Shown here piece after piece: positions 1 through 64,000 of a DNA stretch of 64,000 nt. A program made the translations under genes and the position numbers. The notes below the pieces were generated by a model. It saw only the letters and a list, made by a program, of their open reading frames with translations, ran no database searches and was not told where the DNA came from. Position 1 is the stretch's first letter, and each line of letters starts with the position of its first letter. The stretch is from Aminithiophilus ramosus (lineage in GTDB: Bacteria > Synergistota > Synergistia > Synergistales > Aminithiophilaceae). Location of the stretch: positions 2,109,453 to 2,173,452 of the forward strand of contig NZ_CP072943.1 of assembly GCF_018069705.1 (NCBI RefSeq), written 5' to 3'.

Positions 1-1009
1 TGTCGCCGGAGATCCGTCCCAGCTGGGCCAGAGGCTCCTCGAAGGCCTTGATCCGGGCCTCCTGAGCCAGCCTCTCGATGCGGGCCCTGCCTATGACCAG
101 CTCGCCGACGAGGTTCATCAGCTTGTCGAGGCGCCCGATGTCGACGCGAACGGTGCGACTGAGCTTGCGCGTCTCCTGGGCGGCCTCCTTGCGGTCTGAT
201 CCCTTAGATTCCGTCACCGTCTTCGCATCCAATGCCACCGCCTCCTCGTCCTCCGGCTCCTCTTCGGCGTCGCCGGCGACGGGTCCGACGGACACGTCGT
301 CGACTTCGCTCACCTGGAGGACGGCCTTGCGAATCTCCTCCTCCTCTTCGTGGGTGGCGAAGTAGATCCAGAACTGCCTGTCGAAAAGCTCCTTCTCCAG
401 ATCGTCGACGGAGGGGACGGTCTTGATGATCTCGCCGTGTTCGCCCAGACGGGTGACGACCATATAGGCCCTCACGGCCTTCATGGAACAGTCGGGAGAG
501 AGCGTCACGCCGATCTCGTAGACATCCATCCCCCTGCGGCGGGCCTCCTTGACCCATTCCCCCTCCATCGTCGACAGGCGGGGCGCCTCGGCGGGAACCT
601 CGGCGACGGGGGCGGCCGGGGCCGCTCTGTCCTCGTGGAGGCGGGCGATGAGGCCGGCCACGTCGGACGACGACTCGCGTCCCCCCTCCCGAATCCCCTC
701 CGTCATCGACGAAAGGGCATCGAGGCAGAGGAAAAGCAGGTTCACGCCCTCCTGGGAGAGCCGGGCCGTCCCCTTGCGCACCAGGTCGAGGCGGTCCTCC
801 ATGGCATGCGTCAGGTGGGCCATCCCCTCGAAACCCATCGTCGCCGACATGCCCTTCAGCGTATGGGCGATGCGGAAGATCTCGTCGATGGGCCCCGGAT
901 CGTCGGGGCTCTTCTCCAAAGAAAGCAACAGATCGTTGAGGCTCTGAAGCTGTTCCGTCGTCTCGTCGAGAAAGGCGCCCAGGTATTGTTGCATATCGAG
1001 ATTCGTCAT
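1..1009 (-). CDS. cheA: Chemotaxis histidine kinase CheA, N-terminal part (cut by window edge)
   Basis: CheA is the cytoplasmic kinase that passes phosphate from chemoreceptor arrays to CheY and CheB. The visible 336 codons start at an ATG whose complement is at 1007-1009 and stay open to base 1. An Hpt domain occupies roughly residues 1-110, with phospho-accepting His49 in the context IAHTLKG. A middle segment (about 180-270) resembles a CheY/CheB-binding P2 domain and is followed by an acidic linker rich in Glu and Asp. The last visible part (DIGRLDKLMNLVGELVIGRA) is the start of the dimerisation domain. The ATPase and CheW-like domains lie outside the window. It follows cheB by 16 bases and is the last visible gene of the flagellar cluster. 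Confidence 0.95.
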   Translation of the reverse strand, partial: MTNLDMQQYLGAFLDETTEQLQSLNDLLLSLEKSPDDPGPIDEIFRIAHTLKGMSATMGFEGMAHLTHAMEDRLDLVRKGTARLSQEGVNLLFLCLDALSSMTEGIREGGRESSSDVAGLIARLHEDRAAPAAPVAEVPAEAPRLSTMEGEWVKEARRRGMDVYEIGVTLSPDCSMKAVRAYMVVTRLGEHGEIIKTVPSVDDLEKELFDRQFWIYFATHEEEEEIRKAVLQVSEVDDVSVGPVAGDAEEEPEDEEAVALDAKTVTESKGSDRKEAAQETRKLSRTVRVDIGRLDKLMNLVGELVIGRARIERLAQEARIKAFEEPLAQLGRISGD

Positions 1010-1025
1010 GGCTATCGCCCTCCGT

Positions 1026-2114
1026 CTATCGATAGAAGTCTCTTGTGCCCACAAGTTGTTCAAGGACAGGGGAAATCTCCCCGAGCGGATGCTGTTCATC
1101 GACGACGCCCGCCTCGACGGCGGAGCGGGGCATGCCGTAGACGACGCATGTCTCGGCCGACTCGGCGACGACATAGGCTCCCTTGGCCTTCATGGCCTTG
1201 GCCCCGTCCGTGCCGTCCCGTCCCATTCCGGTGAGGATGAGCCCCAGGGCCGCAGGGCCGACGGCGTCGGCGACGCTCAGGAAGAGGATGTCCGCCGAAG
1301 GACGGACGGAACGCAGCGGCGGCGTGTCGGAGAGACGGCAGACGAGCTGGCCCTGACTTCTCTCGACGGAGAGGTGCCGCCCGCCGGGGGCGATGGCCAC
1401 GAGGCCGGCCTTGAGGACCAGCCCCTCGGAGGCCTCGACGACATGGAGGGGTCCCAGACCGTCGAGCCGCTGGGCCAGCGACGCCGTGAACCCCTCGGGC
1501 ATGTGCTGGACGACGGCGACGGGAAGGGGAAAGGAGCCCGACAGGAGCGGGATGACCTCCTGAAGGGCCCGAGGCCCTCCTGTGGAGGCCGCCACGGCCA
1601 GGAGCTCGAAGCGGCGCGCCTCCCTCTTCCGCGGAGCCTCGACGAGGGTCCCCGCCGCGGGAGGCGCCGCGGGGACCCTCCCGCGGGAGGGAGGGGCAGG
1701 GAGCCGCAGCCGGGCCCTGCTGGCCTCGAGGACTTTCGTGCGCAGCTCGTCGGCGACGCGGTTCATGTCCAAGGAAATCGCTCCCGACGGCTTCTGGATG
1801 AAATCGACGGCCCCGGCGGTCAGGGCCTGAAGCGTGACGTCGGCCCCCCGGGCCGTCTTGCTGCTGACCATGACGACGGGCAGGGGATGGCTCTTCATGA
1901 TGGCCTCCAGGGCGGCGAGACCGCCCATGCGGGGCATCTCGACGTCGAGGGTGACCACGTCGGGGCGGAGACTTTCGACCTTGCGCAGGGCGTCCTCCCC
2001 GTCGCGAGCCGTCCCGACGACCTCCAGCCCGGGGCCGGAGAGAATGTCCGCCAGAATCTTCCGCATGAAGGCCGAATCATCGACGATGAGAACGCGAACG
2101 GGCCTCGAGTCCAT
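1026..2114 (-). CDS. cheB: Protein-glutamate methylesterase/deamidase CheB
   Basis: CheB removes methyl groups from chemoreceptors during adaptation and is activated by CheA. The 362-residue protein has an N-terminal receiver domain with the acidic pair Asp12-Asp13 and phospho-acceptor Asp57 (VTLDVEMP). After a Pro/Ala linker comes the esterase domain, with the serine motif AASTGGP, the histidine motif VQHMP and the aspartate motif LTGMGRDG, the expected Ser-His-Asp set. The frame is open further upstream, but MDSRPVRVLIVDD is the natural start: a GAGGTG ribosome site overlaps the stop of the PilZ gene just before it. Position and spacing imply cotranscription with cheA. Confidence 0.96.
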   Translation of the reverse strand: MDSRPVRVLIVDDSAFMRKILADILSGPGLEVVGTARDGEDALRKVESLRPDVVTLDVEMPRMGGLAALEAIMKSHPLPVVMVSSKTARGADVTLQALTAGAVDFIQKPSGAISLDMNRVADELRTKVLEASRARLRLPAPPSRGRVPAAPPAAGTLVEAPRKREARRFELLAVAASTGGPRALQEVIPLLSGSFPLPVAVVQHMPEGFTASLAQRLDGLGPLHVVEASEGLVLKAGLVAIAPGGRHLSVERSQGQLVCRLSDTPPLRSVRPSADILFLSVADAVGPAALGLILTGMGRDGTDGAKAMKAKGAYVVAESAETCVVYGMPRSAVEAGVVDEQHPLGEISPVLEQLVGTRDFYR

Positions 2115-2127
2115 CCTATCAATCACC

Positions 2128-2775
2128 TCAGCGTTTCTGCAATTCCTGCCTGCGGATGAAATCAAGCAGGGCCTTTTCGACGACACGCGGCAGGGCCTGA
2201 AACTCGAGTCCCGCCTCGGAGGCGCCGTCGCCATCGGAGCGCCGCACCACTTTGGTGACGATCCAGAAAGGGACCTCCAACTCCAGCCGCAGCAGAAGCT
2301 CGTCCTCGTTCTCGAAGGGGACCTTTTCGGAAAAGCGCAGCCGCGTCCCCCCGAGGCTGACGTCGGCCAGCTTGCCCGAAAACCAGCGGCCCTGAAGGGG
2401 ACTTCTCTCCTCCGTGTCGAGGCAGAAGGCCTGAACGTCAAGGAGGCAGGGGACGCGAAGAAAACGCCGCCGCTGTATCCTCTCGACGTCGCCCTCGGGC
2501 CTCAGCCAGAGCAGAGGCACCGCGACGGTCACGTCGCTGCGGATCACCGTGGCCCGGGCGAAAAGATGACAGGCGGGCTCCTCGCAAAGGAGGGTCACCG
2601 ACATGTCGCGGTAGAGCGGAAGCAGCGCGCCCTTCCTCATGGGATGGGCGACGGCCCAGAGTCCCTCCGTGTCGTCCTCGAGCCTTGAGGGATACTTTCC
2701 CTTGTAGAGACCGGCCTCGACGGAAAGGAGACATCTTCCCCCGACCTTGGGCATGACCGCTTGTCTGGCGGTCAT
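2128..2775 (-). CDS. PilZ-domain c-di-GMP receptor, YcgR-like flagellar brake
   Basis: This 215-residue protein has the two-domain plan of YcgR: an N-terminal beta-rich YcgR-type domain (about 10-100) and a C-terminal PilZ domain (about 105-205). The c-di-GMP ligands are visible as the arginine motif RRRFLR near residue 107 and DVSLGG near residue 145. YcgR proteins bind the motor when c-di-GMP rises and slow or bias rotation. A strong TAGGAGG site lies before the ATG at 2775, and the start overlaps the end of flhG. Its place between flhG and cheB supports a motility role. The binding partner is inferred from the family. Confidence 0.85.
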   Translation of the reverse strand: MTARQAVMPKVGGRCLLSVEAGLYKGKYPSRLEDDTEGLWAVAHPMRKGALLPLYRDMSVTLLCEEPACHLFARATVIRSDVTVAVPLLWLRPEGDVERIQRRRFLRVPCLLDVQAFCLDTEERSPLQGRWFSGKLADVSLGGTRLRFSEKVPFENEDELLLRLELEVPFWIVTKVVRRSDGDGASEAGLEFQALPRVVEKALLDFIRRQELQKR

Positions 2776-2779
2776 GCCG

Positions 2780-3724
2780 TCAGCCTCCTAAGCCCACGCG
2801 ACGGGAAAGGCGGAAGAGGAAGCCCTTCAGTCCCCGGGAAGGGGCGGCGACAAGCTCCTCTTCCGACGACGGCGCCGGAAGGATCCTGGAGGCGACGAGG
2901 CGGACGTTGCGGGCGGCCTTCGAGTCGGGGAAGGCCCAGAGGAGAGGGCGCTGCCTGGCGACGGCGTCGTGAACGCGATCGTCGCGGGAGACATGGCCGG
3001 CGAAGATGACGGGCACGTTGAGGAACTGGGCGGCCGCCATCTGGAACCGACGTCCCACCTCCTGGGCCTCGGCCTCGTCGCGGACCATGTTGACGATGAG
3101 ACGGACGTCGATGCGTCCGTTGGACCGTCGGGCCAGGACCTTGAGAACGCCGTAGGCGTCGCGGATCGCCGTCGGCTCCGGCGTCGTCACCAGAATGACC
3201 GAATCTGCGGCCAGGGCAAAGGCCAGAACGCTGGCGTGCAGTCCCGCCGCCGTGTCGATGAGAAGGACATCGGCCCTCTCGTCGAGGCGGGAGAACTCCT
3301 CGATCAACAGGCCCTGGCGCCGCTCCTCCAGGTCGGCCAACTCCTGAACGCCCGCTCCGCCGGGTATGAGCCAGAACCCCTCGTGGAGCTTGAGAAGGGC
3401 CTCGTCGAGCGTGCGCTCGCCTTCGATGACGTGGGCCAGCGTGACCGCAGGAGGGAGAAGACCGAAGAGGATGTCGACATTGGCCAGCCCCAGATCGGCG
3501 TCGAGGAGGACGACGCGCTGTCCCCTCTCGCAGAAGGCGAGGCTGAGGTTGACGGCCAGATTCGTCTTGCCGACGCCCCCCTTGCCGCTGACGACGGCGA
3601 AGGTCCGAAGAGGCTGTCCCTTTTCGTCGCCGACGATCTGGCGCAAGGGCTGAGCCTGATCGGATGAAGCCGTGCGTCCTCGCAGAAGGGAAGAGATATT
3701 AAGGCCTTCAGCCACAGATTTCAC
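2780..3724 (-). CDS. flhG: Flagellar number regulator FlhG (MinD/ParA-type ATPase)
   Basis: FlhG is a MinD-like ATPase that works with FlhF to set flagellar number and position. The deviant Walker A motif SGKGGVGKTNLAVNL is clear, followed by LLDADLGLANVDILFGL, both typical of the family. The chosen GTG start at 3724 overlaps the last 17 bases of flhF and gives 314 residues, slightly longer than typical. A second in-frame GTG nine bases on has better spacing from the GAGGGG site, so the exact start is uncertain. A basic tail follows the ATPase fold. Translation is probably coupled to flhF. Confidence 0.93.
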   Translation of the reverse strand: MKSVAEGLNISSLLRGRTASSDQAQPLRQIVGDEKGQPLRTFAVVSGKGGVGKTNLAVNLSLAFCERGQRVVLLDADLGLANVDILFGLLPPAVTLAHVIEGERTLDEALLKLHEGFWLIPGGAGVQELADLEERRQGLLIEEFSRLDERADVLLIDTAAGLHASVLAFALAADSVILVTTPEPTAIRDAYGVLKVLARRSNGRIDVRLIVNMVRDEAEAQEVGRRFQMAAAQFLNVPVIFAGHVSRDDRVHDAVARQRPLLWAFPDSKAARNVRLVASRILPAPSSEEELVAAPSRGLKGFLFRLSRRVGLGG

Positions 3725-4985
3725 GCCCCTCGGGGAAAAGATAGGAGAGATAGCTTTCTCCCGAAGCCACGGCGATGTCATTGGGAACGTTCTGACCGGC
3801 CGTCAGGAAGGAAAGAGGAAGATCGAAATCGAAAACGACGTTGAGCAGGCTCCCGGCACTCCGCGTCTCGTCGAGCTTGGTGGCCACGACGCCGTCGATG
3901 GGAACGACGTTCATCCGATTCATCACGTCCAGGACATCGCCGTACTTGACGTTGGCCGCCAGGACGAGATGGACCGACTGGGGTTTGAAGGCCTCGTAGA
4001 GATCGCGGTATTCGGCGACCTTGTCCTCGTCGTTCTGGCTCCTCCCCGCCGTATCGAGAAGGACGACGTCGACGTCGGCGTAGCGGGCCAGGATCGGAGC
4101 CAGGTCGGATGGCTCGTAGACGACCTCCATGGGGACGCCCAGAATCTTGGCGTAGGTCCGGAGCTGCTCGACGGCCGCTATCCTATAGGTATCGGACGTC
4201 AGGAGCAGAACCTTTCGATTTTCCCAGAGGGCGAAGGCCGCCCCGATCTTGGCGATCGTCGTCGTCTTCCCCACTCCCGTGGGGCCGATGAAGAGCGCTC
4301 GAGGTCCCTTGAGCGCCTCGGCCCAGGACTTTCCCCTGCAGGCGATCTCTCCGGCGAGCCAACCGCGGAAGGAGCCCCCCCCCGGAACCTGGCGATAGCG
4401 CTCGACGAGCCGCGACGCCACCGGAGGCTCCACGCCGCAGGAGACGAGCGAAAGCGTCAGCGCGTCGCGTGGCGCGGCCACTCCCTCCTCGAGCCGGGCC
4501 AGGACCTTGTGCAGCGTCTCCTGCAAGGTCTCGACGCGGCCCAACAGCTCCCTCTCCCCTTCGGGAACGGGGGTCTTGAGCCGGACGGCCCGGGAGAGCT
4601 CCAGGGCCTGGCTCGAAAGCTCCAGGGAGACCTCCCCCTCGGAGACGATCTCCGGAGGCGGAGAGAGCCTCTCGCCGACGGTCTCTCCCTTCTGGCGCGG
4701 GACCGGAGCCGGGACCGGCGGCTGGACGGCCTGGCGGATCTCGAGAAGCTTCTGAAAGGCCAGGATGCGCTCCCGTTTTTCCCTCTCCCGCTCCTGGCGA
4801 TCCTCCTCGAAGATGCCGGCCGTGACGGCGAGCATCCTCTTCCGGAAAAGGCCGAGGAAGCCCCCTCTCTTGACGGGCACGACGGAGATCACCACGGCGT
4901 CGTCGCCCAGGCGCGTTCTCGCGAGCCGCATGGCCTCCGCGTCGTCTTTGGCATCGAAGGTAATCTGTTGAACGAGTCGCATCAT
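3708..4985 (-). CDS. flhF: Flagellar SRP-like GTPase FlhF
   Basis: FlhF is an SRP/FtsY-type GTPase that marks the site of flagellar assembly. The 425-residue protein opens with the family N-terminal region (QITFDAKDDAEAMRLARTRL), has a charged, proline-rich linker from about 75 to 200, and ends in the NG domain. GTPase motifs seen are G1 ([17 protein letters not shown]), DTYRIAAVEQLRTYA, LLDTAGRS and TKLDET. The ATG at 4985 overlaps the flhA stop in an ATGA, so translation is coupled. Two adjacent ATG codons make the start ambiguous by one residue. Confidence 0.95.
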   Translation of the reverse strand: MMRLVQQITFDAKDDAEAMRLARTRLGDDAVVISVVPVKRGGFLGLFRKRMLAVTAGIFEEDRQEREREKRERILAFQKLLEIRQAVQPPVPAPVPRQKGETVGERLSPPPEIVSEGEVSLELSSQALELSRAVRLKTPVPEGERELLGRVETLQETLHKVLARLEEGVAAPRDALTLSLVSCGVEPPVASRLVERYRQVPGGGSFRGWLAGEIACRGKSWAEALKGPRALFIGPTGVGKTTTIAKIGAAFALWENRKVLLLTSDTYRIAAVEQLRTYAKILGVPMEVVYEPSDLAPILARYADVDVVLLDTAGRSQNDEDKVAEYRDLYEAFKPQSVHLVLAANVKYGDVLDVMNRMNVVPIDGVVATKLDETRSAGSLLNVVFDFDLPLSFLTAGQNVPNDIAVASGESYLSYLFPEGREICG

Positions 4986-7099
4986 TCCACCATCCCGATC
5001 GACTTCAAGGATACGCCTTGAGCAATTTCATTATAGGCCAGGACATGAACCTGCGGTAGACTTCCCTCGACGATACGGCGCACGATGAGGCGCAGATCGG
5101 GGTGGACGAGGAGGACGGGGAGGCTGCCGCCCATCGAGAGCTGCTCGGCCGCCTTTCCCACGGCCTGGATGAGATCCTGCATCCGCCTGGGATTCATGGA
5201 CAGGTGCCACCCCTTGAGGAGATCGCCCTGGAGAGAGGCCTTGATCTCCTCCTCCCAGCGTGGGGAGAGAGTCGCCACGGTCAGGACGCCGCCCTCTCCC
5301 AGCAGGCCGACGGTGACGAGACGGGCCAGGGCCTCTCGAACCCGCTCCAGCAGGTAGTCGGCGCTGTGGGAGACCTTTCCGTTGTCGGCCAGACATTCGA
5401 AGATCGAGACGAGGTCCCGGATCGGCACCTGCTCGCGGATGAGGTTCTGAAGCACCTTCTGGATGTCGCCCAGGGAGAGGGAGCTCAGAAGCTCGTCGAC
5501 GACGGCGGGATTGTTCTCCTTGACCAGGTCGAGAAGACGCTGCACCTCCTGGCGGGAGAGCAGATCGGCGCCGTAGAGCTTGATCACCTCGGACAGGTGC
5601 GTCGAGAGGACCGAGGGGGCGTCGACGACGGTGAACCCCATCGTCTCGGCCTGATCGCGAAGATCGGGAGCGATCCAGGTGGCGGGCAGGCCGAAGGCGG
5701 GCTCCGTCGTCGGGATGCCGACGATGGTGGACTCCGTCCCCGTCGTGTTCATGGCCAGGAAATGATCGGGCAGAAGCTCCCCTCGTCCCACCTCGCCTCC
5801 CTTGACGCGGACGATATACTCCGTCGGCTTGAGCTGGATGTTGTCGCGGATGCGGATGGGAGGGACGACGAGCCCCCTCTCGAGGGCCATCTGGCGCCGG
5901 ATCGTCCCGATCCGCTCCAGCATGTCCCCTCCCTGGGCGGGATCGACGAGGGGGATGAGGGCGTAGCCGATCTCGACCTCCATGGGATCGACGGTGAGAA
6001 GGGGAAGGACGTTCTCCGGCGAGGCGGGAGCGGCACCTCCCCCTTTGGCGCCGGGAGCCGCGCCGGGAGCTCCCGGCCGTCCTCCCTTGGGCGCCGCCTT
6101 GGCACGGTCCGCCTCGATCTCCTTCCCCTCGCGATAGACCACATACCCCAGGAGCCCCATCATGGACCCCAGCGCCGAAAAGGGGATCAGGGGCAGACCG
6201 GGGACGACGGCGAGGCCGAAGAGCATGACCGACCCGATCCAGAGAGGACGGGGATAGGCCGTGAGGGAGGTGACGATGTCCCTTCCCAGGTTGCTCTCCC
6301 CCGCCGACCGGGTGACGACGATGCCCGTCGCCGTCGACAGGAGAAGGGCCGGAATCTGGGCCACGAGACCGTCGCCGACGGTGAGGAGGCTGTAGGTCCC
6401 CATGGCCTGTCCCAGAGTCATGCCCCTCTGGAAGGTCCCGATGGAGAGGCCGCCGATGATGTTGATGACGGTGATGATGAGGCCGGCGATGGCGTCGCCC
6501 TTGACGAATTTGGAGGCGCCGTCCATGGCGCCGTAGAAATCGGCCTCGCGCTGAATCTCGATCCGGCGGGCCCGGGCCGACGCCTCGTCGAGGAGACCGG
6601 CGTTGAGGTCGGCGTCGATGGCCATCTGCTTGCCCGGCATGGCGTCGAGGGTGAAACGGGCCGCCACCTCGGCGACGCGCTCGGCGCCCTTGGTGATGAC
6701 GACGAACTGGATGACGACGAGGATCAGGAAGACGACGCCGCCGACGACGTAGTTGCCGCCGACGACGAAGTTGCCGAAGGCCCCTATGACCTCCCCCGCG
6801 TAGCCGCGGAGCAGGATGAGCCGCGTCGTCGAGACGTTGAGGGCCAGACGGAAAAGGGTGGCCATGAGAAGGATCGTCGGGAAGGCGGCGATCTCCAGGG
6901 CCTTGCGGACATAGAAGGTGGTGAGGAGGACGACGACGCCGAGCGTGATGTTCATGGCCAGCAACAGGTCGAGGAGCACCGTCGGCAGGGGGATGATCAT
7001 CATCCCCACGATCAGGACGAGAAGGAAGGCCATGCCGACATCGGCATACTTCAGCATTGTCTTGAGACCCGTCGAGCGGACCTCCTGCGGTTCGATCAT
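4982..7099 (-). CDS. flhA: Flagellar export gate protein FlhA
   Basis: FlhA is the large inner-membrane component of the flagellar type III export gate; it uses proton flux and presents chaperone-substrate complexes. The N-terminal half has about eight hydrophobic segments (residues 20-310) with the conserved stretch FPTILLMATLFRLALNVS. A low-complexity Gly/Ala/Pro linker near 330-360 leads to the cytoplasmic nonameric-ring domain. The ATG at 7099 is preferred over a GTG at 7105 because GAGGAG lies eight bases before the ATG but only two before the GTG. That gives 705 residues, the usual length. It sits downstream of flhB with an 83-base gap and overlaps flhF. Confidence 0.96.
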   Translation of the reverse strand: MIEPQEVRSTGLKTMLKYADVGMAFLLVLIVGMMIIPLPTVLLDLLLAMNITLGVVVLLTTFYVRKALEIAAFPTILLMATLFRLALNVSTTRLILLRGYAGEVIGAFGNFVVGGNYVVGGVVFLILVVIQFVVITKGAERVAEVAARFTLDAMPGKQMAIDADLNAGLLDEASARARRIEIQREADFYGAMDGASKFVKGDAIAGLIITVINIIGGLSIGTFQRGMTLGQAMGTYSLLTVGDGLVAQIPALLLSTATGIVVTRSAGESNLGRDIVTSLTAYPRPLWIGSVMLFGLAVVPGLPLIPFSALGSMMGLLGYVVYREGKEIEADRAKAAPKGGRPGAPGAAPGAKGGGAAPASPENVLPLLTVDPMEVEIGYALIPLVDPAQGGDMLERIGTIRRQMALERGLVVPPIRIRDNIQLKPTEYIVRVKGGEVGRGELLPDHFLAMNTTGTESTIVGIPTTEPAFGLPATWIAPDLRDQAETMGFTVVDAPSVLSTHLSEVIKLYGADLLSRQEVQRLLDLVKENNPAVVDELLSSLSLGDIQKVLQNLIREQVPIRDLVSIFECLADNGKVSHSADYLLERVREALARLVTVGLLGEGGVLTVATLSPRWEEEIKASLQGDLLKGWHLSMNPRRMQDLIQAVGKAAEQLSMGGSLPVLLVHPDLRLIVRRIVEGSLPQVHVLAYNEIAQGVSLKSIGMVE

Positions 7100-7182
7100 C
7101 GACACAACTCCTCGAAAGGGCCGCCCGAGGCGGTCAATCTGCTTTCACCATGAAGACACTATAGCCGATGAGAGAGGGGGGC

Positions 7183-8292
7183 TCAACTGACAGATCGCGC
7201 CGAGACCCCCTTTCTCCCCTCTCGGAGACGGTAGACGAAGGCCAGGACCTCGGCGACGGCGCGATAGAGCTCCTCGGGAACTTCCATGCCGATCTCCACC
7301 TGAGAGTAGAGAGCCCGGGCCAGGATCCTGTTCTCGACGATCGGCACGTCGTTTTCCGCGGCGATCTCGCGGATCCGCCGGGCGACGACCCCCTGCCCCT
7401 TGGCGACGACCTGGGGCGAATCCATGGACTTCCGCTCGTAAAGAAGGGCCACGGCCAACATCGTCGGGTTGGTGATGACCACGTCGGCCTTGGGCACGGC
7501 CTGCATCATCCTCCCCCGGGCCAGCTCGCGCTGCTTCTGGCGGATCCGCCTCTTGATCAGGGGATCGCCCTCCATCTGCTTGTACTCGTCCTTGATCTCC
7601 TGTTTGCTCATCTTGATGGAGCGTTCGAACTCCCAACGCTGGTAGAGGTAGTCGAAAAGGGCGATGGCCAGGAGGAGAAGGGCGAAGCGGAGCCCCAGAA
7701 ACCAGACGATCTCGGCGACGGTCTCCATCCCCTCGTCGAGGGGAAGGCGGATGACGGCGATGATGCGGTCGAGATCCTTCCTCAGGGCGTAGTAGAGGAG
7801 AAGCATGAGGAGAGAGGCCTTGAGAAGCCCCTTGAAGAGCTCCACGAGAGAGCGGATCGAAAAAATCCGCTTCAGCCCCGAAAGGGGGTTGAGGCGGTCC
7901 AGCTTCAGCTCCAGAGGCTTGGAGCTCATGAAAAAACCGACCTGATAGACGGTGATCGCCAGGGCCGCGAGGGCGCAGGCCGCTGCCAGAGGCAGCCACA
8001 GATAAAGGTAGTCCGCCAGCGCCCGGGCTCCCAGGAGGCGGGCCCAGCCCTCTCCCGAAAAGGCGGGATCGCCGAAGGCCCGAAGCATGAAGAGGATGTG
8101 TTCCTTCATCCCGCCGCCCATATAGCCGGCGAAGACTTTCATGAAGACCAGGCCGGCCAGAATGACGACGGCCGCGCCCAGATCCTGACTTTTCGCCGTC
8201 TTTCCCTCTTCCCGGGTCTTGCGGCGCTTCTGGGGCGTCGCGGGCTCCGTCTTCTCCTGGCCGAAAAGCTGAAGCGAAAAGGGCCGTCTCAT
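7183..8292 (-). CDS. flhB: Flagellar export switch protein FlhB, variant cleavage site
   Basis: FlhB switches the export apparatus from rod/hook to filament substrates after self-cleavage of its C-terminal domain. The 369-residue protein has four hydrophobic segments (about 35-55, 88-115, 145-165, 185-210), a basic linker (KMSKQEIKDEYKQMEGDP) and the C-terminal domain. The usual Asn-Pro-Thr-His motif is here Asn275-Pro-Thr-Met (ITNPTMLAVALLYE); I checked the Met codon at 7459-7461. Asn and Pro needed for cleavage are kept, the histidine is lost. The start overlaps the fliR stop (ATGA). A second, short FlhB C-domain gene lies at 42162-42455. Confidence 0.95.
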   Translation of the reverse strand: MRRPFSLQLFGQEKTEPATPQKRRKTREEGKTAKSQDLGAAVVILAGLVFMKVFAGYMGGGMKEHILFMLRAFGDPAFSGEGWARLLGARALADYLYLWLPLAAACALAALAITVYQVGFFMSSKPLELKLDRLNPLSGLKRIFSIRSLVELFKGLLKASLLMLLLYYALRKDLDRIIAVIRLPLDEGMETVAEIVWFLGLRFALLLLAIALFDYLYQRWEFERSIKMSKQEIKDEYKQMEGDPLIKRRIRQKQRELARGRMMQAVPKADVVITNPTMLAVALLYERKSMDSPQVVAKGQGVVARRIREIAAENDVPIVENRILARALYSQVEIGMEVPEELYRAVAEVLAFVYRLREGRKGVSARSVS

Positions 8293-9071
8293 CGCCAGAG
8301 GCTCACCCCCTCCAGGGCCGTCTCGAGGGCCCCCTCGATCTGTCCATGAAGGACATTGACCGTCAGGGGCAGGACGACGATGAGGAGGAAGAATCCCAAG
8401 ATGATCTTCAGGGGCAGCCCCAGGACGAAGACGTTCATCTGGGGCACCGTCCGGGCCACGAACCCCAGCCCCAGATCGGCGAGGAGCAGGGTCCCGAAAT
8501 AGGGGAGGACGATGCGGAAGGAGAGGACGAAAAGCTCCTGAAGCCAGGTGCCTGTGCCGATCTCGGCCGCGAGGGAGAGGCCCGCCCCTCCCAGGGGCAC
8601 GAGGCGGAAGGTCTCGACGAGGGCCCGCAGGAGCAGGAGGTGGCCGTTCCAGTAGAAAAAGTACCAGAGCGCCAGGAGGAACTTGATCTGGCCGATGAGG
8701 GAGACCTGAACCTGCGAGAAGGGGTCGAGGACGTTGACCATGCCGAAACCCATCTGGGTTCCGATGACCCGGCCGGCGACCTGAACGGCGTAAAGGGGCA
8801 GGGCCGACAGAAGGCCCAGGGCGACGCCGACGAGAAGCTCCCCCGCCCCGGCCAGGACGATGCCCCCCCATCCCAGCAGGGCGCGCTCGGGCAGAGGACC
8901 CGACAGGAAGGGCCAGGCCGCCAGGGCCAGAACGGCGGCGAGCCAGAAGCGGACGGGCATGGGAAAGGCGGGGGCCACGAAGGCCGGCGTGGAAAGGAGA
9001 AGGCCGAGGAACCGGGTCGTCGCCAGAAGGAAGGCGACGATGAAAAGGACCAGATCGCCCTCGAGATTCAT
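8289..9071 (-). CDS. fliR: Flagellar export gate protein FliR
   Basis: FliR forms the FliP5-Q4-R1 export-gate complex with FliP and FliQ. The 260-residue protein is almost wholly hydrophobic with about six membrane segments and carries family features such as GTQMGFGMVNVLDP and a polar C-terminal end. The start MNLEGDLVLF (ATG at 9071) overlaps the fliQ stop in an ATGA; the frame is open upstream but the extra sequence there is not FliR-like. The stop overlaps the start of flhB the same way, so fliQ-fliR-flhB form a tight translationally coupled block. Confidence 0.95.
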   Translation of the reverse strand: MNLEGDLVLFIVAFLLATTRFLGLLLSTPAFVAPAFPMPVRFWLAAVLALAAWPFLSGPLPERALLGWGGIVLAGAGELLVGVALGLLSALPLYAVQVAGRVIGTQMGFGMVNVLDPFSQVQVSLIGQIKFLLALWYFFYWNGHLLLLRALVETFRLVPLGGAGLSLAAEIGTGTWLQELFVLSFRIVLPYFGTLLLADLGLGFVARTVPQMNVFVLGLPLKIILGFFLLIVVLPLTVNVLHGQIEGALETALEGVSLWR

Positions 9072-9337
9072 TGGATGAAGCGGTGAAGCTGCCCCAACAG
9101 GTCGATCGTCATCTTGCCCACCTTGCCGAAGATCCAGGGCCCGAAAAGGACGAGGGAAAGAAGGACGGCCAGGATCTTGGGGACGAAGACGAGGGTCTGT
9201 TCCTGTATCGACGTGGCCGTCTGCAGAATGCCGATGACGAGGCCCAGCACCATCGCCACGAGCAGGACGGGAAGCGAGGCCAGCAGGGTCGTCCAGACGG
9301 CGTGCTGGAAGGTGTCGACGATGCTCAGCGTCCCCAC
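9068..9337 (-). CDS. fliQ: Flagellar export gate protein FliQ
   Basis: This 89-residue protein has the two long hydrophobic helices of FliQ, with the conserved hydrophobic-polar pattern ALQTATSIQEQTLVFVPK-like between them (seen as ILQTATSIQEQTLVFVPKIL). Four copies join FliP and FliR in the gate. The start is a GTG (9337) with GGGAGGG seven bases upstream; an ATG overlapping that site is in the wrong frame. It begins 13 bases after the fliP stop. Confidence 0.95.
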   Translation of the reverse strand: MGTLSIVDTFQHAVWTTLLASLPVLLVAMVLGLVIGILQTATSIQEQTLVFVPKILAVLLSLVLFGPWIFGKVGKMTIDLLGQLHRFIQ

Positions 9338-9350
9338 CGATCATCCCTCC

Positions 9351-10157
9351 CTAGCGGAAACTGTTGAGAAGGCTGACGACGACGAGGTTCCATCCGTCGG
9401 CCATCACGAAAAGAAGCACCTTGAAGGGCAGGGAGATCATCATGGGCGGAAGCATGATCATCCCCATGCTCATGAGAACGCTGGCCACGATCATATCGAC
9501 GACGATGAAGGGGACGAAGATGACGACGCCCATCTGGAAGGCCGTCTTCAGCTCGCTGAGCATGAAGGCCGGCACGAGGACCTGGAGGGGAACCTCGTCG
9601 GCGTTGCGGGGCTGGGGCAGATCGGCCATGGTGATCATCAGGGAGAGTTCTCCCTCCCGGGTCTGGCTCAGCATGAAGTCTCTCACGGGCTTCACCGTCC
9701 CCGCCCAGGCCTCAAGCGACGTCGTCTCGCCCCGCATGTAGGGGCCGAGGCCTCCGTCGTAGACGCGGGTCCAGACGGGCCCCATGGTGAAAAGGGCCAG
9801 GAAGAGGGCCAACGTGACCAACACCTGATTGGGAGGCGTCTGCTGAAGTCCCAGGGCATTGCGGACGAAGCCCAGGACGATGAGGATCCGGGTGAAGCTG
9901 GTCAGCATCAGCACCAGGGCGGGAGCGACGCTCAAGACGGTCATGAGGGCGACGATCTGAAGGGTCAGAGCCACGTCCTGAGGCGATTCGGCGCCCCGCA
10001 CGCCGAGGGAGAGGGCCGGGAAGGGCGCCGTCGGCGCCTCGGGCTGGGCCAGGACGGGCGAAGCGGCCAGGCAGAGGCAGAGAAGCGCCACGAGAACCGC
10101 CGCCAGGGCCGGAAGGCCGTCTCCGGGCAGACGGAAAGAGCAGGCCCTAGCCCTCAT
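9351..10157 (-). CDS. fliP: Flagellar export gate protein FliP
   Basis: FliP is the main pore subunit of the flagellar export gate. The 268-residue protein starts with a cleavable-looking signal peptide (hydrophobic run about 15-35 ending ASPVLAQ), a known feature of FliP. Core motifs include MLTSFTRILIVLGFVRNALG, QTPPNQVLV and, near the C-terminus, FVVDMIVASVLMSMGM-like sequence (seen as IVVDMIVASVLMSMGM). The ATG at 10157 overlaps the last 11 bases of fliO. Confidence 0.96.
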   Translation of the reverse strand: MRARACSFRLPGDGLPALAAVLVALLCLCLAASPVLAQPEAPTAPFPALSLGVRGAESPQDVALTLQIVALMTVLSVAPALVLMLTSFTRILIVLGFVRNALGLQQTPPNQVLVTLALFLALFTMGPVWTRVYDGGLGPYMRGETTSLEAWAGTVKPVRDFMLSQTREGELSLMITMADLPQPRNADEVPLQVLVPAFMLSELKTAFQMGVVIFVPFIVVDMIVASVLMSMGMIMLPPMMISLPFKVLLFVMADGWNLVVVSLLNSFR

Positions 10158-10539
10158 CGCCGTCGTCCTTCTCCCAGAGGGCCCGGTCCCAACGACCGAT
10201 GACGGTCGCGCCGCCGCGACCGGAGACGACGGCGATCACTTCGGGACCGCAGCGGACGATGTAGAGGGCGTCCCTTCCCAAAGGAAGGGTGCCCAGAAGG
10301 CGGCAGCGACCGGAGAGGGGGAACCTCCGACGGAACCAAGGGGCCCGGGAAAGACGGGAGAGGCCGAAAAAGAGGGCGCAGAGAAGAAGGGCTCCCAGGG
10401 CCAGCCGGAGTCCGTAGCTCCCCATATCGGGCGAGGCCGAGGCCAGGGCCGGAAGAGGACGAAAGACCAGAAGCCAGACCGGAACGGAGAAGGCGAGGGA
10501 TGCCTTGGCATCGCCTCGCCCCACTCTCCCGCCGAACAC
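10147..10539 (-). CDS. fliO: Flagellar biosynthesis protein FliO
   Basis: FliO is a small membrane protein that helps FliP assemble. The roughly 130-residue product has a hydrophobic N-terminal segment, a second membrane segment (LRLALGALLLCALFFGLSRL) and a small basic cytoplasmic domain with the pattern LGTLPLGRDALYIVRCG, as in FliO. I prefer the GTG start at 10539 because GGGGAGG lies eight bases upstream. A TTG at 10560 overlapping the cheY stop would add seven residues. The identification rests mainly on this pattern and on position just before fliP, since FliO is poorly conserved. Confidence 0.85.
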   Translation of the reverse strand: MFGGRVGRGDAKASLAFSVPVWLLVFRPLPALASASPDMGSYGLRLALGALLLCALFFGLSRLSRAPWFRRRFPLSGRCRLLGTLPLGRDALYIVRCGPEVIAVVSGRGGATVIGRWDRALWEKDDGDEG

Positions 10540-10556
10540 GGGGCCGACCTCCCCGA

Positions 10557-10919
10557 TCAACCCAGAGCCTTGCGCAGCGACTCCAGGACCCGATCGGGCT
10601 GAAAGGGCTTGACGATGAAATCGGAGGCCCCGGCCTGGATGGCCTCGATGACCATGGACTGCTGCCCCATGGCGCTGACCATGACGACCTTGGCCGCAGC
10701 CTTGAGTTTCTTGATCTCCTTCACGGCCGAGATGCCGTCCATCTCGGGCATGGTGATATCCATCGTCACCAGATCGGGATTGAGTTCCTGAAAAAGCTGG
10801 ACGCCCACCTTGCCGTTCTCGGCTTCACCGATGACTTCGAAGCCGTTCTTGAGGAGTATGTCCTTCAGCATCATGCGCATAAAGGCTGCATCATCGACGA
10901 TCAGTACTTTGGCTCCCAT
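10557..10919 (-). CDS. cheY: Chemotaxis response regulator CheY
   Basis: A 120-residue single receiver domain with acidic pair Asp9-Asp10, phospho-acceptor Asp54 (VTMDITMPEMDG) and the conserved Lys near residue 104 (IVKPFQ). Phospho-CheY binds FliM/FliY at the motor switch. The ATG at 10919 lies 12 bases after AAGGAGG, a longer than usual spacing; the frame is open upstream to 10964, but the extra residues are not part of a receiver fold. Its location between fliY and fliO is the usual one in Firmicute-like flagellar clusters. Confidence 0.95.
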   Translation of the reverse strand: MGAKVLIVDDAAFMRMMLKDILLKNGFEVIGEAENGKVGVQLFQELNPDLVTMDITMPEMDGISAVKEIKKLKAAAKVVMVSAMGQQSMVIEAIQAGASDFIVKPFQPDRVLESLRKALG

Positions 10920-10960
10920 CCCGCTGTTCAACCTCCTTAGGCCCTCGTCGGTCTCAAAGG

Positions 10961-12046
10961 TCACCGGCCGATGGAGCGGATACGCTCGGCCTTGCTGACG
11001 ATCTCGCTGATGCGGACTCCGAAGCTCTCGTCGATGACGACGACCTCTCCGCGAGCCACAAGCTTGCCGTTGACGAGGACGTCCACCGGTTCGCCTGCCA
11101 TCTTCTCCAATTCTAACACGGAGCCCGGCCCGAGACCGAGCACCTCTCCGATCGTGCGAGAGGTACGGCCTAATTCAACCGTAACAGTGACGGGGATGTC
11201 AAGGATGAGGTCCAGATTTCCCGGCGCGACGATCTCCTCGGCCTGGGAAAGAGGGGCGAACTGGGCCGGCCGGACATCGACGGGCTGCGGCTCGGGACGG
11301 CGCGGGGCGGCCGGGGCCGGACCGGAGGAAGAGGGCACCGACGGAGCGGAGGCGGACCGGGCGGGCTGAGGCGCGACAGGAGGCGGAGCCATCCTGGCCG
11401 TGACATCGTCGGCCAGGGCGAAGGCGTCCTTCTCCCCCATGACGAAGCTGAGCGCCACGGAGCCGACCTGATCGATGGCGACGTCCACGGCAAGACAGAC
11501 GACGCGCTCGCCCGCTCCCAACCCCCGGAGGGGAAGCCAGCTCCCCTCCTCCAGCGTCGCCACGGCGTCGGCGGGGACGAGCCTTTTGCCGCCCAGAAGG
11601 CCGCTGAGCCCCGTCAGGGCGGCACCGACGATCTGGCTGAGCCCCTCCTGAGAGGCGCTCAGGTAGAGATCGTTCGACTCGGACGGCAGCTCCTTGCCGT
11701 CGCCGCCCATCATCAGGTCGGCCAGAAGGAGCCCCGTCCGCTCCGAAAGGAGAACGGCCATGGGGGCATCGTGGAGGCCGTCGCAGCGGAAGCGGAAGGC
11801 CAGGACGCGATCGCCGCCGAAACGGCCGGGAAGATCGCCCTGAACCAGCCGAAGGGGATCCTGAGGCACGCAGGAGACGTCGCGACCGGCCAGCATCCCC
11901 ATGACATTGCCCGAGGCCTCGGCGAAGAGGGATCCGATCTCGCCCAGGGGCGACGCCGGTCCCCCGGCCGGTTCGGGGGCTCCTCCCAGAGCCGCGCCCT
12001 GGAGCAGGGCGTTGATTTCGTCTTGGCTGAGCAGATCATCCATCAT
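10961..12046 (-). CDS. fliY: Motor switch phosphatase FliY (CheC-like plus FliN domain)
   Basis: The 361-residue protein has three parts: an N-terminal peptide MDDLLSQDEINALLQ like the CheY-P-binding tip of FliM and FliY, a central CheC-like domain (about 40-215), a Pro/Ala/Ser linker (about 220-265), and a C-terminal FliN/SpoA domain (about 280-355, VTVELGRTSRTIGEVLGLGPGSVLELE within it). In the family FliY is part of the C-ring and can remove phosphate from CheY-P. One CheC-type acidic-Asn signature is not obvious here, so phosphatase activity is uncertain. The start (ATG-ATG at 12046/12043) overlaps the fliM stop. Confidence 0.92.
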   Translation of the reverse strand: MMDDLLSQDEINALLQGAALGGAPEPAGGPASPLGEIGSLFAEASGNVMGMLAGRDVSCVPQDPLRLVQGDLPGRFGGDRVLAFRFRCDGLHDAPMAVLLSERTGLLLADLMMGGDGKELPSESNDLYLSASQEGLSQIVGAALTGLSGLLGGKRLVPADAVATLEEGSWLPLRGLGAGERVVCLAVDVAIDQVGSVALSFVMGEKDAFALADDVTARMAPPPVAPQPARSASAPSVPSSSGPAPAAPRRPEPQPVDVRPAQFAPLSQAEEIVAPGNLDLILDIPVTVTVELGRTSRTIGEVLGLGPGSVLELEKMAGEPVDVLVNGKLVARGEVVVIDESFGVRISEIVSKAERIRSIGR

Positions 12047-13050
12047 GACAGAGAACCCTCCTCATCGGGGTCGGTCGGCACCAGGCCGGTAATCTCGGCC
12101 GCGAAATTCCCTCGGGAAAGCCCCGGCCTCGCCAGATACTTGACCTCTTTCCCCACGAGAACGCGAATGGGATCGTCGAGCCCCTGATCGAGGCGTATCA
12201 CCTGCCCCGGCTGAAGCTGCAGGATGTCGTCGACGGTCAGAGTCACCCGGCCCAGCTCCAGGGCGAGAGGGACCCTGATCTTGCGGATCTTCTTCTCCAG
12301 GATGGGGCGGGCCTCGGCCCCGTCCTTGCGGCCCGTCGAGGCGAACCAGTGCTGAGAGCTGAGCTTGTCGATCATGGGCTCCATGACGAAATAGGGGATG
12401 CAGAGATTCATGATCCCCTGCACGCCGGCGATCTCCAGCTTGAGCGTCACGAGAAGGACCATATCCGTCGCCGGGCAGATCTGGACGAAAAAGGGGTTGC
12501 TCTCCATGCTCTCGAAGCGGAAGCGGATGTCGACGACGGTGCTCCAGCTCTCCTCCATGAGCTCCAGAATGCGCATGAGGACCCGTTCGACGACGGTCTG
12601 TTCGATGTCGGTCAGGTCACGGGGCTTGAGGATCGACTCCCCCTTGCCGCCCAGCATCCTGTCGATGATGGTGAAGACGATGGAGGGGTTGATCTCGAGG
12701 ACGGCGTTGCCGTTGAAGGGGTACATCTCCAGGACGGCGATGACCGTGGGCTGCACCAGGGAGCGGACGAACTCGTCGTAGGACATCTGATCCACCGAGG
12801 CCACCTCGACGGAGACCATCGATCGGACCATCGTCGAAAGAGAGGTCGTCATCTGACGGGCGAAGGCGTCGTGGATCATCTGGATGGCCCGGAGCTGATC
12901 CTTGCTGAACTTGTCGGGCCGCCGGAAATCGTAGGTCTTGATCTTCTTCTCGGCATGGGCCCTGGAGATCGCTTCGGCATCGACCTCCCCGCTCGTAAGC
13001 GCGCTCAGCAGATTGTCGATCTCCGACTGGGAGAGGACTTCCGGAACCAT
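12043..13050 (-). CDS. fliM: Flagellar motor switch protein FliM
   Basis: FliM forms the middle of the C-ring and receives CheY-P. The 335-residue protein has the N-terminal CheY-binding peptide LSQSEIDNLL, the CheC-like core (about 45-240, with DRMLGGKGE) and the C-terminal FliN-like SpoA domain (about 250-325). Length and domain order are normal. It starts 19 bases after the fliL stop and its stop overlaps fliY. Confidence 0.97.
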   Translation of the reverse strand: MVPEVLSQSEIDNLLSALTSGEVDAEAISRAHAEKKIKTYDFRRPDKFSKDQLRAIQMIHDAFARQMTTSLSTMVRSMVSVEVASVDQMSYDEFVRSLVQPTVIAVLEMYPFNGNAVLEINPSIVFTIIDRMLGGKGESILKPRDLTDIEQTVVERVLMRILELMEESWSTVVDIRFRFESMESNPFFVQICPATDMVLLVTLKLEIAGVQGIMNLCIPYFVMEPMIDKLSSQHWFASTGRKDGAEARPILEKKIRKIRVPLALELGRVTLTVDDILQLQPGQVIRLDQGLDDPIRVLVGKEVKYLARPGLSRGNFAAEITGLVPTDPDEEGSLS

Positions 13051-13069
13051 GACAGGCCTCCTCGGCGGT

Positions 13070-13510
13070 CTATTGGAGCACGAACTCCGTGAAGAGCACC
13101 CTCTTCACGGGGGGCGTCCCCTTCAGGGGAGGGAGAAGCGCGTTGAGACGGGTCCGCAGATCCTGGGAGAGCTCGAGGAGCCCCTCGGCGCTGCGGAGGG
13201 CCGTGAAACGGCGGTCCTTCACGGTGAGGATGATCTCGTTCTTGATTCGCGTCAGCCAGCCCGGATCGGCCAGGGCCTCCGTGGCCTTCACCGACGTCAT
13301 CTCCAGGGTGAGGGAGAAACGGGCGATGCGGGGGTCCTTGTCGGCCAGGTTGACGGTGAACTCGCCGACGGGGACGACGGGACCGGGCGTATCGGCGACG
13401 ACATCGCCCTTGTCCGAACCGAGGCGGCCTCCCAGCAGAAGTCCCGCGCCGATTCCGCCGGCGAGGACGACGAGGACGACGACAGCGATGAGTGCGATCT
13501 TTTTGATCAT
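13070..13510 (-). CDS. fliL: Flagellar basal-body-associated protein FliL
   Basis: The 146-residue protein has one N-terminal membrane helix (about 5-28) and a periplasmic domain with the family pattern EFTVNLADKDPRIARFSLTLEM and a C-terminal VKRVLFTEFVLQ. FliL surrounds the stator units and supports torque under load. It lies between motB and fliM as in many motile bacteria and starts 25 bases after the motB stop. Confidence 0.94.
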   Translation of the reverse strand: MIKKIALIAVVVLVVLAGGIGAGLLLGGRLGSDKGDVVADTPGPVVPVGEFTVNLADKDPRIARFSLTLEMTSVKATEALADPGWLTRIKNEIILTVKDRRFTALRSAEGLLELSQDLRTRLNALLPPLKGTPPVKRVLFTEFVLQ

Positions 13511-13535
13511 CGGGCTTCCCTCCGAACGAAGTCAG

Positions 13536-14261
13536 CTAGCGGCGAGGATACTGGGAGAGGACGACCAGATCGACGCGGCGGTTGAGCCGTCGATGCTCGG
13601 CCGTATCGTTGGGAACGAGAGGCCTCGCGGGACCGAACCCCACGGCCTGGAGACGTCCCGCCTCGACTCCGGCCGAAATCAGGAAGGAGGCCACGCCCGC
13701 GGCCCTCATGGCCGAAAGGCCCCAGTTGTCCCGGTAAGGCCCTCCCCTGAGGGGGAGGCCGTCGGTGTGCCCCTCGACGGAAAGGGCGTTGGGCACCTCG
13801 GCCAGAAGAAGGCCCATCTTGTGGATCAGCCTCTGCCCCTCGGGGCGGAGATCGACGGCGCCCGTCTCGAAAAGGACCTGCTCCGAAAGGGAGATGACGA
13901 TCCCCCGCTGGTCGACGGTGACGGAGACCTGCCCCTCCATCTGTTCCCGGCGGACGAGGGCGACGACCCGCTCCGAGACGTGGCGGATGTCCTGGGTCTG
14001 GCGCGTCGACGTTCCGGCGTCGGAGGCCGTCTGGCCGCCGAAGGGATTGGTCGTCTCCTCCTCGACGGACTTGCCTCCGGGCATGACGCCCAGGGCGCCC
14101 TGGAAGGAGAGGAGGAGCTTCTCGAACTTCTGGACGTCGATCGTCGAGAAGGCGAAGAGGAAGACGAAAAAGGTCAGAAGGAGCGTCACCATGTCGCCGT
14201 AGGTGGTCAGCCAGGCCTGGCCGTTGCCGCCCGATTCGACCTTGCGCCGCTTGCGCGCCAT
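13536..14261 (-). CDS. motB: Flagellar stator protein MotB
   Basis: MotB anchors the stator to peptidoglycan and carries the ion-binding aspartate. The 241-residue protein has a basic cytoplasmic start, one membrane helix with Asp23 in the motif TTYGDMVTLLLTFFVFL, a plug/linker region and an OmpA-like peptidoglycan-binding domain (about 105-235, SVEGHTDGLPLRGGPYRDNW). The residue pattern around Asp23 is common to proton-type MotB, but the ion cannot be settled by eye. GGGGAGG precedes the ATG. It follows motA by 9 bases. Confidence 0.96.
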   Translation of the reverse strand: MARKRRKVESGGNGQAWLTTYGDMVTLLLTFFVFLFAFSTIDVQKFEKLLLSFQGALGVMPGGKSVEEETTNPFGGQTASDAGTSTRQTQDIRHVSERVVALVRREQMEGQVSVTVDQRGIVISLSEQVLFETGAVDLRPEGQRLIHKMGLLLAEVPNALSVEGHTDGLPLRGGPYRDNWGLSAMRAAGVASFLISAGVEAGRLQAVGFGPARPLVPNDTAEHRRLNRRVDLVVLSQYPRR

Positions 14262-14270
14262 GGACCTCCC

Positions 14271-15068
14271 CTACCTTTCCTCTCCCTTGCCGTCCCGGTT
14301 TTTCTCCTCGTCGAGAACGTCGCGGAGCTGAGGCGGCAGGAAAACCTTGAGCTTCTCTTCGACGATGCGGGGGTTCTCCCCGGCCTGGATGGCCAGGACG
14401 CCCTCGACCATCAGCTCCCGCGAGAGGACCTCCTCGGCGGAGCGCACGGCCAGCTTGCGCGAGACGGGGATGCAGATCACGTTGGCCAGGAAGGAGCCGT
14501 AAAAGGTGGTGATGAGGGCCACGGCCATGCCGGGCCCCAGGGCGTCGGGATCGCTGAGGTTGCGGAGCATCTGGATGAGGCCGATGAGCGTTCCCAGCAT
14601 GCCGAAGGCCGGAGCCAGTTCGGCCATGGTGTCGAACATCTGTTTGCCCGCGGCGTGACGGTCCTCGAGGAGGCCGATCTCCGTATCGAGGATGCCCTTG
14701 ACCAGCTCGGGATCGGTGCCGTCGACGACGAGCTGGATCGATTTGCGCAGGAACTGGTCGTCCAGCTCGGACGTGTCGTCCTCGAGGGCCAGGAGCCCCT
14801 CGCGGCGGGCCTTCTCGGCGAAGCTGACCAGAGTCTGGACGAGGCCGATCAGGTCGGGGCTCTCGGCGAAAAAGGCCCGGCGCAGCACCTTGCCGACCCC
14901 CCGTATCCGCTCCATGGGGTTGGCCATGATGGTGGCGCCGAAGGTGCCTCCGACGGTGACGAGCAGAGAGGGGAAGTTGACGAAGGCCCCCGGTTCACCG
15001 CCGACGACGATGCCCCCTATGACCAGAATGACGGCCAGGAGAAGGCCTATGAGCGTTGCCAGATCCAC
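14271..15068 (-). CDS. motA: Flagellar stator protein MotA
   Basis: MotA forms the ion channel with MotB. The 265-residue product from a GTG start at 15068 has four membrane helices (about 2-20, 30-50, 145-170, 180-205) and the cytoplasmic loop that meets FliG. Motifs include FPSLLVTVGGTFGATIMANP and LAPAFGMLGTLIGLIQML. GGAAGG lies about seven bases before the GTG. The same frame is open upstream through flbD without a stop, so a longer FlbD-MotA product is formally possible; this is noted separately. Confidence 0.94.
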   Translation of the reverse strand: MDLATLIGLLLAVILVIGGIVVGGEPGAFVNFPSLLVTVGGTFGATIMANPMERIRGVGKVLRRAFFAESPDLIGLVQTLVSFAEKARREGLLALEDDTSELDDQFLRKSIQLVVDGTDPELVKGILDTEIGLLEDRHAAGKQMFDTMAELAPAFGMLGTLIGLIQMLRNLSDPDALGPGMAVALITTFYGSFLANVICIPVSRKLAVRSAEEVLSRELMVEGVLAIQAGENPRIVEEKLKVFLPPQLRDVLDEEKNRDGKGEER

Positions 15069-15305
15069 GGCGGCACCTTCCTTTCGGCGACATCGGGCGC
15101 GGCGGTCAGTCCCTCTCCCCCGGGGGACGTTCAGGGACCGGCGGAAGGCGACGACGCGACCGACCACGTCCGAGACGGACTCGCGCACGACGTAGCGCCT
15201 CCCGTTGACGAGAAAGAGGACCGTGTCGGGCCGGGCCTCGACGGTCTCGATGAGATCGGCGTTGATCACGAAGACCTCGCCGTTGAGCCGCGTCACCTCG
15301 ATCAT
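15069..15305 (-). CDS. flbD: FlbD/SwrD-family small protein, frame open into motA
   Basis: From the ATG at 15305 (GGAGGAGG eight or so bases before it) the sequence MIEVTRLNGEVFVINADLIE followed by RPDTVLFLVNG matches the FlbD/SwrD family, a roughly 65-residue cytoplasmic protein found beside motA that supports motor torque. The family core ends at about residue 60 (RRSLNVP). No stop follows in this frame: it runs 19 more codons straight into motA. A single extra base in the run of five C and five G at 15117-15126 would bring a TGA at 15106-15108 into frame and give a normal 66-residue protein. I therefore annotate the domain up to the motA start. Confidence 0.8.
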
Positions 15306-15369
15306 CGCCGGCCTCCTCCGCGGGAGGGGAGAGAGGCGATCCCTCCCCTCCATTCTACATCAAGAAAGA

Positions 15370-18321
15370 CTACCGCTTCAGATTGATCAGCTCCTGGAGC
15401 ACGTCGTCGCTGGTGGTGATGACGCGGGCGTTGGCCTGGAAGCCGCGCTGGGCCAGGATGAGGCGGACGAACTCCTCGGTGAGGTCCACGTTGGACATCT
15501 CCAGATTGCCGCCCGAAATACTCCCGGCGCCGCCCTCGGTGGGAGAGCCGATCTGGGGAAGACCCGAGTTGGCGCTGGCCGTAAAAACCGTGTCGCCCTC
15601 CTTGTTCAGCCCCTGGGGGTTGGCGAAGAGGGCCAGGGCCACGCGGGAGAGGGCCCGGCTCTGATCGTTGCTGTAGACGCCGAGGATGACGCCGTCGGAG
15701 GTGACGGAGTAGTCCTCCAGGACACCCATCTCGTAGCCGTCCTGGGTGTAGGCCTTCGTCGAGAAGGCCGAGCCGAACTGGGTCACGCCCTCGATGGGCT
15801 CCTCGTCGAAGGATTCGCCGGAGAAATCGAGCGTCACCGTGGCGTCCTCGGCGCCGATGGCCGAGTAGGAGATGCCGATCTCGGCCGTGCCGCCCATCTC
15901 CAGCTTGCCGTCGGAGGTGAAGCGGAGGATCCCCGTGTTGTTCTGGAGCGGGATCGTCGACTCGTCGGGCAGGTAGGCCGTCCAGCTCCAGAGGTTGTTG
16001 CCCACCTTCTGCCAGACCACCTCCAGGGTGTGCTCGTTGCCCAGGGTGTCGTAGGTGCTGACCTTCGAGGAGTGCTGGCTGGCCAGGTTCTGCGTCACCG
16101 AGGCGACCTGGGTCCCTCCGGCGTTGGACTCGTAGGAAAAGAGAACCTTCCGCGAATCGCTGGGGTTGGGGATGGCCGTCACGGTGACGCCTCCCGTGAG
16201 GCCCGTGACCTGGGCGCTTCCCGAATAGGCCCCGCCCGAATAGGTCAGTCCCGTGCCGAAGGTGAAGGGCTCCATCGTCCCCTGCGCGTTGGGCCCCCAG
16301 AGGGTGATCGTGTCGCCGTAGTTGGCCCCGCCGGCGGTGGAGCTGCCGAAATCGACGAGGTACTGGCCTCCGTTGATCTCCGTCGTCTGGAAGTTGAACT
16401 CGGAATAACTCCAGAGGGTGGCCCCCGTGTCGGTATTCTTGACGGTGAAGGTCGACGTCGCGGGATCGTAGCCGTAGGTCACATCGGTCCCGTCGACCGT
16501 CCCCGTCGTCGTGCTGGGCACGAGGATGACCTCGCCGTCGGCCGAGACGCCCTTGAACTGGAGGGAGACCGTCTCGGCCGGCGTCCCGCCGTCGAAGAGG
16601 GAGAGGGTGATGAAATCGTCCGTCGTCGCTCCCTCTTCGAAGGAGTAGCGGACGGCGTTACCGCTCGAACTGGTGTAGGCCGTGGGGGCCGTGGCGAAAG
16701 CGGCGACCGAGACGGGATTGGCGGCGGGTTCGCTGGCTCCTGTCGGCTGTGTAAGAGTGAGTTGGCCTGTGCCTGTGTCGTAGGCAATGCCATAATGTGT
16801 CGCATCCGCCGTCGCTGCAAGCCCGGCGCTCTGCCAGGCGCTTCCGTCGTAGTAGTACAACGTATCGGTACCGGGGGTCACGGTAAACGTAGCGAAACCC
16901 GTCGCATCATCGAAACCGGTACAAGTGAGGTCAACCGTAGCCGACTGTGTCGTGGCCGTGCCGTCATCATAGGTCGTCGTCAGGGTAAGCGTCACCGTAT
17001 CGCCTTCAGCTACGGACGATGCCGAAAGGGAGCCGGACAGGGTGAAATCATCTTGAACGCCCGTATAGGTCGGTACCGAGGAGAGGCTGGCCAGGGTGGT
17101 CCCGGCCTTGCTGACGACGCTGTTCCTCCCCGACGGGGCGTAGGTGGGGTTGACGTTGGCCTTGAAGCGGAGGGCCTGGCCGTCGTCGGAGACCTCGAGG
17201 AGGACGCTGTGCGTGGCGGGGAACTCGATGTCGTCGGCGGTGACGACGCTGAGGACGGCCGTCGTGTCGAAGGTGCCGTCGTCGTTGCGGGGGACGCGCC
17301 ACTCGAAGTAGTCGAAGGTGTCGGGGTCCGTGGCGTTGGAGGTGTCGACGGCGGCGCCCCAGAGGCGGACGATGGCCGTGTTCCCCTCTTCGGTGACCTC
17401 GGCCAGGTAGGTCGTCTCGTCGCCGTTGGCGTCGGTGACGGTGACGGGCTCGTAGTTCATGTAGGCCCCCAGGGGGATCTGGGCGTCGTCGACGTTGAGC
17501 ATGCCCGTCTCGGTGTTGAAGTTGACGTAGTGCCCCAGGGCGTCGACGGGCTCCAGGACGGGATAGTAGGTGCCGTCCGTGGCCTGGGTGACGCCCGTCA
17601 GCTTGAGTTCGATCTCGTCGACGGTGCCGTCGGCCTGGTTCTCCAGGCGGAGGACGAGGAAGTTCGAGGCCTCCTCTCCCTCGCTCACCGAGGCCGTGTA
17701 GGCCTCGCCGAGAAGGGTGACGTTCATCTCCATGCCGTCGGGGACGCCCAGGGGCAGGTAGGGATCGACGCGGCTGTCGAGGTTGCAGCGGTAGCCGACG
17801 GTGGTGGTGGCGTTGGCCTCCATCTTCTGTCCCATGGGGATCTCGATGTCGGCCAGCGTCGACGTCTGGACGTACTTCGTCGGGTCGGAGCTGTCGACGG
17901 TGAGCTGATAGCCCTGGAGGCGGTAACCCGTGCCCGACTGGGCCAGCTTGCCCTCGCCGTCGAGGGTGAAGGCGCCGGCCCGGCTGTAGACGGTCTCGCC
18001 CAGTCCCTCGAGGACGAAGTAGCCGTCGCCGGAGATGGCCATGTCGTTGCGGCTGCCCGTGTAGTCCAGGTTGCCCTGGCTGTGGATGGTCTGGATGGCG
18101 CCGACTTTGACGCCGAGGCCGACCTGGGTGGGGTTGATGCCGCCCAGATCCTCCGTCGGGGCCGAGGCGCCGCTGCTCGTCTGGTAGAGAAGGTCCTGGA
18201 AGAGGACGGTCGATCGCTTGAAGCCCGTGGTGTTGACGTTGGCGACGTTGTTGCCGACGACGTCGAGATAGGTCTGGTGGCTGCGGACGCCGGTGACGCC
18301 GGACATAAGGGAACGCAACAT
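15370..18321 (-). CDS. flgE: Flagellar hook protein FlgE, oversized
   Basis: FlgE builds the hook. The N-terminal rod-like D0/D1 part is clear (MLRSLMSGVTGVRSHQTYLD, then VGNNVANVNTTGFKRS) and the C-terminal helix ends with the family pattern FVRLILAQRGFQANARVI. At 983 residues it is more than twice the common 400-450. The extra length is a Thr/Ser/Gly/Asp-rich beta-type region between about residues 150 and 820, which should form surface domains. A segment at about 16735-17050 has lower GC than its flanks. It follows flgD after a gap with two hairpins and is the partner measured by the equally oversized FliK. Confidence 0.94.
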   Translation of the reverse strand: MLRSLMSGVTGVRSHQTYLDVVGNNVANVNTTGFKRSTVLFQDLLYQTSSGASAPTEDLGGINPTQVGLGVKVGAIQTIHSQGNLDYTGSRNDMAISGDGYFVLEGLGETVYSRAGAFTLDGEGKLAQSGTGYRLQGYQLTVDSSDPTKYVQTSTLADIEIPMGQKMEANATTTVGYRCNLDSRVDPYLPLGVPDGMEMNVTLLGEAYTASVSEGEEASNFLVLRLENQADGTVDEIELKLTGVTQATDGTYYPVLEPVDALGHYVNFNTETGMLNVDDAQIPLGAYMNYEPVTVTDANGDETTYLAEVTEEGNTAIVRLWGAAVDTSNATDPDTFDYFEWRVPRNDDGTFDTTAVLSVVTADDIEFPATHSVLLEVSDDGQALRFKANVNPTYAPSGRNSVVSKAGTTLASLSSVPTYTGVQDDFTLSGSLSASSVAEGDTVTLTLTTTYDDGTATTQSATVDLTCTGFDDATGFATFTVTPGTDTLYYYDGSAWQSAGLAATADATHYGIAYDTGTGQLTLTQPTGASEPAANPVSVAAFATAPTAYTSSSGNAVRYSFEEGATTDDFITLSLFDGGTPAETVSLQFKGVSADGEVILVPSTTTGTVDGTDVTYGYDPATSTFTVKNTDTGATLWSYSEFNFQTTEINGGQYLVDFGSSTAGGANYGDTITLWGPNAQGTMEPFTFGTGLTYSGGAYSGSAQVTGLTGGVTVTAIPNPSDSRKVLFSYESNAGGTQVASVTQNLASQHSSKVSTYDTLGNEHTLEVVWQKVGNNLWSWTAYLPDESTIPLQNNTGILRFTSDGKLEMGGTAEIGISYSAIGAEDATVTLDFSGESFDEEPIEGVTQFGSAFSTKAYTQDGYEMGVLEDYSVTSDGVILGVYSNDQSRALSRVALALFANPQGLNKEGDTVFTASANSGLPQIGSPTEGGAGSISGGNLEMSNVDLTEEFVRLILAQRGFQANARVITTSDDVLQELINLKR

Positions 18322-18383
18322 GGCGGTCTACCCCCTTGAGGAATGGTTGTTCACGTTGGGCGCAATCCGTTGCGGTCCCCCGA

Positions 18384-18432
18384 GGCCGCCTTCCCTGGCG
18401 GCCGAAAGCCTCGTGACGGCACGCACCGTCAC
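18384..18432 (-). other. Two tandem hairpins between flgD and flgE
   Basis: Two perfect inverted repeats lie in the 107-base flgD-flgE gap. One pairs 18384-18390 with 18397-18403 (7 bp, loop of 6). The other pairs 18413-18419 with 18426-18432 (7 bp, loop of 6) and overlaps the flgD stop. Neither is followed by a T run on the minus strand, so they are not simple terminators. They may protect or process the mRNA so that flgE is made in larger amounts; this role is inference. Confidence 0.5.
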
Positions 18433-18836
18433 GCCGAGACGGAAAGCACGTCTTCCATGTAGAGGTAGCCCGAATCCGTCTCGAGGATGATCTCTCCGTC
18501 GTTGAAGTAGACGGCGTTGACGACGGCCGAAACGTTCGTCGCCGAGGTGCTGTCGTAGGCGGTGACGGTCTTGCCGATGAAGCTGACGGCACCCGTCATC
18601 TGCATCTGAGTCAGGTTTTCGATGCCGCTGCTGATGTTGGTCAGCTGTTCCAGGGAGCTGAACTGGGCCATCTGAGCGATGAAATCTTCGTTGGACACGG
18701 GATCCGTCGGGTCCTGGTGGGTCAGCTGGGTGATGAGAAGCTGCAAAAAGTCGTCCTTGCCCAGCTCTTTCGTGGCCTCGCTCGTCGTCGACGTGCTCGT
18801 CGACGTGCTCGCCGCAGCCGAAATGGAATTGATCAT
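18429..18836 (-). CDS. flgD: Hook-cap scaffold protein FlgD, short form
   Basis: FlgD caps the growing hook and guides FlgE polymerisation. This 135-residue form has a Ser/Thr-rich start, then the conserved block LGKDDFLQLLITQLTHQDPT and MAQFSSLEQL, and a short C-terminal part (GKTVTAYD). It lacks the large tandem C-terminal domains of enterobacterial FlgD, as is usual in Firmicute-like clusters. AGGAGG precedes the ATG. It lies between fliK and flgE. Confidence 0.93.
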   Translation of the reverse strand: MINSISAAASTSTSTSTTSEATKELGKDDFLQLLITQLTHQDPTDPVSNEDFIAQMAQFSSLEQLTNISSGIENLTQMQMTGAVSFIGKTVTAYDSTSATNVSAVVNAVYFNDGEIILETDSGYLYMEDVLSVSA

Positions 18837-18861
18837 CCTGCTCTCCTCCTTTATGCTCGCG

Positions 18862-21800
18862 TCAAGCCATCCAGGTCAGCAGGCCCCGTTCGAGATCGAG
18901 GGTCCCCTCGAGGGGCTCCTCCTCCTCGGGAAGGACCTGCTTCGTCTTCCGTCCGCCTTCGCCCCCGAGCGATCTCTCGCCGCCGTCGCTCCGAACGTCG
19001 ACGGAGAGGCCCTGCAGGGTGATGCCCGCCTGCTGGAGCGAGGTCCGAAGCTGGTCCAGCTGGCCTTGGATCGTCTGGCGCAGCCCCTCGTTGTCGACGC
19101 GAAGGGTCGCCTCGATTCCCTGGGCTCCCTGGCGGACGGCGATCTCGACGCGACCCAGAGCGGGCGGTTCGACGACGACGGTCGCCCGGTTTTTCCCCAG
19201 GGTGAGCGTCCTTTTGGCCGCCTCGGCCAGCCCTTCCGGCAGAGGGGCGCCGCTTTTGAGCCACTGGAGCGGTTCCTCGGCCGACGCCGACGTCGCGATG
19301 GAGGAACCGTTTCCTCCGGCGACGACCCGCCCCTGTCGAAGGATCTCTTTCTCCCCGCCGTCGTCGCGGAGCAGCGAGGCGAAGGCCACCTCGCGGACCG
19401 TCGACGTGCCACCGCCGATCACCTCCGCGGAGGACGGGAAGGCCAGGGAATCGCCCCGACGCCCCTCCCCTTCGAAGGTGTCGCCCTGGCCGGCCGAGGA
19501 GGAAGCCGCGACGGCAAGATCTTCCATGGGAGAACCCTCGGCTTTCGTGCCGTCGGCCGAGGTCTTTCGGGACCGTTCGACCGCCCCCTCCCAGGGCGCG
19601 CCCTCTTCGGCGGCGCGATCGGCCGCGGCGAAGGCCCACTCCCTAGGGGATGACTCTTTATTTTCGGCACCGCCGACGACGCTCTCAAGGGCTATCGCCT
19701 CATCGGCCCTTTTTTCCGCCTTCCCGCCGGGGACGAGATCGACCGGGCGAGAGGGCGACGACGCCGACGGGGAGGCGAACGTCTCGCCGTCGGAGACGTC
19801 GACGGCCTCCGCACCCTCGGCCGTCGACGTCTCCGCCTCGGCGCGCCCCCCGCCGAGAGAAGGAGCAGAGCCGTCTTCCCCGGCGGAGCGGGAGAGACGG
19901 GGGTTCGACATAAGGAATTCGAAGGCCGACCGCGGCGGGACAGACGCGGCGGACTCGACCGTCGGGCTGGGAACCGCCGTCACCGGCTCCGCCGAAGGTG
20001 AAGCGGGGATCTCGGCGGAAAGGACTCCGCGAGGCGACTCCGCCCCGGCCGGGCCGGAGGACAGGGAAGAGGCCTCCGCCGTCGCGCGGGAGGCGGCGCC
20101 GAGGGAGGGCTCGGCCGTCGGGGCCGTCCCGTCGGCGGGGGCCGGGGCCATCCCTGCGGCGGGGGCCGAAGAGGCCGTCGACGCCGCCGTCGGGAGGGAC
20201 ACCTCCGTCACCGGCTTCTGGGCCGTGAGGGGGACCTCCGTCGGCTCCGCCACCGGCTGGACCGGGGTCGTGACCGTCGTCGGCTCCGCCGCCGGACGGG
20301 GAACCGCCGTCACCGGCTCCGCCGAAGGTGAAGCGGGGATCTCGGCGGAAAGGGTTCCGCGAGGCGCCTCCGCCGTCGCGCGGGAGGCGTCACTGAGGGA
20401 GGCCTCGGCCGTCGGGGCCGTCCCGTCGGGGGAGGCCGAGGCCATCCCTGCGGCGGGGGCCGAAGAGGCCGTCGACGCCGCCGTCGGGAGGGACACCTCC
20501 GTCACCGGCTTCTGGGCCGTGAGGGGGACCTCCGTCGGCTCCGCCACCGGCTGGACCGGGGTCGTGACCGTCGTCGGCTCCGCCGTCGGACGGGGAACCG
20601 CCGTCACCGGCTCCGCCGAAGGGGACGGGATCTCGGCGGACCCGTCTCCGCGAGGCGACTCCGCCCCGGCCGGGCCGGAGGACACGGAAGAGGCCGCCTC
20701 CGTCGCGCGGGAGGCATCGCCGAGGGAGGCCTCGGCCGCAGGGGCCGTCCCGTCGGCGGGGGCCGGGGCCATCCCTGCGGCGGCAGCCGAAGAGGCCGTC
20801 GACGCCGCCGTCGGGAGGGACACCTCCGTCACCGGCTTCTGGGCCGTGAGGGGGACCTCCGTCGGCTCCGCCACCGGCTGGACCGGGGTCGTGACCGTCG
20901 TCGGCTCCGCCGCCGGACGGGGAACCGCCGTCACCGGCTCCGCCGAAGGTGAAGCGGGGATCTCGGCGGAAAGGGCTCCGCCAGGCGACTCCGCCCCGGC
21001 CGGGCCGGAGGACAGGGAAGAGGCCGCCTCCGTCGCGCGGGAGGCGTCGCCGAGGGGGGACTCGACCGCAGGGGCCGTCCCGTCGGGGGAGGCCGGGGCC
21101 ATCCCTGCGGCGGCAGCCGGAGAGGCCGTCGACGCCGCCGTCGGGAGGAGCACCTCCGTCGTCGGCTTCTGGGCCGTGAGGGGAACCTCCGTCGGCTCCG
21201 CCACCGGCTGGACCGGGGTCGTGACCGTCGTCGGCTCCGCCGCCGGACGGGGAACCGCCGTCACCGGCTCCGCCGAAGGGGAAGCGGGGATCTCGGCGGA
21301 AAGGGTTCCGCGAGGCGCCTCCGCCCCGGCCGGGCCGGAGGACAGGGAAGAGGCTGCCTCCGTCGCGCGGGAGGCGTCGCCGAGGGGGGACTCGACCGCA
21401 GAGGCCGTGCCGTCGGGGGAGGCCGGGGCCATCCCTGCGGCGGGAGCCGGAGAGGCCGTCGACGCCGCCGTCGGGAGGGACACCTCCGTCACCGGCTTCT
21501 GGGCCGTGAGGGGAACCCCCGTCGGCTCCGCCACCGGCTGGACCGGGGTCGTGACCCTCGTCGGCTCCGCCGCCGGGCGGACCGGGGTCGTGACCGTCGT
21601 CGGCTCCGCCGCCAGGCGGGGAACCGCCGTCACCGGCTCCGCCGAAGGGGAAGCGGGGATCTCGGCGGAAAGGGTTCCGCGAGGCGCCTCCGCCCCGGCC
21701 GGGCCGGAGGGCACGGAAGAGGCCTCCGCCGTCGCGCGGGAGGCGTCGCCGAGGGGGGACTCGACCGCAGAGGCCGTGCCGTCGGGGGAGGCCGGGGCCA

Positions 21801-23397
21801 TCCCTGCGGCGGGAGCCGGAGAGGCCGTCGACGCCGCCGTCGGGAGGGACACCTCCGTCACCGGCTTCTGGGCCGTGAGGGGAACCCCCGTCGGCTCCGC
21901 CACCGGCTGGACCGGGGTCGTGACCCTCGTCGGCTCCGCCGCCGGGCGGACCGGGGTCGTGACCGTCGTCGGCTCCGCCGCCAGGCGGGGAACCGCCGTC
22001 ACCGGCTCCGCCGAAGGGGACGGGATCTCGGCGGAAAGGACTCCGCGAGGCGCCTCCGCCCCGGCCGGGCCGGAGGGCACGGAAGAGGCCTCCGCCGTCG
22101 CGCGGGAGGCGTCGCCGAGGGGGGACTCGACCGCAGAGGCCGTCCCGTCGGGGGAGGCCGGGGCCGTCCCGTCGGCGGGGGCCGGAGAGGCCGTCGACGC
22201 CGCCGTCGGGAGGGACACCTCCGTCACCGGCTTCTGGGCCGTGAGGGGAACCCCCGTCGGCTCCGCCACCGGCTGGACCGGGGTCGTGGCCGTCGTCGGC
22301 TCCGCCGCCGGGCGGACCGGGGTCGTGGCAGGCTCGGCCGTCGGACGGGGAACCGCCGTCACCGGCTCGGCCGAAGGGGAAGCGGGGATCTCGGCGGAAA
22401 GGGCTCCGCGAGGCGCCTCCGCCCCGGCCGGGCCGGAGGACGCGGAAGAGGCCTCCGCCGTCGCGCGGGAGGCGGCGCCGAGGGGGGACTCGACCGCAGA
22501 GGCCGTGCCGTCGGGGGAGGCCGGGGCCATCCCTGCGGCGGGAGCCGGAGAGGCCGTCGACGCCGCCGTCGGGAGGGACACCTCCGTCACCGGCTTCTGG
22601 GCCGTGAGGGGAACCCCCGTCGGCTCCGCCACCGGCTGGACCGGGGTCGTGGCCGTCGTCGGCTCCGCCGCCGGGCGGACCGGGGTCGTGACCGTCGTCG
22701 GCTCCGCCGCCAGGCGGGGAACCGCCGTCACCGGCTCCGCCGAAGGGGACGGGATCTCGGCGGAAAGGACTCCGCGAGGCGCCTCCGCCCCGGCCGGGCC
22801 GGAGGGCACGGAAGAGGCCTCCGCCGTCGCGCGGGAGGCGTCGCCGAGGGGGGACTCGACCGCAGAGGCCGTCCCGTCGGGGGAGGCCGGGGCCGTCCCG
22901 TCGGCGGGGACCGAAAGAGGGGCTTCCACCGCGGCAGAGACCGTCACCACGGACAGAGCCGCCGCAGCGCCTTCGCCCGTCCCCACGGCAGACGATCCCG
23001 TCGGGGAGGAGCGCCTCTCGGAGGTCTCCTCCTCGACGGAAGACGCCGCGTCGGGAGAGAGGTCCCCGGGAACCGGCAAGGAGTCGTCGGGGCCCTCCGA
23101 GGCCGGAGAGAGGCCCTCCTCCGGAGAGTCGTGGGGAAGAGGAACTTCCAGGGAGGGCAGGAAGAGGAGCGCGCGGAAGGAGGCCGTCCCTTCGCCCTGC
23201 TCCGAACCCCCGACGGCGCCCCCGCCGTCGGAAGGCGTCGTCGTCGGCCCTCCGGCGACGCCCTTTCGGGAATCCATGTAAGCGCCGAGGAGGGTCGAGA
23301 AGGCCTCGGCCTTCACAAACCCCTCCCCTTTAGCCGTTCCTGAAAAGACCCTTCCGTTCCCTCCCGGGGGAAAAAGGATCAGGGAAGCCTTCGTCAT
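18862..23397 (-). CDS. fliK: Giant flagellar hook-length control protein FliK with internal repeats
   Basis: FliK is the secreted ruler that measures the hook and triggers the FlhB switch. The C-terminal Flg_hook domain (about residues 1380-1475) is recognised by the pattern TVVVEPPALGRVEIAVR and LRQTIQGQLDQLRTSLQQAG. Upstream lies an extremely Pro/Ala/Ser/Thr-rich region with nine repeats (eight full, one partial), making the protein 1511 residues long against about 400-500 normally. The N-terminal 40 residues (FSTLLGAYM) are less biased. Position between ylxF and flgD is canonical. The coding strand is supported by the conserved ends; the opposite strand is also open but has no family match. 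Confidence 0.92.
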   Translation of the reverse strand: MTKASLILFPPGGNGRVFSGTAKGEGFVKAEAFSTLLGAYMDSRKGVAGGPTTTPSDGGGAVGGSEQGEGTASFRALLFLPSLEVPLPHDSPEEGLSPASEGPDDSLPVPGDLSPDAASSVEEETSERRSSPTGSSAVGTGEGAAAALSVVTVSAAVEAPLSVPADGTAPASPDGTASAVESPLGDASRATAEASSVPSGPAGAEAPRGVLSAEIPSPSAEPVTAVPRLAAEPTTVTTPVRPAAEPTTATTPVQPVAEPTGVPLTAQKPVTEVSLPTAASTASPAPAAGMAPASPDGTASAVESPLGAASRATAEASSASSGPAGAEAPRGALSAEIPASPSAEPVTAVPRPTAEPATTPVRPAAEPTTATTPVQPVAEPTGVPLTAQKPVTEVSLPTAASTASPAPADGTAPASPDGTASAVESPLGDASRATAEASSVPSGPAGAEAPRGVLSAEIPSPSAEPVTAVPRLAAEPTTVTTPVRPAAEPTRVTTPVQPVAEPTGVPLTAQKPVTEVSLPTAASTASPAPAAGMAPASPDGTASAVESPLGDASRATAEASSVPSGPAGAEAPRGTLSAEIPASPSAEPVTAVPRLAAEPTTVTTPVRPAAEPTRVTTPVQPVAEPTGVPLTAQKPVTEVSLPTAASTASPAPAAGMAPASPDGTASAVESPLGDASRATEAASSLSSGPAGAEAPRGTLSAEIPASPSAEPVTAVPRPAAEPTTVTTPVQPVAEPTEVPLTAQKPTTEVLLPTAASTASPAAAAGMAPASPDGTAPAVESPLGDASRATEAASSLSSGPAGAESPGGALSAEIPASPSAEPVTAVPRPAAEPTTVTTPVQPVAEPTEVPLTAQKPVTEVSLPTAASTASSAAAAGMAPAPADGTAPAAEASLGDASRATEAASSVSSGPAGAESPRGDGSAEIPSPSAEPVTAVPRPTAEPTTVTTPVQPVAEPTEVPLTAQKPVTEVSLPTAASTASSAPAAGMASASPDGTAPTAEASLSDASRATAEAPRGTLSAEIPASPSAEPVTAVPRPAAEPTTVTTPVQPVAEPTEVPLTAQKPVTEVSLPTAASTASSAPAAGMAPAPADGTAPTAEPSLGAASRATAEASSLSSGPAGAESPRGVLSAEIPASPSAEPVTAVPSPTVESAASVPPRSAFEFLMSNPRLSRSAGEDGSAPSLGGGRAEAETSTAEGAEAVDVSDGETFASPSASSPSRPVDLVPGGKAEKRADEAIALESVVGGAENKESSPREWAFAAADRAAEEGAPWEGAVERSRKTSADGTKAEGSPMEDLAVAASSSAGQGDTFEGEGRRGDSLAFPSSAEVIGGGTSTVREVAFASLLRDDGGEKEILRQGRVVAGGNGSSIATSASAEEPLQWLKSGAPLPEGLAEAAKRTLTLGKNRATVVVEPPALGRVEIAVRQGAQGIEATLRVDNEGLRQTIQGQLDQLRTSLQQAGITLQGLSVDVRSDGGERSLGGEGGRKTKQVLPEEEEPLEGTLDLERGLLTWMA
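19960..22893 (-). repeat. Tandem repeat block inside fliK
   Basis: About 2.9 kb of tandem repeats with a unit of roughly 295-375 bases (98-125 codons). In protein each unit runs from APASPDGTA through SRATAEASS, SAEIPSPSAEPVTAVPR, TTVTTPVQPVAEPT, VPLTAQKPVTEVSLPTAAST to the next unit. Eight complete units and a partial ninth are present. Units differ by whole-codon gains or losses (some contain a second TTPVRPAAEPT segment, the eighth lacks SSGPAGAE), so the frame is always kept. Near identity of neighbouring units suggests recent expansion by unequal crossover or slippage. Confidence 0.93.
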
Positions 23398-23401
23398 CGG
23401 T

Positions 23402-24076
23402 TCACCTCGCAGATCCCGTCGAAGCCAGCTGTTCCGTCAGCCTCGCAGCTCGGGGAGCGTCCATGCTCCCGAGTATTTCGGCGGACTTGTCCTGGGGCAG
23501 CCCCCTGAGAAGGGCCACGGACAGCCTCTCGTCGAGTTCTTCGAGAATTTTCGCCGCCTTGCGCGAGGACATCTCCTGAAAGATGTTTCCCACGGATCGG
23601 AGAAGTTCCTCTGTAGTTATTTCGGGCTTTTCGGCGCCGACCTTAAGGCTCTCCGCCAGGGCCGCCTCCCGTTGCGCCAGGATTTCGGCCTTTTCGGCCA
23701 GTTGGGCGGCGAGGAGCTGAAGGGATTCCCCCTCCTCCGCCAGGTCGAGACGTTGCCGCCGAAGGAGGTCCTCCCTCTCGGCCAGTTCGGACAGGAGACG
23801 CTCTCCGGCCGAAAGGGCGAGATCGCGCTTCAGGCCAAGGGCCTCTCCGATGCGGGGACCGATGACGGGCAGGGACCAGACGAGCCGCGTCAGGGGCCCT
23901 TTGACGTCGGCGGCACCGCTGATCTGAAGGCCCAGGGCGGCGCCGAGAAGGAGGATGAGAAGGAAAAAGCAGCCGCAGCCCTTTCCCTTCTTTTTTTTCC
24001 GCGGCGGCCGCGGAGGGCGCGGAGTCGCGCCGGAGCCCTCGGCGCGATCGGGGCGATCGGGGCGTTCCTCGGCCAT
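23402..24076 (-). CDS. MotE/YlxF-like flagellar protein
   Basis: The 224-residue protein has a basic N-terminal tail rich in Pro and Lys, one membrane helix (about 37-55, FFLLILLLGAALGLQ), a coiled coil (about 90-150) and a C-terminal helical region (about 155-215, KAAKILEELDERLSVALLRG) of the MgtE-N type. This is the plan of MotE/YlxF, a proposed chaperone or periplasmic partner for stator MotC/MotB and export. Its place between fliJ and fliK matches ylxF of Bacillus. Function is inferred from family and position. Confidence 0.75.
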   Translation of the reverse strand: MAEERPDRPDRAEGSGATPRPPRPPRKKKKGKGCGCFFLLILLLGAALGLQISGAADVKGPLTRLVWSLPVIGPRIGEALGLKRDLALSAGERLLSELAEREDLLRRQRLDLAEEGESLQLLAAQLAEKAEILAQREAALAESLKVGAEKPEITTEELLRSVGNIFQEMSSRKAAKILEELDERLSVALLRGLPQDKSAEILGSMDAPRAARLTEQLASTGSAR

Positions 24077-24664
24077 CTAGACCCCACCTTCCTCTCTTCG
24101 GTAGCGGCTCAGGACGTTTCTGACGTAGGCCTGGGTCTCCCGGAAGGGGGGAATGCCGCCATAGGCGTCGACCCGACCCGGCCCGGCGTTGTAGGCGGCC
24201 AGGGCCTTCTCGAGATCGCCGTCGTAGCGGCTCAGGAGACCGGCCAGGTAGCGGATGCCGCCGTCGAGGTTCTGTTCGGGATCATAGGCGTCTTCGACGC
24301 CCAGCATCTTCGCCGTTCCCGGCATGAGCTGCATGAGTCCCATGGCTCCCTTGGGAGAGCGGGCCTGCGGGTTGCCCGCCGACTCGACGGCGATGACGGC
24401 CTGGACGAGGTCGTCGTCGACGCCGTGGAGAAGGGCCAGATTCTTGCGGATCCGATCGAGGTTGACCGTCGGCTCCGCGCTTCGGGCCCTTTTCGCGGGG
24501 GCGGGTTCGACGGGGAGATCGTCGGGGCGCTCCTCCTCGGCCAGGACCTCACGAAAGCGGGATTTCTCCTCCTTTTCGGGCAGGATCGCCTTGGGACCGA
24601 AACGGGATTGGATCGCCTCCACTCGCTGGAAGATCCGGACCAGACCGTCAAAGGAGTTTTTCAC
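24077..24664 (-). CDS. Lytic transglycosylase of the flagellar cluster
   Basis: The C-terminal 115 residues are an SLT-type lytic transglycosylase domain: catalytic Glu in [20 protein letters not shown], then [15 protein letters not shown] and [14 protein letters not shown]. Such enzymes open peptidoglycan for rod passage. The GTG at 24664 overlaps the fliJ stop (GTGA) and has GAAGGAGG nine bases upstream; the frame is open further up but the extra residues are basic and unlikely. No signal peptide is visible from this start, so export through the flagellar system is possible. It probably does the job of the FlgJ muramidase domain. Confidence 0.88.
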
Positions 24665-25128
24665 GCGTCGTCGCCTCCTTCTTTCATGGCCATGGCGGCG
24701 AATCGACTCGACGTCAGATCGTCCAGGAGGGCCTGTTCCTTTTTGAGACACTCCGTTCGCCAGAGCTCCCTGTAGCCGTCCAGGGCCGTCTCGAAGGTTC
24801 GGACCTCCCTGTGTTTGAGGAGCAGCTCTTCGCGGGCCGATTCGACGCCCCGAACGGCCAGGGCCAGGCAGCGGCCGTTCTCGTCGAGGTTACGGCCGAT
24901 CCGGTCGAGATCGCAGCGGCTCATCCAGAGTTCCTGAACGGTCGTCGCCTCGACGGCGCGGCGGCCGAAGGAGGCCAGAGCCTCTTCCTTCTCGCCTCGG
25001 AGTTTATCCATGTGCCCTTCGAGGGTCGTCTTTTCTCTCTGGCGGTTGCCCAGCTCCTCCTTGAGGAGATCCTCCTCGCGCTCCTTGGTCTGCAAGAGGC
25101 GTTTGAAACGATGAATGCGCTGAATCAT
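24661..25128 (-). CDS. fliJ: Flagellar export chaperone FliJ
   Basis: The 155-residue protein is almost entirely a charged antiparallel coiled coil with the family start [17 protein letters not shown]. FliJ links the FliI ATPase ring to FlhA and escorts export chaperones. It begins 17-20 bases after the fliI stop and overlaps the transglycosylase start. Confidence 0.9.
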
Positions 25129-25147
25129 CGGGCAAAACCTCCTCCGG

Positions 25148-26491
25148 TTAGGCTCCCAGCCCCTGAGGCTTGGGGATGAGCGACGTCAGACGACGGACCG
25201 TCTCCTCGAAGGTGAAGGCCTCTTCGACGTTCTGGATCAGGAAGGAGCGGACCTTTTCGAGATGGGCCAGGGCCCAGTCGATGCGGGGGTCGCTCCCCTG
25301 GCGGTAGGCGCCGATGCGGATCAGGTCTTCGCCCTCGGCATAGTAGGAGAGAAGCTGACGGAGGCGGCCGGCCGCCTCCAGGTGTTCGGCCGTGACGATG
25401 GAGTTCATGACGCGGCTGACGCTGTTGAGGACGTCGATGGACGGGTACTGGTTACGGGCCGCCAGATGGCGGGAGAGGACGACGTGGCCGTCGAGGATTC
25501 CCCGGACGCTGTCGGCGATGGGCTCGTTCATGTCGTCGCCCTCGACGAGGACGGTGTAGACGCCGGTGATGCTCCCCTGCTCGCCCGTACCGGCCCGCTC
25601 GAGGAGACGGGGCAGAAGGGCGAAGACGGATGGGGTGTAGCCTCGCGTGGCCGGCGGCTCGCCCACGGCCAGGCCCACGTCGCGCTGGGCCATGGCGACG
25701 CGGGTGACGGAGTCCATCATGAGGAGAACGTTGCTCCCCTGGTCGCGAAAGTATTCGGCGATGGCCGTCGTCGTCATGGCCGCCTTGAGCCGGACCAGGG
25801 GCGGCTGATCCGACGTGGCGACGACCAGGACGGACCGTTTGAGCCCTTCCGCGCCGAGATCCCGTTCGATGAACTCCCGAACTTCACGGCCCCGCTCTCC
25901 GACAAGACCGATGACGTTCACGTCGGCCTCGGTGCTGCGGGCCATCATTCCCAGCAGGGTGCTCTTGCCGACGCCGGAACCGGCGAAAATGCCGATGCGC
26001 TGCCCCTGACCCAGGGTGAGAAGGCCGTCGACGGCCTTGACGCCCACCGAAAGGGGCTCTTTGATGGCCCGGCGGCGCAAGGGGTGAGGCGGAGAGGCAT
26101 AGAGGGGGTAGGATCGGGTGACCAGGAGAGGCCCCTTGTCGTCGAGCGGACGGCCCAATCCGTCGAGGACGCGCCCGAGAAGCCCTTCTCCGACGGGCAC
26201 GGAGAGGGAGCGGCCGAGGGAGACGACGTCGCATCCGGGGCCGATATCCTGAAGGTCTCCGAGAGGCATGAGCAGGACCCGATCTCCGCGGAAGCCGACC
26301 ACCTCGGCCTTGAGGGCGGCGCTGCGGCGGCGGAAGCGGATTTCGCACAGATCGCCCACCTTTACGTCGGGGCCTTGCGACTCGATGACGAGACCCACGA
26401 CCTGGACGACGCGACCGTTGACGGAGACGAGGTCGGCGACGGCGAGGCGGGCCTCGAGGGTTTCGAAGAGGGAGGTTTTCTCAGGCCTCAT
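25148..26491 (-). CDS. fliI: Flagellum-specific ATPase FliI
   Basis: FliI is the hexameric F1-beta-like ATPase of the export apparatus. The 447-residue protein shows Walker A GIFAGSGVGKSTLLGMMARS, the ERGREVREF motif, Walker B NVLLMMDSVTRVAMAQRDVG and GEPPATRGYTPSVFALLPRL. The start MRPEKTSLFETLEARL (ATG 26491) overlaps the last 11 bases of fliH; a longer open frame exists but is not FliI-like. Length is normal. Confidence 0.97.
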   Translation of the reverse strand: MRPEKTSLFETLEARLAVADLVSVNGRVVQVVGLVIESQGPDVKVGDLCEIRFRRRSAALKAEVVGFRGDRVLLMPLGDLQDIGPGCDVVSLGRSLSVPVGEGLLGRVLDGLGRPLDDKGPLLVTRSYPLYASPPHPLRRRAIKEPLSVGVKAVDGLLTLGQGQRIGIFAGSGVGKSTLLGMMARSTEADVNVIGLVGERGREVREFIERDLGAEGLKRSVLVVATSDQPPLVRLKAAMTTTAIAEYFRDQGSNVLLMMDSVTRVAMAQRDVGLAVGEPPATRGYTPSVFALLPRLLERAGTGEQGSITGVYTVLVEGDDMNEPIADSVRGILDGHVVLSRHLAARNQYPSIDVLNSVSRVMNSIVTAEHLEAAGRLRQLLSYYAEGEDLIRIGAYRQGSDPRIDWALAHLEKVRSFLIQNVEEAFTFEETVRRLTSLIPKPQGLGA

Positions 26492-27380
26492 CGCCGCCGC
26501 CTCCCAGCAGGGCGGCCATGCCCGACCGGTCTTTGCTCCCTCCGGAGAGGACGGTGTCGATCTCGCGGGCCAGACTGGCCAACTGGGTCCGGAAACGGGC
26601 GTCGTAGACGCCGAGATTGGTCTCGACAAGACAGCTTCCGCGGTCGACGTGATCGTCGCCGCGGAAATCAAGGTGGTTCGTCCCCCTCAGGATGTCGCCC
26701 AGAACCTCCCGGGCCGTGTCGACGTGCTTGAGGTCCTGCGGGTGGAGGTAGACGATGATGCGCTCCCTGTCGCTGGTCCGAAGGAGGACCTGCCGCAGCA
26801 GAGGAATGACGGGCGATTCCTGGAGGGAGACCTCCCGGGCCAGCAGGCGGGCGAGGGTGACCTCCCAGAGGCGGACGAGGCGAGGCGCTTGAGCCTCCTC
26901 CAGGTCGGAGAAGGAGACCTTGAGGGCGTCGTGGATCTTGGACAGGAGGGTGAGGGCCTCGTCGAAGCGGCGACGGTAGCGCTCGGCCACCTCTTTCTCG
27001 GCCTTGGTCGTCCCCTCGGCATGGCCCGCCTTCCGCCCCGCCTCGAGCCCCTCGGCCCTGGCCGCCGCCAGGATCTTGTCCCTCTCGGCGCGATAGGTCT
27101 TCTCCCTCTGGGCGAGCCCTGCGGCGAGAGCCTCTTCGGCCTCCGTCTTGGCCGCCTCGAGGGCGTCGTTGCGCTTCGTCAGGGCGGCGACTTCCCGCTC
27201 GAGGCTTTCGATGCGGGCCTGATACTGAAGCTCCAGCGCCAGAGTCCTGGGAGGCGCGGCCGGGACGTCCGATCCCCGATCCTCTTCGGAAGGCGGAGGT
27301 TCCGCGGCGGGACCGATGCGGACGGCCTCGGGAAGGAGGCGTACGGCCCGGTAGAGACGCGTCCTGGGCGAACTAGACAA
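26481..27380 (-). CDS. fliH: Flagellar export regulator FliH
   Basis: FliH binds FliI and holds it at the C-ring. The 299-residue protein has a variable N-terminus, a long Glu/Lys/Ala-rich coiled coil (about 50-135) containing EGLEAGRKAGHAEG, a typical FliH feature, and a C-terminal V-ATPase E-like domain (about 150-280, IIVYLHPQDL and CLVETNLGVYDARFRTQL). Translation most likely starts at a TTG (27380) that overlaps the fliG stop and has GAGGAGGAG a few bases upstream. Confidence 0.9.
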   Translation of the reverse strand: MSSSPRTRLYRAVRLLPEAVRIGPAAEPPPSEEDRGSDVPAAPPRTLALELQYQARIESLEREVAALTKRNDALEAAKTEAEEALAAGLAQREKTYRAERDKILAAARAEGLEAGRKAGHAEGTTKAEKEVAERYRRRFDEALTLLSKIHDALKVSFSDLEEAQAPRLVRLWEVTLARLLAREVSLQESPVIPLLRQVLLRTSDRERIIVYLHPQDLKHVDTAREVLGDILRGTNHLDFRGDDHVDRGSCLVETNLGVYDARFRTQLASLAREIDTVLSGGSKDRSGMAALLGGGGDEA

Positions 27381-28386
27381 CGAGCTCCTCCTCGCCGCCG
27401 CGGGCGATGACGATCTCCCCGGCGTCCTCCAGGGCCCGGACGACGTTGACGATCTTCTGCTGGGCCTCCTCGACGTCGCGGACCCGGACGGGGCCCATGA
27501 AATCCATGTCCTCCTTGAGCATTTCGGCGGCCCTCTTCGACATGTTGCGGTAGAACTTCTGCCGCAGCTCTTCCGTGGCTCCCTTGAGGGCCAGGGAGAG
27601 GTCCTTCATGTCCACGTCGCGAAGCACCCTCTGGAGGGAGCGGTCGTCCATCCCCGAGATGTCCTCGAAGACGAAGAGGCGCCGCTTGATCTCCTCGGCC
27701 AGGTCGGGATCCTTCTCCTCCAGGGTCTCCATGATGTGGCGCTCCGTGCCCCGATCGACGCGGTTGATGATCTCGACGATGGCGTCGATGCCTCCGGCCA
27801 TGGTGAAGTCCTGGCCGAGAACGCTGGAGAGCTTGCGCTCCAGGACGCGCTCCACCTCGCGCAGCACTTCGGGCGTGATGCGGTCCATCTTGGCGATTCG
27901 CCGCGCCACCTCGGCCTGGGTCCCGGCGGGCAGGCCTCCGATGACCTGGGCGGCCTGATCGGCCTCCAGGTAGGAGAGGATGAGGGCGATCGTCTGGGGA
28001 TGCTCGCCCTGGATGAAGCTGAGAAGCTGCTGGGCGTCGGTGTGGCGCATGAAGTCGAAGGGACGGACCTGGAGGCTCGCCGTGATGCGGCGGAGCACCT
28101 CCTGGGCCCGCTCGGGGCCGAGGGCCTGTTCCAGAACGCGCCGGGCGTACTCGACGCCGCCCTGAGTGAGGAACTCGCGGGCCATGAGGAGCTCCTGGGC
28201 CTCCTTGAGCACCTCGGCCTTCTGCTCCGGCGTCACCTTGCGCAGGTTGGCGATCTCCAGGGTGAGAAGCTCCATGACGGGCTCCTCCAGCTCCTTGTAG
28301 ATTCTGGAGGCCACATCGGGCCCCAGGGAGACGAGGAGGATGGCCGCCTTTTCCTTGCCCCGCAGTTCCTTTGTCTTGGTTGCCAT
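27373..28386 (-). CDS. fliG: Flagellar motor switch protein FliG
   Basis: FliG generates torque by meeting MotA. The 337-residue protein has the N-terminal MS-ring-binding domain, the middle domain with the EHPQ motif (IQGEHPQTIALILSYL) and the C-terminal torque domain (FVFEDISGMDDRSLQRVLRD) with its charged helix. Normal length. It starts 25 bases after the fliF stop. Confidence 0.97.
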   Translation of the reverse strand: MATKTKELRGKEKAAILLVSLGPDVASRIYKELEEPVMELLTLEIANLRKVTPEQKAEVLKEAQELLMAREFLTQGGVEYARRVLEQALGPERAQEVLRRITASLQVRPFDFMRHTDAQQLLSFIQGEHPQTIALILSYLEADQAAQVIGGLPAGTQAEVARRIAKMDRITPEVLREVERVLERKLSSVLGQDFTMAGGIDAIVEIINRVDRGTERHIMETLEEKDPDLAEEIKRRLFVFEDISGMDDRSLQRVLRDVDMKDLSLALKGATEELRQKFYRNMSKRAAEMLKEDMDFMGPVRVRDVEEAQQKIVNVVRALEDAGEIVIARGGEEELVV

Positions 28387-28411
28387 CAGACGCTCAACTC
28401 CATTGTCCCAT

Positions 28412-29980
28412 TCAGGCTTCTTCGGAGAGCCAGTTCTGGATCAGGTTGGCCATCTCCGCGGGGTTTTTCAGCGCGTAGGCGCGAAGCTGTTCTTCCAGGA
28501 CGGCCGTCTCTCCCTGCTCGGAGAGCAGTTCGGGATGGTCGAGGATCTCCTGAAGCGATGGAGCTCTTTTTCCCTCGTCTCCGGAAGGGAGGGAGGGGCG
28601 AAGGCGGCGACGACGGAGCCAGAGAAACAGGCCGACGGCGACGAGGAGCAGGAGGAGAAGGCCCAGCCCGACGAAGACATAGAGGCGGCGGAGGCGCTCG
28701 GCCTCCACCTGGGCCAGAAGATCGTCGGCCGGAGAGGCGGTGAATTTCATGGCCCGCAGGACCAGGTTGTCGCCCCGTTCGGCGTTGAGGCCGATGGCGG
28801 CGGCGACGGACTGACGCAGGCTCTCCAGGGCCGCCTCGTCCAGTTCGGCGTCGACGAGAACCGAGGCCGACAGGAAGCGAAGGCCGCCGGGGGCGACGAC
28901 GCGCTCCCGTTCCCTCGTGGTGATCTCGTAGTTGGTGACGACGTCGGAGCGGTTATACTCGCTGTTGCCCTGGTCGGCCTGGGTGACGGCATAGCCGGGA
29001 ATGTTCGTCGTCGTCCCCGGGGCCTGGGCTGGAGGCGTTCCGGGTCCCACGTAGCTCTCGTCGACGGCCTGCTGGCTCCGGACGACGCCCTTTCCCGCGG
29101 GACCGGGAATGAACTCCCGCTCGTTCTGGCGGGATTTGTCGAAATCGAGCTCGACGCGGATGCGGACGACGGCCCGGCCGGGCCCGAAGACGCGCTCCAG
29201 CATGAGGCGGACCTTGTGCTCCAGCTCGACCTCCTGCTGGCGTTCCAGCTCCCGCTGAAGGGACGAGACGCGCCCCTCCCCGCCGGTGGAGTAGATGAGA
29301 GAGTCGTCGTCGATCATGTCGGAGAGGACGTTGCCCGCCGTATCGACGACGGTGACGCTCTTGGGGTCCAGGGCCTCGACGCTTCGGGCGACGAGATGGA
29401 CGATGGCCCGGACCTGCTCGGGACCGATGCGGCGCCCCGACCGGAGGCCGACGAGAACGGAGGCCGTCGAGGGCTGCTGCTGCTCCAGGAAGAGCCTGGG
29501 CTGGGGCAGGACGATGCTGACGCGGGCGAAGTCGACGCCGTCCAGTTTGGCCACCGTCCGGGCCAGCTCTCCTTCGAGGGCGCGAAGGTAGGCGATGCGC
29601 TGCTGGAAGTCGCTCATGCCCATTTTGCCCTCGTCGAAGAGCTCGAACCCCACGCCGCCGCCGCGGGGCAGCCCGCCCTGGGCCAGGGAGAGGCGCGTCT
29701 CGTAGACGAGGTCGCGAGGCAGCAGGATGGCGTTGGCCGCCGGATCGAGGCGATAGGGAATCTTCTGTTCCCTCAGGACATCGACGATGGCCGCCTGATC
29801 ATCGACTTCGAGGCCCGAGAAGAGGGGCTCGTAGCTGGGCTTCCGGGAAAGGACGACCATGAAGACGAGAAGGGAGACCACTCCCAGTGCGGCGCCGACG
29901 ATGGAAAGGCGCTGCCAACGGGAGAGGCCGGCCCAGAAACGGCGCAGTCGCTCGACAAAAGAGGAAAGCTTCTCTCCCAT
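28412..29980 (-). CDS. fliF: Flagellar MS-ring protein FliF
   Basis: FliF forms the MS ring in the inner membrane. The 522-residue protein has two membrane helices (about 22-42 and 435-460) around a large periplasmic part with the ring-building domains (YEPLFSGLEVDDQAAIVDVL; ALEGELARTVAKLDGVDFAR). The cytoplasmic end binds FliG. The predicted start MGEKLSSFVERLRRF is 9 bases after the fliE stop. Confidence 0.97.
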   Translation of the reverse strand: MGEKLSSFVERLRRFWAGLSRWQRLSIVGAALGVVSLLVFMVVLSRKPSYEPLFSGLEVDDQAAIVDVLREQKIPYRLDPAANAILLPRDLVYETRLSLAQGGLPRGGGVGFELFDEGKMGMSDFQQRIAYLRALEGELARTVAKLDGVDFARVSIVLPQPRLFLEQQQPSTASVLVGLRSGRRIGPEQVRAIVHLVARSVEALDPKSVTVVDTAGNVLSDMIDDDSLIYSTGGEGRVSSLQRELERQQEVELEHKVRLMLERVFGPGRAVVRIRVELDFDKSRQNEREFIPGPAGKGVVRSQQAVDESYVGPGTPPAQAPGTTTNIPGYAVTQADQGNSEYNRSDVVTNYEITTRERERVVAPGGLRFLSASVLVDAELDEAALESLRQSVAAAIGLNAERGDNLVLRAMKFTASPADDLLAQVEAERLRRLYVFVGLGLLLLLLVAVGLFLWLRRRRLRPSLPSGDEGKRAPSLQEILDHPELLSEQGETAVLEEQLRAYALKNPAEMANLIQNWLSEEA

Positions 29981-29989
29981 GACGCCCTA

Positions 29990-30295
29990 TCAGACAGGCA
30001 TGCGCGAGAGGGTCTGATAGGCCTCGACGAGCTTGTTCCGCACTTCGACGACCATACGGAGAGCCAGCTCTCCCTGGGTCACGGAAAGGACGACGTCGGA
30101 GATGTCGTTCACATCTCCCGTGGCGAGGCGGCGCATATCGCCGTCGGAGAGAAGCTGCTGCTCGTTGGCCTCCATCAGCTGCCCCTCCAGAATGTCCACA
30201 AAAGGCGTCGCAGCGGTGCGGCGACGCTCCGGTTCTTCGATACCCTGCCTGGACTCGAGAGCCAGTTTCGAGAGGTCCATCATCCGTTCGGCCAT
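29990..30295 (-). CDS. fliE: Hook-basal body protein FliE
   Basis: A 101-residue FliE, the adaptor between the MS ring and rod, with the family C-terminal pattern QGELALRMVVEVRNKLVEAYQ. AGGAGGTG sits five bases before the ATG. It is the first gene after a 375-base gap containing a terminator, so it probably has its own promoter and heads the main flagellar operon. Confidence 0.94.
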   Translation of the reverse strand: MAERMMDLSKLALESRQGIEEPERRRTAATPFVDILEGQLMEANEQQLLSDGDMRRLATGDVNDISDVVLSVTQGELALRMVVEVRNKLVEAYQTLSRMPV

Positions 30296-30670
30296 CGAGG
30301 CACCTCCTGTCAGACTCGGCGAAAAAGAGGACTACCCCCTCAATTAAAGGGGCTGGGGAGCCTCTGTCAAGGGGTAAAGCGAAAAGGGATCAGACTCCCG
30401 CGGTCCCGGGAAAGACCTCCGCGCGAAGCCAGGCATTATTTTGCCACGATTAGAGCGACACCACAAGAGGTCCGGTACATTTTGAATTTACAATTAAGCC
30501 ACTTCCCCCGCGGAGGCACGAAAAAAGAGGATGCAAAGACATCCTCTTTATAGGGCTTTATGGGGCCCTCCGGGGGTGCCGCTTTCCTGTCGGAGGGAGG
30601 CGGTTTCTTCACGTTTCTTTGCCTTTCTTTACCTTGCGGCCTTTGCCTTACGCCCCCGCTGGAGGCGAGA
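30296..30670. other. Gap between flgC and fliE (probable promoter of the fliE operon)
   Basis: No gene is seen in these 375 bases. The middle (about 30430-30500) is clearly more AT-rich than the surroundings and lies downstream, in minus direction, of the flgBC terminator, so it probably holds the promoter of the fliE operon. No convincing -35/-10 pair was found: the best is TTGTGG, 17 bases, CAAAAT on the minus strand, which is weak. A further inverted repeat pairs 30566-30572 with 30591-30597. Confidence 0.5.
30521..30549 (-). terminator. Rho-independent terminator after flgBC
   Basis: On the minus strand a perfect 10-bp stem (30540-30549 with 30524-30533) with a 6-base loop is followed directly by a T run that reads to 30521. 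It lies 122 bases after the flgC stop, before fliE, and would end transcripts coming from codY-flgB-flgC. Confidence 0.85.
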
Positions 30671-31087
30671 TCATCCCCTGAGGACGTCGAGGGCGCCGCT
30701 GAACATGGCCTTGGCCGATTCGACGACGGCCAGATTGGCCTCGTAGGCCCGGCTGGCGACCATCATGTCGGCCATCTCCCGGATGACGTTGACGTTGGGG
30801 TAGGCCACGTAGCCCTCGTCGTTCGCGTCGGGGTGGTCGGGCTCGTAGGCGAGGCGGGGGGGCTGATCGTCTTCGGCGATGGCGACGGCCCGCACGCCGT
30901 CACCGTCGCCTCGACCCATCACCTCGTCGAGACGCTCGGAAAAGAGGGGAACCTTACGGACGTAGGGGCCTCCGTCGGGCGTGCGCGTCGTGTTGACGTT
31001 GGCCAGGTTTTCCGCGACGAGGTCCATCCAGAGGCGATGGGCCGTGAGGCCGCTGCCGGCCGTGTCGATGGCGCGGAAGAGGGACAT
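30671..31087 (-). CDS. flgC: Flagellar proximal rod protein FlgC
   Basis: The 138-residue protein has the FlgC pattern LTAHRLWMDLVAENLANVNT near the start, a short central region with YVRKVPLFSE, and the C-terminal VNVIREMADMMVASRAYEAN. FlgC is a rod subunit exported by the type III system. Its ATG shares one base with the flgB stop (TGATG). Confidence 0.96.
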   Translation of the reverse strand: MSLFRAIDTAGSGLTAHRLWMDLVAENLANVNTTRTPDGGPYVRKVPLFSERLDEVMGRGDGDGVRAVAIAEDDQPPRLAYEPDHPDANDEGYVAYPNVNVIREMADMMVASRAYEANLAVVESAKAMFSGALDVLRG

Positions 31088-31488
31088 CAGCGGCCACCGA
31101 TGGCCAGCCGATAGAGGGCGGCCTTCTTGGCGACGAGGCGATTGGCGGCGTTGTAGGCCATGCGCGTCTCGGCCAGGCGGGCCATCTCCACCTCGGGGTC
31201 GACGTTGTTGCCGTCGAGGCGGTAGATCTCGTCGACGGGGCGGACTTCGTCGGGCGTCACGTCGTCGACGGAGAGAGGTCGAAGAGGGATATGCCGCTCG
31301 TCGGTGAGGGCCAGGGGCATCTTGCTCGGGCCGTCGAGCAGTTCCTGAAGCTCCTCCTCGAAGCGGACCTCGCGGCGGGCGTAACGAGGCGTGTTGGCGT
31401 TGGCGATGTTGGAGCTGACGGCGTCGAAGCGCTTCGAGAGCCCCTCCAGGTCTTTTGCGAGGACATTCCAGGTCAGATCGCTGCGCAC
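31087..31488 (-). CDS. flgB: Flagellar proximal rod protein FlgB
   Basis: The 133-residue protein has the FlgB start domain (KRFDAVSSNIANANTPRYAR) and the C-terminal pattern NNVDPEVEMARLAETRMAYN. The start is a GTG (31488) with GAGGGG six bases upstream. It lies only 55 bases after codY with no evident promoter between them, so it may be transcribed from the upstream housekeeping operon. Confidence 0.95.
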   Translation of the reverse strand: MRSDLTWNVLAKDLEGLSKRFDAVSSNIANANTPRYARREVRFEEELQELLDGPSKMPLALTDERHIPLRPLSVDDVTPDEVRPVDEIYRLDGNNVDPEVEMARLAETRMAYNAANRLVAKKAALYRLAIGGR

Positions 31489-31543
31489 GGAAGACCCCTC
31501 CTTTCCCTTGCTTTTTCGGCCCCCGAGGAGAGGAGCTTTAAGG

Positions 31544-32377
31544 CTACTGTTCGAAGACGTCCAGCTCCTCCATGAAGAGGGGGCTCAGGACCTTGATGTA
31601 GGTGCCCTTCATGCCCAGGCTGCGGCTTTCGATGATGCCGGCGCTCTCCAGCTTCCGCAGGGCGTTGACGATGACGCTTCTCGTCACGCCGACGCGGTCG
31701 GCGACGCGGCTGGCGACGACGACGCCTTCGGAGCTGCCGAGCTCCTGGATGATGTGGCGCACCGATTCGACTTCCGAGTAGGAGAGGGCCCGCATGGCCA
31801 TCTGGACGACGAGACGTTCCCGGGCACGCTCCTGGATGGAGCGGGTCCTCTCGTGAAGGATCTCGAGGCCGACGACGGTGGAGAGGTATTCGCCGAGGAC
31901 GAGGTCACGGGTGTCGAAGGGATGGCCGAAACGGGCGAGGATCAGCGTCCCCAGCCTCTCTCCGCCGCCGTTGATGGGCGTGTAGACGACGTGTTTGTTC
32001 GAGTAGGTGCAGGGAGCGTCTGAGTAGGCACAGAGGCCGTGGTCCGTGTGGTTGAGGACCGATTCGTGGAGCTGGTTGAGCTTGTCCACGTAATTGTCGG
32101 GCATCCGTCCGTCCTTGAGCTGGTCCAGCATGGTGGCGCAGTCGTATTCGCTGACCCAGGCGTAACCGAGAATGCGCCCCTCCCGGTTGATGACGTAGAC
32201 GTTGGCCGCCGCCAGGTCGCAGAGGAGTTTGCACAGGCGCTGATAGTCGGGAGCGGTCGTGTCGCGGCGGCTCTGAAGAGCCCTGCCGACGAGGCGGGTC
32301 TTCTCCAGCAGGTCCTGCATGGCCGAGGGGTTGAGGATCTTGGGACGGGCTTCGATCAGTTCTTTCGGCGTGTTCAT
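31544..32377 (-). CDS. codY: Global nutritional regulator CodY
   Basis: CodY represses starvation and amino-acid genes when GTP and branched-chain amino acids are high. The protein has an N-terminal GAF domain (about 40-160, NREGRILGYAWVSEYDCATM) and a C-terminal winged helix (about 200-260, VASRVADRVGVTRSVIVNALRK) that match the family; length is normal at 277 residues. The ATG at 32377 is 13 bases after TAGGAGG. An in-frame TTG at 32383 has better spacing (7) and would add two residues. It follows hslU by about 40 bases and precedes flgB. Confidence 0.95.
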   Translation of the reverse strand: MNTPKELIEARPKILNPSAMQDLLEKTRLVGRALQSRRDTTAPDYQRLCKLLCDLAAANVYVINREGRILGYAWVSEYDCATMLDQLKDGRMPDNYVDKLNQLHESVLNHTDHGLCAYSDAPCTYSNKHVVYTPINGGGERLGTLILARFGHPFDTRDLVLGEYLSTVVGLEILHERTRSIQERARERLVVQMAMRALSYSEVESVRHIIQELGSSEGVVVASRVADRVGVTRSVIVNALRKLESAGIIESRSLGMKGTYIKVLSPLFMEELDVFEQ

Positions 32378-32417
32378 GGTCAAGGAATTCCCTCCTAGGG
32401 CTTTTCGTGATGCTCGG

Positions 32418-33836
32418 TCAGAGCAGGTAACGGCGGATATCGGCGTCGCCGGCCAGAACCTCGAGGCGAGACCGGACGAAGGCTCCGTCGATGACGATCG
32501 ACGTTCCGGCCATGTCGGGAGCGCCGAAACTGATCTCCTCCAGGAGATGCTCCATCAGGGTATGAAGCCTGCGGGCGCCGATGTTCTCCATTTCGCCGTT
32601 GATGCGGGCAGCGAAGGAGGCGATGGCTCCGACGGCCTCCTCCTCGAAGGAGAGCGCCACTTCCTCCGTGGCCAGAAGGGCCTCGTACTGGCGGACGAGG
32701 CTGTTCTCGGGCTCGACGAGGATGCGGGCCAGGTCCTTCTCCTCCAGCGAGTCGAGCTCGACGCGGATGGGAAAACGCCCCTGAAGCTCGGGGACGAGGT
32801 CCGAGGGCTTGACGCGGTGGAAGGCTCCGGCGGCGATGAAGAGGATGTGGTCGGTGCGGACCGTGCCGTATTTGGTGGAGACGGACGAGCCCTCGACGAT
32901 GGGAAGGAGGTCGCGCTGAACGCCTTCGCGGCTCACGTCGGGGCCGGAGGAGCGGCCCTCTCCCGAGGCGACCTTGTCCAGCTCGTCGATGAAGACGATG
33001 CCCTCCTCCTGAGCCTTGGAGAGAGCCTCTTTGACGACCGATTCCATGTCGATGAGCTTCTCGGCCTCTTCCATTTCGAGGAGGCGACGGGCCTCGGCGA
33101 CGGTGACGCGACGGCGCTTGGATTTCTTGGGAAGGAGGCCGCCGAGCATCTCGCCGATGTTGATGCCCATCTCCTCCAGGCCGGCGCCGCCCATGAGCGG
33201 CATGCCGGCCGCGGCGGACTGGGTCACTTCGATCTCCACGTCACGCCCTTCGAGCTTGCCCTTTCGAAGCATCTCCCGCAGGCGCTCCCTCGTGCCGCGC
33301 CGACGTTCCGCCTCGTCTTCCGTCTCGACGGGCTCCTCGGGCTCCTCCTGGCGGCCTCCCATGAAGGAGCGGAAGAAGTCGGGCACCTGGGAGAGACGGC
33401 GCGGCGAGGGAAGGAGGGCGTCGAGGAGGCGCTCCTCGGCCCGCTCGGCGGCGGGAGCCTTGACCTCTTCCAGCCGACGGCCCTTGACGGTCTGAAGGGA
33501 GGCCTCGACGAGGTCGCGGATCATCGATTCGACGTCGCGCCCCACGTAGCCCACTTCGGTGAACTTGGTGGCCTCGACCTTGACGAAGGGGGCGTCGACG
33601 AGACCGGCCAGGCGTCGGGCGATCTCCGTCTTGCCCACCCCCGTGGGGCCGACCATGAGGATGTTCTTGGGGGCCACCTCCCGGGCCAGGCTCTCCTCGA
33701 GGAGCCGACGGCGCATGCGGTTGCGGAGGGCGACGGCGACGGCCCGCTTGGCCTTGCCCTGGCCGACGATGAAGCGGTCGAGGTAGGCGACGATGGCCGC
33801 CGGCGTCAGTCCGTTTCTCTCTCCGAGAAGGGTCAT
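32418..33836 (-). CDS. hslU: HslU ATPase subunit of the HslUV protease
   Basis: HslU is the AAA+ unfoldase of HslUV. The 472-residue product has Walker A ([18 protein letters not shown]), the VGRDVE pore motif ([18 protein letters not shown]), the inserted I domain (about 100-235), Walker B ([11 protein letters not shown]) and the C-terminal [16 protein letters not shown] and terminal RRYLL that docks into HslV. The ATG at 33836 overlaps the hslV stop. The open frame extends upstream but overlaps hslV. Confidence 0.97.
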
Positions 33837-34372
33837 CGTCCCAGGACCTCCACGGTGAGGGCGTCGTTGGTGTAGATGCAGATCTCCGAGGCGATCTCCA
33901 GGCTCCGCCGGGCCACGGCCTCGGCGTCGAGCGTTCCCGATTCCAGGAAGGCCCTGGCCGCGGCCAGGGCGAAGCCGGAGCCGGAGCCGATCGTCGCCGC
34001 GTCGCCCTCGGGCTCGAGGACATCGCCCGCCCCCGAAAGGAGCAGGGTCTGTTCGGCGTCGGCGACGAGCATCATCGCCTCGAGGCGGCGCAGGGCCTTG
34101 TCGGTGCGCCATTCCTTGACGAGGGCCACGGCGGCCCGGGCCAGGCGCCCCTGTTCCTCTCCGAGACGTTTTTCGAAGCGCTCCAGCAGCGTCATGGCGT
34201 CGGCCGTGCTGCCGGCGAAGCCGGCCAGGACCTTGTCGCCTCCGATGCGGCGGACCTTGCGGGCCGAGGCCTTGATGATCTGAGTGCCCAGCGTGACCTG
34301 GCCGTCTCCGGCCATGGCCACGAGGCCTTCCTTGCGGACACAGAGGATTGTCGTTCCCTTAAGGAGTTCCAT
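33833..34372 (-). CDS. hslV: HslV peptidase subunit of the HslUV protease
   Basis: HslV is the proteasome-like peptidase. The 179-residue precursor has a six-residue propeptide before the catalytic threonine pair Thr7-Thr8 ([16 protein letters not shown]), the expected GDGQVTLG loop and [19 protein letters not shown]. The start overlaps xerC by 14 bases. Confidence 0.97.
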
Positions 34373-35264
34373 CGCTTTCTTCCCTTCCCGCCCGCGGATG
34401 AGCGGCGCTGTAACTGGCCAGAAGCTGATCGGCCGTGATTTTGAGGTACCGCTGCGTCGTGACGAGGCTTTCGTGGCCCAGAAGCTCCTGGAGAACCCTC
34501 AGGCTGGCTCCGCCTTCGAGCATGTGCGTGGCGTAGCTGTGGCGGAGGACGTGGGGCGTCACGCCCGAGAGGCCGACGCGACGGGCCGCCCGGGTGACGA
34601 CGCGATGGACGGTGCGCACCGTCAGCCGCGTCCCTTCCGGCCCGCGGAAGAGAGGCCCCTCGCCGAGCGACCCCTCGGCTTCGCCGTAGGCGCGGAGGGC
34701 CGCGAGGGCGGGACGTCCCATGGGGACCATCCGCTCCTTCCTCCCCTTGCCCTTGACTCGGATCCACCTTTCGTCGAGATCGACGTCCGTCCCGTCGATG
34801 TCGACGGTCTCGGCGACGCGGAGGCCGCAGCCGTAGAGGATCTCCAGGAGGGCCCTGTCGCGCAGAAACGACTCTCCCTCGGGTCCCTCCTCGATGAGGC
34901 GCACCACGTCTTCGAAGGCGATGGCCCGAGGAAGGCGACCGGGGAGTTTGGGCCCCTTCACCGTCGCGGCGGGATCTTTCTCGATGAGGCCGCATTCCAG
35001 CAGATAGGCCATCCAGCTTTTGATGGCCGAAAGCTTTCTCGCCGCCGACGTGCGGGCGAAGCCGAAGCCGACGATCTCCCTCAGGAAGCCCCGGATGTTC
35101 CCCGATTCGATCTCACGAGGAGAGGTCCTCTCCTGCTGGAGAAGGTAGTCGACGAACTGGGAGAGATCGACGGCATAGCTGACGACGGTGTTGTCCGATC
35201 GCCCTTTACTAAACTTCATGAAATCCAGAAAACTGTCTACAGCGGAGGACAAGTTGTCGATCAT
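34359..35264 (-). CDS. xerC: Tyrosine recombinase XerC
   Basis: XerC resolves chromosome dimers at dif. The 301-residue protein has a SAM-like N-terminal domain (about 5-90) and a catalytic domain with all active residues: Arg in YGCGLRVAE, Lys in [28 protein letters not shown] and Tyr in TTQRYLK. Its place between trmFO and hslVU is the conserved housekeeping order (codV), so it is chromosomal rather than an integrase of an island. Confidence 0.94.
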
Positions 35265-35336
35265 GGCCCTTATCGTATCACTCTTCAGGAGATTGAGAAG
35301 ACGATCGAAGGAAAAGATGAGGGGTTTTTACCGACA

Positions 35337-36668
35337 TTATCGAAGATTTTCGGGCAAGTCCTCTTTTCGGACCCCTTTTCCCAGCGCCTCCAGGGCCCGG
35401 AGAGCCACCTGGCGACAACGCTCGGGCTTGGGGCGGACCTTGCGTTCCAGGGGCGGGAAGATGCCGAGGTTGACGTTCATGGGCTGAAACGTCGCGGGCA
35501 GGGCATCGACGAGATAGTGAAGGAGGGAGCCGATGGCCGTCTCCCGAGGCCAGAGGGGGAAGGGGCGTCCCTCGCAGCGGGCCGCCACGTTGAGGGCCGC
35601 CACGAGCCCCATGGCCGTGCTCTCCATGTAGCCCTCGACGCCGACGATCTGTCCGGCCAGGAAGAGGTCCTCCTCCCCTTTCAGGCGCAGGGCTCCGTCG
35701 AGGACGCGGGGGGCACAGAGGTAGACGTTGCGGTGCATGACGCCGAAGCGGACGAACTCGGCCCTTTCCAGGCCGGGAATCATGCGGAAGACGCGCTCCT
35801 GTTCCCCCCAGCGCAGGTTGGTCTGGAAACCGACGAGATTGAAAAGGGTTCCCTCGCCGTTGTCCTGGCGGAGCTGGACGACGGCGAAGAACTCCCTGTC
35901 GGGACGGGAGGCGTCGACGAGTCCCACGGGCTTGAGAGGCCCGAAACGAAGCGTCTCGGGGCCGCGGGAGGCGATGATTTCGACGGGAAGACAGCCTTCG
36001 AAATAGCTCATGTCCCTCTCGAAGTCCTTCCTCGGCGCCCCCTCGGCCTCGACGAGGGCCTTGTGGAAGGCCCTGTACTGCTCCTCGTCCATGGGGCAGT
36101 TGACGTAGTCGTCGCCCCGACCGTAGCGGCCGGCCCGAAAGGCGACGGAGAAGTCGACGGAATCGACGGTGACGACGGGGGCCACGGCGTCGAAGAAGGC
36201 CAGGAAGCCCCCTGCCCTCTCCTTCAGGGCCTCGGCCAGCCTGCCGGAGGTGAGGGGACCCGTGGCGACGATGGCCGGCCCGCGGGGAAGCTCGACGATC
36301 TCGTCGCACTCCATGCGGATCAGAGGGTGAGAGGCCAGCCGGTCCGTGACGGCCCTGGCGAAGCCCTCCCTGTCGACGGCCAGGGCCTGGCCGGCGGGGA
36401 CGCGCCTCTCGTCGGCCACGGAGAGGATGAGGCTTCCCAGGCGACGCATCTCCGCCTTGAGGATGCCTCCCGCCGAGGTGAGGGCGTCGGCGCCGAGAGA
36501 GTTGCTGCAGACGAGCTCGGCGCAGTGGCCCGTCACGTGAGCCGCCGTCATCCGACGGGGGCGCATCTCGACGAGACGGACCGGGTACCCTCGGGAGGCC
36601 AGCTGCCAGGCCGCCTCGCTTCCGGCCAGCCCCGCCCCGACGACGAGGATTTCAGGCCTGGCCGCCAT
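35337..36668 (-). CDS. trmFO: Folate-dependent tRNA (uracil-54) methyltransferase TrmFO
   Basis: TrmFO makes ribothymidine-54 in tRNA from methylene-tetrahydrofolate with FAD. The 443-residue protein has the FAD motif VVGAGLAGSEAAWQLA, then RMTAAHVTGHCAELVCSNSL, ATGPLTS and the C-terminal QIVGVEGYMESTAMGLVAAL and FQPMNVNLGIFPPL, all family marks. It overlaps the end of topA by 17 bases and is probably cotranscribed. Confidence 0.97.
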   Translation of the reverse strand: MAARPEILVVGAGLAGSEAAWQLASRGYPVRLVEMRPRRMTAAHVTGHCAELVCSNSLGADALTSAGGILKAEMRRLGSLILSVADERRVPAGQALAVDREGFARAVTDRLASHPLIRMECDEIVELPRGPAIVATGPLTSGRLAEALKERAGGFLAFFDAVAPVVTVDSVDFSVAFRAGRYGRGDDYVNCPMDEEQYRAFHKALVEAEGAPRKDFERDMSYFEGCLPVEIIASRGPETLRFGPLKPVGLVDASRPDREFFAVVQLRQDNGEGTLFNLVGFQTNLRWGEQERVFRMIPGLERAEFVRFGVMHRNVYLCAPRVLDGALRLKGEEDLFLAGQIVGVEGYMESTAMGLVAALNVAARCEGRPFPLWPRETAIGSLLHYLVDALPATFQPMNVNLGIFPPLERKVRPKPERCRQVALRALEALGKGVRKEDLPENLR

Positions 36669-38736
36669 GGTCTTCCCCCTCCTCTTCGACGGAATAGGCG
36701 CAGGCCGAGCAGGAGAGGATCGTCTTGCGCCCCTTCTTCTTTTTCTCCAGGAAGGCGCCGCAGTCGGGGCAGGACCTGGAGGTGGGCTCGTTCCAGCTCA
36801 CGAAGTCGCAGTCGGGATAGCGGGAGCAGCCGTAGAAGATCCGCCCCTTCTTGCTCCTCCGCCGGGCGATCTCTCCCTCCTTGCACTTGGGGCAGGCGAC
36901 GCCGATGGTCTTGAGGAGGGGGCGGCTGTACTTGCACTGGGGGTAGCCCGAACAGGCGATGAACTCGCCGAAGCGCCCCCGCTTGATCACGAGGGGAGAG
37001 CCGCAGTCGGGACAGTTTTCGCCGATCTCCCGCACGGGAAGCTCGACGGGAGGGGCCAGCTCCTCCACCTTGGCCAGATCGACGGAAAAGGTCTGCCAGA
37101 AGGAGCGGACCAGGTCGAGCCACTGCCGCTGTCCCCCCTCGACCTGGTCGAGATCCTCCTCCATGGAGGCCGTGAAATCGGTGTTGACGAGATCGGAGAA
37201 GTGTTCGACGAGGAAGTCGCAGACGACGACGCCAAGCTCGGTGGGAACGAGTTTCTTTTCGTCCCCTCTTTCGGCGTACCCCCTGTCGAGAAGGGTGGAG
37301 ACGATGGCCGCGTAGGTCGAGGGACGGCCGACGCCCTTGTCCTCGAGGAGCTTGACGAGCCCCGATTCGGTGTAGCGCGAGGGCGGACGGGTGAACTTCT
37401 GGGTCCGTGCCACGTCGAGGAGCTCCAGAACCTCGCCCCTTTCGGCGCCGTCGATGATTCCCTCTTTGAGGTCGAGGGACCAGAGGAGGCCCCAGCCCTG
37501 GAAAAGGAGGGAGACGCCGGACTGGCGAAGGCCGAAGGGACCGGCCTCGACGTCGACGGTCGTCCTGGAGAGGCGGGCCGCAGCCATCTGGCTGGCGACG
37601 AAGCGGCGCCATACGAGGTCGTAGAGCTGAAACTGCTCGCGGCTGAGATGGGCCTTGATCTCCTGGGGCTCGAAGGTCACGTCGGTGGGACGGATCGCCT
37701 CGTGGGCGTCCTGGACGCGGCCCCGGCTTTTGTGTTCGTTGGCCTTTTCCGGCAGATAGTCCGAGCCCCAGCGGGACTCGATGAAGGCCCGGCAGGCCTC
37801 CTGGGCCGATTCGCTGACGCGGAGGCTGTCGGTGCGCATGTAGGTGATGAGCCCGACGGGGCCCTTGCCGGGAATCTCGACGCCCTCGTAGAGGGACTGG
37901 GCGACGGCCATGGTTCTCTTGGGGGCATAGCCCAGCCGCCGGCCGGCCTCCTGCTGGAGGGTGCTCGTCTTGAAGGGGGGCAGAGGCGTTCGGCGGCTTT
38001 CCTTGGCCTTCCAGTCGACGACGACGAGAGGGTGACGGCGCAGTTCCCTTTCGGCGGCCTCGGCCTCTTCGGCGCAGGTCAGGGTCAGGGCCTTGCCGTC
38101 GCGCCTCTCCAGGCGGAGCCTGTACCGCCTGTCGTCCTTTCCCGCCTCGACGTCGACGAGCCAGTACTCCTGCTCTTTGAAGGCCTCGATCTCCCGCTCC
38201 CGCTCGCAGAGGATGCGAAGGGCCACGGACTGGACGCGGCCGGCCGAGAGGCCCGATCGGATCTTGTTCCACAGAAGGGGGCTGAGGCGGTAGCCGACGA
38301 GACGGTCGAGAACGCGTCGGGCCTGCTGGGCGTCGACGCGGCGGAGGTCGATCGGCTCGGGATGGGCGACGGCCTCCTTGACGCCCTGTTTGGTGATCTC
38401 GAAGAGGCGGATCCGGCAGGCCGCGGCAGGGTCGATGCCGAGGATGAAGGCCAGATGCCAGGCGATGGCCTCTCCCTCCCGGTCGGGGTCGGAGGCGAGA
38501 AGGATCCGGTCGGCCCCTTTGGCCCGACTTTTCAGCTCCTTGACGACGCTCCCCTTGCCGCGGACAAGGATGTATTCGGGGGCGAAGTCCTCTTCGACGA
38601 GGACGCCCAGACGGCTTTTGGGAAGATCGCGCACGTGTCCCATGCTGGCCTTGATTTCGTAGTTCCGGCCCAGCATCTTGGAGAGGGTTTTCGCCTTCGT
38701 CGGCGACTCGACGATGACGAGGGTTTTCTTAGCCAT
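36652..38736 (-). CDS. topA: DNA topoisomerase I
   Basis: TopA relaxes negative supercoils. The 694-residue protein starts with a Toprim domain (VIVESPTKAKTLSKMLGRN; SDPDREGEAIAWHLA), has the active-site tyrosine in GLITYMRTDSLRVSESAQEA and ends with three zinc-ribbon modules (from about 580) whose cysteine pairs are CPDCG...CSGYPQC, CPKC...CSRYPDC and CPDCG...CSAC. Full length. It follows a 91-residue gene by 9 bases under the same promoter and leader. Confidence 0.97.
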   Translation of the reverse strand: MAKKTLVIVESPTKAKTLSKMLGRNYEIKASMGHVRDLPKSRLGVLVEEDFAPEYILVRGKGSVVKELKSRAKGADRILLASDPDREGEAIAWHLAFILGIDPAAACRIRLFEITKQGVKEAVAHPEPIDLRRVDAQQARRVLDRLVGYRLSPLLWNKIRSGLSAGRVQSVALRILCEREREIEAFKEQEYWLVDVEAGKDDRRYRLRLERRDGKALTLTCAEEAEAAERELRRHPLVVVDWKAKESRRTPLPPFKTSTLQQEAGRRLGYAPKRTMAVAQSLYEGVEIPGKGPVGLITYMRTDSLRVSESAQEACRAFIESRWGSDYLPEKANEHKSRGRVQDAHEAIRPTDVTFEPQEIKAHLSREQFQLYDLVWRRFVASQMAAARLSRTTVDVEAGPFGLRQSGVSLLFQGWGLLWSLDLKEGIIDGAERGEVLELLDVARTQKFTRPPSRYTESGLVKLLEDKGVGRPSTYAAIVSTLLDRGYAERGDEKKLVPTELGVVVCDFLVEHFSDLVNTDFTASMEEDLDQVEGGQRQWLDLVRSFWQTFSVDLAKVEELAPPVELPVREIGENCPDCGSPLVIKRGRFGEFIACSGYPQCKYSRPLLKTIGVACPKCKEGEIARRRSKKGRIFYGCSRYPDCDFVSWNEPTSRSCPDCGAFLEKKKKGRKTILSCSACAYSVEEEGEDHGGQA

Positions 38737-38745
38737 GACGAAGCC

Positions 38746-39021
38746 CTAGCAGGTCCATCGGGCGCTCTGTTCGACGGGGAAGGCACTTTCCCGACCGGCG
38801 GGGGGAAGTGCCGCCTCTTCCCAGAGGGCCTCGAGGACGGCCGAGAAGAGTTCGGCGCCGACGCGAAGGCGGCCGGACCGTCCGAGACGGACCGATTCGT
38901 CGAGGGCGCGCTCGACGACTTCGGGAGGGAATTCCTCCGTTTCGAGATAGCGGCAGGCGAGGCCGAGGGCCTCGACGGAAAGATGGCGGCGTTCAAGATC
39001 GTGAATCAGACGACAGAACAT
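38746..39021 (-). CDS. Hypothetical 91-residue protein, first gene of the topA operon
   Basis: I do not recognise this protein. It is 91 residues, mostly helical by composition, with the start MFCRLIHDLERRHLSVEALG and a Pro-rich end. GGAGGTG lies five bases before the ATG, and the gene ends 9 bases before topA, so it is very probably translated. In Proteobacteria a small smg gene can sit between dprA and topA, but I see no clear sequence match. It could act as a leader ORF for topA or as a small partner protein. Confidence 0.65.
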   Translation of the reverse strand: MFCRLIHDLERRHLSVEALGLACRYLETEEFPPEVVERALDESVRLGRSGRLRVGAELFSAVLEALWEEAALPPAGRESAFPVEQSARWTC

Positions 39022-39035
39022 GGGGGCACCTCCGT

Positions 39036-39062
39036 AAAAAAGCTCCCTCGCAAAGAAGGAGC
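39036..39062 (-). terminator. Terminator-like hairpin in the topA operon leader
   Basis: On the minus strand an 8-bp stem (39055-39062 with 39042-39049, one G-U pair) and 5-base loop is followed by six T (39036-39041). It lies downstream of the promoter at 39114-39142 and directly upstream of the GGAGGTG ribosome site of the 91-residue gene. A GCTCCC run at 39079-39084 could pair with the 3' arm GGGAGC instead, an antiterminator-like option. It could also simply catch read-through from dprA. Confidence 0.7.
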
Positions 39063-39113
39063 GCTTCCCCTGGACAAAAGGGAGCCCCCGGATTCTTCCT
39101 GGGGGACGAGGAT

Positions 39114-39142
39114 TATCTAACCATAAAAGCGCCAGCCGTCAA
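39114..39142 (-). promoter_or_regulatory. Sigma-A-type promoter of the topA operon
   Basis: On the minus strand TTGACG (39137-39142), a 17-base spacer and TAGATA (39114-39119, followed by AT) form a good housekeeping promoter between dprA and the 91-residue gene. It predicts a start near 39106 and an 85-base leader. Confidence 0.75.
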
Positions 39143-39197
39143 AGGGCGGTCCCTCCCTTTTCTTTCGGAACGGAAGAGTTCCGCCGCCGAAAACCGT

Positions 39198-40301
39198 TCA
39201 TATCCCCGGACCGGCGCTCCACCGTCCCGGTCCCGAGGGGTAGACCAGACCCCGCGCGGCAAGGAGGCTCAAAATTCTGACCACATCGGCGGCGCCCATT
39301 TTACCCTGGGCGGCAAGGTTGTCAACGGCCCGTTCCCCTCTGTCGCGAAGGATGAAATACAGGCGTTTCTCCTCCTCCGAAAGTTGAAGGCTCCGCGTCG
39401 GAGCGGGAAGGGAGGGAGTGTCGAAGAGGGAGAGCTGTCGCTGGCCGTTGAGACCGACGAATTCGTCGAGGTCGACGAGAGGAAAGGCGCCGTCGAAGAG
39501 GAGGCGGTTGGAGCCCTCGCAGACGCCCTCTCCCAGACGGCCGGGGACGACCCAGACCTCCCGCGAGGCCTCCAGAGCCAGCCGGGCCGTGATCATGGCG
39601 CCGCTTCTCTTCGGGGCCTCGACGACGACAAGGCGCGAGGCGAGGCCGATGATGATCCGGTTCCGTCGGGGGAAACGCCAGGGACGGGCCTCCGTCCCCA
39701 GGGGGTATTCGCTGACGAGCGCCCCCTTGGCGGCGATGGAGCGGAAAAGGTCCTCGTGGCCTCGGGGGAAGACGCGGTCGACGCCGGTGCCGAGAACGGC
39801 CACGGTGGGAAAGCCTCCGTCGAGGGCGCCCGAATGGGCCGCCCCGTCGATGCCCGAGGCCCCTCCGCTGACGACGGCCAGGCCGATCTGGGAGAGGCGG
39901 CACCCCAGGTCGTGGGCGACGCGGTGGCCGTAGGTCGAGCAGCGCCGCGTTCCGACGACGGCGACGGACCCCTCCAGAGAGGGGAACGTTCCCCGCAGGT
40001 ACAGCGCGAGAGGCGCCCCGGGCAGACGACGAAGGGAATCGGGATAGGCTTCGTCGTCGACGGTGACGACGGTGACGCCGAGGTCCCGGCAGCGGTCGAG
40101 CTCCCTGTCGGCCCACTGCCGGGCGAGGCCCTCCTCGAGAAAGGCCCGGACCCGCTCCGTCAGACCCAGTCCCTTCCAAAGGGAGATTCCCCCCTCGAGG
40201 AGTTCGACGGCGTCGACTCCCTCGAGGCGAAGGCCCTCGAGATCGTCCCGATCGAAACTCTCGCAGCCGCCGAGGAGCATCAGAGCGCGCCTTCGGTCCA
40301 T
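39198..40301 (-). CDS. dprA: DNA-processing protein DprA
   Basis: DprA binds single-stranded DNA during transformation and loads RecA. The 367-residue protein has an N-terminal SAM-like region, the Rossmann core (SVAVVGTRRCSTYGHRVA, VVSGGASGIDGAAHSGAL, SEYPLGTEARPWRFPRRNRI) and a C-terminal winged-helix domain (about 300-360). The ATG at 40301 overlaps comM by 22 bases and follows a purine-rich GGGGGAGAGGG tract. Confidence 0.95.
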   Translation of the reverse strand: MDRRRALMLLGGCESFDRDDLEGLRLEGVDAVELLEGGISLWKGLGLTERVRAFLEEGLARQWADRELDRCRDLGVTVVTVDDEAYPDSLRRLPGAPLALYLRGTFPSLEGSVAVVGTRRCSTYGHRVAHDLGCRLSQIGLAVVSGGASGIDGAAHSGALDGGFPTVAVLGTGVDRVFPRGHEDLFRSIAAKGALVSEYPLGTEARPWRFPRRNRIIIGLASRLVVVEAPKRSGAMITARLALEASREVWVVPGRLGEGVCEGSNRLLFDGAFPLVDLDEFVGLNGQRQLSLFDTPSLPAPTRSLQLSEEEKRLYFILRDRGERAVDNLAAQGKMGAADVVRILSLLAARGLVYPSGPGRWSAGPGI

Positions 40302-41800
40302 CCCTCTCCCCCTCTTCCTCTGTAGGCCAGAGCCTCGGCCACATGGCCCACGTCGATATGGGAGGCACCGGCCAGATCGGCGATGGTGCGGGCCACGCGC
40401 AGGACGCGGCTCACGCCGCGGCCCGTGAGACGATGGCGCCGGGCCGCCGAGGCCAGAAAGGCCCGGATCTCCCCGCCTCCCTGGAAGGTTCTGCGCAGGA
40501 TCTTCTCGGGGATCTCGGCGTTGCAGCCGTAACCCCACCTTTTCCACCGCTCCTGCTGAAGGGTCCGCGCCGCCTCGACGCGGGCGGCGACGACGGAACT
40601 GGCCTCGCCCGATGCGGAGGAGAGGTCGACAAGTTCCTCCGGCGTCAGCCGGGGCACCTCGACGTGAAGGTCGATGCGGTCCAGGATGGGCCCCGAAAGG
40701 CGATGGCTGTAACGCTCCCTCTCGGCGGCCGAACAGCGGCAGGGAAGGAGGGGATCGCCGAGATAGCCGCAGGGACAGGGATTGCAGGCGCAGACGAGGA
40801 GCACCCGTGCCGGATAGACGACCGTTCCCGTGGCCCGGCTGACGACGATCTCGCCGTCCTCCAGGGGCTGGCGCAGGGCTTCGAGGAGGTCGCGGCGGAA
40901 CTCGGTGAACTCGTCGAGGAAGAGAACGCCCCTGTGGGCGAGGCTCACTTCGCCGGGGCGGAGCTCTCGGCCACCGCCGCAGACGGCGGCCGAACTGGCC
41001 GTGTGGTGGACGGACCGGAAGGGGCGACGCCTCCCCGATCCGAAGGGCTGTCCGAGGGTGCTGCGGACGAGAAGCACCTCCAGAAGCTCCTCCTGCGAGA
41101 GGGGCGGCAGAATTCCCTGAAGGGCCCGGGCCAGCATGGTCTTGCCCGAACCAGGCGCCCCGACGAGAAGGAGATTGTGATGGCCCGCGGCGGCGATCTC
41201 AAGGGCCCGCTTGGCGGCCGCCTGGCCCTTGATGTCGGCCAGATCGATCTCGGCCTCGCAGAGGGCTCTCTCGTCGGCGGCCGGGCCGACCGGATCGAGG
41301 GAGACCTCCCCCCGGAGATGGGCCAGAAGGGCCTCCAGAGTCGGGGCGGCGAAGGCCTCCAGGCCCGGGACGAGGGCCACCTCGGCGGCGTTGCCCTCGG
41401 AGACGTAGAGCGTCAGGCCCGACTTTCGGGCCATGAGGGCCGCAGGAACGGCACCCCGGACGCGGCGGAGCCTTCCGTCCAGGGCCAGCTCCCCGAGGAA
41501 GACGGCCGGCCTCTGTCGGGGGATCAGCCCCTCCCGTTCGGCCAGGGCGACGGCCATGGGCAGGTCGAGCAGGGCCCCCTCCTTGGGGAGATCGGCCGGG
41601 GCCAGGTTGACGGCGATGCGCCCTCTGAGGTTGGTGCCGATGGCGCGAAGGGCGGCTCGAACCCGCTCCCGCGCCTCGCGGACGGCCACGTCGGGAAGGC
41701 CGACGATGGAGATGGCGAAGAGGCCGCCCGTGATTTCCACCTCGATTTCGACCTTGAGGGCCTCGACGCCCCGGAGCGTGACGCCGCAGACGTCGCTCAC
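40280..41800 (-). CDS. comM: ComM/YifB-family Mg-chelatase-like AAA+ helicase
   Basis: ComM is a hexameric helicase that helps branch migration in natural transformation. The 506-residue protein has the N-terminal ChlI-like domain (AISIVGLPDVAVREARERVR, NLAPADLPKEG), Walker A (VGAPGSGKTMLARALQGILP), the RPFRSVHHTAS motif, Walker B GVLFLDEFTEF, a cysteine cluster CACNPCPCGYLGDPLLPCRC and the C-terminal helical domain. The GTG at 41800 overlaps the yraN stop (GTGA). Pairing with dprA fits a competence role. Confidence 0.94.
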   Translation of the reverse strand: MSDVCGVTLRGVEALKVEIEVEITGGLFAISIVGLPDVAVREARERVRAALRAIGTNLRGRIAVNLAPADLPKEGALLDLPMAVALAEREGLIPRQRPAVFLGELALDGRLRRVRGAVPAALMARKSGLTLYVSEGNAAEVALVPGLEAFAAPTLEALLAHLRGEVSLDPVGPAADERALCEAEIDLADIKGQAAAKRALEIAAAGHHNLLLVGAPGSGKTMLARALQGILPPLSQEELLEVLLVRSTLGQPFGSGRRRPFRSVHHTASSAAVCGGGRELRPGEVSLAHRGVLFLDEFTEFRRDLLEALRQPLEDGEIVVSRATGTVVYPARVLLVCACNPCPCGYLGDPLLPCRCSAAERERYSHRLSGPILDRIDLHVEVPRLTPEELVDLSSASGEASSVVAARVEAARTLQQERWKRWGYGCNAEIPEKILRRTFQGGGEIRAFLASAARRHRLTGRGVSRVLRVARTIADLAGASHIDVGHVAEALAYRGRGGEGWTEGAL

Positions 41801-42165
41801 GAAGGCCACCCGGCGGCGATGTCGGCAAGGAGCTCCACCCGGGGCTCGCCCCCCCGGCCGTCGAGCGTCACGGCGAGAAGATCGATGCGCCAGGGGCCCT
41901 GCCACCCCAGACGGGCGACGTAGCTCCGCCCGGCCCGGACGAGGATCTTGAGCTTCCTGGGCCCCACCGACTCCCGAGCGGGCAGAAGACGGCCGACGCT
42001 TCTCAGCCTCACCTCGACGACGACGATTTCTCTGCCGTCGAAGGCCACGATATCGAGCTCGCCGCCTCCGACGCGGACGTTGCGCCCCCTGATCGACCAG
42101 CCCAGAGAGAGCAGATGGCCGACGGCGATCTGCTCGCCGTAACGCCCCTTCTCGAGCGGATTCAA
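41797..42165 (-). CDS. yraN: UPF0102 family endonuclease-like protein YraN
   Basis: A 122-residue member of the UPF0102 family: start GRYGEQIAVGHLLSLGW, the nuclease-fold motif GELDIVAFDGREIVVVEVRL, and a C-terminal WRIDLLAV. The exact role is unknown in the family. The start is a TTG (42165) that overlaps the flhX stop; the conserved N-terminal motif begins right after it, which supports this choice. Confidence 0.88.
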   Translation of the reverse strand: MNPLEKGRYGEQIAVGHLLSLGWSIRGRNVRVGGGELDIVAFDGREIVVVEVRLRSVGRLLPARESVGPRKLKILVRAGRSYVARLGWQGPWRIDLLAVTLDGRGGEPRVELLADIAAGWPS

Positions 42166-42455
42166 AGGCGCCGCCCCTTCCCGCCGCCCCTGACGCCGCG
42201 ACGATCGATGCCGTAGACGAAGGCCAGGACTCGGGCCACGGCCTCGTAAAGCTCGACGGGGATCTCCTCGCCCAGCTCGAGGACGAGAAGAGCGCTCACC
42301 AGGGCGGCGTCCTCGACGAGAGGGACCTCGGCGCTGCGGGCGATCTCGATGATCTTCTCGGCAAGATAGCCCTCCCCGGAGGCGACAAGGCGGGGAGCCG
42401 CGCCCGGGCCGGGCTCGTAGCGGAGAGCCGCCGCTTTTTTTCTCTCTTTCGTCAT
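42162..42455 (-). CDS. Stand-alone FlhB C-domain homologue (FlhX/YlqH)
   Basis: A 97-residue protein matching the part of FlhB after the cleavage site: APRLVASGEGYLAEKIIEIA, VPLVEDAALVSALLVLELGE and IPVELYEAVARVLAFVYGID. Stand-alone copies (FlhX/YlqH) can partly replace the cleaved FlhB C-domain. Here it starts after the position of the cleavage motif. It overlaps the FliK-like gene upstream (ATGA), a pairing also seen as ylqG-ylqH in Bacillus. Confidence 0.9.
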   Translation of the reverse strand: MTKERKKAAALRYEPGPGAAPRLVASGEGYLAEKIIEIARSAEVPLVEDAALVSALLVLELGEEIPVELYEAVARVLAFVYGIDRRGVRGGGKGRRL

Positions 42456-43471
42456 GCCTCGAAATCCACCCCCCGGTACAGTCGGGGCCCTTCCTCGGAA
42501 AGGGCCGAGAGGCCCAGGTGCTGAAGCTGCAGGGGGAGCTCCCGCAGCTGGTCGGCCAGGCCCGCGAGCTCTTCCCCTATGGGGGCCATCCCCTCGGGAG
42601 AGGCCCTCAGGAAGACGGCCAGGGCTCGGCCGTCGTAATGCAGTTCCCCTTCGACGGTCCCCATATGCCTCAGGGGAAGATCGAAGGACATGAGCCAGAG
42701 GCCGCGGCCGTTCTCGACGGAGACGCGCGCCGGAGGTCCCTCTTCAAGGGGCCAACGGAGGAGGGGACGGGCCTCTCCGTCGGAATCGACGGCAAGAGGC
42801 GATCCCAGCAGGGCCATGGCCGAGAGCAGGTCATGGAGCTCTCCGTCGTCGCTTCGGATCCCGGCGAGGGCCTCCCTGAGGGGAACTCCCGCCGCCAGCC
42901 TCGCCGAAAGACGTTCTCGAAAGCGCTTCCAGAGACGCGAGACCTCCCCGTCGCTCAGGGCGAGATAGCCGACGATGACGGAGACGTTCCGCTCCGTCAT
43001 CTCCAGCCCGCGGGCCCAGAGTTCGACGAGGGCCGGCAGTTTCTCCGCCGAGGCGCCGAGGCGCAGCCAGGCCGAGCGGAGCGCGTCGAGGGCCTCCCTG
43101 CCCAGGGGGAGACCTCGGGAGAGAAGGGCCTCGGCCAGGGCGAGATCGCGACCCGACAGGGATTGAAGCAGCCCCTGCCCCGCCGCCGTGAGCAGCTTGA
43201 GAAGGGGCACGTCGCCGTTCTGCCACTGGGCCCGGAAGGCCTGTCCCGGGAAGAGGTCCATCGTCGAGCGGGCCAGAAGCTCCCGCCCCAGGACGCGGAC
43301 GAGGTAGGTGCCGTCGTCGTTTTTGACCATGACGCGGCCCTCGACGACGTCGCCGTCGGCCAGGGGGAGGGACGAGGGGCGGGCCGCCGTCTGCGGAGCC
43401 TTCGCCTGCGTCTCCTGCGGCCCCAGGGGAAGGCCCTGTCTCGGATCGAGGCCGCCGATGCCCGTCGTCAC
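42452..43471 (-). CDS. FliK-like C-terminal protein (YlqG type)
   Basis: The 339-residue protein has a Pro/Gln-rich start, a small beta module (about 45-85, DVVEGRVMVKNDDGTYLVRV), a helical middle and a C-terminal region (about 250-335, RGLWLMSFDLPLRHMGTVEG; LYHDGRALAVFLR-like) resembling the FliK hook-length domain. It sits directly before the FlhB-like gene, as ylqG does before ylqH. The GTG at 43471 overlaps the rnhB stop (GTGA). Whether it acts in flagellar export is not known. Confidence 0.7.
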   Translation of the reverse strand: MTTGIGGLDPRQGLPLGPQETQAKAPQTAARPSSLPLADGDVVEGRVMVKNDDGTYLVRVLGRELLARSTMDLFPGQAFRAQWQNGDVPLLKLLTAAGQGLLQSLSGRDLALAEALLSRGLPLGREALDALRSAWLRLGASAEKLPALVELWARGLEMTERNVSVIVGYLALSDGEVSRLWKRFRERLSARLAAGVPLREALAGIRSDDGELHDLLSAMALLGSPLAVDSDGEARPLLRWPLEEGPPARVSVENGRGLWLMSFDLPLRHMGTVEGELHYDGRALAVFLRASPEGMAPIGEELAGLADQLRELPLQLQHLGLSALSEEGPRLYRGVDFEA

Positions 43472-44046
43472 GGGAGGATCTTTCTGCAGAAGCTCGGCCG
43501 ATGGATCGGACAGAGGCCCAGACGGCGGAGGGCCTCCCGGTGGGAGGCCGTTCCGTATCCCTTGTGGCGGGCGAAACCCCACTGGGGATAAAGGCGGTCG
43601 AGAGCCGTCATGGCCCTGTCGCGAAGGACCTTGGCGACGACGGAAGCGGCCGCCACGGCGGGGACGATGTCGTCGGCGCCGGGAAGAGCCCTCTGGTCGA
43701 AGGGAAGGCCGGGAATGAGGCGATTCCCGTCGACGATGACCCGGTCGGCCTCGACGGCCAGGGCCAGGACGGAACGTTTCATGGCCCAGAGGCTGGCCTG
43801 AAGGATATTCATCCTCTCGATCCGCGCCGGCGAGGCGGCCTGGGCCCGCCAGAGCACGCCGAGACGGCTCATGGAGAGGAAGAGCGATTCGCGCCGGGCC
43901 TCGGAGAGCTTTTTCGAATCCCGCAGGCCCAGGTCGAGGAGGATCTCCCGCTGCGGGCGGGTGAGGACGACGGCGGCGGCGACGACGGGGCCGGCCAGAG
44001 GCCCCCTCCCCGCCTCATCGGTGCCGACGATCAGACGTCCCGCCAT
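43468..44046 (-). CDS. rnhB: Ribonuclease HII
   Basis: RNase HII removes ribonucleotides from DNA. The 192-residue protein has the active-site motif GTDEAGRGPLAGPVVAAAV, RDSKKLSEARR, the conserved DGN and aspartate region (VIVDGNRLIPGL) and AAASVVAKVLRDRAM with WGFARHKGYGTASHREAL. Normal length. It overlaps rbgA by 16 bases. Confidence 0.96.
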   Translation of the reverse strand: MAGRLIVGTDEAGRGPLAGPVVAAAVVLTRPQREILLDLGLRDSKKLSEARRESLFLSMSRLGVLWRAQAASPARIERMNILQASLWAMKRSVLALAVEADRVIVDGNRLIPGLPFDQRALPGADDIVPAVAAASVVAKVLRDRAMTALDRLYPQWGFARHKGYGTASHREALRRLGLCPIHRPSFCRKILP

Positions 44047-44867
44047 GGGGGAGCCTCACCGGGCGTCTCGAGCGTGAAGCGTCCCAGCCGACCGGTGGAG
44101 AAGGCGTCGAGGAGGCGTTTGCCCGCCTGAGAGAGGTCGACGACGCCGCCTCGGACGAGACAGCCCAGCCGACGGCCGATGGCCTCCAGGAGGGCCTCGT
44201 CGCTCTCGCCTCCGTCGCCGACGCCCCAGCTCGTCTCGACGAGACGCCAGAGCCCGCGGCGGCGCAGAAGGCCGATGAGACCCAAAGCCAGCACCTCCGT
44301 CCCTCCGATGACCTCGGGACGGCTGCAGCCGATCCAGGCGAGCCAGCGGTGGACGGAAGCCCCCGAATGGGGGTCGGCGATGCCCGGAGAGTCGACGACG
44401 AGAAAATCTCTCCCCTTGAACCAGGAGACGCCCCGGGTGACGCCGGGAATGGCGCCGACGACGGCCGACCTGCGCCCCACGAGGCCGTTGAGGAGAAGCG
44501 ATTTGCCCACGTTGGGGATGCCCATGACGGCCAGGCGCAGCTCCCGGTGAGCCGGACGGCGGGCGCTCAGGGCCTTGACGAGTCCGTCGAGACGGTCCTT
44601 TCGAAGGTCGTAGGTCCAGGCCTCGCTGCCCTTTTCGCGGAAGAAGGATATCCAGCGGGAGGTTTCGGCCTCATCGGCCAGGTCGCGGCGCGTCAGGACC
44701 TGCCACACGGGCTTGGAGGAGCGAAGGGCTTCGATGAAGGGCGAGGCCGTCAGAATCGGGGCCCGGGCATCGCGGACCTCGACAAGGAGGTCCAGGCCGT
44801 CGACGAGTTCCAGCAGTTTGCGGGAGCCTCGTGCCATGTGGCCCGGAAACCAGACGGTCCGTCCCAC
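44031..44867 (-). CDS. rbgA: RbgA/YlqF-type circularly permuted GTPase
   Basis: RbgA helps late assembly of the 50S ribosomal subunit. The 278-residue protein starts WFPGHMARGSRKL, a family mark, and carries permuted GTPase motifs: G4 near residue 60, G1 MGIPNVGKSLLLNGLVG, G2 VGAIPGVTRGVSWF and G3 VVDSPGIADP. The G4 motif, normally NKxD, reads LTRRDLAD here, and G3 has Ser for Thr. The C-terminal domain (about 190-270) is present. It lies 2 bases after lepB. Confidence 0.9.
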   Translation of the reverse strand: MGRTVWFPGHMARGSRKLLELVDGLDLLVEVRDARAPILTASPFIEALRSSKPVWQVLTRRDLADEAETSRWISFFREKGSEAWTYDLRKDRLDGLVKALSARRPAHRELRLAVMGIPNVGKSLLLNGLVGRRSAVVGAIPGVTRGVSWFKGRDFLVVDSPGIADPHSGASVHRWLAWIGCSRPEVIGGTEVLALGLIGLLRRRGLWRLVETSWGVGDGGESDEALLEAIGRRLGCLVRGGVVDLSQAGKRLLDAFSTGRLGRFTLETPGEAPPWRDV

Positions 44868-44868
44868 G

Positions 44869-45381
44869 TCACTCCACCCTTCCCAATCGGTCCAGGGGCC
44901 AGTAGCGGACGAAGACGGGACCCTTGAGGTAATTTTGGGGGACGAAACCCCAGAAGCGGCTGTCCTGAGAGTTGGGGCGGTTGTCGCCCATACAGAAGTA
45001 GCTCCCCTCGGGAATCTTGACGGGAGGCATCTCGAAAAAGTCGCGGTTCTTGACGTAGGGCTCCGTCTGAGGCGATCCGTTGACGAAGACCGTCCCCTCC
45101 TTGAGTTCGACGACGTCGCCGGGAAGGGCGATGATGCGCTTGACGAAATCGCGGCGGGGGTCCATGGGGTACTTGAAGACGGCGATCTGGCCCCGGGCGG
45201 GATCGCTGAAGCGGTACCAGAACTTGGCGACGAGGACGCGGTCGCCCACCTCCAGGGTAGGAATCATCGATCCGCTGGGGATCCAGAAGGCCTGGACGAC
45301 GAAGGTGCGCAGGATCAGGGCGAGCGCCAGAGCCCAGAGAATGGTCTCCAGGGTCTCGCGCCACCACGGTTTGACAGCCAT
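44869..45381 (-). CDS. lepB: Signal peptidase I
   Basis: LepB cleaves signal peptides of exported proteins. The 170-residue membrane protein has one N-terminal helix (about 10-30), nucleophile Ser38 in IPSGSMIPTL, general base Lys81 in RRDFVKRIIALPGD and the GDNRPNSQDSRFWG motif. GAGGAGG precedes the ATG, and a near-consensus promoter lies 70-100 bases upstream, making it the first gene of the lepB-rbgA-rnhB-ylqG-flhX-yraN-comM-dprA unit. Confidence 0.96.
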   Translation of the reverse strand: MAVKPWWRETLETILWALALALILRTFVVQAFWIPSGSMIPTLEVGDRVLVAKFWYRFSDPARGQIAVFKYPMDPRRDFVKRIIALPGDVVELKEGTVFVNGSPQTEPYVKNRDFFEMPPVKIPEGSYFCMGDNRPNSQDSRFWGFVPQNYLKGPVFVRYWPLDRLGRVE

Positions 45382-45452
45382 ACCATGACCTCCTCGGGAG
45401 CGTCGCGAAATAGGGATGGAGAGACAGTGCCCCGGAAACGGGGGACCTCACG

Positions 45453-45481
45453 TTTATACCCCTTTTGACGGGACCTTTCAA
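45453..45481 (-). promoter_or_regulatory. Sigma-A-type promoter of the lepB operon
   Basis: On the minus strand TTGAAA (45476-45481), a 17-base spacer and TATAAA (45453-45458). A small GAAA-loop hairpin (45431-45444) follows in the leader before lepB. Confidence 0.8.
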
Positions 45482-45486
45482 CGACA

Positions 45487-46017
45487 TCAGGGAGGCCCAT
45501 AGGAAAAGCGGACCCTCCCGAAGACGGAAACGACGATGGAGCCGAAGACCTCCGTCGTCTTCGTCCTCGGCGGCGCGTAGAGGTAGAGGGAGAAGGCGGG
45601 AGAAAGGGTGCGAAAGGTGGGCGAGAAGACGCTTTCGGAGACGAGACCTTTCGAGCGGACCGCAAGACGCCCCCGGCCGTTGAAGCGCTCGACGGCTCCC
45701 GTATCGTCCCAGCGCACTTTGATATCGTCAGAGACCTGACTGGCGGGAAGGGAAAGCCGAAAGACACGACGCTCCCTCAGGGCCCGGGAGAAAGCCCCTT
45801 CGAGCCAGCGGGCCAGGACCTGCGCCTCCCTCTTGGCCCCGGCCAGACGGGCCTGAGGGGAATTAAGACAGACGTGAAGGACGAGGAGCGTCGCGGCGCC
45901 GAGCGCTGCGACGACGGCAAGGACGGCGAGAAGTTCGACGAGGCAGAGGCCGGGGCCAGGTCGGGGGTCCTTGACGGACCCCCGACGACGATGGATCTCA
46001 GCCCGGGAAGGCCTCAT
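45487..46017 (-). CDS. Type IV pilin/pseudopilin-like protein
   Basis: The 176-residue protein has a basic leader ending in Gly at about residue 23, followed by LCLVELLAVLAVVAALGAAT: a prepilin-like cleavage site, the +5 glutamate and a hydrophobic helix. The +1 residue is Leu rather than Phe. The rest (about 50-176) is a small soluble domain with no motif I recognise. It could be a minor pseudopilin of a type II/IV or DNA-uptake system; comM and dprA are nearby but in a separate operon. It overlaps the end of iorB by 20 bases. Confidence 0.65.
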   Translation of the reverse strand: MRPSRAEIHRRRGSVKDPRPGPGLCLVELLAVLAVVAALGAATLLVLHVCLNSPQARLAGAKREAQVLARWLEGAFSRALRERRVFRLSLPASQVSDDIKVRWDDTGAVERFNGRGRLAVRSKGLVSESVFSPTFRTLSPAFSLYLYAPPRTKTTEVFGSIVVSVFGRVRFSYGPP

Positions 46018-46555
46018 GGCCCAGGGCGAGGACTTTGAGATTATCGGCCACGAAGCGCTCCGGAGAGAGGTCGGAAACGGCCTGGCGGACCTCGTCGTAG
46101 GAGACGCCGCCCTCTCCTGCCGCGCTCAGAGCGCCGAGAATGAGGACGTTGAGGAAAAGGAAACGGCCGCCCATCTCCTTTTTCAGGATCTCGTACCCCT
46201 CGATGGGAAAGACCCTTATCTGACGGGCCTCGATATAACTTTTAAGCTTCCCGTTCTCGAGGGCCTCCTTCTGGTGGACGTTGACGACGAGCGTTCCGCC
46301 CCGGCGAAGGTAGTGAAGGTTGCGGAAGGCCTCTCCCTGTTCGAAGGCCAGCAGGAGATCGGCCTCTCCGGCCCTGACGAGAGGGCTGTGGTAATCGCCG
46401 ATCTTGAAGTGGCTGATGACGGACCCGCCCCTCTGGGCCATGCCGTGAACCTCGCTGCCCATGACCTTCTGGCCTCGGGTGAGAGCCACCTGACCCAGGG
46501 CCTTGCTGGAAAAGAGGATTCCCTGACCGCCCAGTCCGACGATGACGTACTGCAT
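45998..46555 (-). CDS. iorB: Indolepyruvate:ferredoxin oxidoreductase, beta subunit
   Basis: IorB is the gamma-type domain partner of IorA in oxidative decarboxylation of indolepyruvate and other aryl pyruvates to aryl-acetyl-CoA with reduced ferredoxin. The 185-residue protein has the family start VIVGLGGQGILFSSKALGQ and the motif GSEVHGMAQRGGSVISHFKI. It starts 3 bases after the iorA stop and is clearly in the same operon. Such enzymes serve amino-acid fermentation in anaerobes. Confidence 0.96.
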   Translation of the reverse strand: MQYVIVGLGGQGILFSSKALGQVALTRGQKVMGSEVHGMAQRGGSVISHFKIGDYHSPLVRAGEADLLLAFEQGEAFRNLHYLRRGGTLVVNVHQKEALENGKLKSYIEARQIRVFPIEGYEILKKEMGGRFLFLNVLILGALSAAGEGGVSYDEVRQAVSDLSPERFVADNLKVLALGHEAFPG

Positions 46556-46558
46556 GGC

Positions 46559-48415
46559 TTATGCCTCCTCTCCGCCGACGGCGATGATGGCCCCGTGAGG
46601 GCAGACGAAACGGCAGACGCCGCAGGAGACGCAGAAACGCTCGTCGATGCGGGCCTTCTTCGTCTCGTCGTCGAAGACGAGACCGGGGCAGTTGAAGTTG
46701 GTGATGCAGTAGCGGCAGCCGATGCACTTGGCGGCGTCGACGGTGACGGCGATAGTCTCCTGCCTGGGCTTGAGGAGCATGCAGGGATGGCGGAAGACGA
46801 CGACGGCCGGAGTCCGGTTCTCCCTGGCGAACTGCCAGGCCTCGCGGACGGCCTCCGTCCCCCGGGCGACGTCATAGGCGGGAACGACGGTGACATGCTC
46901 CACGCCGCAGCCTTTGATGAGGGGGATCATATCGACGGCGACGCCCTTTTCCTCTTTGCGGAGCTTGTCGCCGATGCCCGGATGGGACTGGCCGCCCGTC
47001 ATGGCCGTCAGGCTGTTGTCCAGAAGGGCCAGGACGAAGGCGTGACGGTTGTAGACGGCGTTGATGAGGCCCGGAATGCCCATGTGGAAGAAGGTCGAAT
47101 CGCCGATGGTGGCCACGACGGGCTGTTCCTTCCCGTCGACGTGATGGGCCAGGAAAAAGCCCGATCCCTGCGAGACGGAGGCGCCCATACAGACGACGGA
47201 ATCGACCATCTTCTGGTTCACGCCCAGCGTGTAACAGCCGATGTCGGAAGGGTAGATGGCGCCGGGCAGGGCCTTGTGGATCGAGAAATAACTCGCCCTG
47301 TGGGGACATCCGGGACAGAGTGCGGGAGGACGGGGCGTCACCTTCAGCTCGGCCAGGGCCTCCTTGAGGACCGTCGCATCGCTGCAGGGAGGCTCTTCGC
47401 CGAGGGCCCTGAAGAGGATCTCCTCGATCACCTCGGGAAGAAGCTCTCCGGCGCGGGGGACGAAGCCGTTCCAGCGTCCCTTGACCTTCGTCCTGTCCGG
47501 GAGCTGCATCTCCATGACGGGGTAGGTCTCCTCGAGAAAGAGGACGTTCTCGTGACGGTCGATGAAATCCTGGACCTTCTTCAGGGGCAGAGGGAAGGGG
47601 GTGCCGATCTTGAGGACGGCCACATCGCTGCGTCCCGCCGCCTTGAGGATATCCATGACGATGGAGAAGGAGACGCCTCCGGCGACGACGGCCAGCTTGG
47701 CCTTCTCGGCCGCAGGAACCTCGTAGTTGTAGGCCTCGAAGCCCCCTTCGAACTCCTCCTGGATGGCGTCGATCTTGGCGTTGAGCTGAGGGTGGGAGAC
47801 GCGGACGTTGGCAGGCAGGCAGACCCAGCGCTTGGGGTCCTTCTTGAAGGCGGCCCGGTTCGGCACGGCCAGCACATCGCCCATCTCCACGTCCTGACGG
47901 CAGTGGTCGACGCGGACCGAGGGGCGGAGAACGGCGATGATGCCGTGGCGCTCGGAGAGATCGAAGGCGTCGAAGACCATCCTTTTGGCCTCGTCGGCCG
48001 AGGAGGGATCGAAACAGGGAAGTTTGGCGAACATGGCGAAAAAGCGGCTGTCCTGCTCGGTCTGGGAGCTGTGAGGCCCCGGATCGTCGGCGACGACGAG
48101 GAGGAAGCCTCCGGCCATCCTGAACTGGGCGACGCTCATGACGCCGTCGGCGGCGACGTTGAGTCCCACCTGCTTCATGACGGCACAGGCCCTCTGACCG
48201 GCGAAGGAGGCGGCGGCGGCCACCTCGAAGGCCACCTTCTCGTTGATCCCCCACTCGACGGCCGTCTTCGTCCCCAACTCGTCGGCATAGACGGCGACGG
48301 CGGGCAGAATCTCCGACGACGGCGTCCCCGGATAGGCCGTCGCCACGGCACAGCCCGCTTCGACGATCCCCCGGGCGATGGCCTCGTTGCCCAGGAGAAT
48401 CTGGCGCTTACTCAA
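46559..48415 (-). CDS. iorA: Indolepyruvate:ferredoxin oxidoreductase, alpha subunit
   Basis: The 618-residue IorA carries the pyrimidine-binding domain (TAYPGTPSSEILPAV; GVMSVAQFRMAGG), the thiamine-diphosphate domain (CPGCPHRASYFSI, then IGDSTFFHMGIPGL and LLDNSLTAMTGGQ) and a C-terminal two-cluster ferredoxin module with CIGCRYCITNFNCPG and CVSCGVCRFVCPHG. It forms the complex with IorB. The start is 42 bases after the thioesterase stop with a GGGGAGAGGAG site. Confidence 0.97.
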   Translation of the reverse strand: MSKRQILLGNEAIARGIVEAGCAVATAYPGTPSSEILPAVAVYADELGTKTAVEWGINEKVAFEVAAAASFAGQRACAVMKQVGLNVAADGVMSVAQFRMAGGFLLVVADDPGPHSSQTEQDSRFFAMFAKLPCFDPSSADEAKRMVFDAFDLSERHGIIAVLRPSVRVDHCRQDVEMGDVLAVPNRAAFKKDPKRWVCLPANVRVSHPQLNAKIDAIQEEFEGGFEAYNYEVPAAEKAKLAVVAGGVSFSIVMDILKAAGRSDVAVLKIGTPFPLPLKKVQDFIDRHENVLFLEETYPVMEMQLPDRTKVKGRWNGFVPRAGELLPEVIEEILFRALGEEPPCSDATVLKEALAELKVTPRPPALCPGCPHRASYFSIHKALPGAIYPSDIGCYTLGVNQKMVDSVVCMGASVSQGSGFFLAHHVDGKEQPVVATIGDSTFFHMGIPGLINAVYNRHAFVLALLDNSLTAMTGGQSHPGIGDKLRKEEKGVAVDMIPLIKGCGVEHVTVVPAYDVARGTEAVREAWQFARENRTPAVVVFRHPCMLLKPRQETIAVTVDAAKCIGCRYCITNFNCPGLVFDDETKKARIDERFCVSCGVCRFVCPHGAIIAVGGEEA

Positions 48416-48457
48416 TGCGAACCACTCCTCTCCCCTTGTGCATGTTCCCCCAAAGAC

Positions 48458-48865
48458 TTAAAGACAGGACTCGAAAAGAAGGCGATACCCGTCGGGACAG
48501 CGGACCAGGTGCCCCTCGAGATCGCAGAAGCCATGGCGGGTGCTGCCCTCGACGAGAAGAACGCCCTCTTCATCGCGCAGAACGCGGTAACGGAAGGTGA
48601 CACTGTGACTTTTCAGCTCGGCCAGAGTCGTCTCGACGCGGATCCGTTCGTCGTAACGGGCCGGACGCTTGTAGCGGCAGCGGACCTCGACGACGGGGAG
48701 CATGAGCCCCGAGGCCTCCATGGCGGGCACGGGAATGTTCAGCTCGCGACAGAAATCGCCCCGAGCCGCCTCGAACCAGACGAGATAGTTGGCGTGGTAG
48801 ACGACGCCCATCTGATCCGTCTCGGCATAACGGACCCTCTGATGGGACGTGAACAGACGGGCCAT
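48458..48865 (-). CDS. YbgC-type acyl-CoA thioesterase (hotdog fold)
   Basis: The 135-residue protein shows the 4-hydroxybenzoyl-CoA thioesterase/YbgC signature YAETDQMGVVYHANYLVWFE and a single hotdog fold. It would hydrolyse short or aryl acyl-CoA. Lying just upstream of iorA, it may act on aryl-acetyl-CoA made by IorAB; this link is inference. The ATG at 48865 shares one base with the stop of the MOSC gene (TGATG). Confidence 0.88.
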   Translation of the reverse strand: MARLFTSHQRVRYAETDQMGVVYHANYLVWFEAARGDFCRELNIPVPAMEASGLMLPVVEVRCRYKRPARYDERIRVETTLAELKSHSVTFRYRVLRDEEGVLLVEGSTRHGFCDLEGHLVRCPDGYRLLFESCL

Positions 48866-49311
48866 CAGCGCGCCAGAAGCTCGACGGCATCTCCCCGACG
48901 CACCCACCCGCCTTCGAGGACACGGCAGAAAAGCCCCTTGCGGGGCATGATGCAGTCGCCCGTCCTGTGGTAGATCTCGCACTTGGTGTGACAGGTCTTG
49001 CCGATCTGGGAGATCTCCAGAAGGGCCTCCCCGGCCCGCAGGCGGTCGCCGATGGCCACGCCGGAAAGGTCGATCCCCCGGACGGTCAGATTCTCGGCGA
49101 AACTGCCGGGCCGCAGTTCCGGCAGTTTCTCGGCGGCCACTTCGATATCCTCCAGCGAGAGCAGGCTCACTTGGCGATGGGCGAAACCGGCGTGGGCGTC
49201 TCCCTCGAGGCCCTTCTCGACGACGAGGAAAGCCTCCCCCACGTCGGTCTTGGCCGTTCCCTTGGCCTCGGAGGTGCACACGGCCGCGATGGTTCCTCTC
49301 TTTCCCTCCAC
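48865..49311 (-). CDS. MOSC-domain protein
   Basis: A 148-residue stand-alone MOSC domain (KGLEGDAHAGFAHRQVSLLS; GSFAENLTVRGIDL; CHTKCEIYHRTGDCIMPRKG). MOSC domains bind sulfur-carrying molybdenum-cofactor-related molecules. The conserved late cysteine is present. The start is a GTG (49311) with GAGGAGG six bases upstream. Its link to the neighbouring ior genes is unclear. Confidence 0.85.
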   Translation of the reverse strand: MEGKRGTIAAVCTSEAKGTAKTDVGEAFLVVEKGLEGDAHAGFAHRQVSLLSLEDIEVAAEKLPELRPGSFAENLTVRGIDLSGVAIGDRLRAGEALLEISQIGKTCHTKCEIYHRTGDCIMPRKGLFCRVLEGGWVRRGDAVELLAR

Positions 49312-49345
49312 GTTATTCCTCCTCGTTCATCCCGCGCCCTCTCCT

Positions 49346-49765
49346 TCAGCGGCAGGCGGCACGGTGAATCTGCATCAGACAGAGGCCGCTGACGACCTCG
49401 AAACCGCTCTGACGAAGCGTTCTCTCTCCCTCGCCGTTTTCGGCGCCGGGCTGAAACCAGGCGACGGGCCTGGCCTCGCCGGAGACGAGAGAGGCCAGGG
49501 ATTCGGCCTGATGACGCGCGTCGAGAAAGAAGGCGACGATGTCGACGTCTTCCTCCAGCTCGTCGAGGCGGGCCCGACAGGTCTCGCCGAGAATCTCCAG
49601 GCCCGCGTAGGCCGGATTGACGGGAAAGAGACGGAAACCGGCCCGCTGGAGATAGTCCATCACCCCGCAGACAGGCCTCTCCTTCTTCGCCGAAGCGCCG
49701 ACGACGGCCACCGTCGACGGCGAACAGACATATCGGTCGCGGATCTCATCGAAAGACAGAGCCAT
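49346..49765 (-). CDS. CoA-binding (YccU-type) protein
   Basis: The 139-residue protein is a CoA_binding_2 Rossmann domain: STVAVVGASAKKERPVCGVM, LFPVNPAYAGLEILG and DIVAFFLDA. Proteins of this type bind CoA, but their role is not known; in larger proteins the domain is part of ADP-forming acyl-CoA synthetases. GGGGGAGGTG lies before the ATG at 49765. It is the first gene of the minus-strand unit ending in the pseudopilin gene. Confidence 0.85.
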   Translation of the reverse strand: MALSFDEIRDRYVCSPSTVAVVGASAKKERPVCGVMDYLQRAGFRLFPVNPAYAGLEILGETCRARLDELEEDVDIVAFFLDARHQAESLASLVSGEARPVAWFQPGAENGEGERTLRQSGFEVVSGLCLMQIHRAACR

Positions 49766-50248
49766 GAAGCACCTCCCCCGACGGCAACTCTCCCTCGGAA
49801 CCAGACAGGGAGAGGGCGAACAAAGGCAGACAGGGCCTTCCCGATCTCCCTCCGAGAGAAGAAGAGACCCTCCTCCCACGGCACGGGAACCTCCACGACT
49901 TTACCACGAAGTAACCATGCCGCGACAGCCTGCGGCGAAAAACAGAAATACCTCCCGGATCTTGCCTCTCGTATTAAAGCCCGCCGGACAAACGCCGGCC
50001 CCGCCCCAGAAGCGGTTCGAACCACGTCAACCGGCGACCGGAGGCAGCTGCCCATCAGATAAAGAAACTTCGAAAGAGGTCGGACCAGATAGCCTCGGGA
50101 AACGAGGTATTTGAGGAGCCTTCGCCCCCCTCCGGGAAAGTTCGACAGCCATCGGCGAAAGCTGCCCTCATGTGGAGACTGCCATTTGGCCTGACGAGGA
50201 GGCGACATCCTCCTGAGCGAGCCTGCCAATTCGGGGAAAACCTTTTTA
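49766..50248. other. Gap between the CoA-binding gene and tRNA-Ser
   Basis: About 480 bases without a supported gene. GC is lower than in the flanks. It should contain the promoter of the minus-strand CoA-binding/MOSC/ior unit, but I found no convincing pair. A 6-bp hairpin (about 50198-50216) has no T run. Open frames here have no family pattern. Confidence 0.5.
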
Positions 50249-50277
50249 TGGACAGAAGAAAGGCAAAAAGCTAAGAT
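50249..50277 (+). promoter_or_regulatory. Promoter of tRNA-Ser
   Basis: On the plus strand TGGACA (50249-50254), a 17-base spacer and TAAGAT (50272-50277). The predicted start lies a few bases before the tRNA 5' end. Confidence 0.7.
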
Positions 50278-50287
50278 GGGTTATTGT

Positions 50288-50374
50288 GGAGGGCTGGCCG
50301 AGTGGTCTAAGGCGGCTGACTTGAAATCAGTTGTGGGTCTCCCACCGCGGGTTCGAATCCTGCGCCCTCCGCCA
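50288..50374 (+). tRNA. tRNA-Ser (anticodon UGA)
   Basis: An 87-base class II tRNA including an encoded CCA. The acceptor stem GGAGGGC pairs with GCCCTCC (50364-50370), followed by G and CCA. The anticodon loop CTTGAAA has anticodon TGA at its centre; a long variable arm with TGTGGG/CCCACC-type pairing and the T arm GCGGGTTCGAATCCTGC follow. It is the only plus-strand gene found and marks the border between the core and the accessory region. Confidence 0.97.
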
Positions 50375-50385
50375 ACAGTTCATTA

Positions 50386-50428
50386 GCCGCCTACGAGGAG
50401 TACGCCAAACCCCGTAGGCGGCTGTTTT
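50386..50428 (+). terminator. Terminator of tRNA-Ser
   Basis: A perfect 10-bp stem (50386-50395 with 50413-50422), 17-base loop, followed by TGTTTTCT on the plus strand, 11 bases after the tRNA. Confidence 0.85.
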
Positions 50429-50742
50429 CTGCTCTCTTGACCCTGTCCGGAGATACGAGAACAAGGGGGCTATCTGCCGCGCCAACGGGACACGGTGACC
50501 AGCCGATCAACTTCCGTGACCCGTTCAGAAAGCGCAGAAAAGGTGCTGCCCGATGCGACGAGATCGGGCACGCGGCCTCCATCAGGTGGGGCAAAGGGGC
50601 CTGCAGGAGCAGGGAACGGCTCCGGTAACAACGGCGGGAATCTGCCGCGATCTGAAAAAACCAGACACAATCCTTTACGGGCCTGGTGACTCAAAAACGA
50701 ACGTGCGAAAAAGGCTGGACAGAACCTCGCCGTCAGGTTTTC
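50429..50742. other. Gap between tRNA-Ser and the ABC ATPase gene
   Basis: About 310 bases. Short open frames exist on both strands, none with a ribosome site plus family pattern. I found no integrase remnant and no copy of the tRNA 3' end that would mark an attachment site. Confidence 0.5.
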
Positions 50743-52530
50743 TCATGCTGGAAAGAGAGACGAATGCGATTCGACTCCACGAGAATCGTTGATTCGCCCA
50801 GGCCGGTCGCCTTCTTCGACCCTCCCGCTTCGGCGTGTGGAGATGGGGACGTCATCCGCCGGAAGCGAACATAGGCCCGGCGCGCCAAGGACATCCTCCG
50901 TCGAGCCCTGTGCGACGATCTCACCGCGGTGCATCACGTAGACCCTGTCGGCGATCTTCTGCGCGAGCGCGAGATCGTGCGTGATGAAGAGCATGGCAAA
51001 TCCCTGCGAATTCTGTAGCCCTTTCAGCAGTCTCATCAGATTGGCCGCAGTGGACGGATCGAGCATGGCGCTGATCTCGTCGGCGATCAGAAGTTTCGGG
51101 CCCATCACGAGTGCCCGGGCGACGGCGACCCGCTGACGCTGGCCGCCGCTGAGCATGAAACAGCGCCGCTTCAGGAAGGCGTCGTCAAAGGGAAGCTGCA
51201 CCTTCTTCAGGGCTTCCGCCACGGTCCGGACTCGCTCCGCCCCCGTTCCCTCCTTTGCGATGTCGAGAGGCTCTCGCACGGTCTCTTCTATCGTCAGGTG
51301 TTCGTTGGTGGCGGAAAGGGGATCCTGAAAGACGATCTGGATGGCGCCGAACCTGGAGGTCTCGCTGTTGCCGCGGACCGCCCGTCCTTCGAAGGCGACC
51401 CTGCCGGAGCAGGGACGCGAAATGCCGGAGAGTACCTCCGCAAGGGTCGTCTTTCCGGAGCCGGACTCCCCTATCAGCGCGCACACTTCCCCCGCCTTGA
51501 CTTCGATCGAGCAGTCGGAGCAGGCCGTCATCCGCTGTTTCCCGACGCTGTAGGTCTTGGAGATGCCGATCCCCTCAAGAAGCGTGACGATTCCCTTGCG
51601 AAGACAGGCGACGCGCCGTCCCTCCCGGACTGTCTCAAGGACGGGAAGCTCCTCGGCGCAGCGGTCGATACGCTGGTTGCAACGATCGAAAAAGGGGCAC
51701 TGTCTCTCTCCGGCGACGGTTATCTCCCCGGGGATTCCCCACATGTCGCGGTAGGGGTTGATAGCGGGAGACGAGGAGATCAAGCCTCTCGTGTACGGAT
51801 GCAGAGGGGCTTTCAACAGCTCCTCCGTTCCGCCTTCCTCGACGATAGCGCCGGAGTACAGGACCATCACGCGGGAGGTCATGGCGGAGACGATCGGCAG
51901 TTCGTGCGAGATCACGAGCATGGCGAATCCCTTCTCCTCCTGAAGCCGGAGAAGCAGTCGGACCGTCTCCCGTTTCGAGGCCATGTCGAGGGCCATCGTC
52001 GGCTCGTCCACAAAGAGGACCTCCGGGTCGCACGAGAGCGCCATTGCGACGAGGACCTTCTGTCGCATGCCTCCCGAAAGCTGGTGAGGACAGACCTCGC
52101 CCCACGAGGCTCGCAGCCCGACCCTCTCCAGCAGACGTTTCGTCTTTTCGGCAGCCTCCGCGCCGCCTGTTCCTCTATGCCGCCGAATGCATTCGGCGAT
52201 CTGTTCGCCCACGGTGATGACGGGGTTCAGCACATCCAGACTGTTTTGAAAGACGATCGCGATCCTGCTCCAGCGATAGGCCTCCATCGCGCTCTCGGAC
52301 AGACCGTTCAGCTCCGTGCCTTTGAATTGGACGCTGCCCTCCACGCGAGCCCGATTTCGCAACAACCCCAGCGCGGCCAGAGCAAGGGAGGATTTCCCGC
52401 TGCCGGACTCTCCGATAAGTCCCGCGCTCTCTCCCTCGCGAAGCGTCATGTCGACGCCGCGCACCGCGTCCGCGGCGCTTTCTGAATACCGCACCCTTAA
52501 ATCCCGAATGGCCAGAACGGGCTCTTTCAT
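50743..52530 (-). CDS. Double ABC ATPase of a peptide/nickel-type importer
   Basis: The 595-residue protein contains two complete ABC ATPase domains, equivalent to DppD and DppF fused. Domain 1 (about 5-265) has Walker A GESGSGKSSLA, signature LSGGMRQKV and Walker B LFVDEPT, then the oligopeptide-type C-terminal cysteine region (CPFFDRCNQRIDRC). Domain 2 (about 315-560) has GESGSGKTTLA, LSGGQRQRV and LLIADEIS. The ATG at 52530 is preceded by AGAGGGG with eight-base spacing. It follows the broken permease gene and would energise import with DppB and DppC. Confidence 0.93.
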   Translation of the reverse strand: MKEPVLAIRDLRVRYSESAADAVRGVDMTLREGESAGLIGESGSGKSSLALAALGLLRNRARVEGSVQFKGTELNGLSESAMEAYRWSRIAIVFQNSLDVLNPVITVGEQIAECIRRHRGTGGAEAAEKTKRLLERVGLRASWGEVCPHQLSGGMRQKVLVAMALSCDPEVLFVDEPTMALDMASKRETVRLLLRLQEEKGFAMLVISHELPIVSAMTSRVMVLYSGAIVEEGGTEELLKAPLHPYTRGLISSSPAINPYRDMWGIPGEITVAGERQCPFFDRCNQRIDRCAEELPVLETVREGRRVACLRKGIVTLLEGIGISKTYSVGKQRMTACSDCSIEVKAGEVCALIGESGSGKTTLAEVLSGISRPCSGRVAFEGRAVRGNSETSRFGAIQIVFQDPLSATNEHLTIEETVREPLDIAKEGTGAERVRTVAEALKKVQLPFDDAFLKRRCFMLSGGQRQRVAVARALVMGPKLLIADEISAMLDPSTAANLMRLLKGLQNSQGFAMLFITHDLALAQKIADRVYVMHRGEIVAQGSTEDVLGAPGLCSLPADDVPISTRRSGRVEEGDRPGRINDSRGVESHSSLFPA

Positions 52531-52550
52531 CGCGTTCCCCTCTTTTTCCA

Positions 52551-52880
52551 CTACAGCTTTCGGTTCACGAGTTTCTCAAGATCCCTCGCGATAAACGCCA
52601 CCGCCACCACCAGCGTCGCCAGGGCCACCAACGGAGGAAGAACCCACCACTTCCAAAAATCGGTGAAATAGATGCCGCTGAAACTCATCGATCGGTTCAG
52701 GAGCATTCCCCAGCTCTTCGAGGTCGGGTCTCCAAGGCCGAGAAAGGTCAGCCCCGCCTCGGCGGAGACGGCATGACCGACGATCCGCAGGCAGCTCGCC
52801 GCCACCAGGGGCAGCAGCGCAGGCAGCAGATGCGTCCTCGCGATATGGAAAAACGATGCGCCGTAACTCGCCGCCGCGAC
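52551..52880 (-). pseudogene. ABC permease dppC, 3' fragment after IS insertion
   Basis: In the same strand and the correct frame these 110 codons (VAAASYGASFFHIARTHLLP, then HAVSAEAGLTFLGLGDPT and a final membrane helix) form the C-terminal half of a DppC/NikC permease, including the EAA-loop region. The start is missing: it is cut off by the IS element. Joined to the 5' fragment with one copy of the GAT duplication it gives a continuous 300-residue permease. Confidence 0.92.
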
Positions 52881-52883
52881 GAT

Positions 52884-52913
52884 TGATCTTCCCCCGATAT
52901 CGTGGACACGAAA
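52884..52913 (+). repeat. Left terminal inverted repeat of the IS
   Basis: Reads TGATCTTCCCCC, then GTGGACACG and AAA; 24 of 30 positions match the inverse of the right end. Preceded by the target duplication GAT. Confidence 0.88.
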
Positions 52914-53726
52914 CTACGACGCAACCCGCAAGGTCTCGAATTCCTCGGGGGGTTGATAACCCAAAGACGAATGAAGCCGTTGCCGGTTGTAAAAGACTTC
53001 GATGAACTCAAAGAGGGCGTGCTTGGCCTCGGCTCGGGTTCGAAAATGACGGAGATAGACCAGCTCCGTCTTCAGAGAGTGGTAGAAGCTCTCCATGACG
53101 GCGTTATCCCAGCAATCTCCCTTTCGGCTCATGGAACACCGTATTTGATGACGGTCCAGAAGGTGCTGAAACTCTTTGCTCGCGTACTGGCTCCCACGGT
53201 CGGAGTGATGAATCAGCCCTGGTTCGGGCTTGCGACGGGCGAGAGCCATTTCAAGGGCGTCACAGGCCAGGGTCTTTGTCATTCGTTCGCTCATGGACCA
53301 ACCAATGATCTTCCTGCCCCAGAGATCGAGGGTGGTTGCCAGGTAAAGCCAGCCCTCGTCGGTTGCAATGTAGGTGATGTCGGAAACCCAGACGGTATCA
53401 GGTTTCGGCGCTTGGAAGTCCCTTCTCAGCAGATTCAAGGCGACAGGCAAATTATGACGTGAGTTTGTCGTGGCCTTGAACTTTCGCGCCTGTCGGGCTC
53501 TGATTCCCGCTTCTCTCATGAGCCTGGCGACACGATTGAGTCCACACCGTTCTCCGAGGCGACGCAAAAGGGCGTGGATTCGAGGGCTGCCATAGACCTT
53601 TCGGTGCTCCTCGTGGAGTTTCCTGATCAGCTCCGTAAGGCGGCGGTTCTCGCGGGAACGCGCGCTTTCCTCGCCCTTGGTCCAGCTGTAATAGCCGCTC
53701 CGGGACACCTGAAAAATTTCGCACAT
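52914..53726 (-). CDS. IS3-family transposase OrfB (DDE integrase domain)
   Basis: The 270-residue frame starts in the HTH_21-like part ([15 protein letters not shown]) and contains the rve integrase domain with the catalytic residues in [23 protein letters not shown] and [15 protein letters not shown]. The stop abuts the left inverted repeat. Upstream the frame is open into the end of orfA, and family members make an OrfAB fusion by frameshifting; here an A7 run lies at 53813-53819. The separate ATG at 53726 may also be used. Confidence 0.93.
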
Positions 53727-53761
53727 CTTCCGAACGTCAAAGGCACCGACGTCATCCCGGA

Positions 53762-54064
53762 TTATCTGGAACCGCTGCCGGATCGAGGTTCCTTTGAGAA
53801 GATGGCGACAGCTTTTTTTAGGATGTCACGCTCCTGAGTCACCAGCGCCAGCTCTCTGCGGAGTCGTAGAATCTCGGCCCCTTCGGCGCTGCCGGGACGA
53901 GGCTTTGTCTCCTTCTCCCGTGACGCTTCGACCCAATCGTAGAGAGTCCGCTGCGGTATCCCAAGTTCTCGGGAAAGGGCATGAACGGACTTGCCGCTGT
54001 TTTCCAGCAGTTCCAACGTTTCCCTCTTGAACTCCTCGGTGTAGACGCGCGCTTTTTTGACCAT
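53762..54064 (-). CDS. IS3-family transposase OrfA
   Basis: The 100-residue protein has a helix-turn-helix ([33 protein letters not shown]) and a leucine-zipper-like end ([20 protein letters not shown]). GGAGGTG lies five bases before the ATG at 54064. The sequence CTA AAA AAA GCT near the end gives a slippery A AAA AAA on which a -1 shift leads into orfB. Confidence 0.93.
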
Positions 54065-54103
54065 GGTGGCACCTCCAGAATAGAGCATAGATGATTTGCT
54101 CTT

Positions 54104-54133
54104 TTCCGTGTCCACCGATTTGGGGGAACATCA
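54104..54133 (-). repeat. Right terminal inverted repeat of the IS
   Basis: Read inward on the minus strand: TGATGTTCCCCC, then GTGGACACGG and AAA. Followed on the plus strand by the target duplication GAT (54134-54136). Confidence 0.88.
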
Positions 54134-54706
54134 GATGAACTTCTCGCGGCACATCGAGAGTGTTTTCGCACGTGCGATCCGCGCCGGGCCAACCCACGAG
54201 AGAAGCCCGACGACGAGGATGATGTTCCGTGTGCTTGGACCGAGAAAGGCTCCGAGCACGATCATCAGGGGGAGTTGGGGTATGGCCGTCATCACGTCGC
54301 ACAGGCCTGTGATGAGTCTGTCGACAGCCCCTCCCGAATAACCGGCCAGAACCCCCAGCACGCTCCCACCGACGCCCGCCAGTCCTGCCGAACCGAGTCC
54401 GACCAGAACGCTGATCAGCGCACCTCTGCAGAGCTGCGCCCAGATGTCGATGCCAAGGTCGTCCGTGCCGAGAGGATGGCGCAGGCTGGGGGCTTCCAGC
54501 GACGCTCCCGAGGGGACGCTGTGCGCGTCACCGAGGAAGAGAACGGAGGCCGCTCCCGTCGCCAGGATGATCAAGACGACAGCCAGGCCGGCCCTGCCGT
54601 GGACGGAGAGCGCTTCGAGAACCCCGAAGAGGCGGGAGAGACGCCGTCTCTTCGGCTCCCCGTCCGGAGCGAAGCGCCTGACCGGGCGGAGCCTGCCCAT
54701 ACGCAT
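54131..54706 (-). pseudogene. ABC permease dppC, 5' fragment before IS insertion
   Basis: The fragment encodes the N-terminal 191 residues of a DppC/NikC permease: a basic start, first membrane helix (about 35-58), the periplasmic signature SLRHPLGTDDLGIDIWAQL and following helices, ending at KTLSMCREKF in the EAA loop. It then runs into the IS end and stops at once. The ATG at 54706 overlaps the dppB stop. A truncated product would lack essential helices, so the transporter is probably inactive in this strain. Confidence 0.93.
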
Positions 54707-55663
54707 CTACCCCACCCTTGGATCGAGCTTCCGGTGGAGCACGTCCGCCGCCCAATTCATCAGCAGCACCATCATCGCGATCGCCAGAAAGATTCCTTGC
54801 GCCAGCACGTAGTCGCGGGCCAGCACGGCATCCCGCATCAAACGCCCCATTCCCGGGTAGGCGAAGACATTTTCGACCAGCACCGCCCCGCCGAACAGAC
54901 CTCCCATGCTCAGAAAGAAGCGGGCGATGATCGGAGGCAGGGCGTTTCTGAGCGCGTGCCGGAAGAGGATGCGCCTCTTCGACAACCCCTTGGCCCTCGC
55001 CGTGCGGATATAGTCCTTCGTGAGCACCGTCAGCATGCTGCTCCTTGCGAGGAGGTAGAAGTTTCCCGTCCCGGCGAGCGCCAACGTGAGGACGGGCAGG
55101 ACGGCGTGGTGCAGCAGATCCGCGACGCGCTCGAAGGGCGACGAAAAGACGACGAACGCCGTCGATCCTCCGGAAAGGGGGAACCAGCCGAGCCTTGCCG
55201 CCAGAAAGATCAGCAGCAGCATTCCGAGAAGAAAGGACGGGATCTCGGAGAAGGCCATCATGACGCAATACATGCACCTGTCCGCCGGGCTATCGCGAAG
55301 CCCCGCGGATACCGTTCCCAGGACGGTGCCGACGAAACTGCTCAAAGCGAGCGCGCTGACCACGATGAACGCGGTCCAGGGAATCCGCGCGCCGATCATT
55401 CCCGCGACGCTCGCCTTATAATGGATACTGTATCCGAGGTCGCCCCTCAGGATTCCTTTCAGGTACTGTAAAAACTGTGTGTGCAGAGGTTTGTCGAAGC
55501 CGTAGTACGCTTTGTACAGCGCTATCTGCTCCTCGGTGAAGGCGGCGCTGACATCGCCGTCCTCCACCGAAAGGAACTCGAAGGGATCGCCGGGCATCAA
55601 CCTCGGCAGGAAGAAGTTCGCCGCAACGATGACGAACAGCACGACAAAATAGCGCTTCCCCAT
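54707..55663 (-). CDS. ABC permease DppB/NikB type
   Basis: The 318-residue membrane protein has six predicted helices, the N-terminal domain pattern LPRLMPGDPFEFLS, the YGFDKPLHTQFLQYLKGI motif and the EAA loop DYIRTARAKGLSKRRILFRH. This is the first permease of a peptide/nickel-family importer. The ATG at 55663 lies 2 bases after the stop of the solute-binding protein. Confidence 0.93.
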   Translation of the reverse strand: MGKRYFVVLFVIVAANFFLPRLMPGDPFEFLSVEDGDVSAAFTEEQIALYKAYYGFDKPLHTQFLQYLKGILRGDLGYSIHYKASVAGMIGARIPWTAFIVVSALALSSFVGTVLGTVSAGLRDSPADRCMYCVMMAFSEIPSFLLGMLLLIFLAARLGWFPLSGGSTAFVVFSSPFERVADLLHHAVLPVLTLALAGTGNFYLLARSSMLTVLTKDYIRTARAKGLSKRRILFRHALRNALPPIIARFFLSMGGLFGGAVLVENVFAYPGMGRLMRDAVLARDYVLAQGIFLAIAMMVLLMNWAADVLHRKLDPRVG

Positions 55664-55665
55664 CG

Positions 55666-57177
55666 CTACTCTTTGACCAGATACGAAAGCTTGTTGTGAT
55701 CCACCTTGTTGTGGTCGTACCGGCACATCCAGCCGTCATATTTCCCGCTCCGGTAGACGAAGTTGTCGACGGCGCCAAAGAGCATCACGACGGGAACTTC
55801 GTCCGCGACGATCTCCTGGACCCTGAAGATCATCGCCTTTCTGGCGTCGCGATCACGCTCCGTCGCCTGGGCCCTCAGAAGCCGGGCGAGCTCCTCGTTC
55901 GCCCAGCCCTTGATCAGCCCCGCCTCCTCGCCGTAGAGCGCGCGAAGGAAATCCGGGTCGCCCCCCATCCCGCCGAAGTTGACCAGCAGTAACTCGTAGT
56001 CGCCCGTACTCATGGCATTGTCCCTCGTCCTGCTCTCGACGCTTCTCACGACGACATCGACGCCGACCGAGGCGAGAGAAAGCTTGATCAGCTCGGCGGT
56101 CTTCGTCCCCTCGGGAGAGTTGTCCGTCAACAGCGCGACCGCGAGCTTCCTTCCGCCGAGCAGCGCCTTCGCCCTCGCGGGGTCGTGGGGATAGCGTCCG
56201 ATATTCGGGTTGAACCAAGGACTCTCGGCCGGCACGTACCCCATGCTGCTGACCGTGGCCGATCCGCGCGCAATCGCTCTCACCATCCCCTCGCGGTCGA
56301 CGGCGCATGCGATCGCCCTTCTGACATCCGCGTCTCGAAGTTCCTGAACCGCCTCCATATTCATCATCAGCCGGTAGCTGTGCAGGGAGGGTACCGTCTT
56401 TATCGCGAAGGCGGCATCGTTCCGGTAGCGGGGCAGCAGATCGACCGGGGCGTTGATCAGATCGATATCTCCCTGTTCGAAGGCGAGCACTCTGTCTCCC
56501 GTGGGCACCCACTCGATAGCCTCTGCGGCGGGCTTCGGCCCCCAGTAGCGGTCGAAAGCGACATACCGGTACGCTCCCTGATTCGCGTCGTAGCTTTCCA
56601 TCCTGTACGGGCCGCTTCCGACCGTGAGCCCTTCGCCGTCGTAGGCTATCGGGTCCTCGACGCTCTCCCAGATATGCTTCGGAAGGATTCGCGCAAGACC
56701 GACGCTCGGAAGAAAGGTGTTGTCGTATCGGGGAAGCGTCATCACGACCGTGTGAGGGTCGAGAACCCTCGCGTCGGTCACGATATAGTCGCCGCCTGCC
56801 GTAAGACCGCCGTAGACCGGCGGGTGCTTCCGGTAGTATCCGAAGGTGAAGGCGACATCTTCCGCCGTCAGAGGCTTCCCGTCATGCCAGAACACGTCCT
56901 CCCGGAGATGGAAGACGTAGACGGTTCCGTCTTCGTTCACATCCCAGCTCTTCGCGAGCCACGGAATATCCCCCTCCTCGCCCTTTTCCAGCAGGGAGTC
57001 GTACAGAATCTGCATGCGCGCGACGCCGGGCCCTCGCCTCGTATGTCTGAAAGGATTGGGCACGCCGATATTTCCTCCCTCCAGCCTCAAGGTCATCGCC
57101 TCGGAACCGGGCGCCCCCGGCACGACCACCGAGAGCATGGACAAGACAAAGAACAGGGCGAATAACCTCTTTTTCAT
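55666..57177 (-). CDS. SBP_bac_5-family solute-binding protein (peptide/nickel type)
   Basis: The 503-residue extracytoplasmic receptor has a signal peptide (MKKRLFALFFVLSMLSVV, cleaved near SEA) and family motifs LAKSWDVNEDGTVYVFHLRE, VFWHDGKPLTAEDVAFTF and VRRAIACAVDREGMV. The ligand cannot be told by sequence: peptides, nickel or metal-chelates are all possible. The ATG at 57177 is preferred because GAGGGAG has proper spacing only to it, not to the ATG at 57183. No lipobox cysteine is visible, which fits a Gram-negative-type envelope. Confidence 0.92.
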   Translation of the reverse strand: MKKRLFALFFVLSMLSVVVPGAPGSEAMTLRLEGGNIGVPNPFRHTRRGPGVARMQILYDSLLEKGEEGDIPWLAKSWDVNEDGTVYVFHLREDVFWHDGKPLTAEDVAFTFGYYRKHPPVYGGLTAGGDYIVTDARVLDPHTVVMTLPRYDNTFLPSVGLARILPKHIWESVEDPIAYDGEGLTVGSGPYRMESYDANQGAYRYVAFDRYWGPKPAAEAIEWVPTGDRVLAFEQGDIDLINAPVDLLPRYRNDAAFAIKTVPSLHSYRLMMNMEAVQELRDADVRRAIACAVDREGMVRAIARGSATVSSMGYVPAESPWFNPNIGRYPHDPARAKALLGGRKLAVALLTDNSPEGTKTAELIKLSLASVGVDVVVRSVESRTRDNAMSTGDYELLLVNFGGMGGDPDFLRALYGEEAGLIKGWANEELARLLRAQATERDRDARKAMIFRVQEIVADEVPVVMLFGAVDNFVYRSGKYDGWMCRYDHNKVDHNKLSYLVKE

Positions 57178-57196
57178 CGTCATCTCCCTCGCGCCG

Positions 57197-58033
57197 TTAC
57201 GCATCGGCGCCCGAACCTGCACGCCACAGAACCAGGGCGAGCGTCGTCCGGCTTTTCACTCTCACGTGCCCGTTCTCGGCGCAGCCCGCGAGAAATCCCC
57301 TCAAATCCAGCCCCTTCTCCGTCGCGACTTCGCCGAACCGGCGCGAGTAGCGCGATACCGCCTCTTCCACGGAGAGCGACCGATCTTCCCGCTCTTTCAG
57401 GTAGGCGACCTCCGGTTCGAACCCCTGAAGCCAGAGGATGTTGAAGAAGGCCTGAACGGAATCCCTGTCGTTGTGCGGATCGTATGAAGGACGGAGCCCC
57501 AGCGTGTCTTTCAGCAGATCGGCGACGGAGTCCTTCGATTCGATCATCTGGTTGAGAAGGCAGGACCCTCGGGAAGCCAGGGACATTCTGTCGATTCCCT
57601 CCCTGCTCCGTGCGGCGGGGCACATGGAGGCGAAAACCAGATCGAAGCGCCGCTCCCATCCGACAGCCGCCACGTCGGCAGCCGCCCAGTCGAGCCTGAC
57701 GCATTCGATGTTAGGGCGTTTCGTGAGCGTGGCGTTCTCCTTCGCCCGTTCCAGCATTTTCCCCGAGATGTCGGTCATGACGACCTTCTTCGCGTACGCC
57801 GCGAAAGGCACGGCGTACCGTCCCGTCCCTCCGCCCACGTCCAGGACGTCGAAGCCCGTCAGCAGCCCTTTCGTCAGCAGCATTTCCGTCACCCTGTCGG
57901 CGAGCTCCGATCCCTTCGTCCTCTGTGAATGATCGAACTCGTCCGCCCGGGCATCCCACTTCACCTCCGCAGCGCGTGCGTCCACGTCCGCGGGACGCTT
58001 TTGCAGCATGGCTTCGTAATGCGCACTCTCCAT
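57197..58033 (-). CDS. SAM-dependent methyltransferase heading the ABC operon
   Basis: The 278-residue protein is a class I methyltransferase: motif I VLDVGGGTGRYAVPFA, the acidic residue after strand 2 (VVMTDISGKMLERAKENA) and FDLVFASMCPA in the post-motif region. A helical C-terminal part (about 165-275) is not a standard domain I know. It lies 20 bases upstream of the binding-protein gene and directly after the operon promoter, so it is made first. It may modify the compound imported or a ligand for metal uptake; this is inference. Confidence 0.85.
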   Translation of the reverse strand: MESAHYEAMLQKRPADVDARAAEVKWDARADEFDHSQRTKGSELADRVTEMLLTKGLLTGFDVLDVGGGTGRYAVPFAAYAKKVVMTDISGKMLERAKENATLTKRPNIECVRLDWAAADVAAVGWERRFDLVFASMCPAARSREGIDRMSLASRGSCLLNQMIESKDSVADLLKDTLGLRPSYDPHNDRDSVQAFFNILWLQGFEPEVAYLKEREDRSLSVEEAVSRYSRRFGEVATEKGLDLRGFLAGCAENGHVRVKSRTTLALVLWRAGSGADA

Positions 58034-58135
58034 AAGATTCTTCCCTTTCAGACCCTATAAGCCCGATTTCTCTTCTCTGTGCTTCGAGCCGATCGATTCC
58101 GGCACGGAAGCACCCTCTCAGCGCCATGTTCGATA

Positions 58136-58176
58136 AATCAAACTTGATTCTAGGCGAAGCAACAAGCCCCTGTCAA
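58136..58176 (-). promoter_or_regulatory. Promoter with overlapping dyad before the methyltransferase-ABC operon
   Basis: On the minus strand a perfect TTGACA (58171-58176), an 18-base spacer and TAGAAT (58147-58152). The inverted repeat AATCAA-2-TTGATT (58136-58149) overlaps the end of the -10 box and the predicted start, a typical repressor position. The regulator is not known. Confidence 0.8.
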
Positions 58177-58938
58177 TGCTTTTTGGGAAAGGGAGGGGAT
58201 GGCGGCCGATCGCTTCTCTCGACGATGGCCTCGGCGTCGAGCAGCGAGTTCTGCCTGTCTTCATGCGATTCCTCTGACGCTCCGGTCAAGGTGCAAGCGG
58301 ATCTCCTGTTCACCGATGGAGGACCTTCGGACTTTCTGCTGCATTCCGAGTCTTATCTATAGCAGCGTGCCTTTGCGGTAGCCCTCCCTCGTGATGAGGT
58401 TTGTGGCCTTGTCACCTCAAATAGAACCCTTGCGGGGGCTGCTGTCTCTTGAATACTTCGGCCAACGGGCGAAAAACAGCGCACGTCATCCGACTCGGCT
58501 CGTGGTCCCCTTTTCGGGGTCCACCCTACAGGACCGTCAAAAAAAGATTCTCAAGGGAATCGAAAGGAAGAGAACGAAGGCGTCCTGATCGACGCCCTTC
58601 GATCTTCGTCGTGACATGCGCATTTTGCAGCCTCCCGGCCCTCGTCAGGGCGACGGTGACGAGAGCGCCCCCGTCCGCTTTCGATAGGGGACGGCATCGT
58701 CTTTTTCCCGGCAGTTCCTCGTCGACGAGAGCCATCAGGGAGCGATTCCTGCTGAAAAATCATCGCCGACGGTACTCCGATGCAGGGTTCAACCCCTCAC
58801 GTCCCTCGAGGATGTTGCCCTCCTTTCGGCTTCGAGAAGCGCCTCTTCCGACGTGTCCAACGGTTTACCAGGCCAGGCCGACGACGTAAGATCCAGAGGC
58901 ACCGGCACGGCTGCCCCCTGACCGGCGCTCCCCTCCCC
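58177..58938. other. Gap between the ABC operon promoter and larC2
   Basis: About 760 bases without a supported gene; GC is lower than in the flanks. A minus-strand stretch just left of 58440 reads GDKATNLITREGYRKGTLL and a stop, preceded by an in-frame stop, which looks like the tail of a decayed gene. A short hairpin (CCCC-TTTT-CGGGG type) lies near 58507-58521. Confidence 0.45.
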
Positions 58939-59484
58939 CTACGGCTCTCCGTCGGACCGACAGTCCCGTTCGTCGGAGGCCTCCTCTTTCCGGGGGCAGA
59001 AGCGCCAGGGCCCGACGGACAGGGTCTCTCCCCCGGTCAGGGCCAGTTCGACGGCGGCCTTGAGGGTCTTGAAGGAGAGGAGACCGCCCGAACCGGGCCC
59101 CTTGAGGAAGCGTTCCATGTCGCCATATTCGGCCTTGCAGGAGAGGGGGAGTTCCCCCTCTCCTGCGATGATCTTGGCCGAGATCAGGCCGACGGGGATG
59201 CCCTCCCTTTCGACGGAGACGACGCCCCGACGAAGGGGGCCGAAGGCGACGTGGCGGGGCTCGAAGACGCGCATGCCCAGCGTGTCCAGCTCGAGGGCCA
59301 GGAAGGCCCCCAGACTGTCGAGGGCCGCCTCGGGGGCGTCGACGAAGAAGAGAAAGCCGCTCCGCCCCTTTTTCGTCATGACCGGCACGGCATGGACGCT
59401 GGTGGCTCCTCGGGCCATGAGGCCGTCGATGAGGTGGGGAAGGCCTTCACCTGTGACGTTGTCGGCATTGACGAGAAGCAGCAC
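58939..59484 (-). CDS. larC2: LarC2: C-terminal half of the nickel insertase LarC
   Basis: The 181-residue protein matches the C-terminal (DUF111) half of LarC, the CTP-dependent cyclometallase that inserts nickel into the pincer nucleotide cofactor: LLLVNADNVTGEGLPHLIDG, then AVPVMTKKGRSGFLFFVDAP. In Lactiplantibacillus LarC1 and LarC2 come from one frameshifted locus; here the half stands alone, 2.2 kb from larC1. The start is a GTG (59484) with GGAGG nine bases upstream, immediately after a strong terminator. The Arg/Asp-rich tail is not conserved as far as I know. Confidence 0.85.
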   Translation of the reverse strand: MLLLVNADNVTGEGLPHLIDGLMARGATSVHAVPVMTKKGRSGFLFFVDAPEAALDSLGAFLALELDTLGMRVFEPRHVAFGPLRRGVVSVEREGIPVGLISAKIIAGEGELPLSCKAEYGDMERFLKGPGSGGLLSFKTLKAAVELALTGGETLSVGPWRFCPRKEEASDERDCRSDGEP

Positions 59485-59503
59485 CGCCTCTTGCCTCCTC
59501 TCG

Positions 59504-59550
59504 AAAAAGGCAGGGGCGCGACGGGAGGTCCTTCCCGCCGCGCCCCTGCC
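59504..59550 (-). terminator. Strong terminator between the 596-aa gene and larC2
   Basis: On the minus strand 17 Watson-Crick pairs plus one G-U wobble (59533-59550 with 59509-59526), loop of 6, followed by five T (59504-59508). It begins 3 bases after the stop of the 596-residue gene and ends just before the larC2 ribosome site. Confidence 0.95.
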
Positions 59551-59552
59551 GG

Positions 59553-61343
59553 TCAGGCGTCGACGTCCTCCATGTCGGCCATGAGACGCAGGGCCAGACG
59601 GGCCACCGATCGGGCCGTCTCCTTGGCGCCGGGGATGGCGCTGGTGATGCAGGCTCCGGCCTCGGCACGCTTCCCGGCCTCTTTCCAGTCCATCTTGCCC
59701 GTCAGGGCCGCGACGGCCGCCGGGAGGACGACGTTGACGGTGCAGCAGCCGATGTACATCAGTTCCTGGGCCGCCACGGAGGCGATCATGACGGGGAGTC
59801 CCCAGTCGGCTTTCCCGTTGAGGACCACATCGGGCACGACTCGGTGCGAAAGGCCCTCCATGACGAACTCCCTGCCGTCGACGGTGACGACGGCGTCGAT
59901 GTCGGCGTCGAAGCCCCAGAAGGTCTCGGCGAAGGGGTGACTCCGCCGGGCTCCCCCTTGAAGCTTGGAGAAGGAAAGGGCGATCTCCTTGCCCGTCATG
60001 GCGCCCAGCAGCAGGGCCGTCCGCCGCTCCACCTTCTCTTTGCGCTTCAGGTCCAGATCACGGCAGATTTCCTCCAGGGACCGCCCGGCCTGAAGGCCGT
60101 CCCAGGCGAATCGGGCCACGCGGTAGGCCATGTTGTTGCGGATGCCCTGAGTGGCCATGATGACGGCCCGCGATACGGGGCCCCGGGTGATCTGTTCCGC
60201 CTTGCGGGCCACCGTGTTGGCCGAGAAGGCCGCGATCTCGGGGTCGATCCACTCCCGGAGCTTCATCTCCCGGATCATGTCGGCCGTGGCCTCCAGGTCC
60301 CCTCCGCTTTCGATGAGCTTCATGGCGGCGACGACGCCGTCGCCGACGAGATGGGCCAGAGGCGGATTGACCGGCCCCGCGCCGAAACCGGCTCCGATCA
60401 TGGGCCCCTCCTGGAAAGCGGCCATCATCTCGTTGAGCGTCATCATGCCGACGACGGTGGGGGCCCCGACGTCCTTGAGGATCATTCCCAGGTCGCCGAT
60501 GAGGGTGGCCGTGTCGTACTCCCTGCCCGTGCCCCGCATGTGGAGCTTCTCCGGCAGCCCCGCCGCGAGAGCCGCCCCCTTGCCGGCCAGGTAGCCCGTC
60601 CCCTGGGCGAAGAACTCGCCGTAGGCCTCGCCGATCATGCCGTCGGGATTGACGATCTCCAGAACGGCGGCGGCGGCGAGGGCCGCCGAGAGCCAGGCGT
60701 TGGGCGTGATGCCCACACCCCGGTAGGCGCGGAACATGGCCTCGACGGCGACGCGCGTCCCCTTCTGCGTGAGGTCGTGGTAAATCATGTCCTCGCCGAG
60801 GGCGCTGTGACCGTAGATGGCCCCTCCCGCGACGAAGGGAGGGACGTCGGCGCCGCTGAAACGGCAGATCTCGCCCCGATCGATGGCCTCGTAGAGGGCC
60901 TTGACGGCCGGAAAGGCCGAGACTTTGTTCGTCAGCTTCGACGTGGGGATGGCCTGAACACCGGCCCGGCTGACGCCGGCCTTCATGCGGGCCATCGATC
61001 CCAGTTTCCTGTTGCCGGCCGGCACGCCGGCACGCGACGCCGTCCCGGCCAGGTTGAGAAAGACGGCGACGATGAGGGCCGCGTTGGCGCCGTCGGCTCC
61101 CGCCTCTCGGGCCGCGGCGATGCCCCCATCCATGACGGAATCGAGGGCCAGATGGGCCAGGTTGGCGTCGCTGATCTTGGTGCTTCGGCCGCTGAGGATC
61201 TCGGCCGTCATGACGTTGGCGGCGCTGAAGACGGCCAGGTTCAACATGCCGTGCCCCTTGGTGATGGCCTCAAGGCGATCGCTGGTGACATTTTCCACAA
61301 AGGCATCGGCGGCGGCGATGGCGCAGTAGAGTTCTTTCTGCAT
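59553..61343 (-). CDS. Unrecognised 596-residue protein between larC1 and larC2
   Basis: I do not recognise this protein. It is 596 residues, Ala/Gly/Met-rich, without signal peptide or clear membrane helices. Visible blocks are [20 protein letters not shown] (about 83-102), [40 protein letters not shown] (about 172), [20 protein letters not shown] and [20 protein letters not shown]. It has several His residues in Gly-rich contexts. GGGAGGTG lies eight bases before the ATG. Its place between the two larC halves suggests a link to the nickel-pincer cofactor, perhaps as a user enzyme in place of LarA, but nothing in the sequence proves this. Confidence 0.85.
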
Positions 61344-61613
61344 CGACGGAACACCTCCCGAACATTCGAAAAGGGCTCTTTGACGTCTCTCTGTCGGTCG
61401 CGTTCGGCTCCGCTCAAGATCTCGTCCTCATCGACACCCCCCTTCGCCTGGCAGGACAGAGACCGCCTCCCCTTCCGGGGCGGCGGAACCATCAAGTTCT
61501 CCCAGGCCAAAAGATGAGGGCTGCGTCGGGCGAGAGATACCTGTGGACCGGTTCAGTCACCTTCAGTCACGGACCGGGAGAGGGCACTCTCCCGGCATTG
61601 CCCTTTTTCGCAG
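61344..61613 (-). other. Structured leader upstream of the 596-aa gene
   Basis: A 270-base gap with several strong secondary structures on the minus strand: a 9-bp hairpin (61574-61582 with 61587-61595, loop of 4), a GGAA-loop hairpin (61463-61467 with 61482-61486 and 61469-61472 with 61477-61480), and long-range pairing GCCTGG with CCAGGC around it. Two tandem 10-base repeats (TTCAGTCAC cores at 61551-61560 and 61561-61570) lie at its upstream part. It does not match a riboswitch class I know. A short open frame across it (from about 61488) is possible but unsupported. Confidence 0.5.
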
Positions 61614-61649
61614 AAAAAGAGGAGGCCTCGCGGAGCAAAGGCCTTTTTT
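61614..61649 (-). terminator. Terminator after larC1
   Basis: The palindromic arms AGGCCT (61623-61628 and 61639-61644) form a 6-bp stem with a 10-base loop. On the minus strand it is followed by CCTC and five T (61614-61618), 10 bases after the larC1 stop. On the plus strand the T run follows directly, so it may be bidirectional. Confidence 0.65.
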
Positions 61650-61654
61650 CGAAA

Positions 61655-62569
61655 TCAGGGCTGGCGGTGGGGATCGGTCGGCACGCTCTCGGGCCCCACC
61701 GCTCCGTCGCCGTGGTGATGGAAAGAGGGTCCGTGAGGTTCGTGGCCCTGCCCCTCTTCGTGGCCGTGATGGTGATGCGCGGCGTGAGAATGACCGTGGT
61801 GGGACGAGGGTTCCTCGCCGCGGGAAAGGGGGGAAGGAGCGGAGGGGACGGAGGAGGAGACGTCGAGTATCACGCCCTGAAGGAGGTTGGGCAGGTCCGA
61901 GTCGCGATCGCCCAGGCCGTAGCCGCTTCTGACGATGACGCCGTCCGGCATGGGGCCGTAGCGGTCGACGAAAAGGCGCAAAAGGACGGCTCCCGTCGGC
62001 GTCGTCCGTTCCATGGCCTCTCCCCGGGAATGGACGGGGACGCCTTCGAGGAGCTTCAGCGTCGCCGGAGCGGGAACGGGCAGCTCGCCATGGGCGCAAC
62101 GGACCGTCCCGCCGCCGACGTTGACCGACGAGGCGACGATCGCGTCGGGCGAGAGGGCCTCCATGAGGGTCAGGGCCCCGACGATGTCGACGAGGGCGTC
62201 GACGGCCCCCACCTCGTGGAAGTGGATCGCTTCGGGACTCAGGCCGTGGACGGCCCCCTCGGCCTGGGCCAGCATCCGAAAGGCCCGGGCCGCCCTGTCG
62301 GCGACGGCGGGACTCAGGTCGCTCCGCCCGATGATGTCGAGGACATCGGAGAGCCCCCGGTGGACATGGCCCTCGTCGGAGAGGACCTTGACGTCGACGC
62401 CGGAAAGGCCCGACCGGAGGCCCCTCTCGGCGGTGACGCGCCACCCGTCGAGAGCCAGTCCCGCCAGGCGGGAGCCCGGATCGGTCTCGTCGAGAAGATC
62501 GAGGAGAAGGCCGAGCATCATGTCGCCGCTGATTCCGGCAAAACAGTTGAGGTAGAGAGTGCGTTTCAT
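61655..62569 (-). CDS. larC1: LarC1: N-terminal half of the nickel insertase LarC, His-rich tail
   Basis: The 304-residue protein matches the LarC N-terminal part: start LYLNCFAGISGDMMLGLLLD, EAIHFHEVGAVDALVDIVGA, TTPTGAVLLRLFVDRYG and VIVRSGYGLGDRD. After the core comes a tail (about 255-290) with 14 histidines in roughly 33 residues (HHGHSHAAHHHHGH), a likely nickel store or docking site. The ATG at 62569 overlaps the larB stop (ATGA). The frame ends without the C-terminal half, which is the separate larC2. Confidence 0.92.
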   Translation of the reverse strand: MKRTLYLNCFAGISGDMMLGLLLDLLDETDPGSRLAGLALDGWRVTAERGLRSGLSGVDVKVLSDEGHVHRGLSDVLDIIGRSDLSPAVADRAARAFRMLAQAEGAVHGLSPEAIHFHEVGAVDALVDIVGALTLMEALSPDAIVASSVNVGGGTVRCAHGELPVPAPATLKLLEGVPVHSRGEAMERTTPTGAVLLRLFVDRYGPMPDGVIVRSGYGLGDRDSDLPNLLQGVILDVSSSVPSAPSPLSRGEEPSSHHGHSHAAHHHHGHEEGQGHEPHGPSFHHHGDGAVGPESVPTDPHRQP

Positions 62570-63342
62570 CGGTTGCCTCCTTCGCGCCGCCGGTCTGTGG
62601 GACCGGCCATGAGAGCCGCCCCGTAGCCGCCTCCGACGCCGTTGTCGATGTTGACGACAGTGACGCCCAGGGCACAGGCGTTGAGCATGGTCAGAAGAGG
62701 AGCCAGTCCCCCGAAGGCCGCCCCGTAGCCCACGCTGGTGGGAACGGCCACGACGGGAACGGAGACGAGACCGGCGACGACGCCGGGAAGGGCTCCGTCC
62801 ATTCCCGCCACGGCGACGATGGCCCCGGCGGCCTGAAGGGACCCGAAATGGGCCAGGAGGCGGTGAAGGCCGGCGACGCCCACGTCGAAGAGGCGCTCGA
62901 CGGCGCATCCCATCGTCTCGGCCGTCACGGCCGCCTCTTCGGCGACGGGGACGTCGCTGCTGCCTCCTGTGACGACGAGGACCCGCCCCCGATGGGGCCT
63001 GTCGCGCCGCGGCCAGTGACGGCCCATCCGCGCCGACGGGAGATACTCCAGTTCGGGCAGGACGGGAAGGAGCAGACGATGCTGTTCCTCGGTCATGCGG
63101 GAGAAAAGGGCCGGACCGGAGCCTCCGGCCAGGGCCGAGGCGATGCGGAGGAGTTGGTCCGACGACTTGCCGGGGCAGTAGACGATCTCCGAAAAGCCGT
63201 TGCGCAGGGCCCTGTGGGTGTCGAGCTTCACCTCGCCCAGATCGCGGAAGGGCAGCTCCCGTAGGGAGTCGGTGAAGGCCTCGACGGTGATCTCGCCCCG
63301 CTTCAGTCTGTCGGCCAGGAGGTGCAGCTCGCGTTCGTCCAT
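62566..63342 (-). CDS. larB: LarB: pyridinium-3,5-biscarboxylate mononucleotide synthase
   Basis: LarB carboxylates nicotinate adenine dinucleotide and hydrolyses it to start pincer-cofactor synthesis. The 258-residue protein has a PurE-like C-terminal domain: VVTGGSSDVPVAEEAAVTAE, AGMDGALPGVVAGLVSVPVV, VPTSVGYGAAFGGLAPLLTM and VNIDNGVGGGYGAA, and the N-terminal part has KLDTHRALRNGFSEIVYCPG. The ATG at 63342 follows AAGGGAG. It overlaps larC1, so the two are coupled. larE and larA are not seen in the window. Confidence 0.94.
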   Translation of the reverse strand: MDERELHLLADRLKRGEITVEAFTDSLRELPFRDLGEVKLDTHRALRNGFSEIVYCPGKSSDQLLRIASALAGGSGPALFSRMTEEQHRLLLPVLPELEYLPSARMGRHWPRRDRPHRGRVLVVTGGSSDVPVAEEAAVTAETMGCAVERLFDVGVAGLHRLLAHFGSLQAAGAIVAVAGMDGALPGVVAGLVSVPVVAVPTSVGYGAAFGGLAPLLTMLNACALGVTVVNIDNGVGGGYGAALMAGPTDRRREGGNR

Positions 63343-63400
63343 CGTCCGTGCCACTCCCTTCCGAAGAGGTTCCCTCTCGACGGGAGGGAAAGTCCTCCGA

Positions 63401-63449
63401 ATCCTCATGAGAATCGCTATCATCGTACAGGATGGACGGGACGAATCAA
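63401..63449 (-). promoter_or_regulatory. Possible promoter and Fur-family-like box before larB
   Basis: On the minus strand TTGATT (63444-63449), 16 bases, TACGAT (63422-63427), directly followed by a sequence at 63401-63421 (GATAGCGATTCTCATGAGGA) that shares its core GATTCTCAT with the classical Fur box and contains the palindrome CTCATGAG. The -35 overlaps the folP stop. Both calls are by eye. Confidence 0.45.
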
Positions 63450-64000
63450 GAGTCTCCCTCTTTTTTAATGGCCGCCAGGGTGCGGAGGACTCGGGCGTTG
63501 GCGGCCACGTCGTGAACGCGGAGGATGTCGACGCCCTTCTCGGCGCAGAGGGCCGTGACGGCCAGGGTCTCCTCCAGCCTCCCCTCGGGCCCTCCGTCGC
63601 CGACGAGGGCCTTCCGGGAATGGCCGATGAGGAGGGGGAACCCCCAGCTGCGGAGTTCGTCGATCCTCCCCAGCAGGGCACGACTCTGAGAGCGCCTCTT
63701 GCCGAAGCCGATGCCGGGATCGATGAGGATCCGGTCCCGGGCGATTCCGGCGTCGAGGGCCCTCCCGACGCGCTCTGCCAGGAAGGCGGCGACGAAAGGG
63801 AGGGGGTCGCTCTCCCCCTCGGGAATGGCCCTTCCCCTGCCGTGCATGAGGACGACGGGCACGCCCGCCTCGGCGACGACGGCGGCCATGTCGGGATCGT
63901 CGAGAGCCGTCACGTCGTTGACGAGGTCCGCTCCATCGGCCAGGGCCCGGGCGGCGACGCGGGATCGGGCCGTGTCGACGGAGAGGATCGTCCCGGGCAG
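63446..64000 (-). CDS. folP: Dihydropteroate synthase FolP, C-terminal part (cut by window edge)
   Basis: FolP joins p-aminobenzoate and the pterin in folate synthesis. The visible 185 codons are open to base 64000 and carry the core motifs SVDTARSRVAARAL, GADLVNDVTAL, VVLMHGRGR, RILIDPGIGFGKR and LLIGHSRKALVG. The N-terminal beta strand and pterin-binding start lie outside the window. It is upstream of larB with a 103-base gap. Confidence 0.93.
   Translation of the reverse strand: MPGTILSVDTARSRVAARALADGADLVNDVTALDDPDMAAVVAEAGVPVVLMHGRGRAIPEGESDPLPFVAAFLAERVGRALDAGIARDRILIDPGIGFGKRRSQSRALLGRIDELRSWGFPLLIGHSRKALVGDGGPEGRLEETLAVTALCAEKGVDILRVHDVAANARVLRTLAAIKKEGDS

Follow-up and report, generated by a model that had tools for sequence, protein, structure and literature searches.

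The window analysed here, a 64,000-nt stretch of the Aminithiophilus ramosus genome (contig NZ_CP072943.1), carries a flagellar gene cluster in the order fliF-fliG-fliH-fliI-fliJ-fliK-flgD-flgE, of which fliF, fliG, fliH and fliI were named by inspection (Table 1). fliK is preceded by fliJ, by a gene for a lytic transglycosylase and by one with an MgtE_N-like domain, and is followed by flgD and flgE. The fliK product matches the Flg_hook family (PF02120; 56.5 bits against a cut-off of 29.8, E 2.4e-15), while no NCBIfam family matched it at E 0.01; the name is therefore based on the Pfam domain together with the place of the gene. FliK is the single PF02120 match (E 0.001) in the genome, which consists of one contig of 3.108 Mb. 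The FliK proteins of two congeners are 541 and 526 aa long and devoid of repeats, and the tripling of FliK length (to 1511 aa) proposed in the first-pass annotation is thus about right.

Table 1. Features of the fliK-flgE region, in coordinates of the window
Feature	Position	Strand	Basis
flgE, hook protein, 983 aa	15370..18321	-	Pfam, NCBIfam and phmmer searches
FlgE middle module (probably surface), aa 190-745	16087..17754	-	Dethiosulfovibrio-type; sequence comparison
flgD, encoding the hook cap, with fliK and flgE on either side	18429..18836	-	profile search
fliK, giant hook-length control protein, 1511 aa	18862..23397	-	ORF; Pfam Flg_hook (PF02120); single copy in the genome
Flg_hook (export-switch) domain of FliK, aa 1398-1472	18982..19206	-	Pfam match; dN/dS about 0.25-0.28
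Partial ninth repeat unit, about 46 aa	19969..20106	-	anchor cutting
Repeat array of eight complete units (98-123 aa each)	20107..22851	-	direct-repeat search, Tandem Repeats Finder, anchor cutting
One-unit difference region (366 nt absent in strain G001; 31 identical nt at the breakpoints)	22476..22872	-	genome comparison

Between a short N-terminal part and the intact switch domain, FliK is occupied by a tandem array rich in alanine (23%), proline (17.5%), threonine (12.8%) and serine (11.4%). Cutting at a conserved anchor yielded nine unit starts (residues 183-1098) in an array that spans residues 183 to about 1143; the unit lengths are, in array order, 122, 121, 122, 123, 110, 110, 109 and 98 aa, followed by the partial ninth. 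The nine repeats of about 110 residues described earlier are therefore real and in frame, their exact count being eight full units plus a partial one, and the in-frame length variation was borne out, as every unit length corresponds to whole codons. The array was also recovered independently by direct-repeat search, and Tandem Repeats Finder reported periods of 369 (94% match, score 3102) and 330 (94%, score 2097); the repeats are beyond chance. The 122 and 110 aa forms of the unit differ mainly by a 13-aa sub-repeat. An AlphaFold model of FliK aa 1-520, computed with no alignment and of low confidence (mean pLDDT 42), contained no predicted helix in the array, a weak sign that the array may be disordered.

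Comparison of the eight full units gave a mean dN of 0.060 and a mean dS of 0.058 (ratio 1.04). Units 1 and 3 differ at only 2 of 366 aligned nt, and shuffling of the array must therefore be recent. In contrast, the switch part (last 140 aa) compared with the two congeners yielded dN values of 0.30 and 0.27 and dS values of 1.08 and 1.07, that is, a dN/dS of about 0.26. The domain is thus under constraint, whereas the sequence of the array is almost free. Such a contrast in constraint would fit a tape in which length counts above sequence; a ratio near 1 is also compatible with plain neutral expansion. Near-neutrality is not universal among FliK arrays: the ratio is 0.84 in L069, 1.00 in L072 and 0.52 in L074, whose array is moderately constrained.

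Within the family, the window's genome was compared with three others, namely a second genome of the same species (G001; complete, a single contig of 3.197 Mb) and two of the same genus. Over 12.9 kb (window positions 13407-26272), the two conspecific genomes are set apart by 4 SNPs, a 1-nt indel and a gap of 366 nt, which is exactly one unit; FliK is accordingly 1389 aa long in G001. Repeat number is hence not fixed in the two genomes of the species, one unit being present in the first and absent from the second. Of the earlier proposal that repeat number tunes hook length by recombination, it is the recombination between units that this within-species variation fits. Gain and loss of the unit are indistinguishable, since there is no array-bearing outgroup. 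We regard as improbable that the strain difference is an assembly artefact, with a repeat collapsed or expanded and a true number that is fixed. Only two genomes are involved, and close by lies another difference, of one base in a G run, such as sequencing errors typically produce. Against this, both assemblies are single contigs, most unit pairs differ at 11-28 nt (though some at only 2-5), the change amounts to precisely one unit with clean breakpoints, and two genomes of the Dethiosulfovibrio group show a similar length difference in the repeat region. The G run in question, at position 15127, is one base shorter in the window than in G001; as a consequence, FlbD and MotA read as one 360 aa ORF (14271-15353) in the window and occupy separate frames in G001, the joining being either a sequencing error or a real fusion.

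Of 185 genomes surveyed across the phylum, 125 had a match to PF02120 and 121 a match to FlgE_D2. Among the matches listed for these 125 genomes (low-scoring matches being partly omitted), the longest FliK frame is that of the window (1524 codons), followed by those of G001 (1402), G111 (1387), G083 (1232) and G068 (1201). We collected 84 loci, comprising the window, three other loci and 80 further loci of the phylum, and tandem arrays exceeding 100 aa of FliK were found in 11 of the first 64 (window, L006, L069, L071, L072, L073, L074, L075, L077, L078 and L125). No tandem array was found in L076, whose FliK frame counts 1100 codons, and a long FliK is therefore not always a visible array. 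By eye, the array sequences of the window, L069, L072 and L074 seem unrelated, and the best-listed BLAST matches of FliK between lineages fall in the C-terminal part. FliK proteins longer than 690 aa occupy three places in the FlgE-core tree described below: the window's species, the Dethiosulfovibrio group (L069, L071, L072) and a rumen clade, where nine rows have them. Judging from this distribution, long FliKs, mostly built from repeats, arose independently at least three times in Synergistota. The label Dethiosulfovibrio is taken from L130, which has the same FlgE module, and the rumen label from L131-L135. A plasmid search with the C-terminal part of FliK returned no match.

The hook protein was also described as oversized, and it is: FlgE of the window measures 983 aa against 619 and 620 aa in the congeners, although FlgEs of 1334 and 1487 aa also occur in the phylum. 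Four domains score above their cut-offs (PF00460, PF22692, PF07559 and PF06429, corresponding to rod, D1, D2 and C-terminal FlgE/F/G). The two ends of the protein (aa 1-190 and 745-983) are nearest to the congeners, with 69-73% identity. The middle is nearest to the Dethiosulfovibrio group (for example, 44.8% identity over 212 aa of aa 190-400, E 6e-60), and aa 190-745 gave no match below E 0.01 against the congeners or against L089 and L090, members of the Dethiosulfovibrio group with a short FlgE. Recombination of the middle module is the simplest reading of this mosaic. FliK is complete in five of the genomes that bear the module (window, G001, L069, L071, L072), and in all five it has at least 809 aa; the module is also carried by L070, where FliK is truncated, and by L130, which has none on the contig. 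A stretch of about 160 aa within FlgE occurs, by eye, in about three tandem copies in L069, about four in L070, one in the window and none in L071 and L072. A structure prediction for FlgE based on a six-row alignment reached a mean pLDDT of 37. An 'Ig-like' fold for the middle was considered and discarded as a guess, the sole domain hint being DUF7927, which at E 0.0096 falls short of its cut-off. The solved 851 aa FlgE chain 5jxl, which we take to be that of Campylobacter jejuni, is unlike the window's FlgE in that the best phmmer stretch spans only aa 2-184 of the latter. C. jejuni FlgE resembles it in being large, described as about twice the Salmonella size through the added outer domains D3 and D4 (PMC5097172).

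In order to relate FliK length to FlgE size, we used a tree built from 400 aligned columns of 71 FlgE cores (in the window's protein, residues up to 170 and those from 748 on), which is a tree of the FlgE core and not of genomes. The correlation comprised 70 rows, 13 of the 84 loci being dropped along with L006, a duplicate of the window. FliK was cut by a contig or locus end in L070, L091, L116, L143, L148 and L152; a complete FlgE was absent from the locus in L075, L083, L084 and L085 (FliK of 1127, 853 and 747 aa in L075, L084 and L085, respectively); and FliK was missed by the one-sequence query in L144, L149 and L155. Where a genome had two FlgE genes, the better-scoring copy was used, which was the larger in every case listed. 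Such pairs, a large and a small FlgE gene side by side, occur in L069 and L070 (G111 and G109), L087, L088, L117, L118 and L130; the window has a single flgE.

FliK exceeds 690 aa in 13 of the 29 genomes with an FlgE of at least 800 aa and in none of the 41 with a smaller one, where it is never longer than 668 aa; all 13 of these long FliKs adjoin an FlgE of at least 844 aa. The association was recovered by PGLS (slope 0.78, p 0.0004) and by independent contrasts (r 0.33, p 0.006). Nevertheless, p rises to 0.09 without the window, to 0.08 without Dethiosulfovibrio and to 0.84 without both, and contrast signs are concordant in only 35 of 61 cases: the pattern, though real, depends on a small number of events, namely two joint jumps. 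FlgE was enlarged on the same branch as FliK in the window's species and in the Dethiosulfovibrio group; in the rumen clade, it was already large. The co-evolution of FliK with the hook protein that had been suggested for this locus accordingly holds as a phylum-wide association, which is suggestive, but not as FlgE size tracking repeat number. A tight one-to-one coupling was rejected, given that FlgE is 983 aa long in both strains despite the unit difference, that L087 and L088 combine FlgEs of 993 and 986 aa with FliKs of only 674 and 653 aa, and that 14 rumen-clade rows pair FlgEs of 803-885 aa with FliKs of 483-596 aa.

Taken as a whole, the gene is in our view rather probably best explained as a FliK hook-length ruler whose tape was enlarged by tandem duplication. 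FliK would be exported during hook growth, its short N-terminal part would engage the growing hook tip, and the Flg_hook domain would switch FlhB once the tape was stretched out. The array would act as a disordered, proline-rich spacer lengthening the tape, and recombination between adjacent units would add or remove whole units. Salmonella FliK variants of 363-785 aa are reported to produce hooks of 42-135 nm, linear with inserted length at 0.2 nm per residue (PMC6126814), and one unit would at this rate be worth about 20-25 nm of hook. For a fully extended chain, 0.37 nm per residue is given (PMC6972891), so that longer hooks would be possible, with about 36-46 nm per unit. At the Salmonella rate, extrapolation from 405 aa and 55 nm predicts a hook of 276 nm in the window's strain and of 252 nm in G001, against 82 and 79 nm in the congeners. 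Several points speak against such a ruler: the protein has nearly double the length of the largest engineered FliK in the Salmonella work (785 aa), the Salmonella ruler segments are called helical whereas the array looks disordered in the model, and longer hooks are reported to impair Salmonella swimming, which would make a 250 nm hook surprising (all PMC6126814).

The longer ruler would be paired with a bulkier, probably stiffer hook. The axial rise per hook subunit is given as 4.12 A, nearly equal to that of the rod (PMC5288503), and the outer domains D3 and D4 of FlgE are described as lying at larger radii, where they make up outer layers that could render the hook stiffer (PMC5097172); a longer hook is therefore not expected from a bulky FlgE alone. 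To bend, a stiffer hook might need more length, and a longer one may restore bending; in the lineage of the window, the Dethiosulfovibrio-like FlgE middle would have been swapped in on the branch of the FliK expansion. We tentatively put forward, as a possibility, that the array is a natural adjustable tape on which unit recombination yields hooks of about 250-280 nm, differing by about 24 nm between the sister strains, that such tapes arose repeatedly in Synergistota after or together with bulky FlgE domains, and that the length of the ruler evolves jointly with the thickness of the hook, keeping the joint flexible.

The repeats might instead be unselected, slippage-prone filler in a disordered linker of FliK that folds back or spools, with hook length not proportional to protein length. 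The dN/dS of the units would suit such a filler, as would the variation of the repeat region between close relatives (FliK of 809 and 915 aa, FlgE of 875 aa in both) and the situation in one rumen clade, where FliK spreads from 700 to 1214 aa but FlgE stays at 844-877 aa. Yet inserts in Salmonella FliK are reported to lengthen the hook linearly (PMC6126814), and none of the 41 genomes with an FlgE below 800 aa has a FliK beyond the 668 aa limit, though slippage should be possible there as well; the window-array indels are, moreover, all in frame, though this is expected of any needed gene. On balance, we deem unselected filler somewhat unlikely. A purpose other than measurement, such as letting FliK bind or pause along the enlarged hook of FlgE or its cap, or the timing of export, with hook length as a side effect, would agree with the reported binding of N-terminal parts of Salmonella FliK to FlgD and FlgE (PMC6972891) and with the company that long FliKs keep with large FlgEs across the phylum. 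The seemingly unrelated repeats of the different lineages and their low constraint in the window nevertheless argue against a specific binding motif, and we consider this purpose very improbable.

For the ruler that we favour, several known systems offer parallels. Phage tail tape-measure proteins obey the same principle, the length of the protein setting that of the tube; they differ in building phage tails, in having no Flg_hook domain and in another way of stopping growth. Salmonella FliK (405 aa) shares with that of the window the C-terminal Flg_hook switch domain, the hook and export gene neighbours and a presumed role in export and measurement. The window's protein departs from it in being 3.7 times longer, in its natural tandem array of proline-rich units and in a unit number that varies between strains. 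A parallel in this last respect is YscP of the Yersinia injectisome, a type III ruler described as varying between strains of one species from 452 to 538 aa by repeats of 14, 25 and 46 aa (PMC3469391), and strain variation of type III ruler repeats is to this extent already known. YscP, likened here by description and not by sequence, measures an injectisome needle and not a flagellar hook, and is much shorter than the window's FliK; its length effect is tied to helical content in work cited in PMC3469391, whereas the array is predicted to be disordered. We found no tandem-repeat FliK among the open-access papers searched, although one may have been described, and as far as these searches show, the novelty lies in the ruler being flagellar, in its size and in its having arisen repeatedly.

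Support for the ruler model of hook length comes mainly from engineered Salmonella mutants. In the present case, a natural and nearly identical strain pair differs by one ruler unit, and congeners have a ruler of one-third the length without an array, so that the scaling of the ruler, its upper limit and its coupling to the bulk of the hook protein become directly measurable. With a sister strain one segment short, whether nature sets hook length by gain and loss of segments can be addressed.

An antisense ORF of 1420 aa (19019-23281, plus strand) crosses the fliK array and was set aside, since GC-rich codons are its probable cause. Many Synergistota genomes show, besides the main PF02120 match, a weaker one whose frame measures about 350-390 codons; the window's genome has one match.
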